Positions 1 through 32,477 of a DNA stretch of 32,477 nt are shown here, in pieces (the first letter of the stretch is position 1; the number at the start of each line of letters is the position of its first letter). The notes under the pieces are model-generated. The model did no database searches, was not told where the DNA came from, and saw only the letters and a program-made list of their open reading frames with translations. The stretch comes from a virus: positions 1 through 32,477 of the IMG/VR virus record IMGVR_UViG_3300035698_008049; one strand, given 5' to 3'. A program made the translations under genes and the position numbers.

Positions 1-847
1 CACCATATATAGTAAATCCTTTTGCAATAGAATCTTTTAATTCTTCTTTAATTTCCCCCCATAAATCATATCCATAAAAATCTTGTTTGTGTTGTGTTTC
101 GTACTCGTTCTTGCAAACTTTTCTTGATCCATATACATAATCCCACTCAGTTTCTTGGATTTTAACACCTAATAATCTTAAGAATTTAGAAATGATATTT
201 AGTTTTCTTTTTACTAAAACATTACTAACCCAAAAACTTGTTCCATGATATTTATATGTAATACTGATATTATCATCAGGATTTATTTTATGTATATTTT
301 TTCTTAGGTTTTCCGTATCGGTATGCAAATGTACTTGACCATCAACTAGTCTAGATATTCTTGGTTTTTTCCCTTGCTTGTTTCCCTGTCCTGATTCTCC
401 ACGTGGCACAAAATATTTTTCCAACATTAATACACCTGCAATAGTATCAAATTCTGTATCTTTCTTTTCAGGGAATAAATCAATACTTAAAAATCCTTCT
501 ATTTCTGCAACTGGAACAATATAGCCCATTGACTTTTCTCCTCTTAACTTCATTGCACGAACTCTACCATTATCATCAAAGAATCCAGGTTTATTATCAT
601 CTTGTACTTTATTTAAATTGGTATGCCTAAATGAATTAGTATGAGATAAGAATTCTAAATTAATCTTACATTCAATAGGAAAGTAAATATACATGTCACC
701 AACTTTAGCATCCAACCCAGTAATCACACTTTGAAAATCAACAGTAACAATCTGAAGTTTATCAGCATTTGGATGCTTAATTATTTTGTCTATCCTAATT
801 ATTTTTGCAAGATAGTTAGGATTTGCAGTTTTACTCGTTGATAACAT
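1..847 (-). CDS. ATP-dependent RNA ligase, DRB0094/Rnl5-like, 3'-truncated by window edge
   Basis: An open frame runs from an ATG at 847 to the window edge (about 282 codons seen). Residues 1-130 resemble the N-terminal OB domain of Deinococcus DRB0094-type ligases, with the typical segment 'KHPNADKLQIVTVD'. The nucleotidyltransferase motif I is 'KYHGTS', with the likely adenylated lysine near residue 199. The later motifs lie partly outside the window. The enzyme should seal nicks in RNA through a covalent lysine-AMP. It sits directly downstream of five tRNA genes, which points to tRNA repair. The family call comes from motif recognition; the substrate is inference. Confidence 0.8.
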   Translation of the reverse strand, partial: MLSTSKTANPNYLAKIIRIDKIIKHPNADKLQIVTVDFQSVITGLDAKVGDMYIYFPIECKINLEFLSHTNSFRHTNLNKVQDDNKPGFFDDNGRVRAMKLRGEKSMGYIVPVAEIEGFLSIDLFPEKKDTEFDTIAGVLMLEKYFVPRGESGQGNKQGKKPRISRLVDGQVHLHTDTENLRKNIHKINPDDNISITYKYHGTSFWVSNVLVKRKLNIISKFLRLLGVKIQETEWDYVYGSRKVCKNEYETQHKQDFYGYDLWGEIKEELKDSIAKGFTIYG

Positions 848-863
848 ACTTTTTTAATTAATG

Positions 864-936
864 TTCCGAAGGCAGGGTTCGAACCTGCACTCTCTTGGTT
901 CAAAGCCAAGTGACTTGCCAATTCGTCTACTTCGGA
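864..936 (-). tRNA. tRNA-Gln (TTG)
   Basis: The 73-nt cloverleaf has acceptor strands TCCGAAG and CTTCGGA, and anticodon stem CTTGG/CCAAG around loop CTTTGAA (anticodon TTG). The T loop is TTCGAAC. The discriminator is A and no CCA is encoded. It is the last tRNA of a five-gene array that leads into the RNA ligase gene. Confidence 0.95.
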
Positions 937-951
937 TAATTTATAATATTG

Positions 952-1024
952 CGAGACAGGTAGGATTCGAACCCACGCACTTCCCGTTAACAGCGGGATG
1001 CTCTACCAACTGAGCTACCGTCTC
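952..1024 (-). tRNA. tRNA-Asn (GTT)
   Basis: The acceptor stem is GAGACGG/CTGTCTC. The anticodon stem TCCCG/CGGGA encloses loop CTGTTAA with anticodon GTT. The D arm (GCTC-AGTTGGTA-GAGC) and T loop TTCGAAT are canonical. The discriminator is G and CCA is not encoded. Confidence 0.95.
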
Positions 1025-1030
1025 AAAATG

Positions 1031-1103
1031 TCTGAAGGGCGAGACTCGAACTCGCAACCTCACGGATCCAAACCGCGTATGCAACCAATTGCACTTCCCT
1101 CAG
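1031..1103 (-). tRNA. tRNA-Pro (TGG)
   Basis: The acceptor stem is CTGAGGG/CCTTCAG. The anticodon stem CGCGG/CCGTG has one G-U pair and closes loop TTTGGAT, giving anticodon TGG. The T loop is TTCGAGT. The discriminator is A and CCA is not encoded. Confidence 0.93.
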
Positions 1104-1109
1104 TTTACG

Positions 1110-1181
1110 AAGCGATACGGGGAATTGAACCCCGATTTCCAGAATGAAACTCTGGTGTACTAACCATTATACTATACCGCC
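1110..1181 (-). tRNA. tRNA-Glu (TTC)
   Basis: The acceptor stem is GGCGGTA/TATCGCT, with two G-U pairs. The anticodon stem CCAGA/TCTGG encloses loop GTTTCAT (anticodon TTC). The T stem is CGGGG/CCCCG. The discriminator base is T rather than the usual G of tRNA-Glu, which is unusual. CCA is not encoded. Confidence 0.92.
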
Positions 1182-1187
1182 TTATTG

Positions 1188-1259
1188 CACGAAGTCTAGG
1201 AATCGAACCCAGGACTTAGATTTTGGAGACCTACGTGTTTCCAACTACACCAACTTCGC
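1188..1259 (-). tRNA. tRNA-Trp (CCA)
   Basis: The acceptor stem is GCGAAGT/ACTTCGT. The anticodon stem TAGGT/ATCTA closes loop CTCCAAA, giving anticodon CCA, which reads UGG only. This supports UGA not being a tryptophan codon here. Its first base overlaps the TAG stop of the upstream nuclease gene by one base, so it must be processed from a common transcript. Confidence 0.93.
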
Positions 1260-1585
1260 TACATCAATCTATTTAATAATACTTGCACCCCATCTACTGC
1301 TCTAACAATTTCATATATATGCCCAAGTTTTTCAATGTTTTTCTGGAATTCAATTTGATTTTCGTTTTGTTTTCCTGTTTTTGTTTTTACTTCTAAATGT
1401 AAAATTCTTCCGTTATTTAGAAAAACATAAAAATCTGGACTTCCTTTCTTTCCATATCTGATAAAACTTCCTTTGATACTATATGCACCACTATTATTTT
1501 TTTGATATATTATCTTTTTTTGATTTTCAAGTAGCCGTAGATAACACTCTATTGCTGTTTGAATCTGACTCTCTTTCTCGCTCAT
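1259..1585 (-). CDS. VRR-NUC domain nuclease (PD-(D/E)XK)
   Basis: The 108-residue protein matches the stand-alone VRR-NUC fold common in phages. Key residues are Asp in 'KGSPDFYVF', then 'LEVK' (Glu and Lys) and a downstream Gln in 'NENQIEF'. These nucleases often act on branched DNA such as Holliday junctions. I chose the ATG at 1585 because the product then starts 'MSEKESQIQ', directly at the domain. A longer frame reaches 1639 but would overlap the upstream gene by 113 nt instead of 59. The stop codon touches tRNA-Trp. Confidence 0.8.
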   Translation of the reverse strand: MSEKESQIQTAIECYLRLLENQKKIIYQKNNSGAYSIKGSFIRYGKKGSPDFYVFLNNGRILHLEVKTKTGKQNENQIEFQKNIEKLGHIYEIVRAVDGVQVLLNRLM

Positions 1586-2024
1586 TTTTCTTTTTCTGGT
1601 AATATTTTCTTGATGCTTCCTTTTGTACAGCTTTTCCACGTTCAGTTTTATAGTACTTTTGTTGGTACTTTTTATACGTTTCTTTTTTACGTCTTTTTAC
1701 TGTTTCGTACTTATATATTCTGTGATCTCTACCATAGCATTCCTGACTACAATATGTTAACGATGCAGTTGATGAATCTGATATCTTCCAAAATAATTCA
1801 CCGCATGTCTTACACAATTTAAATTTTTTTACTTTGTTTTTTATCCTATATTCCTTTACTAAATATTTTTTTATTATTTTTAATTGAATTATTTCATAAT
1901 CTTCTAATCCATGATTTATTATTTGTTCTATTCGGGCTCCAGTTAAATTATATTCCATACCTAACTCCCTCATAGTCTTAGCAGTTGTTGAATATTCCTC
2001 CTTTATTCTCTGATTTCTCTCCAT
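1527..2024 (-). CDS. HTH and zinc-finger protein, basic C-terminus
   Basis: The 165-residue protein has a possible N-terminal helix-turn-helix (about residues 12-38, 'TMRELGMEYNLTGARIEQII'). A four-cysteine zinc finger follows, with C71, C74, C92 and C96. After that comes a Lys/Tyr/Arg-rich tail likely to bind nucleic acid. The layout resembles small phage zinc-finger proteins found near HNH genes. Its function is unknown. The 3' end overlaps the VRR-NUC gene and the 5' end overlaps the HNH-like gene, so it belongs to a tight operon. Confidence 0.65.
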   Translation of the reverse strand: MERNQRIKEEYSTTAKTMRELGMEYNLTGARIEQIINHGLEDYEIIQLKIIKKYLVKEYRIKNKVKKFKLCKTCGELFWKISDSSTASLTYCSQECYGRDHRIYKYETVKRRKKETYKKYQQKYYKTERGKAVQKEASRKYYQKKKNERERESDSNSNRVLSTAT

Positions 2025-2355
2025 ATTTATTTGTTAAGTATTTCTTTAATTGCCTCCAATTTTTCTTTGGAAAATTTCTTTCTAAATACTTCAGTTCGAC
2101 CCGTTGAAGTGAAAGATACTGTACATATTCCATTGTTTCTTTACAATTATGTACAGAGTCTTTGTCTCCAAACCAATTATGTTTTTTATACCATATTGGC
2201 ATAATACACCATTCTTCTTGTATAGCACCTTTACCATACATCCAAGCATGGTGCCAATCTATTTTATATCCATCAATTACTTTTTTACCTGTTAAACAGC
2301 AAATTTGATAATATAGGTTATCTGCTAATTCTTTTCTTAATTTCAGTGGTATCAT
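1978..2355 (-). CDS. HNH-like endonuclease
   Basis: The 125-residue protein contains a compact HNH-like core. C19, C20 and the turn 'LTGKK' are followed by 'DWHHAW' (D33, H35, H36), then 'EWCIMPI' and 'KKHN' (H59, N60). This fits a beta-beta-alpha metal nuclease or a recombination endonuclease. It could also be a structural zinc protein that has lost activity. The ATG overlaps the TGA of the upstream HD gene (ATGA), so translation is probably coupled. Confidence 0.6.
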   Translation of the reverse strand: MIPLKLRKELADNLYYQICCLTGKKVIDGYKIDWHHAWMYGKGAIQEEWCIMPIWYKKHNWFGDKDSVHNCKETMEYVQYLSLQRVELKYLERNFPKKNWRQLKKYLTNKYGEKSENKGGIFNNC

Positions 2356-2756
2356 TTATTTATCAATATCTTTAATGCTTTTTCATATCTGTCTATCATT
2401 GACTGTGGTTGTATGCATAGAGTGTCAGATAAATTATCTACTAGGTCATGTATTTTTACCTCTATTGCTATTTCATCTTTACTAAGTCTTTTTATATAGC
2501 TAAAATACTTTTCATCTTTTCTTTTAGTTAATGCATCCAATGTCTTAATTATTTTATCAGGAAAATGTTTATTTAGATCTTCCAAAGTAACATCAGTATC
2601 TTCAGCCACGTCATGTAGTATAGATATAGTCTTTCGCATATCATCTATAAAACACGTGCTTATTCGTATTGGGTGTACTATATATGGAACACTACTATCC
2701 CGTCTAGTTTGACCTTTATGTGCGTTATATGCAATTTGTAGTGCTTGTTTATACAT
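2352..2756 (-). CDS. HD-domain hydrolase resembling RelA/SpoT (p)ppGpp hydrolase
   Basis: The 134-residue protein covers only the hydrolase half of SpoT-like enzymes. Motifs are 'AHKGQTRR', 'PYIVHPI' (H28), the HD pair in 'LHDVAEDTDVT' (H48, D49) and 'KIHDLVDNLSD' (D104, N108). No synthetase or TGS domain is present. Known relatives (small alarmone hydrolases, MESH1) cleave (p)ppGpp or related nucleotides with Mn2+. In a phage this could silence the stringent response. Family assignment is strong; substrate is inferred. Confidence 0.78.
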   Translation of the reverse strand: MYKQALQIAYNAHKGQTRRDSSVPYIVHPIRISTCFIDDMRKTISILHDVAEDTDVTLEDLNKHFPDKIIKTLDALTKRKDEKYFSYIKRLSKDEIAIEVKIHDLVDNLSDTLCIQPQSMIDRYEKALKILINK

Positions 2757-2807
2757 ATATTAATACTTATTACTACCCACTATTATTAATGGGTAGAATA
2801 TAAATAC

Positions 2808-2888
2808 TTATGCGTACCATATAACGAAACCTGCAATTATTGTCACTATAGCAATGACTGTATATCCTGTGACTGTGTTTATTTTCAT
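2808..2888 (-). CDS. micro-membrane protein, 26 aa
   Basis: The short frame MKINTVTGYTVIAIVTIIAGFVIWYA ends in TAA and is almost entirely one hydrophobic helix. Its ATG follows TAAATAAATAAT, the leader type that precedes many genes here. It lies directly downstream of the band-7 gene. A second tiny membrane protein lies directly upstream of that gene, so both may be partners of the band-7 protein. There is no homology evidence. Confidence 0.5.
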   Translation of the reverse strand: MKINTVTGYTVIAIVTIIAGFVIWYA

Positions 2889-2889
2889 A

Positions 2890-3675
2890 TTATTTATTTA
2901 AGTTGATAAATGGCATTGTACTTCCAGGAACAAAAGTTATTGGTAATTGACCATTCCATTTCTCAACTGCTTTTAGATTAACATATTCTTTACCGCCTTG
3001 TTGGTTGATAGCCTCTGCTTTAATCTTAACGGCTCTAGCTTCGGCCTCAGCGGTAGTAATTAATTGCTGTGCTTCAAACTCAACTTGTGCTAATTTGTTT
3101 TGTGCTGTTAGTGCGTCTTGCTCTGCTTTAACCTTTGCTTCAATTGATTTGTTAAATTCCTGTGAAAAATCAAAATCTGTAATAAAGATATCATCTAATA
3201 TAATACCATTCTTTTCAAGATTGAGAGTAAGTGAATCTCGTAGATTTGTTTTTACTTCTTCCCGTTTTGTAATAAGTTCCTCTGCTGTATATTGAGCAGT
3301 TGTTTTCTTTACAAATTCCTGAATAGCAGGTTCAATTACTCTATCGCTATATTTCTTACCAACTTCTTGATAAAGTTTATTCACCTTGGTTGGATCTAGA
3401 TGATAGTTGATCGCCACTTTAGATGTCACTAGCTGTAAATCCTTTGATGATGCTGACACTTTTTTTTCTTCTTTCAGTGTTCGCACATCCATTTTTTTAA
3501 CTTTCTCCTTTATTGGGAAAATCCAATGGATTCCCTCATCTAGGATTTCATCTTGTACTGCTCCTAGTTCTAATACAACACCACGTTCACCTGCGTCAAT
3601 CATAACTAGTGGATTGACAACTAGGAAAACAATTAGTGCAACTACACCAATTATTGTTGCGATAATTCTTTTCAT
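2890..3675 (-). CDS. band-7/SPFH (prohibitin-like) membrane protein
   Basis: The 261-residue protein has an N-terminal membrane helix (about residues 4-22) and then the SPFH start 'MIDAGERGVVLELGAV' and 'LDEGIHWIFPI'. A long alpha-helical, Ala/Glu-rich coiled coil follows (residues about 175-230), and the end matches prohibitins ('LPITFVPGSTMPF'). Such proteins form large membrane-bound rings that scaffold proteases or membrane microdomains. Its ATG overlaps the TGA of a 31-residue membrane peptide, so the two are coupled. Phage SPFH proteins may help resist superinfection or support membrane integrity, and the family has been linked to RNA-repair gene sets. Confidence 0.88.
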   Translation of the reverse strand: MKRIIATIIGVVALIVFLVVNPLVMIDAGERGVVLELGAVQDEILDEGIHWIFPIKEKVKKMDVRTLKEEKKVSASSKDLQLVTSKVAINYHLDPTKVNKLYQEVGKKYSDRVIEPAIQEFVKKTTAQYTAEELITKREEVKTNLRDSLTLNLEKNGIILDDIFITDFDFSQEFNKSIEAKVKAEQDALTAQNKLAQVEFEAQQLITTAEAEARAVKIKAEAINQQGGKEYVNLKAVEKWNGQLPITFVPGSTMPFINLNK

Positions 3676-3767
3676 ACATCTTTTTTTCCGCCAGTAATTT
3701 GCTTATACACAAAATATCCAGCTAGAAATATTATTATTAGTAAACTTATTTCAAATAAAATTCTCAT
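3672..3767 (-). CDS. micro-membrane protein, 31 aa, coupled to band-7 gene
   Basis: The product begins MRILFEISLLIIIFLAGYF and ends in a basic, Gly-containing tail 'KQITGGKKDV'. It has one membrane helix with the basic tail predicted inside. Its TGA stop overlaps the band-7 start (ATGA), which is the best evidence that it is a real gene. It could regulate or join the band-7 ring. It is too short for family assignment. Confidence 0.6.
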   Translation of the reverse strand: MRILFEISLLIIIFLAGYFVYKQITGGKKDV

Positions 3768-3768
3768 A

Positions 3769-4050
3769 TTATTCTATTTTATATTTTTTAAAACCTTCAC
3801 CTTTTAACATTATTTTTGGGATTATATATTGATATGGATAAATAAGTATGGACATAAACATATCAACCATATCTGGTTCAGTTGTACTCCACGCTAACTT
3901 TTCAAAGTTGTATGCATACTTGATTGGGTGATGTACTAGTCCAAACTTCTTTTTAAACTTAACCACGTTTTCTATATCGAGTAATGTAAACGTCAACCCA
4001 GAAATTAACAGAATTGTAATAAATACTCCTAGTATTACTAGTATTATCAT
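3769..4050 (-). CDS. membrane protein of unknown function, 93 aa
   Basis: One N-terminal membrane helix (MIILVILGVFITILLISGL) is followed by a soluble, aromatic-rich domain of about 70 residues. An upstream in-frame ATG at 4071 would overlap the preceding gene. I prefer the ATG at 4050, which is preceded by GTAAATAAT like other starts here and leaves a 1-nt gap. I do not recognise the family. It lies in a run of small envelope proteins ending with the band-7 gene. Confidence 0.6.
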   Translation of the reverse strand: MIILVILGVFITILLISGLTFTLLDIENVVKFKKKFGLVHHPIKYAYNFEKLAWSTTEPDMVDMFMSILIYPYQYIIPKIMLKGEGFKKYKIE

Positions 4051-4051
4051 A

Positions 4052-4357
4052 TTATTTACATTTAGTATCACAAAAGTTCCATGCAGTTGTTTTGCGACAA
4101 TTTATTAAACATTCATTATCAATACCCTCAACTTGAGGTTCATCTATTTCTGGGGTTTTAGCTGTTTCCTCTTTGTCATCTGAATACGATTTTGCTTCAT
4201 CTACTGTCATATTAATTTCCTCACATATGTTAATATTACCATCTGAGCATTGTACTATTTGTTCTGCTTTGCTCCATGCACAATAAAACGTGAAAATTAA
4301 AAGTGCTGAAAAAATGATTGATAGTAACCCATTTAATGTAAATCCTTTATTGTTCAT
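4052..4357 (-). CDS. secreted or membrane-anchored Cys-containing protein, 101 aa
   Basis: The N-terminus 'MNNKGFTLNGLLSIIFSALLIF' is a hydrophobic anchor that resembles the GFTL start of type IV pilin-like prepilins. That resemblance could be chance. An acidic linker (residues 50-78) and a C-terminal part with five cysteines ('ECLINC', 'FCDTKC') follow. The Cys pattern suggests disulfides outside the membrane. I do not recognise the family. Confidence 0.6.
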   Translation of the reverse strand: MNNKGFTLNGLLSIIFSALLIFTFYCAWSKAEQIVQCSDGNINICEEINMTVDEAKSYSDDKEETAKTPEIDEPQVEGIDNECLINCRKTTAWNFCDTKCK

Positions 4358-4372
4358 ACTTTTATTAATTTA

Positions 4373-4687
4373 TTATTTATCTAATGCTTCTAAAAATAAT
4401 TTAGTCCATAGATTTGTTACATTATAATCAAAACTAGTCCATTCTTCCCATATATCTTCATACTGATTTACAAATAAATTATGTTTCTCGTCTATCCTTA
4501 ATCTTATAGAGAATTTTTCATCATCCCTCCATGTTAATGTTACATCTACTTCTATTTCTTCCTCAGTGGTATAGTTTTCATCTATTTCAAATTCTAAATC
4601 TAATGCTCCAAAATTCTCTAAATCAGTTGCTGAATCAAATTCTTCTTTTAAATGAGTAAATAATTCTGCTTTTTTTTCTGTTTTCAT
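4373..4687 (-). CDS. small acidic protein of unknown function, 104 aa
   Basis: The soluble product is rich in Glu and Asp. A predicted helix ('ELFTHLKEEFDSATD') is followed by beta-strand-like segments ('EIEVDVTLTWRDDEKFSIRLRI'). There are no cysteines and no membrane segment. It lies 1 nt downstream of the TerD-like gene and is probably co-translated with it. The acidic character could suit a nucleic-acid mimic, but nothing specific supports that. Confidence 0.6.
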   Translation of the reverse strand: MKTEKKAELFTHLKEEFDSATDLENFGALDLEFEIDENYTTEEEIEVDVTLTWRDDEKFSIRLRIDEKHNLFVNQYEDIWEEWTSFDYNVTNLWTKLFLEALDK

Positions 4688-4688
4688 A

Positions 4689-6557
4689 CTATTTCAATAA
4701 ATTAATTATTGTATCTATTTCTAGTTCTTCAATTGATAGATTAATATCACACTCTTCAACATCATCAACTATTTCTGCACCTGAATCAATTAATATGTCT
4801 TTTAGATTTATACCATTTTTATATGATTGTTTTAGATATTCTATAGTATGTTCAGTATATTCAGTATTCGCAGATGTTCTTGATTTACCTAACCCTGTTT
4901 CAGTGAAATAAAATCTACACTCATCTGGCGCGGATATCAATAAACCTAATGTCTTTTGGTCTATACCCATTTTTGTATCAACTGTCGTAATTACATTATT
5001 TGGGTCAAGCATATAATTCTCATTGATACTACCAGCTTTATGTTTTGCAATAACTATACTAAATGGAACTTCTTCGTTGCGTGTATAGTTATTAACCATT
5101 AATAGGTTTGTCTCGTTTTTTTGTTTCTTAACATAATATAATTCTGTTGCTCCTTTTGGTCTTGGTGCATCTGTTATATCCCCAGAAAATAATATACTTC
5201 TGTCTTCATTTCTATATCTTGAATCCCACCCTAATTTTCCATCAATTGAAAGCAAAGATAAATCTAAATCAACTCTACTATTATACTCAGAATTAACTTT
5301 AAGATTACACCAGTGAATACCCAATACCATGTCTGAATCAACTGTTACATAGCTACCAGATGGGATACACCCAATAAATTGTTTTTCAGTTGCTGGTAAA
5401 GTATAGGTTATATTATCAGGAATAAATATTTTCTTTCCTTCTATATTCTTGCGAACATCTTCACAAATTGATTTTTCAATAATATGAAATATTTTTTTAG
5501 CTAATTTCTTATTTTCAAAATTGAATTCTTTTGCATAGCCTTTACCATTTCGTACTCTGTATAGAATAGATTTTGTATTATTCATTCTATATTTCAGTGC
5601 GTAGGCTAATCTAATTTTTCTAAAAATATTTACTCTATCCAATTCTTCTGCTAGTTTGTTTTCATCTATTACTTCATTATTCTTAATTAATCCAGTAATT
5701 GTATTTAGATAATCTTCAGCCATTGGTTTATGGTGTAGTGTGGCTTGCCGTCTTATATCATTGATAATTACTTTAGATTTTTTATTAGTTCTGAATGCTA
5801 GAAATAATGGTTTAAATCTATAAAATATTTCAGCCAATGGACTAGTCCCATTAACACTAATATATTTGTCAAATAATTTACTTGATGGGTTACTTTCTTT
5901 GATAGTTGAAATAAGATTTCTGTTTTTAATCAAAAGTGTTTGTTCTGTTGCACAATAAATAGCATAACGTAAAAACTCAACTGCATTTTCTGGAACAATA
6001 CTCAGTTTTCTATATAAAGAAATTTTAACTTCTTTATTTTTAATTTCGTGTACTTCTTTTTCTTCTATTCCTACAAAATCAATAATTTCTAAAATATCCT
6101 TAACTGTATCTTCTTTTAGTGCTATACCTGTTCCTACTAGCTCAAGTACTTTTTCTTTTAGCTCATCTTTGGTAATTCCTCTAATAACTACTAATTTGAT
6201 ATCTTCTTTTAGTTCTGGAATTTCTAGTTTTTCATTTGGGATATATACAGATTCTTCACTATATATTCCCATTGCTTCAAAACCATAGGTTGTAAAATAA
6301 TGAATAAGTTGCTCCATCACTAATTGTTCTATACTTGCTTCTTTTATTTTTTTCCATGATTTATGGAAAGTGTTGTTTAGTTGTTCAGGCGTAAGTCCGA
6401 TAACTAATTTCAAAAGTTCTTCTTCTGAGTAGTTATAAATTACTTCAGGTGAAAATATAAATCCACGTTTTATGGTTTCATTCATTAATTTTTCACTTGC
6501 TTTTTTTGTTCTTTTTGACTCTATTACAAGAGCTTTAAAAAGTTTGATTGTGCTCAT
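4689..6557 (-). CDS. large protein with TerD-like C-terminal domain (MXAN_6230/SCO0854-like)
   Basis: The 622-residue protein has an all-helical N-terminal two thirds without recognised motifs. Residues about 395-520 form a beta-rich domain with 'GIHWCNLKVNSEYNSRVDLD' and then 'GWDSRYRNEDRSILFSGD' and 'TDAPRPKGATELYYV'. This pattern resembles the TerD-fold C-terminal region of MXAN_6230/SCO0854-type proteins, whose Asp residues bind calcium in TerD. No RING finger is visible. Ter proteins are tied to stress and phage responses. The family call is from memory of the motif. The gene follows the structured-RNA region, whose last helix ends about 9 nt before this ATG. Confidence 0.55.
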   Translation of the reverse strand: MSTIKLFKALVIESKRTKKASEKLMNETIKRGFIFSPEVIYNYSEEELLKLVIGLTPEQLNNTFHKSWKKIKEASIEQLVMEQLIHYFTTYGFEAMGIYSEESVYIPNEKLEIPELKEDIKLVVIRGITKDELKEKVLELVGTGIALKEDTVKDILEIIDFVGIEEKEVHEIKNKEVKISLYRKLSIVPENAVEFLRYAIYCATEQTLLIKNRNLISTIKESNPSSKLFDKYISVNGTSPLAEIFYRFKPLFLAFRTNKKSKVIINDIRRQATLHHKPMAEDYLNTITGLIKNNEVIDENKLAEELDRVNIFRKIRLAYALKYRMNNTKSILYRVRNGKGYAKEFNFENKKLAKKIFHIIEKSICEDVRKNIEGKKIFIPDNITYTLPATEKQFIGCIPSGSYVTVDSDMVLGIHWCNLKVNSEYNSRVDLDLSLLSIDGKLGWDSRYRNEDRSILFSGDITDAPRPKGATELYYVKKQKNETNLLMVNNYTRNEEVPFSIVIAKHKAGSINENYMLDPNNVITTVDTKMGIDQKTLGLLISAPDECRFYFTETGLGKSRTSANTEYTEHTIEYLKQSYKNGINLKDILIDSGAEIVDDVEECDINLSIEELEIDTIINLLK

Positions 6558-6617
6558 ATGTTTTTTAGCGGATAGTAATTATGTTTTGGCACTGGGCCTC
6601 AGCCCAGTAATTATAGT

Positions 6618-6830
6618 TAATAGGAACTATCTATGCTATTAAAAATTATGTTTATTATGTAAACGAGGAAAAGGTTGGACTCGAACCAACGACCTCCGGC
6701 CTTAAAAATGCATTCATAGGAACTTCATTTGCCAAAAGCGAAAAGTATAATACGGCGCTCTACCAACTGAGCTACTTTCCCAATGGACGGCGAGCAGTAA
6801 AGTAAATTCCATTATTTTTTAATAGGAACT
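6618..6830 (-). repeat. three copies of AGTTCCTATNA in the structured RNA
   Basis: The 11-mer AGTTCCTAT[T/G]A occurs at 6820-6830, 6714-6724 and 6618-6628 (minus strand). Copies one and three follow analogous stems that differ in sequence but keep pairing (AGCAGT/ACTGCT and GATAGT/ACTATC), with the same AUA/C internal loop outside. The middle copy lies in the insertion of the tRNA-like domain. Conserved loop sequence with changing stems is what a structured RNA motif looks like. Confidence 0.6.
6666..6781 (-). tRNA. tRNA-like gene with ~43-nt insertion in the anticodon arm, isotype undetermined
   Basis: The acceptor stem GGGAAAG/CTTTTCC, the D arm GCTC-AGTTGGTA-GAGC and the T arm GTTGG-TTCGAGT-CCAAC are all canonical. 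The total length is 116 nt instead of about 73. The outer anticodon stem keeps only CCG (6753-6755) opposite CGG (6696-6698). Between them lies an insert with a hairpin (AAATG/CATTT) and the motif AGTTCCTATGA. A 7-base anticodon loop cannot be drawn without removing the insert, so no isotype is given; the 3' part TTTTTAA would suit tRNA-Lys. It may be an intron or a tRNA-like domain of a larger RNA. Confidence 0.7.
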
Positions 6831-6843
6831 GCTTATGCCATCC

Positions 6844-6940
6844 GTAGTTATCAATCTCCTAACTAAATTAGTTAGGAGTCTTGTCTAGAAAGGAGTTGAC
6901 GTTTATGATCCCGATATATAATCAGGAGATTAATAACTAC
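6844..6940 (-). ncRNA. RNA element closed by a 16-bp helix, 5' domain of the transcript
   Basis: GTAGTTATTAATCTCC (6925-6940, minus strand) pairs with GGAGATTGATAACTAC (6844-6859) with one G-U pair. A second hairpin lies inside with arms CTCCTAACT/AGTTAGGAG. Its GGAG/CTCC ends compete with the outer helix, which could allow two states. The inner part shares a pattern (TCGRGAT...TCCTTT) with the element at 18985-19066. Confidence 0.6.
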
Positions 6941-6960
6941 TTTTTTAATGTTCTATTTAT

Positions 6961-6989
6961 ATTATATAGTATATTTTAAAAAATGTCAA
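6961..6989 (-). promoter_or_regulatory. strong sigma70-type promoter
   Basis: On the minus strand TTGACA (6984-6989) and TATAAT (6961-6966) are both perfect consensus hexamers with a 17-nt spacer that ends in ATACTA. The start point should lie near 6954. It sits just after the polymerase stop codon and drives the structured RNA and the operon down to base 1. Confidence 0.85.
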
Positions 6990-6994
6990 TAGCA

Positions 6995-9196
6995 TTAAAA
7001 CAATTGATTTTGTTGACTTTTCTTAGACCTTACTTTTTTCTCTGAAAATATATTCCATTCAAACTCAAATGTATTTTTTAAAATTCTATTGAGTAATGAG
7101 AATATTTTATTGTTCCAATAGTATGTTCTATCAAATTCTCCTGTATAATCTTCTTCTAAAATTACTTCTTTTGCATCATTATTGGTTACTATATATTCTA
7201 TTTGGTTTGATTGCATTTCGCCATATTTTTCAATAATTTTTTTAGCCGCTCGTACATGTGGTAAATCACTTTCATATTTTTCAACTGGTTTACTTAATCT
7301 CATTCGAATAATTAAATCTTTACTTTCAATTTCACTATTTAAAACTATTTCTTTTTTCTGTTTCATAAATTCAATACACTCATCAATATTATAATTTTCA
7401 TATAATATATTTCGTATTATCTCTTCTTGAAACTTAGCTCCAATTTTTACTGTGTTACTTTTTAGAAGTTCAAGCCCTTTAGTTTGTAGCTTATCAACTT
7501 TCTTACCTTCAACATCGCACACTCTAGCACTATAATTCTTTTTATCTACTAGTATCATTTTAGCATATTTTTTCTCATACTCCAGTACTATATGGTTATC
7601 AGTTATTCCATATTTAGTTCTTAACTCTTGGGCTAGTTTGTCATGAAACAATTTCAAGTATATATGTTTATCTTTTTGTAGTTTATTATCTTTATCTTTA
7701 CAAAAAACAGAATCAGTATCACCATAAATTATTTCGAAACCATGTTTTTCAAAAAAGGCTTTAGTATAGTTTATACACCATTGCCCGAATTTTGTTATAC
7801 TTTCAGCAACTTCGACTGAATAATATCTACTTCTTTTTTGTCCTAAAATACCATAAATTGAATTAGCAACATATTTACAAATTCTTTCGTTACTTGCAAC
7901 TGTTTCATATTCAGGAGTACCATCTTGTCCACTATTCGCCATGTCCTTTCGTTGCTTTTTATATTTAGCACGTTTACCAAGTAGTCCTTGAACTGTTAAT
8001 TTTATAGAACTATCTTTTTTAGATGTAAATTTAACTCCTGTTCCTGGATTTGTTATATCTCCATTTAAATCCACTGCATCAAATCCAATATTACCTGTAA
8101 GAATTAAACTTGGATATAGACTTTTGAAATCAAATATAAATACATTATTATGTATACCTCGTACTGGTTCTAGTACAATCGCCCCAACATATTTAGATCC
8201 ATCATCTACTACTTTATCTGGTTTAGTTGGACAGTACACCATTCTGTCGTGTGCTTCACGCAATATATAGTTATCAAGTAGTTCTGAAATATAAAATCTA
8301 TTTATAAAAGTGTGACACCACATGCATTGATTAATCATTAGTTTCAAACATCCAGTTTTATCATCTAAATCTTTCAGTAATTGACAATCCTCCAAATTAT
8401 ATTTTTTTAATGTTGGTTTATCGTTATTATACAAGTCAATTATTTTTCCGTCATATTTTACTTTACCTCTACCTAAAAAATATTGCGAAATAAACTCTAG
8501 TGAAAACTTATAAACATTTGGTTCTTCTTTAAACATTTCCATGAACCGGTACATCATATCAGCATGAGCAACATCATTCCAAACATACTTGCGTATTTTA
8601 TGAAATTTACATCTTGCCTTAATATATGGAACATCAAAATTAGTTCCATTCCATGATACTAAAACATCATATTTTTCAAATAGTTCTAATGATTTAGTTA
8701 ATATTGTTTTTTCATTTGTGCTTGTTATAAAAAATTGTTTTCCTTCTTGGTCAACTCCAGCAATAGAAAGTATTTTATCACGCCCTATTTCTATTTTTCT
8801 GTTAGTGTCATCTGTTTCAATATCAAAATAAAGTAATTTATAATTTTCATCTATTTCAATTTTATTATCTAGGCAATATCTACGGTCTGAACTTAAATCT
8901 CCTTCATAATGTTTAATTCCTATTTTATCTAGGAATTTAATTAAATGCTTTCGACCATCATCATGATAAAAGTTATTTAAATTATCAGCGTACAGTCTTA
9001 CATATTCTTTTCCTATTTCCCATTGAGTAACAATTCCTGCTTTTAATAGTTTATCTACAATTTCTTTACTGAAATCTTCTTTATTAATAAGTAAATACCA
9101 TTGGAAATTAGGAATAACCTTTCTTTTCTTTTCACTATTTTCTCTGTAAACTAGTATAACATCTTTATTATTTGTGTATGAGTTTATATATTTCAT
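6995..9196 (-). CDS. family B DNA polymerase with 3'-5' exonuclease
   Basis: The 733-residue enzyme carries all expected motifs in order. The exonuclease motifs are Exo I 'FDIETD' (D125, E127), Exo II 'NGTNFD' (183-188) and Exo III 'YNLED' (266-270). The polymerase motifs are A 'DFKSLYPS' (356-363), B 'KYVANSIYG' (441-449) and C 'YGDTDS' (491-496), followed by 'KKY'. It should be the replicative polymerase of the virus. The last residues, QNQLF, match the pentapeptide with which bacterial polymerases bind the beta clamp, and a clamp is encoded nearby at 10946-11971. Its ATG overlaps the TGA of the methyltransferase gene. Confidence 0.95.
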   Translation of the reverse strand: MKYINSYTNNKDVILVYRENSEKKRKVIPNFQWYLLINKEDFSKEIVDKLLKAGIVTQWEIGKEYVRLYADNLNNFYHDDGRKHLIKFLDKIGIKHYEGDLSSDRRYCLDNKIEIDENYKLLYFDIETDDTNRKIEIGRDKILSIAGVDQEGKQFFITSTNEKTILTKSLELFEKYDVLVSWNGTNFDVPYIKARCKFHKIRKYVWNDVAHADMMYRFMEMFKEEPNVYKFSLEFISQYFLGRGKVKYDGKIIDLYNNDKPTLKKYNLEDCQLLKDLDDKTGCLKLMINQCMWCHTFINRFYISELLDNYILREAHDRMVYCPTKPDKVVDDGSKYVGAIVLEPVRGIHNNVFIFDFKSLYPSLILTGNIGFDAVDLNGDITNPGTGVKFTSKKDSSIKLTVQGLLGKRAKYKKQRKDMANSGQDGTPEYETVASNERICKYVANSIYGILGQKRSRYYSVEVAESITKFGQWCINYTKAFFEKHGFEIIYGDTDSVFCKDKDNKLQKDKHIYLKLFHDKLAQELRTKYGITDNHIVLEYEKKYAKMILVDKKNYSARVCDVEGKKVDKLQTKGLELLKSNTVKIGAKFQEEIIRNILYENYNIDECIEFMKQKKEIVLNSEIESKDLIIRMRLSKPVEKYESDLPHVRAAKKIIEKYGEMQSNQIEYIVTNNDAKEVILEEDYTGEFDRTYYWNNKIFSLLNRILKNTFEFEWNIFSEKKVRSKKSQQNQLF

Positions 9197-9876
9197 AATT
9201 TATCAAACCATTGTTTTTTTATTCTTTCTGATATTTTAGCTACCATCAATGGTGGTACAGACATACCACATATATAAATTGGTTGTAATTTACCATGTTT
9301 ATAATCTAATGGAAATGAACTTGCTTTTAATATTTCATTTGTGAATAAATGTCGTTCAACCTCATAATGCGTATAATCATTACTACCTGCACGTAATGTT
9401 GGAATTGGATAATTTGGTGATAATTTAAAATAAGTAAATCCATTCCCTTTTGGATGAACATCTGCCACACTTCTGCCCGGTTTAATTTTCTTCCAATATT
9501 TTAAATAACCAGGGATTATTCCATATGCATTCTTATTCCCATTTTTTTCTTCAATTTCTCTGTATGGTATTTCTTTTTCATTAAAGTTTAAATCTAAATA
9601 TGGCATTTTTGATATTAGATTTTGTCTTCTACCAGGTATATTATTTACTAGATCTTTTCGTATACCAATAAAAAATACCCGTTGTCTTTTTTGTGGAACC
9701 CCCATTTTAGATGAGTTAAGTAACCATACGTTTAGTTCATATCCTGCTTTTTCGAAGTCTTTTATTATTCTTTGGGTATATTTTATTGCATTGCCAAGTA
9801 ATATGCCTTTTACATTTTCTGCTATTACTACTTTTGGTTGTAATTTTTTAGTCAAATCTATAAAATCAAAAAACAA
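9193..9876 (-). CDS. C5 cytosine DNA methyltransferase, C-terminal part (separated by frameshift)
   Basis: The frame holds the later motifs of Dcm/Dnmt-type enzymes: 'IAENVKG' (motif VI), 'PQKRQRVFFIGIR' (motif VIII), a target-recognition region, 'TLRAG' and 'GMSVPPLMVAKI' (motif X). It continues upstream without stop to 9936 in the -1 frame of the N-terminal part. The end of that part and the start of this one fit together as '...KFREGQKNQVLDTLFFDF'. No ATG is available, only TTG at 9876, so separate translation is doubtful. The stop TGA overlaps the polymerase ATG. Confidence 0.85.
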   Translation of the reverse strand: MFFDFIDLTKKLQPKVVIAENVKGILLGNAIKYTQRIIKDFEKAGYELNVWLLNSSKMGVPQKRQRVFFIGIRKDLVNNIPGRRQNLISKMPYLDLNFNEKEIPYREIEEKNGNKNAYGIIPGYLKYWKKIKPGRSVADVHPKGNGFTYFKLSPNYPIPTLRAGSNDYTHYEVERHLFTNEILKASSFPLDYKHGKLQPIYICGMSVPPLMVAKISERIKKQWFDKL

Positions 9877-9881
9877 TGTGT

Positions 9882-10247
9882 CTAATACCTGATTTTTCTG
9901 TCCTTCCCTAAACTTTTTTTCTTTCCCCAGTCTTTCTCACGATTTCCTGCCATACTAAAATTAGAACAAGGGGGTGACCCATCCAATATATCTAAGTCAT
10001 ATAGCTCTTTAGGCAAGTCTTCCCTATTTTTAAAGTCTTGTATTCCTTCACAATATAAATACTTAGGATTAAAATTTTCTTTATATACATCAATTAGTTT
10101 TTTATCTATTTCATTAATGCCAATAACATCATATCCTGCAAGTTTATATCCCATACTAGATCCTCCTCCACAGGCAAAACAACTGAATACTTTTAATCCA
10201 TTTTTTTCTACATTAGCTAAATCAGTTAAATTCCATTTATAATTCAT
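9882..10247 (-). CDS. C5 cytosine DNA methyltransferase, N-terminal part
   Basis: The frame holds motif I 'FSCFACGGGSSMG' (AdoMet binding, residues 21-33) and motif IV 'DGSPPCSNFS' with the catalytic Cys94. It then runs into a seven-A run and stops 10 codons later. A one-base shift (-1) at that run (about 9913-9919) restores a complete enzyme of about 350 residues. A homopolymer length change in the genome or assembly is the simplest cause. A programmed -1 slip on the A run is possible but would be unusual for this family. Confidence 0.88.
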   Translation of the reverse strand: MNYKWNLTDLANVEKNGLKVFSCFACGGGSSMGYKLAGYDVIGINEIDKKLIDVYKENFNPKYLYCEGIQDFKNREDLPKELYDLDILDGSPPCSNFSMAGNREKDWGKKKSLGKDRKIRY

Positions 10248-10258
10248 TTGAGTGTGTG

Positions 10259-10945
10259 TTAATTATAATATTTTATATATTTATGTTCTTTAAGTAAACA
10301 TTTCTTTTTACTTCGCTTATCAATGAACTTTATATACCTAAATTGTCTTAATTTTTCACTAACAGCACGTTCTTTATTTTTTTGTAGAAAAAAAGCAGAT
10401 TTACTTAAATTAGGGTTTCTTGTCATTAAACTATTATGATATACTTCATCATCTAATTTCCAAAAAATTGATGTGTGCTCCCCGTAATAATCAAAGCTAC
10501 ATTCCTGATATACTATTCCAAAACAACCACATCTCTCGTCTGCAAATGATTGTATCCATTTTATTTTTCTATACTTACTTTTTATAAATTTTATAGAATA
10601 ACTTATAGCTCTACTTTCTGGAAATATGCAGTCATTATCTTCAATCCACATCCTGTTTAATTCAAGATATTCATCTATTTTAGTATCTAAAACTACAGAA
10701 GAACATGATGCTGGATTCATTGCGTATCCATACTGTAGTATTCCTACTAAATTATTATTATAAAAAACACCTAAATGTATATATGATGCATTATAGAATT
10801 TTTTAGAATAATGATTTTTTTTTATTATATTATTTGCAATATTTCTATCAACTTCCTTTATAAAAAATAATTCATCACCAAAACCAGTAACTTCTTTTTT
10901 GCCAAATAAAACATTTTGTTCACTATAAATATAATCTTTTAACAT
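10259..10945 (-). CDS. Mom-like DNA adenine modification protein
   Basis: The 228-residue protein has the GNAT-like layout of phage Mu Mom relatives. It shows 'NHYSKKF' near the N-terminus, 'LGVFYNNNLVGILQYGYAMNP', then 'LELNRMWIED', and the hallmark 'WIQSFADERCGCFGIVYQEC' followed by 'FDYYG'. Mom converts adenine to an N6-carbamoylmethyl derivative and blocks many restriction enzymes. Here it lies between the clamp and a cytosine methyltransferase, which makes a DNA-protection role likely. The exact base product cannot be read from sequence. Confidence 0.75.
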   Translation of the reverse strand: MLKDYIYSEQNVLFGKKEVTGFGDELFFIKEVDRNIANNIIKKNHYSKKFYNASYIHLGVFYNNNLVGILQYGYAMNPASCSSVVLDTKIDEYLELNRMWIEDNDCIFPESRAISYSIKFIKSKYRKIKWIQSFADERCGCFGIVYQECSFDYYGEHTSIFWKLDDEVYHNSLMTRNPNLSKSAFFLQKNKERAVSEKLRQFRYIKFIDKRSKKKCLLKEHKYIKYYN

Positions 10946-11971
10946 TTATTTCATTGATGCCAATACATAAATATAATCAGGTTCATCTGAATCTATTAAC
11001 ATACTGTTTTCACTTATTTTTAATTCAATATTTTCAGTTGTAAAATTTTTAATACCATCTAATAAATAATCACAATCAAATGAAATCTCACAATCAATTT
11101 CATTTTCTATTTCTATGTTATTTTCACACTTACCATATTTACCAGACTCAGTAGTTATATTCAGATTATTTTTTGTAAATGACATTGTTATTCTAGGACT
11201 GTTATCTAAAAATACTTGATTTAACTCAATATATTTAATCAATTCATTTCTGTTTACATCCACATCAATTTTGAAGTTTGTTGGTACTATTTGGTTATAG
11301 TCCGGATAGTGTCCTTCAACTGTTTTTGACATTAGTTTCACATTTTCAGTTTCAAACACTAAAGTTCCATCTTTTTGACCAATGAAATATTCTTTTTTTA
11401 TTATATCCGTGATTCTTATTATCTCGTCAACTGTTTTTCGTGGAACTATAAAATCCAATCCACAATTCTTTGCTATTACAAGTCTGTAACTATCGGTAGC
11501 AACAAAGTTTTCTCCAAAATATACACTTTCCATTTCATGTCTTATAGCTGAAACAGCAGAAGCATACACTACTCTTTTTAGTATTTCACTATATTCTATT
11601 CCTTTCATTTTTTCACAATCTATATCAATAACTTCAACTGCATCTTTAGTGATATTCAATTTGCTTTTATTATTTTCACTTTCGATTATTAGTTTATTAT
11701 CTTTGCATTTAAACTCAATTGTTTCATCAGTAAATTTACTAAAAAAATTATTAATCAAAAAATAATTTATAGTAATTTCTCCTTGTTCTTCTACGTCTGC
11801 ACTACAATTAGTAGTAATAAACATGCTTTCATTTTTACCAGTTATTTCTAGCTTATCTGTTGCTTTTATTTTAATGAACTCGAATTGTTCAATTACTGGA
11901 TTTTTCTTTATTATCCCACTCATTAATTTTAGAGAAAATAATAACTCATTTTTATTTACTTTAAATTTCAT
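10946..11971 (-). CDS. dnaN: DNA polymerase sliding clamp (beta, DnaN-like)
   Basis: The 341-residue protein follows the three-domain beta-clamp pattern. Signature pieces are 'YFGENFVATDSYRLVIAK' in the central domain and 'EGHYPDYNQIVPTNF' at the start of the third. The last residues 'YIYVLASMK' recall the 'YVVMPMR' end of bacterial clamps. It is slightly shorter than host clamps (about 365 residues). It should form a dimeric ring tethering the viral family B polymerase, whose C-terminus carries a clamp-binding-like pentapeptide. The Mom-like gene follows directly. Confidence 0.88.
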   Translation of the reverse strand: MKFKVNKNELLFSLKLMSGIIKKNPVIEQFEFIKIKATDKLEITGKNESMFITTNCSADVEEQGEITINYFLINNFFSKFTDETIEFKCKDNKLIIESENNKSKLNITKDAVEVIDIDCEKMKGIEYSEILKRVVYASAVSAIRHEMESVYFGENFVATDSYRLVIAKNCGLDFIVPRKTVDEIIRITDIIKKEYFIGQKDGTLVFETENVKLMSKTVEGHYPDYNQIVPTNFKIDVDVNRNELIKYIELNQVFLDNSPRITMSFTKNNLNITTESGKYGKCENNIEIENEIDCEISFDCDYLLDGIKNFTTENIELKISENSMLIDSDEPDYIYVLASMK

Positions 11972-12100
11972 ACTCTTTTATTTAGTTCCTTAATTATTTC
12001 TATTAAAAGTTTGTTACCAAATGCAGTCTCTGGACTGTATTCGGCCTCGAATAAAGAAGTTAATCCTTTAACCGTTAACCGTTAATGTGCTTAAATCCAT
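11968..12100 (-). pseudogene. 41-codon leader gene broken by a 7-bp tandem duplication
   Basis: From the ATG at 12100 the frame reads MDLSTLTVNG and stops. If one copy of the tandem AACGGTT repeat (12068-12085) is removed, a full frame of 41 codons appears. It reads 'MDLSTLTVKGLTSLFEAEY' and then 'SPETAFGNKLLIEIIKELN' to a TGA that overlaps the dnaN ATG (ATGA). The amino-acid make-up and the perfect coupling argue that this was a real gene. The duplication may be a slippage mutation, a phase-variable switch or an assembly artefact. Confidence 0.6.
12068..12085 (-). repeat. tandem 7-mer TTAACGG x2 plus TTAA
   Basis: The minus strand reads TTAACGGTTAACGGTTAA. Two identical 7-bp units stand in tandem, and each contains the palindrome GTTAAC or part of it. 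Unit number sets whether the small gene upstream of dnaN is in frame. A related GTTAACGGTT occurs near 20892-20901. Confidence 0.75.
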
Positions 12101-12110
12101 AAATTTTTTG

Positions 12111-13670
12111 TTATATATCTATTTTAAATTTCTCAATTAACCTACCTGAATTCATATTACATAAAATAGTAGGTGTTATTCCATTCAATCTATTTTTTCC
12201 TAGCATGATGTGAGTATCTGATCCAACATACATCGTTTCAGACTGTTCTGAATCTTGCCAGTTTTTTGAAAGTACTCGCTGGATTAAAAATGCTGTATCT
12301 GCTTCCTGCTCAATCCCTGAACTACCTTTAATATCCTTCAATGTTGGTTTATCAGTTTTTCTTAAATGAACCAAAAGCAAAACAACTATTCCTCGACTAA
12401 TCGCAATCATTTTTAAATTTCTACAAATACTTGTTAAATATGCATCTTGATTTGAACTTACATAATCACCATACTTTTTTTCTTCTGGTAATAAATATCC
12501 AAGATGATCAACGATTACTATTTTAGTATTATATTTTTCAATTGCTTCATCTATTTTTTTATTAAGCCAGCTTATTTTTCCTGAAATATTTCGATAAGGC
12601 GCAAAAATCAAATGTTCTTTTGATACACCCATTTCAATAAATTTATCCCATAATTCAGAAACCATTACCTCATAGCTAAAAAATAATACTGGATGTTTTT
12701 GTTCTGCTAAATTATACGTCAATGTCTGTGCAAATAATGTTTTTCCATTTCCAGTTTGTCCAGTTAAAACTATTAAATCCCCTTCCTTAAACCCTCCACG
12801 CAATACCTCATCAAATTTATCAAAGCCGGTTGAATATTTTGGTTTATCATCCGTACGCTGAGCACTTGCGATATCACATAAAGGCATTATATCATCCTTC
12901 TTCAGTTCTTCCATTATTTTTTCCGTTTCCGGGTCCTTTGGTTTTTCTGGTGCTGATATTTTTGTTGGATTTAATTTTTCGGCTTGGCATATTGCATTAA
13001 AAATACTTCTCATTTCTTTTTCAGAAAGTGGCGGAGTATTCTGGTTGTTAGCCTTTTGAATAATTGGCCATGCTATATTATCCCAATCCAAAGGATGAAC
13101 ACGAGGAACAACAGATCCAACATATTTCAGCATAGCATCATTTCGTCCACCATCTTTAACTCCATCATATTCTGGAATCGTATAATCCATTTTCTGTTTC
13201 TCAATCTTTTTCGTTTTTTTAAAGTGCTCATTAGGAAAATTATCTACTTCTGAATCAGTTAACCATTGATAACTTCCTTTAGTTGATACGCTAGGAGCTA
13301 CTACAACATATCCACCATCGTTTCTAATATCAGTGAGTTCTTTGACTCTAGCATTATTTCCTATTCCTTCTTCATATCTATAAAAAAAGTGATAACCATC
13401 TCCTCCAGTTTTTGCAGTAAGTGTTGGGGGTAAATAATCTATTATTCCTCCTTTTTCAACATCCACAACTGTTATATTTGAAATCTTACCAGTTACTATT
13501 CCAACTTCATGGTCATTCGTTTCAAACCATTTAATTAAATCATTTTCAGTGGCAAGTTCAGTTTGATATTTTTTCCAAGACAGAACTGGTATTTTATTCT
13601 TGCCAACTGGAATAACTGATAACCCTGCTTTTAAATATCGCTTAGCAAATTTTAATTTTTTATTTTCCAT
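12111..13670 (-). CDS. Prim-Pol primase fused to DnaB-like helicase
   Basis: The 519-residue protein starts with a bifunctional primase-polymerase (AEP) domain. Its elements are 'GLSVIPVGKNKIPVLSWKKY', the metal-binding 'VVDVEKGG' (D70, E72), 'GGDGYHFFY' (H94) and 'IRNDGGYVVVAPS' (residues 116-127). A linker region with 'RNDAMLKYVGSVV' is typical of primase C-terminal domains. The C-terminal half is a RecA-fold helicase with Walker A 'GQTGNGKT' (304-311) and Walker B 'IVIVDHLGYL' (D388). The one protein should prime and unwind at the fork. Its start overlaps the initiator gene by 11 nt. Confidence 0.9.
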   Translation of the reverse strand: MENKKLKFAKRYLKAGLSVIPVGKNKIPVLSWKKYQTELATENDLIKWFETNDHEVGIVTGKISNITVVDVEKGGIIDYLPPTLTAKTGGDGYHFFYRYEEGIGNNARVKELTDIRNDGGYVVVAPSVSTKGSYQWLTDSEVDNFPNEHFKKTKKIEKQKMDYTIPEYDGVKDGGRNDAMLKYVGSVVPRVHPLDWDNIAWPIIQKANNQNTPPLSEKEMRSIFNAICQAEKLNPTKISAPEKPKDPETEKIMEELKKDDIMPLCDIASAQRTDDKPKYSTGFDKFDEVLRGGFKEGDLIVLTGQTGNGKTLFAQTLTYNLAEQKHPVLFFSYEVMVSELWDKFIEMGVSKEHLIFAPYRNISGKISWLNKKIDEAIEKYNTKIVIVDHLGYLLPEEKKYGDYVSSNQDAYLTSICRNLKMIAISRGIVVLLLVHLRKTDKPTLKDIKGSSGIEQEADTAFLIQRVLSKNWQDSEQSETMYVGSDTHIMLGKNRLNGITPTILCNMNSGRLIEKFKIDI

Positions 13671-14493
13671 TTTTTTGGATTAAGTGAAGAATACATTCGC
13701 ATGGTACACTTTTCATATACGCACCTATTTTTTTAGTGATAAATCCATCAGTACATTTCTCACATTTAGCACTAATACTCTTTATTTCCTCATAAATATC
13801 AGCTTTTTCCTGGATATTAAAGTTCTTATTTCGTTTACCATAAATTATAACTTTTCCTAAACTGTTTTTTAATTGAATTGGTGTGCTAATAATTGGAGCA
13901 AACTTATCTGTCTGGATATCTAAACTATATTTAACAAGTTTTTTAGTTTTCAAAAGTCCATACTTATCAAGCAAATATCCTACTGCATTACGCTGAGGTG
14001 TTTTATTATACCCTAAAGTTGGATTTATTTCAGTAAATAAAGTTAAGATGGTATTTACTTCTTTACCATTATCCACAGACAAAACTTGTTTTGGTTGTAT
14101 AATATTATTAACTATATCTTTCTTACTAATATCTTTCTTACTAAGGGTAGGGGGTTTTCCCATCACTTGAATTCCCGTTGACGTGTTTTCCGTGGATGGA
14201 TTTTCAATTATTGGATTTTCAAGTAAACTGTAATCATACCCATTATATTTACCATCTTTTTTAATTGATGTTCTTTTTAAATAACCAAGTTCCTCAAGTT
14301 CTTTTACTGCTCCACGTATTGACTCGCTTCCTTCTTTTAATTGAGCTGAGATTCGTTCTATGGAAAATTTCCACTCTTCTGGTTTAGATTGTAGATAGGC
14401 AAATAATCCCTTTGCTTTTAATGATACTGTAGTTTCATTTAGTAAATTATTTGGTATGATTCCGTATTTATTTTTGATTTTTAATTTACTCAT
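13660..14493 (-). CDS. winged-helix replication initiator-like protein with C-terminal zinc site
   Basis: Residues 8-75 form the winged-helix domain seen in phage replication proteins and DnaD-like initiators ('YGIIPNNLL', 'KAKGLFAYLQSKP', 'SESIRGAVKELEELGYLKR'). A low-complexity linker (residues 95-135) follows, and then a helical region. A four-Cys site ends the protein (C244, C247, C265, C267). It is encoded directly between the inverted-repeat region 14509-14780 and the primase-helicase gene. That is the classic position of an origin-binding protein that loads the helicase. The precise family is not certain. Confidence 0.75.
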   Translation of the reverse strand: MSKLKIKNKYGIIPNNLLNETTVSLKAKGLFAYLQSKPEEWKFSIERISAQLKEGSESIRGAVKELEELGYLKRTSIKKDGKYNGYDYSLLENPIIENPSTENTSTGIQVMGKPPTLSKKDISKKDIVNNIIQPKQVLSVDNGKEVNTILTLFTEINPTLGYNKTPQRNAVGYLLDKYGLLKTKKLVKYSLDIQTDKFAPIISTPIQLKNSLGKVIIYGKRNKNFNIQEKADIYEEIKSISAKCEKCTDGFITKKIGAYMKSVPCECILHLIQKNGK

Positions 14494-14508
14494 AATTTTG
14501 TATATAAA

Positions 14509-14620
14509 AAATCACAATTTAAAAATCATATATTAGAACAGCTTGTCATTGTTTGGACCGTCCAACAAACCAAATAGTTTGTCTAATATACGAATTTTAA
14601 ATTGTGATTTGATGACAAGC
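14509..14620. repeat. two interleaved inverted repeats (A-B-A'-B'), possible origin or pseudoknot RNA
   Basis: Arm A (14509-14537) and A' (14582-14610) are complementary over 29 nt with two exceptions, one of which is a G-U pair in the minus-strand RNA. Arm B GCTTGTCAT (14541-14549) pairs with B' ATGACAAGC (14612-14620). The order A-B-A'-B' gives a pseudoknot if transcribed. Between them lies a small hairpin TTGGAC/GTCCAA. The stretch immediately precedes the initiator gene ATG and holds no gene. Confidence 0.8.
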
Positions 14621-14652
14621 ATTGTTTTTTATTTATGTTTTAATTATACTGC

Positions 14653-14780
14653 ATCCAGACTATAAATACAATAGCTAAATAATTGCATAAAACAGAGTAA
14701 ATTTCGATTCTAAGCGTTTTAAATTTGTATTCTATACATTTACCCATCTACTGGATATAAATCGCAAATTACCCTGTTTT
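14653..14780. repeat. second interleaved inverted-repeat set, 5' of the replication operon
   Basis: ATCCAG (14653-14658) pairs with CTGGAT (14751-14756). A 21-nt imperfect arm starting AAAACAG (14689-14709) pairs with 14760-14780. The arms are again interleaved. The hairpin TGTAT/ATACA lies inside. The stretch 14494-14810 has no coding capacity that I can support and is the best origin candidate together with 23153-23351. Confidence 0.6.
14705..14727 (-). repeat. 23-nt sequence shared with 23310-23332 (22 of 23 identical)
   Basis: On the minus strand this reads CAAATTTAAA, one variable base, then CGCTTAGAATCG. The plus strand at 23310-23332 carries the same sequence with T at the variable base. 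Both copies are intergenic and in opposite orientation, 8.6 kb apart. This suggests a protein-binding site used at two control or origin regions. Confidence 0.8.
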
Positions 14781-14810
14781 TTTAAGAATTAAGCTATAGT
14801 GAGAAGTTGG

Positions 14811-15719
14811 TTAATATGCCCATGTAGTGTATCCAGAAGTAAGAGCTTTTATTATTTCAATCTCTTCATCATTGTATCCAAGTTGTTCGCCCTCTATTGA
14901 TATTATTTTATCTTTGAAGTCGGAGTAAATAACTTGCCAATCACCAATGACTGCTTTGTTATTTCTAGCATTTGAAATTTTAGACTTAGGTTGTTTTCTC
15001 CAATCAATTTGGTCTATTGGATATTTATATAGAAATTCTGATTCAGGTTCTACATCTGGCAAGATATATTTTTCATTTATTTCTGCATATCGTGCATATA
15101 CATCAGTATATAAATCAAATTTTTGACTACCACAAATAAATTCAGAACCATTTCTAATTAATGTAAATTGGTAAATATCTTTGATTATTAAGTCACGTAA
15201 AAAGTGAACTTGAAATAAAATACCTTTAGTTACTCCTAAGAAATCCATATACTGTGCCAGCTGTTTTAGGTGTGCTAGTTTAGGCATTCCCAGTTCTAAT
15301 TCCTTTTCTGCATACATCCCATAGCTTGTTTTTATTTCAACTGGCAATTGAAGTCCCTCATCTTTGATTATAGCGTCCATGTAACCAGAGACTCTAACAC
15401 CATTTCTAGTCATATCAACTCTATGTTGACTTGGGTGTTCTAGCCATTTACCATCTCTATTTGTGTATGGAGCAGGAGGAACTAAGATTCCCATTTCATC
15501 AAAAATTTGCACAACAGCTTCCTCTAGTTTTGTTCGCATACCTAATGCAAACTGAGTCTCAACTGTCATTGGGTTAGTTTCTACTGTTCCTTTAAATCTA
15601 TGATATATATCAAATTGATTTACTTCAGATTCAGTACACCAAAAAGAATTCTTTTTTCCACGATGTTTATCCCTTTCTTTTAATAGATGTTGTTTTACTT
15701 GTGTTTTTAAAAATGACAT
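14811..15719 (-). CDS. PD-(D/E)XK nuclease, RecB/Cas4-like
   Basis: The 302-residue protein carries the nuclease core. A helix holds an acidic residue ('RTKLEEAV', about E66/E67). 'SGYMDAI' (D115), 'PVEIKTS' (E128, K130) and the motif 'LKQLAQYMDFLG' (Q153/Q156, Y157) of RecB-family exonucleases follow. No iron-sulfur cysteine cluster is seen, so it is not a complete Cas4. It probably processes DNA ends in recombination-dependent replication. It stands upstream of the initiator gene, separated by the repeat-rich region. I cannot name a specific subfamily. Confidence 0.8.
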   Translation of the reverse strand: MSFLKTQVKQHLLKERDKHRGKKNSFWCTESEVNQFDIYHRFKGTVETNPMTVETQFALGMRTKLEEAVVQIFDEMGILVPPAPYTNRDGKWLEHPSQHRVDMTRNGVRVSGYMDAIIKDEGLQLPVEIKTSYGMYAEKELELGMPKLAHLKQLAQYMDFLGVTKGILFQVHFLRDLIIKDIYQFTLIRNGSEFICGSQKFDLYTDVYARYAEINEKYILPDVEPESEFLYKYPIDQIDWRKQPKSKISNARNNKAVIGDWQVIYSDFKDKIISIEGEQLGYNDEEIEIIKALTSGYTTWAY

Positions 15720-15747
15720 GGGCTTTTTATTAATAAATAAGAAATTA

Positions 15748-15768
15748 CTGCCCCCAAAATAGAGGCAG
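15748..15768 (-). other. intergenic hairpin
   Basis: CTGCCTC pairs with GGGGCAG across a 7-nt loop in the minus-strand RNA, between the SANT and nuclease genes. There is no U-run after it, so it is not a standard terminator. It could attenuate or protect the mRNA. Confidence 0.35.
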
Positions 15769-15775
15769 AGGTTTG

Positions 15776-16042
15776 CTATTTATTATTTTTAAGCCTTGTC
15801 ATTCTAGCTGATACTGAACTTGGTGTTCTACTCAAGTCTTTGCCAATATCAGTTACTCCAAACCCAGCATCTTTTAAATCTGATAATGTTTCATCTTCTT
15901 TTTTACTCCACGCCTTTCGTGTGTGCCCAGTCATTTTTCGTTTTCGTGTTGTCTCTGGACGATTCAATAAGATATCCATAACCTTATTTTTTTTGTCATT
16001 ATTTGTGACCTCAATACTGAGACCATTTGTTGTGATTTTCAT
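15776..16042 (-). CDS. SANT/Myb-like DNA-binding protein, 88 aa
   Basis: The C-terminal half ('KAWSKKEDETLSDLKDAGFG', then 'VTDIGKDLSRTPSSVSARM') is a three-helix SANT/Myb-type or GcrA-like domain. The tryptophan opens helix 1 and the 'TPSSVSARM' stretch is the recognition helix. The N-terminal 30 residues are a small beta segment. It probably regulates transcription of this operon or binds the origin. It is a basic protein. Confidence 0.7.
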   Translation of the reverse strand: MKITTNGLSIEVTNNDKKNKVMDILLNRPETTRKRKMTGHTRKAWSKKEDETLSDLKDAGFGVTDIGKDLSRTPSSVSARMTRLKNNK

Positions 16043-16070
16043 ACTTTTTTTATTACTTTTTTATTAAATA

Positions 16071-16715
16071 TTAATCATCATTTAATCCAGCACGCTTCTT
16101 GCACGCCAAATGAAATTCCCTAACATCTTCACGAAAATGTTTAATTAGTTTATACTCTCTATATTCCGGAGTTATCCTTGCACGTTCCTCTGCTTCCGCA
16201 CGCGAACAATGATACTTGTCTATTATATCTGTCAATCGTTTCCTATATCCTTGTTCACAATATATCTCATATTGACTAAACCAACTCATCAATGCAATTA
16301 TCTCAATTGAATAATCCGCCCATTTATCTCGGTTGACTTCTATATTTTTAATTCGCTCACGTCTTACATTATGCATTGTTACCTTTGCACTTCGTATAGC
16401 TAATTCACAATCCTCTTTCCATTGGTCAAATTTTTCCTTTTCTTTACCATTTAATTCCTCATATAACTTATCAGTGGTTGGTGGATTGATATCACTTGTT
16501 TTAGCACCAGAACGTTTATTATATTTTTCTACAATAGGATTAGAATTTTTCTTATCCTCTTCTTTAAGCTCATCTAAATATACATGGAGTAGTTTAACGT
16601 CTTTTTCTTTTAGCTTTCCTTCTGACTGTATTTCATTTAGAAGTTTAGCAAGTTTTGAATCAAAATATGCCTTACGAATATATTCTTTTGTTTTACCGCA
16701 GATTAATTTTTCCAT
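16071..16715 (-). CDS. helical protein of unknown function, 214 aa
   Basis: The product is strongly charged and mostly alpha-helical, without membrane segments or cysteine clusters. Features are a helical N-terminus ('YIRKAYFDSKLAKLLNEIQ') and an acidic-basic middle (residues 45-110). An aromatic patch 'IALMSWFSQYEIYCEQGY' comes near residue 145. It begins 1 nt after the SSB gene, so it likely belongs to DNA metabolism. I do not recognise the family. Confidence 0.6.
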   Translation of the reverse strand: MEKLICGKTKEYIRKAYFDSKLAKLLNEIQSEGKLKEKDVKLLHVYLDELKEEDKKNSNPIVEKYNKRSGAKTSDINPPTTDKLYEELNGKEKEKFDQWKEDCELAIRSAKVTMHNVRRERIKNIEVNRDKWADYSIEIIALMSWFSQYEIYCEQGYRKRLTDIIDKYHCSRAEAEERARITPEYREYKLIKHFREDVREFHLACKKRAGLNDD

Positions 16716-16716
16716 A

Positions 16717-17151
16717 TTAGAAAGGTATGTTTTCTATGTTAATTTCACCTTCTGCTTCTTCTACTTTTACTGCATTCGGCTCATTAATTGCCTTATCTAG
16801 TTCATTAGTTGCGACTGCTGGTTTTGCTATAAGAGCTTTAATTTGTGCTTCTAGCACTGACACTCTTTTTTCTAATTCTCCAGTTGAATTAGGTTTTTGT
16901 GCCGTTTCAAATCTTAACTGTTCTTTTTCTTGATACATTTGTTTAGATAACAAAACATTAACGTTATCATTTTCATTCCATCCATCTGTAATACTGTTAC
17001 CCCAACCATTAATCCATATTCCTTCACCTTTTGGATCTTTAACTTCCTTTGTTACTATACCAATTACTTGGTAATCTTTACCTTCTTTGTTTGTTTTGTT
17101 TTGTCGTGCAATTTTAACAATGGTTAAGGTACACTTTTGTTTTTCACTCAT
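16717..17151 (-). CDS. single-stranded DNA-binding protein (OB fold, IPF tail)
   Basis: Residues 1-85 look like a beta-barrel ('CTLTIVKIARQ', 'KDYQVIGIVTKEV', 'GIWINGWGN'). A coiled-coil helix ('ELEKRVSVLEAQIKALI') and a flexible acidic tail follow. The final residues INIENIPF match the acidic D/E-x-IPF tip by which bacterial SSB recruits partner proteins. Length (144) and tail fit a phage SSB, although the OB core is divergent. It is the first gene of the replication cluster. Confidence 0.7.
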   Translation of the reverse strand: MSEKQKCTLTIVKIARQNKTNKEGKDYQVIGIVTKEVKDPKGEGIWINGWGNSITDGWNENDNVNVLLSKQMYQEKEQLRFETAQKPNSTGELEKRVSVLEAQIKALIAKPAVATNELDKAINEPNAVKVEEAEGEINIENIPF

Positions 17152-17213
17152 AATGTTTAAATTTAGTTATTATTTTATTATAATATATTTTTAAAAATAA
17201 ATAAAGAGCTAAA

Positions 17214-17387
17214 TTATTTAATATAATTGTTCTCTCTAAGTAATTCCACACAATAGTTTATTTCAGTCTGGGGTACTGATGCTGATACTGTGGAGGCTTC
17301 TATGGACTTAACACCAACGTATGAGTGTATTATTAAGCCTATTAGTGGTACTGTTGCGATTAGTAATATTTCTTTTATTGAGTACAT
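17214..17387 (-). CDS. small secreted or membrane-anchored protein, 57 aa
   Basis: The product begins MYSIKEILLIATVPLIGLII, one hydrophobic helix that could be a signal anchor. A short polar part with one Cys follows and ends 'LLRENNYIK'. The start follows AATTAATCTAT. It lies 5 nt downstream of the Cys-triplet gene. I do not recognise it. Confidence 0.6.
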   Translation of the reverse strand: MYSIKEILLIATVPLIGLIIHSYVGVKSIEASTVSASVPQTEINYCVELLRENNYIK

Positions 17388-17392
17388 ATAGA

Positions 17393-17770
17393 TTAATTAT
17401 TAAACTCCTTTATTTTCTTCTCATATTCTTTTTGACCAACTTCAATGTTACAGATAGCATATTTTAAATTGTTTGCACTTTTACATCCGTAGCAATTAGA
17501 GCAATCATAGCAATTAGAGCACCTATAGCAATCAAAGCAATCAGAGCAATTATAGCAATCAGAGCACCTATAGCAATCAGAGCAACCAGAGCAATTAGGG
17601 CACCTATAGCAATTAGAGCAATCAGAGCAATCAGAGCAACCAGAGCAATTAGAGCAACCAGAGCAATCAGAGCAATAACGATTAACTGTATTTTTTAGAG
17701 TGTCTATCGACTGCTTATATTCGATTATTTCTTTTTTAGTCATTTTTAATATTTCTTTTTTAGTTTTCAT
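17393..17770 (-). CDS. cysteine-triplet repeat protein (22 Cys in C-x-x register)
   Basis: The 125-residue protein has a helical N-terminus (1-30). A perfect run of 21 C-x-x triplets plus one Cys follows (residues 33-96). The second position is almost always Ser or Tyr and the third is D, N, G or R. A 29-residue C-terminus closes it. Cysteine at every third residue could form a metal-binding or disulfide-laddered solenoid. It could act as a metallothionein-like sponge. I know no characterised relative. The coding DNA is itself a 9-bp repeat. Confidence 0.7.
   Translation of the reverse strand: MKTKKEILKMTKKEIIEYKQSIDTLKNTVNRYCSDCSGCSNCSGCSDCSDCSNCYRCPNCSGCSDCYRCSDCYNCSDCFDCYRCSNCYDCSNCYGCKSANNLKYAICNIEVGQKEYEKKIKEFNN
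17483..17674 (-). repeat. 9-bp periodic coding repeat
   Basis: The TGC codon recurs every 9 nt over 192 nt inside the Cys-triplet gene, with TCT or TAT next to it. Copy number could change by slippage, which would change protein length in steps of three residues. Confidence 0.75.
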
Positions 17771-17909
17771 ATTCTTTTAGTTTATTATTAATTATGTTTA
17801 AAGCTCTTTCTGCGTCTGCTCTTTGGGTGGGGTCGCTTAGTCTTGTTACTTGTAGAGTTTTAGCCATTAGCCAGCCTCCTTTTGATATAGGGGGTTTGTT
17901 TAGTTTCAT
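17760..17909 (-). CDS. small protein, 49 aa (or 35 aa from inner ATG)
   Basis: The frame MKLNKPPISKGGWLMAKTLQ continues to '...INNKLKEYEN' and overlaps the Cys-triplet gene start. The outer ATG (17909) overlaps the TGA of a preceding short frame. The inner ATG (17867) has a strong Shine-Dalgarno AAAGGAGG, which favours the 35-residue form. Function is unknown. Confidence 0.5.
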   Translation of the reverse strand: MKLNKPPISKGGWLMAKTLQVTRLSDPTQRADAERALNIINNKLKEYEN

Positions 17910-17983
17910 AGGAATTTAGCTAGGTATTTAATAGGGTCTTCTTCTAGTACCATTTCTTGGATACTATACGCCCATTTAGGCAT
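17906..17983 (-). CDS. short frame, 25 aa, with Shine-Dalgarno
   Basis: MPKWAYSIQEMVLEEDPIKY-LAKFL follows CAGGAGCA and ends with a TGA overlapping the next ATG. The frame is open further upstream without a start codon ('NQTAGAM'). It may therefore be the remnant of a longer gene. Confidence 0.35.
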   Translation of the reverse strand: MPKWAYSIQEMVLEEDPIKYLAKFL

Positions 17984-18018
17984 TGCTCCTGCTGTTTGAT
18001 TTCTTTAACAAAACCTCC

Positions 18019-18066
18019 TCAGTACCTTGCCATTGTATCTACTACGTTCATTTGTTCTTCATTCAT
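18019..18066 (-). pseudogene. short frame MNEEQMNVVDTMARY, interrupted by UGA
   Basis: The frame stops at TGA and would continue 'GGFVKEIKQQEQC'. Small phage proteins with a segment like 'YGGSFVKAL' are familiar to me, and in such an alignment the TGA stands at a glycine. It is either a decayed gene or a UGA read as an amino acid. No long gene here has an internal UGA. Confidence 0.35.
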
Positions 18067-18092
18067 GATATCAAAATTAATAAATTAATGTG

Positions 18093-18166
18093 TGGAGAGA
18101 CCAGGAGTTGAACCTAATCTTATGGTTTTTCAAACCATCGTGCAAAACCACTTACACCATCTCTCC
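18093..18166 (-). tRNA. tRNA-Phe (GAA)
   Basis: The acceptor stem GGAGAGA/TCTCTCC is perfect. The anticodon stem ATGGT/ACCAT closes loop TTGAAAA (anticodon GAA). The T loop is TTCAACT on a stem with two G-U pairs. The discriminator is A and CCA is not encoded. It stands alone, about 17 kb from the main array. Confidence 0.92.
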
Positions 18167-18238
18167 GAAAAGTGAGAGGTTTTGAATAGCTCTCTCTTAC
18201 TATAGATATAATCACCTCCTAAGCGTTTATGTTAAACA

Positions 18239-18433
18239 TTACTTGTCGCATACGTCCTCCTCTGTTATTGTGGAAAACCTAGCTTTATTAATTAGTTCTA
18301 CCTTTCTTTTTTTTGGTAAATCTTTCCACCATTCTTTTGTTCGTTCTACTGCTCTGCTCCCTGTCCAAAACCATTCAAGATTAAACTTAGCATCTTTGAT
18401 TTTGATTTCTAGCCTTTTAGTTCGCTTAGCCAT
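18239..18433 (-). CDS. small protein, 64 aa, intact member of a paralog pair
   Basis: The product is basic, with 'KEWWKDLPKKRKVELINKARF' style content near residues 33-53 and ending 'TEEDVCDK'. A GAGGA Shine-Dalgarno precedes the ATG, unlike most genes in the window. The neighbouring frame at 18426-18626 encodes the same pattern (EWW...LI.KARF...TED) but is broken. Function unknown. Confidence 0.6.
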   Translation of the reverse strand: MAKRTKRLEIKIKDAKFNLEWFWTGSRAVERTKEWWKDLPKKRKVELINKARFSTITEEDVCDK

Positions 18434-18626
18434 ACAAATCCTCAGTGTTTACTTTAAAAAATCTTGCTTTTTTGATAAGTGATGTTTTTGTTTCGTCTTG
18501 TAATTCTTCCCACCATTCTTCTAACTTTTATTTTGGATTACTGTTTCTACAATCTATCTCTAGGTTAAGTTTTTTATACTTGATAAGTTAGATTGCTTCT
18601 TTTTCAGTTAATGGTTGTTCTCGCAT
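18426..18626 (-). pseudogene. broken paralog of the 18239-18433 gene with two in-frame TAA
   Basis: From the ATG at 18626, behind Shine-Dalgarno AGGAG, the 67-codon frame reads MREQPLTEKEAI, TAA, 'LIKYKKLNLEIDCRNSNPK', TAA, 'KLEEWWEELQDETKTSL', then 'IKKARFFKVNTEDLYG' and a final TAA. The whole length aligns with the intact neighbour, so coding sequence has been kept while two nonsense codons arose. The last codons overlap the neighbour's ATG. Confidence 0.6.
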
Positions 18627-18817
18627 GGTTGAACTCCTATTGCTTTATAAATATTTTTTCTAATTTCTTTTCGTTTTTTATTTTCTTCTGTTTCACGAAT
18701 GATAGTGTCCCTCATGGATTTTCGGTCTATCATATTACTAGCTAGATAAACTAAAGATGAGTCTTTTCCACGCATTATTTTGCGATATGCTTGTCTGTGC
18801 TTTTCTTTGTTTTCCAT
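18608..18817 (-). CDS. small basic helical protein, 69 aa
   Basis: The product is rich in Lys, Arg and Glu and almost wholly helical ('HRQAYRKIMRGKDSSLVYLA', 'ETEENKKRKEIRKNIYKAIG'). A weak Shine-Dalgarno AAGGTG lies upstream. The 3' end overlaps the start of the broken paralog. It might bind nucleic acid. I do not recognise it. Confidence 0.55.
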   Translation of the reverse strand: MENKEKHRQAYRKIMRGKDSSLVYLASNMIDRKSMRDTIIRETEENKKRKEIRKNIYKAIGVQPCENNH

Positions 18818-18855
18818 GATACACCTTGAAGTGATTAATTTGTAATGAACTATTA

Positions 18856-18972
18856 TTTACTATATTCTATAGAGGATAGAAACGACTTCAGTGAATCACG
18901 AATTCACAGTACCAATATAAATAGTTGTTTGTCGCTAACGGTCTATTCCGCCACTCTATAGAATGTAATAAA
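18856..18972 (-). ncRNA. multi-stem RNA structure, ~117 nt
   Basis: The outer arms (18954-18972 and 18856-18874) pair over 19 nt with one mismatch and one G-U, including the perfect core ATTCTATAGAG. Inside, GGAATAGA pairs with TCTATCC, GCGAC with GTCGT, and a closed hairpin GTGAAT/ATTCAC has loop TCGTG. Nested helices over 117 nt in a gene-free stretch suggest a structured RNA or a folded mRNA leader. Confidence 0.5.
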
Positions 18973-18984
18973 CAAATAAATCTC

Positions 18985-19066
18985 TTAACATAACCAATTA
19001 TCCGGTCATCATATAATGAAAAGGAGGTTAACACTATAGTCATCTCGAAATAATTAGTTATGTTAA
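18985..19066 (-). ncRNA. RNA element closed by a 17-bp helix, related to 6844-6940
   Basis: TTAACATAACTAATTAT (19050-19066, minus strand) pairs with 18985-19001, one pair being G-U only in the minus-strand RNA. The enclosed sequence has the order TCGAGAT, then TTAACC, then TCCTTTT. The element at 6844-6940 has TCGGGAT, TCAAC, TCCTTTC. It overlaps the end of the small zinc-ribbon gene at 19058-19198. Confidence 0.5.
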
Positions 19067-19198
19067 ATTATTTAATTGATTTTTATTACAATTAACTATT
19101 AAATCATAACACTCTGAACATAATTTTATATCGTCATTAAATTCAGGTGTTATTAATTCGTCTTCTTTAAATTCTTCCTCACATTGAAAACATTTCAT
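19058..19198 (-). CDS. zinc-ribbon microprotein, 46 aa
   Basis: The product MKCFQCEEEFKEDELI... has two CxxC knuckles (CFQC and CSEC) and a short tail 'NKNQLNNLT'. The ATG overlaps the TGA of the upstream gene (ATGA). Zinc ribbons of this size in phages often bind nucleic acid or host polymerase. The actual target is unknown. Confidence 0.65.
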   Translation of the reverse strand: MKCFQCEEEFKEDELITPEFNDDIKLCSECYDLIVNCNKNQLNNLT

Positions 19199-19347
19199 AC
19201 TTTTATATATTTTTTTAAATAATGTTGACTTTTACATGTTAAATGTCTTATCTGCCATCCTCCTCTACCATTTCGTTCAATATACCCATTTTTCTTTTTA
19301 ACTGGTTTTTTACATACATAACACGTTCCAGGATACTCATTTCTCAT
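19195..19347 (-). CDS. zinc-finger microprotein, 50 aa
   Basis: The product has CYVC near the start, then a basic stretch 'KKPVKKKNGYIERNGRGGW', then 'RHLTCKSQH', giving a likely C-C...H-C zinc site. Both ends overlap neighbours as ATGA, so three genes (19344-19499, this one and 19058-19198) are translationally coupled. Confidence 0.65.
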   Translation of the reverse strand: MRNEYPGTCYVCKKPVKKKNGYIERNGRGGWQIRHLTCKSQHYLKKYIKV

Positions 19348-19499
19348 GTTTTTATTAGTTCATTTGCCTGTTTCTCTAAACTATCAATATTAAGATTATC
19401 AAAACTATCTAAAGTTTTAGCTTGTTCTAGTAGGTGTTTAATTCCTCTTTCATACATATGATTTAAACTTTCCTCTATTATGTTTTTTTTGTTTGACAT
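19344..19499 (-). CDS. helical microprotein, 51 aa
   Basis: MSNKKNIIEESLNHMYERGI continues with 'KHLLEQAKTLDSFDNLNIDS' and ends 'ANELIKT'. It is all helix and without cysteines. It opens the coupled trio. No recognised family. Confidence 0.6.
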   Translation of the reverse strand: MSNKKNIIEESLNHMYERGIKHLLEQAKTLDSFDNLNIDSLEKQANELIKT

Positions 19500-19513
19500 A
19501 TTTTTATTATTAA

Positions 19514-19807
19514 TTAAAAAGGTAGAACACTCTCTTCCTCATTCTCTTTTGTTACATTATCTCGTCTTTCTTGTTCCTGTTTTAACTTCTTAAATCCAGC
19601 TTTCATACCCACTTGAAGCACATATAAAATATTAGTCCATCTTTCTTCGTATTCTGCGGTTCCGCCTGTAAAGCACCAGTTTTTCTTTTTATAACTAAAA
19701 TTTTCATTGTATTCCATTATAGATACTTTCATTCTATCATAGTCAACACGAATTATTACTTTTACCTCTTGTATTTCAATCGAAAATGTTTCTCTAATTC
19801 TTTTCAT
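19514..19807 (-). CDS. small phage protein of unknown function, 97 aa
   Basis: N-terminal beta strands ('TFSIEIQEVKVIIRVDYDRM') lead to 'YKKKNWCFTGGTAEYEERW', a helix 'WTNILYVLQVGMKAGFKKLK' and a charged tail ending 'ESVLPF'. The hydrophobic end after acidic residues slightly recalls the SSB tip, which may be chance. I do not recognise the family. Confidence 0.6.
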   Translation of the reverse strand: MKRIRETFSIEIQEVKVIIRVDYDRMKVSIMEYNENFSYKKKNWCFTGGTAEYEERWTNILYVLQVGMKAGFKKLKQEQERRDNVTKENEEESVLPF

Positions 19808-19870
19808 ATTTTTTTTATATTAATTTTATACTTATCTTTGTCCTAATAAAAGAACAAAGGAAGAATACAA

Positions 19871-19957
19871 TTATTGGCTGTACGCCCAGGTTCGTGCTTC
19901 TTTTTGAGTTCTGAACCCAGACTTACGTAGTCTAATACCATCTACTGATACTCGCAT
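19871..19957 (-). CDS. microprotein resembling an integrase arm-type DNA-binding piece, 28 aa
   Basis: MRVSVDGIRLRKSGFRTQKE-ARTWAYSQ resembles the N-terminal arm-binding domain of tyrosine recombinases ('RKSGFRTKKEAE'). No integrase follows. A TTG at 19975 would add six residues (LKKGYA) right after the upstream stop. It may be a small DNA-binding protein or a relic. Confidence 0.45.
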   Translation of the reverse strand: MRVSVDGIRLRKSGFRTQKEARTWAYSQ

Positions 19958-19976
19958 TGCGTATCCTTTTTTCAAT

Positions 19977-20198
19977 CTAATTAGTTCCCCTCTTTTTTTG
20001 TTTTTCATTTGGTTGAAAATTATGAATTATATTTTTAAATTTGCATTTCGGGCAATGATATATATTTCCACACATCATCCATAAGAAGTAAATTATACCA
20101 CCAAGGAATGTAAAAAGAAGTAATCCAAGACCAATTATCCAGGAACCTCGTTGTTCTGCTTTACCTATGTGGTTACAGTTAGGGCATTTCATTATCAT
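19977..20198 (-). CDS. zinc-ribbon membrane protein, 73 aa
   Basis: CPNC (residues 5-8) and CPKC (about 49-52) flank a hydrophobic segment 'WIIGLGLLLFTFLGGIIYFL'. This arrangement resembles the LITAF fold, in which a membrane helix is inserted between two zinc knuckles. It would sit on the inner membrane face. Function unknown. Confidence 0.65.
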   Translation of the reverse strand: MIMKCPNCNHIGKAEQRGSWIIGLGLLLFTFLGGIIYFLWMMCGNIYHCPKCKFKNIIHNFQPNEKQKKRGTN

Positions 20199-20235
20199 AT
20201 TTTTTTATTTAAAGTGTAATATACAATTAAATTAC

Positions 20236-20299
20236 TTACAGAGAGCCAAGATACTTTATCTTCGCTCCCCAAATTTTTGTTAGAGGTTGCCCTCTGTAA
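20236..20299 (-). other. intergenic RNA stem structure
   Basis: TTACAGAG (20292-20299, minus) pairs with CTCTGTAA (20236-20243). Inside is a hairpin AAGATA/TATCTT with loop AAG, flanked by GAGC/GGCTC. It is just downstream of a zinc-ribbon gene. There is no U-run, so it is not a simple terminator. Confidence 0.45.
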
Positions 20300-20304
20300 A
20301 TAAT

Positions 20305-20430
20305 CTATTTCTTATTATAGTTTTTTAACCATTTTTTCCATTTGCATACAGGACAGAATACCTCTCTATATATACTATCTTCTGCTGTTTGTATATATGC
20401 TTCAGTTGAATCACATCTTTTACATTTCAT
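20305..20430 (-). CDS. zinc-ribbon microprotein, 41 aa
   Basis: MKCKRCDSTEAYIQTAEDSI is followed by 'YREVFCPVCKWKKWLKNYNK'. The two CxxC pairs (C3/C6 and C27/C30) form a minimal zinc ribbon with a basic aromatic tail. This is one of several such genes in the region. Confidence 0.65.
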   Translation of the reverse strand: MKCKRCDSTEAYIQTAEDSIYREVFCPVCKWKKWLKNYNKK

Positions 20431-20434
20431 ATAA

Positions 20435-20653
20435 TTATCTTAATTGTCTTTCTATTTTTTCATTATCATCTTCTGCTGGCTTCATTCTTAGACTTACACT
20501 CTCACCATATGTTTCAAAATGGTAATTCTTATCAATAGTCACAAAACCTGCACTTGTTGCTCCTCCAAATTTACGTGCCATTTCCGTGTGAGTAATTAAA
20601 TTAGAAAACATTATTACTCCATCGTCTTTCGTCATTGTGTATTTTAGTTTCAT
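20435..20653 (-). CDS. small protein of unknown function, 72 aa
   Basis: The product has beta-like character ('GVIMFSNLITHTEMARKFGG', 'AGFVTIDKNYHFETYGESVS') and a charged C-terminus. It starts directly downstream of the structure-rich stretch 20654-20937. No recognised family. Confidence 0.55.
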   Translation of the reverse strand: MKLKYTMTKDDGVIMFSNLITHTEMARKFGGATSAGFVTIDKNYHFETYGESVSLRMKPAEDDNEKIERQLR

Positions 20654-20937
20654 ATATAAATTAGTTATTTATTGTTCGGACTAGCTGTTACACTAGTCAT
20701 AGTAATATTTCGGACATCTGACCATTGATGCTATACTGAATCATTACTTAGTTTATATATTAATTAATAATATGTTTTTAGAGGGATATATGAGCGGTAT
20801 ATGTAGTGTCTCTATCCCTCTAATATTTTTAAAACCATAACCGGAAATATCTCCTGAATGCATTTTCCCCAATGCCTCCAGATAGATACCAGTTAACGGT
20901 TGGTATGTCTTTAATCTTATTTTGTTTCCATGATATA
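20654..20937 (-). other. gene-free stretch with several hairpins
   Basis: I see no gene in these 284 nt. They hold a hairpin GACTAG/CTAGTC (20679-20698) and an 11-bp stem TTAGAGGGATA/TATCCCTCTAA around a 24-nt loop (20779-20824). They also hold GCATT/AATGC (20861-20876), ATACCA/TGGTAT (20886-20906) and a repeated TTCGGAC. This may be an RNA leader or processing region in the transcript from the 21.4-kb promoter. Confidence 0.5.
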
Positions 20938-21126
20938 TTAAATTTCATACTGTTCAAGTTTTACTTTATCCGCGATTGCCTCTATTGCGTTCAATTTATT
21001 ATTTACTTTTTCATGTTGGTCGTCAGAGCCTAAAAAAATTAAATCACCTTCATCGTCTCTACTTACAGTCATTCCAAATTCTTCAGCTGTTTCAATTATT
21101 TCTTTTTCTGTTAAATTTTCCCACAT
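20938..21126 (-). CDS. small acidic protein, 62 aa
   Basis: The product starts MWENLTEKEIIETAEEFGMT, with a helical acidic N-terminus, then a beta-hairpin 'DDEGDLIFLGSDDQ' and a helix to the end. It overlaps the preceding gene by 16 nt. Its acidity would suit an inhibitor or DNA mimic, but there is no direct evidence. Confidence 0.55.
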   Translation of the reverse strand: MWENLTEKEIIETAEEFGMTVSRDDEGDLIFLGSDDQHEKVNNKLNAIEAIADKVKLEQYEI

Positions 21127-21263
21127 ACACTTAGAGTTTTAATCTCATTATTTATAAATGTAACTGAAACCATTTTTGCAGTTAGAATTCTAATCTTTTT
21201 GATATTGTTTCGTTGAATACATAGACGGTCTGCTATTCTTTTTTCTGTTGTTGTTAATGTCAT
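21111..21263 (-). CDS. small basic protein, 50 aa
   Basis: MTLTTTEKRIADRLCIQRNN is followed by 'IKKIRILTAKMVSVTFINNE' and ends 'LSVCGKI'. A possible helix-turn-helix-like start is followed by a beta segment. It overlaps the next gene. Too small for a family call. Confidence 0.55.
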   Translation of the reverse strand: MTLTTTEKRIADRLCIQRNNIKKIRILTAKMVSVTFINNEIKTLSVCGKI

Positions 21264-21265
21264 GT

Positions 21266-21367
21266 TTAATTGTTTATAAAATCCTCTAATTGGCGTTCTG
21301 CTTCATCTTCTTGTAATCCTATTTCCATCATTGCTTCCATTGCCATTTCCTCAAATAAAGAATCCAT
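21266..21367 (-). CDS. acidic microprotein, 33 aa, first gene after the 21.4-kb promoter
   Basis: MDSLFEEMAMEAMMEIGLQE-DEAERQLEDFINN is a single acidic, Met-rich amphipathic helix. It begins about 28 nt after the -10 box, so it has a very short leader. First position after a strong promoter suits a small early regulator. Unknown function. Confidence 0.55.
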   Translation of the reverse strand: MDSLFEEMAMEAMMEIGLQEDEAERQLEDFINN

Positions 21368-21394
21368 ATTATTTTTTTAATTACTTATATTTAT

Positions 21395-21423
21395 ATTATA
21401 TATTACTTTTTAAAAAATGTCAA
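21395..21423 (-). promoter_or_regulatory. strong sigma70-type promoter
   Basis: TTGACA (21418-21423) and TATAAT (21395-21400) are perfect, with a 17-nt spacer. The core is nearly identical to the promoters at 6961-6989 and 23124-23152. It overlaps the end of the 48-codon gene at 21403-21549. Confidence 0.85.
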
Positions 21424-21549
21424 GGTGGATAACTTTTCTTTTCTTTTTTTACATTTTGTACATATATTAGGAACTGTATTATTTTTAGTTCGCAGGATAT
21501 CAGGTGCCCAGTCATGTTTGCAAAATATTTGTTTAATTTTTTTTAACAT
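21403..21549 (-). CDS. zinc-binding microprotein, 48 aa
   Basis: MLKKIKQIFCKHDWAPDILR is followed by 'NICTKCKKRKEKLS'. The pattern C-x-H-x-W then CxxC is common in small phage and bacterial proteins of unknown role. Its last codons lie inside the promoter. Confidence 0.65.
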   Translation of the reverse strand: MLKKIKQIFCKHDWAPDILRTKNNTVPNICTKCKKRKEKLSTLTFFKK

Positions 21550-21598
21550 ATTTTATCTCATTTAAAATGTATTCAGCTAATTGCACTTGATAATAAAA

Positions 21599-21802
21599 TT
21601 ATTTAAGTATATTACCATTGTCAAAATCTAAACTATCCACTACTTGCCAACTAAAATCCACCCATGCTTGTCGTCTTATCTTTACACCATGTATTTCTTT
21701 TGTGGTATTCCAGAAATATTTCAACTCTCTTAATATGCTTGTTTTACTTATTTTTTTCATATATTTAGAAAGAACTTGGAGGTAATATTCAGTCTTGACC
21801 AT
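21599..21802 (-). CDS. small protein of unknown function, 67 aa
   Basis: The product is basic and aromatic ('ILRELKYFWNTTKEIHGVKI', 'RRQAWVDFSWQVVDSLDF') with an N-terminal helix. It follows the 3D-domain gene with a 32-nt gap. No family recognised. Confidence 0.5.
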   Translation of the reverse strand: MVKTEYYLQVLSKYMKKISKTSILRELKYFWNTTKEIHGVKIRRQAWVDFSWQVVDSLDFDNGNILK

Positions 21803-21834
21803 TTACTACCTCCCCATTCTTAACGTTTATTTTT

Positions 21835-22470
21835 TTATTCAATTATGCTTACTATTAAATTTTGTACTCCGAAATTCAATGCACGTTGCTTTTCATTTTT
21901 TGTCATTGCTATGTCTACCCTATTCTGATATCGTTTATTCATTCGATCTACTACTAGACATTGAAATGACCAATCACTGTTTGGCGCCTCAATTAGTAAT
22001 TCTGTTCCAAATTCTACGAAATTAGCGGCACACCTATTAAATCCTTGCTCAAGTGCTACACAAATATTTTCATTGTTTGCTGATATACAAGGCGTATCAT
22101 CTGTCTGATTCGGGTCACCTGCATTATATGCTGATACTTCTCTAATATCCTGTGATATGATAATATGCTGTTCTGGTTGCTCTTGTACTGTTGTTTCTAC
22201 CTCCTGTGCGTACACTGGGTTAATTATTTGCTGTGTATGTGATATTTGTTGCTTCATGTTATTATAATCTGTTAGATGCTCATGTATAGCTTGTAATGGA
22301 GATATCCAAGACACTATTACAAATACCATTATTAATTGAAATTTAACAAACCATTTAGACATTGCCTTTTCTCTGTTTGTTAGTGGTAAGTAATTACTTG
22401 ATTTTTGCATGATACTTCCAATAAATACTCTTCGTGTTTTGTTTGCTAGTTTTTGTTTAATGTTTTTCAT
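21835..22470 (-). CDS. membrane-anchored 3D-domain protein, putative peptidoglycan hydrolase
   Basis: The 211-residue protein has a cytoplasmic basic head, a membrane helix (residues 43-58), an extended linker (66-108) and a C-terminal 3D (double-psi barrel) domain. The three hallmark aspartates are in 'NQTDDTPC' (D124/D125), 'LVVDRMN' (D175) and 'NRVDIAM' (D186). Related domains occur in MltA lytic transglycosylases and cell-wall enzymes. It could act as a lysin or support infection through the wall. Extra Cys pairs suggest disulfides outside the membrane. Confidence 0.75.
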   Translation of the reverse strand: MKNIKQKLANKTRRVFIGSIMQKSSNYLPLTNREKAMSKWFVKFQLIMVFVIVSWISPLQAIHEHLTDYNNMKQQISHTQQIINPVYAQEVETTVQEQPEQHIIISQDIREVSAYNAGDPNQTDDTPCISANNENICVALEQGFNRCAANFVEFGTELLIEAPNSDWSFQCLVVDRMNKRYQNRVDIAMTKNEKQRALNFGVQNLIVSIIE

Positions 22471-22506
22471 TTTTTTTGTTTTTATTTTTAAATGTAAATT
22501 ATATTT

Positions 22507-22626
22507 TTATTTTGTTGTTATTATATGTAATGCATTTAGCCCATATACAGAATAATAATGTCTAGCCTCTTCTTCTGTTGCGTCTGTGTTGTCCATGATT
22601 GTTTTTATTGCTTCTGCCTTCGTCAT
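22507..22626 (-). CDS. microprotein, 39 aa
   Basis: MTKAEAIKTIMDNTDATEEE is followed by 'ARHYYSVYGLNALHIITTK'. Two predicted helices. The ATG follows TAAATAATAATTAT, the same leader as the next gene upstream. Unknown function. Confidence 0.6.
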   Translation of the reverse strand: MTKAEAIKTIMDNTDATEEEARHYYSVYGLNALHIITTK

Positions 22627-22633
22627 ATAATTA

Positions 22634-22903
22634 TTATTTAGATTTTTTAACTAGCATATATTTTGGAGATAGTTTTTGAATTAATAATTGTAATATACGT
22701 TTACTAACAACTGATTCTAATCTGCTAGTTAATTCTTGATAGTCTTGTAACTCGTCTGGATCAATTCTGTTTCCTGCTTGTGAAGTTAAACAGTCTATTG
22801 ATTCTTCAATATGTCTTACTAGATATTGTATATCATTATGATCAGGAGTAATAATTTCAGCGACTTCTTTTTTGTCTTTAAGTTTTTGTTCTTTGTTTAC
22901 CAT
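22634..22903 (-). CDS. small helical protein, 89 aa
   Basis: The product (MVNKEQKLKDKKEVAEIITP...) is helical with a central 'IQYLVRHIEESIDCLTSQAG' helix and a basic end. I chose the ATG at 22903 because it follows TAAATAATAATTAT exactly as at 22626. The alternative start at 22924 adds seven residues. No family recognised. Confidence 0.6.
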   Translation of the reverse strand: MVNKEQKLKDKKEVAEIITPDHNDIQYLVRHIEESIDCLTSQAGNRIDPDELQDYQELTSRLESVVSKRILQLLIQKLSPKYMLVKKSK

Positions 22904-22936
22904 ATAATTATTATTTACTTTCATTTAGACTATTTA

Positions 22937-23092
22937 TTAATAATGTTTAACTCCTGTTATTTCTTGACATTCTTCAACTGAATATCCTTTCTTTCTTAAT
23001 TTTTGTAACTCTTTTGCATGTGCATTTTTATTTAATCCAAGTTGTAAGTTTCCATTTAAATCAATGTATTCTGTTCTTTTTAAATTTGTCAT
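22937..23092 (-). CDS. small HTH-like protein, 51 aa, first gene after the 23.1-kb promoter
   Basis: MTNLKRTEYIDLNGNLQLGL continues 'NKNAHAKELQKLRKKGYSVE' and 'ECQEITGVKHY'. The C-terminal part (LRKKGYSVEECQEITGV) has helix-turn-helix character. A position right after a strong promoter suits an early regulator, for instance an autorepressor. Confidence 0.6.
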   Translation of the reverse strand: MTNLKRTEYIDLNGNLQLGLNKNAHAKELQKLRKKGYSVEECQEITGVKHY

Positions 23093-23123
23093 ATGTTTTC
23101 TTTTCTTATTTACTTATATATAT

Positions 23124-23152
23124 ATTATATAGTATATATAAGAAAATGTCAA
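23124..23152 (-). promoter_or_regulatory. strong sigma70-type promoter
   Basis: TTGACA (23147-23152), a 17-nt spacer and TATAAT (23124-23129) are all consensus. A second TTGACA lies about 12 nt further upstream (near 23164-23169) without its own good -10 box. This promoter starts the early region after the terminator of the virion operon. Confidence 0.85.
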
Positions 23153-23351
23153 GCGTTTTTAGTGTCAATAAAACCTTGATTTTAAAGGATTATATTATAT
23201 ATGTGAAAGTTATCCCCCTTTTTAAGTATATTTTTTAAAAGTTATCCCCAGTTTTCACATGTTATACACTTGATAGTTTTAATAATTTAATATATAATAT
23301 ATCACAAATCAAATTTAAATCGCTTAGAATCGCTTGTATTTAGTATAAAAT
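23153..23351. other. gene-free AT-rich stretch, possible origin
   Basis: I see no gene. The stretch has two GTTATCCCC sites on the plus strand (near 23218 and 23250) and a GTTATACACT near 23262. These differ from the DnaA box TTATCCACA by about two bases. It also has a long A/T run (23279-23301) and a tandem AATCGCTT spaced by 11 nt (23319-23336). That tandem is part of a 23-nt sequence shared with 14705-14727. Confidence 0.4.
23310..23332 (+). repeat. 23-nt sequence shared with 14705-14727
   Basis: CAAATTTAAA, T, CGCTTAGAATCG. It matches the minus strand at 14705-14727 in 22 of 23 positions. Both sites lie outside genes. Confidence 0.8.
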
Positions 23352-23377
23352 AAAAAAAACCACCTATTTCTAGGTGG
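23352..23377 (-). terminator. rho-independent terminator of the virion operon
   Basis: On the minus strand CCACCTA, loop GAAA, TAGGTGG is followed at once by eight T. It lies about 28 nt after the holin-like gene stop and closes the 9-kb late operon. Confidence 0.9.
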
Positions 23378-23405
23378 AAAAGTAAGTTTTTTCAATGACT
23401 TTGTA

Positions 23406-23609
23406 CTATTTTTTTTTCGTTTTTTTGCTACCAAGCATAAGACTTCCAAATGGAACTCCTTTAACTCCATAATAATAGCCAATAACTAACGTTGCAAGTG
23501 ATTGTAGTAATCTAGATCCTACTTGAGTTACCTCAGGTATGAATAGACTAACTATAGCACCTCCTACGATTAGAATAGCTAAGATTGATTGTGTTAATTC
23601 TTTTGTCAT
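23406..23609 (-). CDS. holin-like small membrane protein, 67 aa
   Basis: Two hydrophobic segments (about residues 8-26 and 34-52) and a strongly basic C-terminus 'GSKKTKKK' fit the class of small phage holins. Its place right after a peptidase gene and before the late terminator supports a lysis role. Sequence alone does not prove it. Confidence 0.55.
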   Translation of the reverse strand: MTKELTQSILAILIVGGAIVSLFIPEVTQVGSRLLQSLATLVIGYYYGVKGVPFGSLMLGSKKTKKK

Positions 23610-23610
23610 A

Positions 23611-24615
23611 TTATTGTATTAATACGAGTGGTCTGCCTAGTGGATACGTATCCATTTCAATGACGGATATTGTTTCTACTTGGGACCAATCGGTTTTTAA
23701 ATTATTGTCATTTGAATATTTTGCTAAACCTAAAATAGGTGCAACCATATTAAAATGTTGTTCGTCATAAAATGCACGCCTAATGCCTTTCATGTCTATT
23801 AGATACACGGTTGAACTACCGTTTGTTTTAACTAATTTCATTTTTTTTACTTTTAAAATATATAAATATCCACTTGGATAATAATTTTCTTCATCTAATG
23901 TTACACTCTTAATATATGGTTCATAACTATCAAATATTTGTTTAGTTAATGATTGTATTCGTGTCACTGCATGGTTATATCCTCTATCTTTTGGTTTATA
24001 GAATAACCCAGTGTCATTCTTATACCATGCACATACATATACTTGAATAGGTCCATATTTCAAAGCATCCTTCATATCTTTTCGGTATATTGCTTCGTAT
24101 CCAATACTGAATCGTTCTTTGAATTCTTTTCCTAGTTTTAGTAATTCTTCTGGTATTTCTTTATAATAATCTTCCCATACAAAAACTGGTGTTCGTTGTC
24201 TGCTCGGATAACTCCATTTACTTTCAGGAATTAAACCATAATTAACTATTGTTTTAGCAACCTTTCTTCCTGTGTTTCCTTGTTTTGTTGTGTTTGATAA
24301 TTTAGCGATAAATCTATCAGAAAAATTAAGTTCCCCATCTTGAAAATATCCATTATCTTCTAACCATTTAATATCTTCTTTTGAAATATTTCCATGCTTT
24401 AAATGATATTTAAATATTATCTCAATCACATTAATTGCTGAAAAACTTACACATGCCATAGTATCAAAATATATTCCAATTTGCATTTCAGTAATTGGTA
24501 TATATTCAATATAATTTCCATTTGACGATAGAATTGTTTTTACTAGTTTAGTGTTGCCTCCAAAAATATAATCATCTTCTTTAGCATGTTCTATAATTAA
24601 TCCAGAGTTTTTCAT
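23611..24615 (-). CDS. papain-like (C1-type) cysteine peptidase, possible lysis or tail enzyme
   Basis: The 334-residue protein has a likely nucleophile in 'DTMACVSFSAINVIE' (C55), an active-site His in 'RGYNHAVTRIQ' (H215) and an Asp in 'IFDSYEPY' (D229). A Gln before C55 (Q45) could form the oxyanion hole. Residues 262-334 are a separate piece with 'STVYLIDMKGIRRAF' and 'MDTYPLGRPL'. I associate this pattern with the C-termini of Patescibacteria surface proteins. The gene lies between the fibre genes and the holin-like gene, so it may cut peptidoglycan peptides or a host surface protein. Confidence 0.65.
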   Translation of the reverse strand: MKNSGLIIEHAKEDDYIFGGNTKLVKTILSSNGNYIEYIPITEMQIGIYFDTMACVSFSAINVIEIIFKYHLKHGNISKEDIKWLEDNGYFQDGELNFSDRFIAKLSNTTKQGNTGRKVAKTIVNYGLIPESKWSYPSRQRTPVFVWEDYYKEIPEELLKLGKEFKERFSIGYEAIYRKDMKDALKYGPIQVYVCAWYKNDTGLFYKPKDRGYNHAVTRIQSLTKQIFDSYEPYIKSVTLDEENYYPSGYLYILKVKKMKLVKTNGSSTVYLIDMKGIRRAFYDEQHFNMVAPILGLAKYSNDNNLKTDWSQVETISVIEMDTYPLGRPLVLIQ

Positions 24616-24622
24616 ATGTGTT

Positions 24623-25099
24623 CTAGTTAATTGTAAGTGTCCAATCTACTGTTAGTGATTCTGTGTTTGATTTAACAATTCCAGTTGGCACATTTAATAA
24701 TACCCTACTTAATAATATTCCGCTATCTACACTTGCAGTTCCATTTGAATATATTGCCGCTTCTTTAAATGTTCCGTCTGTTTCAGTTGCTGAGAAAAAT
24801 CCAGTGACGTATCCAATTATTCCTGAATTAGTTCTACTTGCCACTTGGTTTCGATATGTTTCTGCTACGAGGGACGTGTCACCATTTGCTGGTGCAGTGT
24901 CACCTGTTCCAAGTGCTATATAATTAACTAGAGGGTCATCTGTTGGAGTTACATTTGTTAGATTATTTGCAATCATTGTTCGTCCAACTGTTGGAATTAT
25001 ATTTTTAAATTCATATACTCGTTTTATTTTATTTGTTTTTGCATCTCTAATTGTGAAAGTATATGTTCCAGTTAAAGACGCATTTTCGTATTTTTTCAT
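24623..25099 (-). CDS. tail fibre or baseplate-associated protein, 158 aa
   Basis: The product has 'IPTVGRTMIANNL', 'NYIALGTGDTAPANGDTSLV' and 'FKEAAIYSNG', and ends in 'ESLTVDWTLTIN'. This set of short motifs is typical of phage tail-fibre-associated proteins. The fold is all beta. It lies directly after the glycine-rich fibre gene. Confidence 0.7.
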   Translation of the reverse strand: MKKYENASLTGTYTFTIRDAKTNKIKRVYEFKNIIPTVGRTMIANNLTNVTPTDDPLVNYIALGTGDTAPANGDTSLVAETYRNQVASRTNSGIIGYVTGFFSATETDGTFKEAAIYSNGTASVDSGILLSRVLLNVPTGIVKSNTESLTVDWTLTIN

Positions 25100-25100
25100 A

Positions 25101-26096
25101 TTAATTTATAGTTATATCTAGTTCATGTACTTTACCGACATTTCCATCTTGCCCATCTGTTGCATTTACAGTTCCGCCAGTTGCGCCTTTTAGTCCTTTT
25201 GTTCCTGCAACTATGCTCGTGGTAATCGTGGTTTTTTCAATATACATTACAATGATTACCCCTCCATTTCCACCTGCTCCTCCTCCGCCTACTCCACCTG
25301 TTGTTGCTGTTCCACCGTTTCCTCCATCTCCCCCAATTGCTTCAATTTCTATTTCAGTTATTATTTTCGCGGATACAAATACACATCCCCCTGACGCTCC
25401 CGCTCCTCCACCACCTCCACCATTTTCTCCATTTGAACTTCCACCAGATGCTCCAGATGCTCCAGATGGAGAAACCTGATATCTAATAAGGCCACTGCTA
25501 TTAAATTCAAATAGATTTACTGCTTCAGTGTATGTTTTTACATTTCCTTTGAATTCTGTTTTTGATGCTCCTGCTCCTCCGCTTGCACTACTTCCTGCCC
25601 CACTTACTGGATCTCCACTATCTCCTCCATCATTTGAATTTTGTAATCCTAACGCAACTTGAACAGTTCCATCATTTCCAGCATTTCCTACTTGATTATA
25701 TGCAGTAACTCTTGATGCTCCTGCTTCACCTGGCAATGGAATAGGTAATGTTCCAGTACTATATGGCGTTGCCCCAGCTGAACCTCCACCACCACTTACT
25801 AGCCCATTTGCAACTGTCCCATTTCCTCCATCTCCACCATTTGATGATATTTTTCCAGTTCCTGTTCTAGTTAATGTATCTCGGACATATATACGAAACC
25901 CTCCTGGGTTTAGTGTTATACCTGTATTTATTGTTAAATTTTCATAATACATATCCCGAGTGAGAGTTGTATTTGAAGAAATAACTACATCACCATCTGA
26001 TCCATCTCCGAATAGATGCACTAAAGTTATTTTAAAATTTTCATTTAGCTCAGATGCAAGTATTTTGCTTCCAGCGGTTAATGTGTTTAAACTCAT
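25101..26096 (-). CDS. glycine-rich tail fibre / receptor-binding protein
   Basis: The 331-residue protein starts 'MSLNTLTAGSKILASELNEN', a common opening of phage fibre proteins. A beta-helical part with 'YYENLTINTGITLNPGGFRI' follows. Long glycine-rich runs (about residues 84-295) have patterns such as 'GASGGSSNGENGGGGGGAG', which can fold as polyglycine-II bundles. It probably forms the host-binding tip. The matching proline-rich frames on the other strand are shadows. Confidence 0.75.
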   Translation of the reverse strand: MSLNTLTAGSKILASELNENFKITLVHLFGDGSDGDVVISSNTTLTRDMYYENLTINTGITLNPGGFRIYVRDTLTRTGTGKISSNGGDGGNGTVANGLVSGGGGSAGATPYSTGTLPIPLPGEAGASRVTAYNQVGNAGNDGTVQVALGLQNSNDGGDSGDPVSGAGSSASGGAGASKTEFKGNVKTYTEAVNLFEFNSSGLIRYQVSPSGASGASGGSSNGENGGGGGGAGASGGCVFVSAKIITEIEIEAIGGDGGNGGTATTGGVGGGGAGGNGGVIIVMYIEKTTITTSIVAGTKGLKGATGGTVNATDGQDGNVGKVHELDITIN

Positions 26097-26105
26097 ATTT
26101 TTTTA

Positions 26106-27632
26106 TTATTCATAATAAGTTGAATCATACGTTCCTTCTCTTTCATTTGCATTTGGTGTTGCTGGGCCATATACCCAATCAACATCATAGTCTAATGCCT
26201 GTGCAGTAAACCCCTCCGCAATCGTTGATGATTCTATTTGTAAATTGTGTTCTGTTTCAGATGTCACTGTTTCTTCAACACTTGCTGATTCTTGGAAGTC
26301 TGCAATTAAATCAATTACTTCATTTTCATCTATTTCAATTTTTTTATTTTCTGCGGTCAATGTTCGTTGTAAATATTCAATAATTCCGAATGTTTTAGTT
26401 GTTACTAATTGAACATTGTATATAAATTTATCTGATGTCCACATTTTAGTTGTTACCCTATTTATTAAAAAAGATTCATCTATTCCATGTGCATCTGAAG
26501 TTATTGTTATTCTCTGTCCCGCTTTAAGACCATCATTGTATGTACTAAAACTTCCTTCATTTAATGTATTTTTATAAGAACCTAATTCTGATTCTGCTCG
26601 TTCTCTTGCCCCAGATCTTGTTTTAATTGTCTTATCAATTATTAAGTATTCATACTGCCCACTTCCTCCTTCAGCTGTTGCCATTGCATTAATTGCTGAA
26701 TTATTTGCTACCTTAACCCTAACAGGGAAAAATGGATTTCCTACTAGTTTCAATGTTGCCCCAGCGCTTGGTTTATCTGTTTCTTTAAATTTGAAAAGTT
26801 CTTGTTGAAAATTCCATAATACATCATGGTCATCTGGTAAATTTAAACCATCTACCCCAATATCCAACGGGTTTCCTGTTAATGTTGCGGTTAACCCACT
26901 TGAAAATCTATATCCAATATTAAAAATTATTTGCGTTCCATCTGCCTCCCTACTTGATGTTAGCGTTTCACCAATAGCCTCTCCGCCTCTTACATATACT
27001 ATATTTCTTACCTGACTATTATCCCTTCGTATCTGTAAACTATTTGTATTGTAACTTCCATCAGTGTCGATTATATTGAATGGTGCTGGGGTTGATGTTT
27101 TTGAATTGAAATTTACATCCCTGTCGTAATCAATAAACCAATCATACCCAATTAAGTCTGCTAAATTCTCAAAGACTTTAGAAACTGGTAAATAATTTGC
27201 CGAATAATAATCTATTGTTACCGGCGCATTTACATTGTTAATTGTGATATTATCTCCAATAAGATATTCAGAAAATATATCTGAAATTATTTCATCTACT
27301 GTTTTATTTTCCCAAGTATCAGTCACTAACCTTCTATCAAGTAATCTAGTGTAATCATTACACTCTAAATCGTAATTTAAAATACCATAGGAATCTAATT
27401 TTTGTGAAAACCTAGTTATTATTCCACCAAATATTTTAGTTCCATTTCTAGTTATTATTACCTCATTTCCTATTGTTGGTGTATAATTTAATATACTTCC
27501 GCCTGCTGTGACTTTTGAGATTGTGAAATTACATCTATCAACTTGACGAGTTAATATATTTTCAATAGATAAACTATTTTCTTTTACAAAGCTAGTTTTA
27601 TTTTCTCCTTTAATTGTAATTATTATCGCCAT
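26106..27632 (-). CDS. tail hub / baseplate protein (gpD-like)
   Basis: The 508-residue protein begins with a beta-rich region ('NILTRQVDRCNFTISKV'). It then has 'VFENLADLIGYDWFIDYDRD', a pattern found in gpD/gp27-like hub proteins that cap the tail tube. It follows the tape measure gene, where siphophages encode the distal tail and hub proteins. The C-terminal part is extended with a coiled piece. The exact structural role is inferred. Confidence 0.65.
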   Translation of the reverse strand: MAIIITIKGENKTSFVKENSLSIENILTRQVDRCNFTISKVTAGGSILNYTPTIGNEVIITRNGTKIFGGIITRFSQKLDSYGILNYDLECNDYTRLLDRRLVTDTWENKTVDEIISDIFSEYLIGDNITINNVNAPVTIDYYSANYLPVSKVFENLADLIGYDWFIDYDRDVNFNSKTSTPAPFNIIDTDGSYNTNSLQIRRDNSQVRNIVYVRGGEAIGETLTSSREADGTQIIFNIGYRFSSGLTATLTGNPLDIGVDGLNLPDDHDVLWNFQQELFKFKETDKPSAGATLKLVGNPFFPVRVKVANNSAINAMATAEGGSGQYEYLIIDKTIKTRSGARERAESELGSYKNTLNEGSFSTYNDGLKAGQRITITSDAHGIDESFLINRVTTKMWTSDKFIYNVQLVTTKTFGIIEYLQRTLTAENKKIEIDENEVIDLIADFQESASVEETVTSETEHNLQIESSTIAEGFTAQALDYDVDWVYGPATPNANEREGTYDSTYYE

Positions 27633-27633
27633 G

Positions 27634-29418
27634 TTATATTCTTAAATTTGCCTGGGTTGTTTGAATTAATAAATCTCCTATTTTTTCGGCAGCTTGTTCA
27701 TCAAGTAAATTATTTCCTTGAATATATATATTTGTTGACGCTCCTAGTTGATTTGTTGGTGTTATAAATCCATTAGTCCCAGGAGTAAACATTTCTGGTC
27801 CTTTTTCCCCGACCATGAAACTTTTACCTGTTGTGACTGGACCACCTTCTGCACGTTCTCCTCCAAATAATCCACCAATAAATGACGTTGCTTTTTTAAC
27901 AACATTTAATTCTTTAATCCAGTTAATTAATTTTTTCACACCTTCAATTGTTCTATTAATAGTGTCAAGAAATGTTATCCATCCATTAATGAAAAAATTA
28001 AGTATATCCGTAGCATATTCAATTGTTTTTGTAAGAAGTAAAACTAATGGTATCAGTACTATTTCTAATAGTTTGGCTACAGCAATCAATGCTATTAATA
28101 GTGCACCACCAAATATTTTTGCTAAGAATTTAACAAGTGGCATTAATGGTTTCAATGCGTCCCATAGCCTTTGTAATGCAGGTAATAGATTTTGCTGAAG
28201 AACCACCCAAATATTACTAAACGCATCTTTAAATATTGTAACTAACCCAGTATTTATATTTATAAATGTAAGAAGTTCAGTTATTTTTTGTTTAAAAAAT
28301 TCAATAATTCCCCCTGCCGATTTAACTTTTCCAATTAATATGGTTAACCCATCCACGAAGGTTCTAACCACAGGTGCAAGTTTTTCACCAATTTCAATTA
28401 ATGCCCCTGATACTGCAGACTTTAAAAGTCTAAATGAACCCGTTAAATTATCTAATTGTATATCAGCCATTTTTTGAGCTACACCACCTGAATTTTCTAA
28501 CTCTGTTGTGAAGTTGCTTAATGCGTCTGGTCCAGCTGAGACTAATCCTAGAAATGATTTCATTCCAATAGTTCCAGCAACTGATGAAGCCAACTGTGCC
28601 CTTTGCTGATCTGTCATATCTTCCATTGCGACCCTTGCCCCCTCAATAACATTTCCAAGTCCTGCAAATTCACCGTTTTTATTGAATACTTCTACCCCTA
28701 AATCTTCCAATGCTTTTGCTGACCCTTTAGTGTCATTTGCTAATCTTAACATTATTCTCTGTAATCCTGTTCCAGCTAATGTTCCTTTCAATCCTGAATT
28801 TGCTAATAGACCAACTGCACCTGATATTTCTTCAACTGATACTTTCAATTGGGATGCAAGAGGAGCTGCAAATTTCATTGCTTCCCCCATTTCTGTGATA
28901 TCTGTATTTGAGCTAGTTACCGTCTTAGCCATAACATCTACAAACTTTTCAGTGTCTTTTGCTTCTGCCCCCATTCCTTGAATAATATTGGAAACAATAT
29001 CTGATGCTGTTGCTAAGTCAACCGCACCGGCAGCCGCTAAATTTAAGGTTGATGGCAATGCCGTCATTATTTGAGCTGTATTGAAACCCGCCATTCCTAA
29101 AAATTTCATTCCCTCCGCAGCTTCCTTTGCAGTAAATACGGTTGTTCTACCCATTTCTTTAGCAAGACCACTTAATGCCTCGAACTCTTCGCCAGTTGAC
29201 CCAGTGATAGCCTTTACCCTAGACATCCCTTCCTCGAAATCCGCAAACTCTTTGAGTGCTTTTGCCCCTAATGCAGTTGTAAGAGCAGCGACCGCTATCG
29301 CCGCCACCCCAGCAACTTTAGCCATTTTTCCTAAAGTTGAATTTACCCCTTTAAGTTCTTTTGATGCTTTATCTTTGGCCGTTAATATTATTTGTAATGT
29401 CGATTGATTTATTGCCAT
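27634..29418 (-). CDS. tail tape measure protein (TP901 family)
   Basis: The 594-residue protein has the TP901 core. 'FEEGMSRVKAITGSTGEEFE' and 'AKEMGRTTVFTAKEAAEGMK' come first, with 'LSTLNLAAAG'-like repeats and 'VSNIIQGMGAEAKDT' after. A hydrophobic segment follows (about residues 435-465), and the C-terminus has 'GGERAEGGPVTTGKSFMVGE', typical of tape measures. It sets tail length and probably reaches the membrane on injection. At this size the tail is fairly short. The ATG overlaps the end of the GT frame. Confidence 0.93.
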   Translation of the reverse strand: MAINQSTLQIILTAKDKASKELKGVNSTLGKMAKVAGVAAIAVAALTTALGAKALKEFADFEEGMSRVKAITGSTGEEFEALSGLAKEMGRTTVFTAKEAAEGMKFLGMAGFNTAQIMTALPSTLNLAAAGAVDLATASDIVSNIIQGMGAEAKDTEKFVDVMAKTVTSSNTDITEMGEAMKFAAPLASQLKVSVEEISGAVGLLANSGLKGTLAGTGLQRIMLRLANDTKGSAKALEDLGVEVFNKNGEFAGLGNVIEGARVAMEDMTDQQRAQLASSVAGTIGMKSFLGLVSAGPDALSNFTTELENSGGVAQKMADIQLDNLTGSFRLLKSAVSGALIEIGEKLAPVVRTFVDGLTILIGKVKSAGGIIEFFKQKITELLTFININTGLVTIFKDAFSNIWVVLQQNLLPALQRLWDALKPLMPLVKFLAKIFGGALLIALIAVAKLLEIVLIPLVLLLTKTIEYATDILNFFINGWITFLDTINRTIEGVKKLINWIKELNVVKKATSFIGGLFGGERAEGGPVTTGKSFMVGEKGPEMFTPGTNGFITPTNQLGASTNIYIQGNNLLDEQAAEKIGDLLIQTTQANLRI

Positions 29419-29913
29419 TGTTTTTGTGAACGAGATTTCTCGCTCTTGTTATTATAATATAATTTTCAATATCATCTGCTTTTTCATTCCGTATTTGGCT
29501 AGGTAGCCATCCGTATTTCTCACTTAGCGTTTCATATATTATCTCTTTAGCTATTTTTTTCTTCTTTCCTCGTAGCTGATTTATTATGTCATTTATGTCT
29601 ACACTTTTTTTTTATTGAGAAGATCTACTTCTTCATATAAATTATCACCATCTTCTACAGTCAATGCATTCATCCATTCTGCGCTCCATTGCATTTTTTC
29701 ACCATTTATTCTAATTTCTTTTACTGTTATTTCAAGAAGTTTATATTTTGCATCTCGCATAACTGCAGGATTAAAATCAGATAATCCAGATCCATCTACT
29801 TTGGCACCTGCAACTATAATATGTTGAATTTCTTCTTTTTCTCCCCATGTTAAATAAGATACAATATCTACCTCACATTTAGATAATTTAAATGTTTTAA
29901 TTTCTCTTTCCAT
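29369..29913 (-). CDS. tail assembly chaperone GT, -1 frameshift product
   Basis: A -1 slip on the A9 run (29605-29613) joins the 104-codon G frame to a 78-codon extension. The extension starts 'SVDINDIINQLRGKKKKIAK', contains 'EKYGWLPSQIRNEKADDIE' and ends 'NNINGQR' inside the tape measure gene. The extension is fully open and has sensible composition, as expected for the T domain. GT would bind the tape measure and recruit tail tube protein. Confidence 0.8.
29599..29913 (-). CDS. tail assembly chaperone G
   Basis: The 104-residue protein lies between the tail tube and tape measure genes, where lambda-like phages encode gpG. It shows 'KLSKCEVDIVSYLTWGEKEE' and 'ALTVEDGDNLYEEVDLLNKK'. It ends at TAG two codons after a run of nine A. 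Composition and place fit; sequence similarity within this family is usually low. Confidence 0.8.
   Translation of the reverse strand: MEREIKTFKLSKCEVDIVSYLTWGEKEEIQHIIVAGAKVDGSGLSDFNPAVMRDAKYKLLEITVKEIRINGEKMQWSAEWMNALTVEDGDNLYEEVDLLNKKKV
29605..29613 (-). promoter_or_regulatory. slippery site for -1 frameshift (A9)
   Basis: In the zero frame the codons are AAT AAA AAA AAA GTG TAG. Nine A allow tandem slippage by one base, and the stop follows two codons later. This is the standard arrangement of the G/GT site. Confidence 0.8.
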
Positions 29914-29933
29914 ACGTTTTTTTAATTTATTTT

Positions 29934-30917
29934 TTAATAATTTGTTCCTGTGTCTTCATTAATAACATAACAGTCATTAACTAAATTATCATTTCCACCT
30001 AAATCATATAGTGCGGTAAATGTAATTGTTTGATTTACAATATCATCTAATGAATAATCTACATCCCACTCATCAAAATCAACTTTACTTAAATCAATTC
30101 TAAATGATGGATTACTTGTTGCACCAATAGTTGTATCTGTATTTACTAAATCCAATCTAAGTGCTTTATAGTCTCCATTTAACATGAAATCTCTATAAGT
30201 ATAATTATCAAAAGCTAATTGGATTTCTCCACTTATAACAATCATTTTATTATTGATATCAACTGGTTGAACTGAACCAACTACATTGTAAAAATCTGTA
30301 TTTTTAGCAATATCAAGTGTTGCACTTAATATGGTTAATTTACTAGCGGCATCTAATCCACTTGTATCTGTTGCGACTTTAATTGCTAATTGTCGTCCTA
30401 GAAACTTATTGTTTGCTGGGAAATTTTCGGTTACAACTGATGTAGCTGAACTTTTTGATTTATATCCAACTGTATATGTAACTAATTCTTCTGGTGAAAA
30501 ATTAATACTAAGACTATCGGTCATTGATAATTCAAAAATTAAATCTCCTACTGGATCTGTTGTTGACATTGATAAACTTGCATGTTCACTACTATTAAGA
30601 AGTGAATAAGTATGTTTATATGCAGTTGTTTCCTCAACTACTGAAGATGGTGATTGACCAAATACTCCAGTGAGTACAAGTCCGAAACTTATATCATCCA
30701 TTTCACACTCAATTTCTCCTTCGGCCATTTTTCTAGCAACTAAAGATTGATCTCCTCCCCAGATTCCACCTGTACTTGCTTGACTTCGTGCTTTTATAGC
30801 TTTATCAAAAATGCTAAAAGACGTAGCACCTAACCAATGCGTTGGTGCAACACCTATCCCTCTTGTAGCTTCTTTACCAATTCCGATGGCAAGTCTACGT
30901 CCAATAAATTTTGGCAT
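29934..30917 (-). CDS. major tail tube protein
   Basis: The 327-residue, mainly beta protein starts 'MPKFIGRRLAIGIGKEATRG', followed by 'VAPTHWLGATSFSIFDKAI'. This opening is typical of phage tail tube proteins ('G.E.t.g'). It has an internal repeat of tube-fold strands and an acidic end. It precedes the chaperone genes and follows the tail terminator gene, the usual siphophage order. Confidence 0.8.
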   Translation of the reverse strand: MPKFIGRRLAIGIGKEATRGIGVAPTHWLGATSFSIFDKAIKARSQASTGGIWGGDQSLVARKMAEGEIECEMDDISFGLVLTGVFGQSPSSVVEETTAYKHTYSLLNSSEHASLSMSTTDPVGDLIFELSMTDSLSINFSPEELVTYTVGYKSKSSATSVVTENFPANNKFLGRQLAIKVATDTSGLDAASKLTILSATLDIAKNTDFYNVVGSVQPVDINNKMIVISGEIQLAFDNYTYRDFMLNGDYKALRLDLVNTDTTIGATSNPSFRIDLSKVDFDEWDVDYSLDDIVNQTITFTALYDLGGNDNLVNDCYVINEDTGTNY

Positions 30918-30962
30918 ATATTTTTATATTTATTTGATATCTTAAATATCAATTTTAATTAT

Positions 30963-31415
30963 TTAACAAATAGTATTTACATCTACTAGCACCCTTGCCC
31001 TAACTGCAATGTCTGCCACTCTAAATTCATCTTCTCTTCCCGCATACCCCCAAACTGATGGTGTTGCAAAAAGATTAATAAATGTATATCCAGGTGGATT
31101 TGTTATGCCTGTTAATGTATAATTACTATCTAGATTATTTAAAAGTTCATCGACAATAATTCTTAATCTTTTGTCTGCCCAATAGTCTACATCATTTCCT
31201 GCCGGCGCAACTGTTCTATTCACATATACTTTCACACTGAATGCATAAATTCTTTCATTATCTCTAGTTGATTCAAACTCACTTTCATTGCTGCTCGGTG
31301 TAATTGTTACTGACGGTGTTCCTTTAAACTGTTCTTTTTCATATATAAATGTTTCTTGTATATTATCTATAGATTTTACTATTGTTTCTAGTTGTGCTAT
31401 TATTTCTTCCCACAT
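30963..31415 (-). CDS. tail terminator / minor tail protein
   Basis: The 150-residue protein has a helical N-terminus ('IIAQLETIVKSIDNIQETFI') and beta strands such as 'ERIYAFSVKVYVNRTV'. Another helix 'ADKRLRIIVDELLNNLD' and a final strand follow. The alpha-beta layout and the position between the gp10-like and tube genes fit gpU-type tail terminators. The start overlaps the previous gene by 16 nt. Confidence 0.65.
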   Translation of the reverse strand: MWEEIIAQLETIVKSIDNIQETFIYEKEQFKGTPSVTITPSSNESEFESTRDNERIYAFSVKVYVNRTVAPAGNDVDYWADKRLRIIVDELLNNLDSNYTLTGITNPPGYTFINLFATPSVWGYAGREDEFRVADIAVRARVLVDVNTIC

Positions 31416-31852
31416 ATTATTCTTATTGTGTCATTTCTTAATTGACTAAATATTAAATTAACTTTAGGTAATGCATTAACCAATCCTCTTACCATAAACT
31501 GATTCTTCTTTGTTCCAGGATGTCTAACTAATTTCACTGGGTGTTTTGCACCTTTCCACATTAAAGCTTTTTTAGTTGTTGGCCTTATGATATGTGGTTT
31601 AGTTCCTTCATGCACAAAGATTGCATATGGTGCATTATGTGGCTGAATAATTGCATGTAATGGTTTTATATCTGGATAAATTCCTTTTTTTAATTGTCCA
31701 CTTTTAACTGGGACTTCTTGTCTAACATCATTAGCTATTATCCATGCTCCTTTACCTATTGCTTTTTGTAGTCGTATTGAACTTGTAGCAGTTGCAGTTT
31801 TTATTCCTTTCTTTAATTTTTTCAATCCAACTATTTTAACTGTTTTTGTCAT
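31400..31852 (-). CDS. HK97 gp10-like tail completion protein
   Basis: The 150-residue basic protein shows 'GAWIIANDVRQEVPVKSGQL', then 'KKGIYPDI', 'APYAIFVHEGTKPHIIRPTT' and 'KKALMWKGAKHPV'. This series is the signature of HK97 gp10 / minor capsid-to-tail proteins. It joins head and tail at the neck. Confidence 0.88.
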   Translation of the reverse strand: MTKTVKIVGLKKLKKGIKTATATSSIRLQKAIGKGAWIIANDVRQEVPVKSGQLKKGIYPDIKPLHAIIQPHNAPYAIFVHEGTKPHIIRPTTKKALMWKGAKHPVKLVRHPGTKKNQFMVRGLVNALPKVNLIFSQLRNDTIRIICGKK

Positions 31853-31853
31853 T

Positions 31854-32174
31854 TTATTTTGTTAATTCAATAACCACTTTTGTAAAACTTATATTACCAT
31901 GTTGTCTTATTGATACTCCTCCTGATTTTATTGTATATATATTTCCACTATCATCTCTTAACTGGTCACCTGGTAATAATGTGACCTGTCCATCTGTATA
32001 AAAAATAAAACTTTTTCCAAAAATTCCGTCGTCTATTTGATTTTTTTGGTCTCCTAAGTTTTGTAAGTTTCCTTGAACCGAGGCGGTAACAGTAGAAAAT
32101 GCCATTTTATTATCAGATACTTCACTCATTCTAAGTACTACCATTTCTTCAGTTGCCATGCTTGTTAATCTCAT
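31854..32174 (-). CDS. head-tail stopper/joining protein
   Basis: The 106-residue beta-rich protein contains 'FIFYTDGQVTLLPGDQLRDD' and 'IYTIKSGGVSIRQHGNISFT', typical of neck proteins of the SPP1 gp16 / lambda FII type. The ATG at 32174 overlaps the TGA of the preceding gene, which favours it over the inner ATG at 32159. Confidence 0.65.
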   Translation of the reverse strand: MRLTSMATEEMVVLRMSEVSDNKMAFSTVTASVQGNLQNLGDQKNQIDDGIFGKSFIFYTDGQVTLLPGDQLRDDSGNIYTIKSGGVSIRQHGNISFTKVVIELTK

Positions 32175-32477
32175 AGTTCTAATATTTTATATCTATCTAA
32201 AATAGACCGTACATTAGTTATTCTCATTGCTAATCTATCGAATGTTTCAAAAGATGCACTATAGTCGCCCTCATTTTCACTTATTTTAAGTCCTCCATCT
32301 CTTCCTTGTTTTATTATTTCAGTTGCTAATATTGTTGCCGCTAATTTAATATCAAATGGAACGGTTGATTGCCCAAATATTCCGGTTAGTTTTATTCTTC
32401 TATCTCCTACTGACCATACTGGAACCTGTGAATTAATAGTAAGTATTAATCTATATTTAGGACTTGTATTATATGGA
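32171..32477 (-). CDS. head-tail connector protein, 5'-truncated by window edge
   Basis: The open frame enters from the right edge and gives 101 residues, including 'VWSVGDRRIKLTGIFGQSTV', 'PFDIKLAATILATEIIKQGR' and a helical end 'RITNVRSILDRYKILEL'. Location before the stopper gene and the strand-helix pattern fit a gp6-type connector. It stops at TGA overlapping the next ATG. Confidence 0.65.
   Translation of the reverse strand, partial: PYNTSPKYRLILTINSQVPVWSVGDRRIKLTGIFGQSTVPFDIKLAATILATEIIKQGRDGGLKISENEGDYSASFETFDRLAMRITNVRSILDRYKILEL

Follow-up and report, generated by a model that had tools for sequence, protein, structure and literature searches.

The window analysed here is a viral record taken at its full length of 32,477 nt (IMG/VR record IMGVR_UViG_3300035698_008049). 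On its minus strand, a family-B DNA polymerase gene (6995-9196) is followed by a gene for a 622-aa protein (4689-6557) that joins a HEAT-like helical-repeat N-terminal domain to a TerD domain (residues 405-571) and is referred to below as the HEAT-TerD protein. The stretch between the two genes, 6557-6995, had been described as gene-free and indeed holds no ORF of at least 60 aa. On the minus strand, 6989-6558 comprises a promoter and a structured RNA of about 397 nt. The promoter, already recognized in the preliminary description, is a perfect sigma-70-type sequence that can be read directly, with TTGACA at 6989-6984, a 17-nt spacer and TATAAT at 6966-6961. Judged from its letters, this promoter (6989-6961) is predicted to drive the RNA and the downstream HEAT-TerD gene. 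Promoter-like sequence occurs again on the minus strand at 21370-21423 and 23114-23152, where it precedes small ORFs and provides a candidate phage promoter consensus. Elsewhere in the window, a C5 cytosine methylase is split over two adjacent ORFs (9193-9876 and 9882-10247), both of which match PF00145, and the methylase pieces adjoin a Mom-family DNA modification protein (10259-10945; PF25680, E 3e-60).

The presumed transcript (minus strand, 6954-6558) has a folding energy of -109.6 kcal/mol, against -79.7 +/- 5.2 kcal/mol for dinucleotide shuffles (z = -5.7; 0 of 100 shuffles equal it). The successive helices noticed earlier are present, including GGATGGC/GCCGTCC and the 16-bp helix at 6844-6940, and the G-U pairs within these helices establish the minus strand as the RNA, as had been proposed. 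At the 5' end, the helix 6940-6924/6860-6844 closes a multi-hairpin domain (6844-6940, minus) recognized from the inverted repeats I1 and I7 and the MFE fold; this domain is not among the clamp copies described below and is a predicted fold of the window sequence alone.

A clamp motif and the tRNA bodies it carries

The helices of the RNA are copies of one motif, GGC-AWA-nnnnnU-UCCU...UA-nnnnn-C-GCC, here called the clamp. The pattern GCAWANNNAGUUCCUAUKAA has three matches within 225 nt of the RNA, against an expectation of 0.24 for the entire window and fewer than three in every shuffle, and each match is accompanied by a complementary second strand, ACUnnnCGC. The parts of a clamp are, in order, a distal stem that includes GGC/GCC and extends past it, an internal loop of AWA facing a lone C, a 6-bp helix whose last pair is U-A, an asymmetric loop with UCCU across from U, and a variable proximal hairpin. 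The likeness of GAAGTTCCTAT to an arm of the yeast FRT site is taken as coincidence.

Copies 1 and 3 are of the hairpin type, in the order strand A, loop, strand B. Copy 1 (6784-6844, minus; GGATGGC-AUA-AGCAGU-UCCU ... ACUGCU-C-GCCGUCC) is present in the MFE fold and scores 55.2 bits (E 1.2e-12) with the covariance model R2, a score that is not independent evidence because the copy is among the 92 training sequences of that model. Copy 3 (6562-6642, minus; AGC-AUA-GAUAGU-UCCU ... ACUAUC-C-GCU) carries a long inner hairpin, is likewise present in the MFE fold, scores 42.2 bits with R2 (E 6.1e-9), and ends adjoining the start codon of the HEAT-TerD gene. In copy 2 (6713-6747, minus; ACUUUU-C-GC-loop-GGC-AAA-UGAAGU-UCCU), the order is turned round to strand B, 8 nt, strand A, so that the motif is circularly permuted.

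Covariation bears out the clamp structure. Across 92 hairpins and 13 pairs, 90.6% of cells are paired, with a covariation score of 0.639 against at most 0.212 in slid controls. Double-sided changes affect 314 cells versus 104.5 in shuffles, a count that ignores relatedness in the shuffles, for which the slid controls allow. The core helix was used in choosing the copies and the distal stem was not; the latter is paired in 93% of copies versus 44% expected, with AU, GC, UA and CG pairs all common.

Copy 2 occupies the anticodon-loop position of a tRNA-like domain (6781-6666, minus) with full acceptor, D and T arms and an elbow. The Rfam tRNA model (RF00005) gives this domain 50.2 bits, in keeping with the embedded tRNA-like domain proposed earlier; model R1 gives 98.2 bits, a score that is not independent evidence since the domain is also an R1 training sequence. 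The usual 7-nt anticodon loop has given way to about 54 nt, copy 2 included, and the domain at 6781-6666 escapes ARAGORN. A separate tRNA at 18093-18166 of the window, apparently tRNA-Phe (anticodon GAA) with an irregular D arm, is found by the Rfam model and missed by ARAGORN. Across 31 tRNA-like sequences, 96.1% of cells in 29 pairs are paired and the covariation score is 0.481 against at most 0.150 in slid controls; 21 pairs are changed on both sides versus 13.7 in shuffles, which ignore relatedness where the slid controls allow for it. The cloverleaf is nearly invariant, with 99.5% of acceptor, 99.2% of D and 99.4% of T cells paired. No 7-nt anticodon loop with a decoding anticodon was found in these RNAs: the clamp stands in its place, the flanks vary, and some have too few bases for one. 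CCA is encoded after the acceptor in 5 of the 31.

The RNA is modular, and clamps and tRNA parts are combined in four topologies. In (a), the arrangement of the window and about 36 others, the clamp takes the anticodon-loop position of a tRNA in normal order. In (b), a circularly permuted tRNA, 3' half first and with a short loop closing the acceptor, lies inside the proximal loop of the clamp (L029 and L095, twice each, and phage S-CRM01); L072 resembles this arrangement, with a less regular D arm. In (c), a whole tRNA is held by its acceptor stem in the clamp loop (L112; L011 3609-3720), and in (d) the clamp loop holds a T arm only (L199, L202, L213, L029). Topologies (a) and (b) would give the same three-dimensional object, a tRNA elbow suspended from a clamp through the anticodon arm, and would differ only in where the chain opens; different chain topologies appear to lead to one form. 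Plain hairpins lacking a tRNA make up 242 of 284 clamp copies, and the descriptor used detects a tRNA-derived module in only 33 of 140 nonredundant loci, so a tRNA body is not obligatory at each locus.

In the tRNA cluster of one jumbo phage (L011), a whole tRNA in a clamp (3609-3720), a clamp in a tRNA anticodon loop (3733-3848) and a T arm in a clamp (3855-3943) lie side by side. Single clamps also fill the exact gap between two tRNA-Asp genes in two large-phage contigs (L023 5970-6066; L011 12195-12263). Clamps could account for the insert-bearing tRNA-like or 'pseudo' tRNAs of large phage genomes.

The HEAT-TerD protein and its genomic tie to the RNA

The AlphaFold2 model of the 622-aa protein, built from an 82-sequence alignment, has a pLDDT of 93 and a pTM of 0.90. 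Residues 405-571 adopt a TerD fold (3ibz, Z 11.1, rmsd 3.3, 148 aligned residues), and other TerD chains match at Z 9-10 (2qng, 2qz7 and 2kxt, the last at Z 9.2). To our knowledge, the biochemical role of TerD domains is poorly understood. The N-terminal 395 residues or so form a helical-repeat domain (pLDDT 87 when folded alone) whose only long structural alignments are with Ro60, from the Thermus phage phiLo (9l5y, Z 5.8, 189 residues) and D. radiodurans (2nvo, Z 4.8, 187 residues), at scores that lie below the level excluding chance and that a common arrangement of helices could also give. The full model aligns with the Ro60 structure 9nep at Z 3.8 over 278 residues, likewise below that level, and Foldseek returned no match to the N-domain alone at E 0.001. 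Sequence comparison gave no homology to TROVE, with no PF05731 match and an hhalign probability against TROVE of 0.5%, no better than reversed controls; the C-terminal domain is TerD, not vWA. Sequence searches of PDB, Pfam and PADLOC gave nothing useful, with no Pfam match to the whole protein, and NCBIfam touches the TerD part only, far under its cut-off. Large proteins, remote TerD fusions with a C-terminal TerD part and a predicted fold resembling that of the window protein, also occur in Campylobacter phage CP21 and Lactobacillus phage LpeD (L282, L283); in the stretches examined there, neither the clamp nor the tRNA-plus-clamp RNA was matched, only a tRNA of ordinary length.

Relatives of the RNA were sought by a strand-A pattern scan of 2.9 million viral contigs. 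The yield of this first scan about equalled that expected by chance for the length of the pattern, on the author's estimate, and only loci with a paired second strand, about 17, were followed. One candidate (L013) was set aside, having only an imperfect second strand and matching no model anywhere along its 132-kb record. In two other scan loci, two or three tandem clamps lie directly before a homologue of the 622-aa protein. Protein and profile searches then yielded at least 190 viral and at least 192 cellular loci. Cultured phages with the protein are S-CRM01, S-CBWM1 and Weasels2, and it is found in the gut phage Phass-1; the cellular loci include isolates of Chryseobacterium and other Flavobacteriia, Selenomonadaceae, Desulfobacterota, Ktedonobacter, and MAGs of Loki-, Pace- and Borrarchaeum.

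The RNA is tied genomically to this one protein family. A strict descriptor, CA.A[nnnnnU]UCCU with pairing to [Annnnn]CG, was applied to the sequence preceding the gene in 181 loci. It finds 352 sense-strand copies there, spread over 155 of the loci; shuffled sequence yields 0.8 and the reverse strand 2. At least one copy is present in 126 of the 140 nonredundant loci with enough upstream sequence, and R2 (E < 0.01) recovers copies in 11 of the remaining 14. Among 246 genomes of the family to which Chryseobacterium belongs, 69 encode the protein and 177 do not; an R1 score above 79 bits is reached by 56 of the former and by none of the latter. The distance from the end of the RNA to the start of the gene is 184-301 nt in the eight genomes for which it was computed. 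The modular clamp copies, the strict link to HEAT-TerD and the RNA-repair context discussed below all go beyond the preliminary description. Cultivable hosts, including Chryseobacterium and the cyanophage S-CRM01, allow direct tests.

Placement of the RNA and its possible function

In Flavobacteriia, the gene order is a divergent WYL regulator, RtcB, the RNA array, the HEAT-TerD gene, RlaP nucleotidyltransferases and Thg1. RtcB is also a neighbour of the gene in phage Weasels2, in a MAG of Pacearchaeota and in loci from proteobacteria and desulfobacteria; of 149 nonredundant loci, only 18 have RtcB no more than about 4 kb away. No recognized repair enzyme is encoded within the 32-kb fragment that forms the window. 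Several Flavobacteriia islands also encode a TROVE/Ro60 protein (PF05731) behind a separate tRNA-like RNA of about 130 nt, in which a different insert replaces the anticodon arm. This RNA lies directly upstream of the TROVE/Ro60 gene at L256 11640-13248, as well as in L257, L258 and L259, and may be an unannotated Y-type RNA. A single repair island can therefore house two pairs of RNA and protein that each include a tRNA body. Of the 69 genomes with the HEAT-TerD protein, 55 also have TROVE, compared with 22 of the 177 that lack the protein, an association that shared ancestry could cause.

The preferred interpretation, which is held to be probable with considerable room for doubt, is that the modular noncoding RNA and the HEAT-TerD protein encoded next to it make up a ribonucleoprotein that works in trans, displaying tRNA bodies so that tRNAs are protected or repaired. 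The clamp would be a repeated protein-binding motif recognized by HEAT-TerD, and one clamp, standing where the anticodon loop is otherwise found, would hold the anticodon arm of a tRNA body. HEAT-TerD and the clamps might then form a particle acting in trans and presenting tRNA bodies devoid of a normal anticodon loop. Most probably, such a particle would tether or present tRNA-processing and repair enzymes, or would occupy tRNA-anticodon nucleases; in either case, the tRNA pool would be protected during phage infection or RNA-damage stress. This functional reading is suggested by the analogy with Ro60 and Y RNA and by the place of the RNA in RtcB/RlaP/Thg1 islands. Weighing against the interpretation are the small share of loci with RtcB close by, the many loci in which the descriptor detects no tRNA-derived module and, within the limits of a 32-kb fragment, the want of a recognized repair enzyme in the window. 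By that analogy, the particle is best read as Ro/Y-RNA-like, not as homologous to Ro/Y.

The main rival is a cis-acting leader, in which the clamps are operators through which HEAT-TerD or another factor regulates its own mRNA and the tRNA-like part is there for RNase P/Z to process. The RNA is on the same strand as the gene and usually directly upstream of it, and at roughly half of the loci the gap between the last clamp copy and the start codon is 4-35 nt, as expected of an autoregulatory leader. An operator, however, needs no elaborate tRNA bodies, and the placement of other arrays fits a leader poorly. Arrays lie downstream of the gene in L085 (5894-6163), L109 (5822-6089) and L057 (7159-7629), and more than 1 kb upstream in L075. 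Two contigs of 424 and 240 kb were found by the RNA alone and predicted to encode the protein; both do, elsewhere on the contig. Each has copies beside the gene and others about 94 kb or more away (about 94 kb in the 240-kb contig), and in L011 the dispersed copies sit among 25 tRNA genes. Clamp copies thus occur inside phage tRNA clusters far from the gene. Two smaller contigs (21 and 74 kb) have the RNA and not the protein, and may be fragments. Arrays that are downstream, far upstream or dispersed argue for a trans-acting RNA, and the distant copies inside jumbo-phage tRNA clusters indicate that the RNA is not only a leader, making a cis-acting leader an unlikely account of the RNA.

The tandem arrangement of the RNA repeats, immediately before a protein gene, also recalls the tandem-repeat type III antitoxins, and the repeats might act as an antitoxin or decoy that neutralizes the protein or a nuclease, with no scaffold involved. 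There is a precedent in YrlA, for which it has been proposed that the tRNA-like domain inhibits an anticodon nuclease by competition (PMC7790460). Against this explanation, which is considered improbable, HEAT-TerD matches no nuclease family and combines TerD and helical-repeat folds, the modules are long and varied, and the islands are RNA-repair operons. A splicing or circularization element, with the clamp as an intron-like joint that leaves the tRNA or joins permuted tRNA ends, perhaps with RtcB, would suit the canonical intron site at which the clamp lies, the true circular tRNA permutations in L029, L055 and L095, and the RtcB neighbours of some loci, but it is highly implausible and was dropped because the anticodon loop is missing: the clamp abuts the anticodon stem in L211, L197 and L203, leaving too few bases for a 7-nt loop with U33, the flanking segments differ in length and sequence, and most clamp copies are plain hairpins that hold no tRNA.

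Should the trans-acting ribonucleoprotein prove correct, it would show that TerD domains can have a part in RNA biology and that two unrelated pairs of a protein and a tRNA mimic can be housed in RNA-repair islands. A bolder proposal is put forward tentatively, at somewhat less than even odds: that HEAT-TerD and the clamp RNA constitute a class of ribonucleoprotein not described before and distributed across phages, bacteria and archaea, with the clamp as an interchangeable socket for tRNA bodies (anticodon loop, circular permutation, whole tRNAs, T arms). This class would be a second, Ro-independent tRNA-mimic repair particle by which phages guard their tRNA sets.

Comparison with known systems

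The RNA is not a family in Rfam, and the protein is not one in Pfam, PHROGs, NCBIfam or PADLOC; an RNA family with no Rfam entry is thus tied to a protein family with no Pfam entry. In the open-access literature searched, no publication was found to describe TerD, RtcB and a tRNA-like RNA together as a single system. The Rfam 15 comparison recommended in the preliminary description found no match in the window RNA to GOLLD, ROOL, HEARO, OLE or raiA, nor to YrlA, even at E <= 10, and only tRNA (RF00005) exceeded its gathering score. Rfam likewise found only tRNA in 12 related loci. Weak plus-strand matches to HPnc0260 and RAGATH-12 and a minus-strand match to mcrA (E 0.5-5) are taken as chance. 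The suggestion that the RNA may be of a new family holds up as probable, with conservation and covariation both passing in relatives; the kinship with GOLLD or ROOL does not hold up. GOLLD and ROOL are alike in being large structured phage RNAs near or around tRNAs, but each is one large fold, whereas the clamp RNA is a modular series of short units.

Burroughs and Aravind reportedly described, in 2016, a tRNA-like RNA associated with the SPFH/Band-7 genes of RNA-repair operons. As reported, that RNA shares with the present one its position, a tRNA-like noncoding RNA beside a scaffold gene in RtcB operons, and the window too has a Band_7/SPFH gene (2890-3675), downstream of the HEAT-TerD gene. 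Relatives of the window Band-7 protein lie near the HEAT-TerD gene in only two other loci. In contrast to the Band-7-associated RNA as reported, the clamp RNA tracks the HEAT-TerD gene, a distinction drawn by genomic association. With that RNA in mind, the present find is placed with the known pairing of a tRNA-mimic RNA and a scaffold protein, and the stronger claim of a new class is kept apart.

Among TerD-family proteins, HEAT-TerD shares the C-terminal TerD fold and differs in fusing it to a helical domain of about 395 aa and in being linked to an RNA. The likeness to Ro60 (Rsr/TROVE) and Y RNAs such as YrlA is one of arrangement: both systems tie a helical-repeat protein to a tRNA-mimic noncoding RNA in RNA-repair operons that contain RtcB. 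Unlike Ro60, however, HEAT-TerD has no sequence homology to TROVE and carries TerD in place of vWA, and its RNA is built on another motif, with tandem clamps and permuted tRNA bodies.
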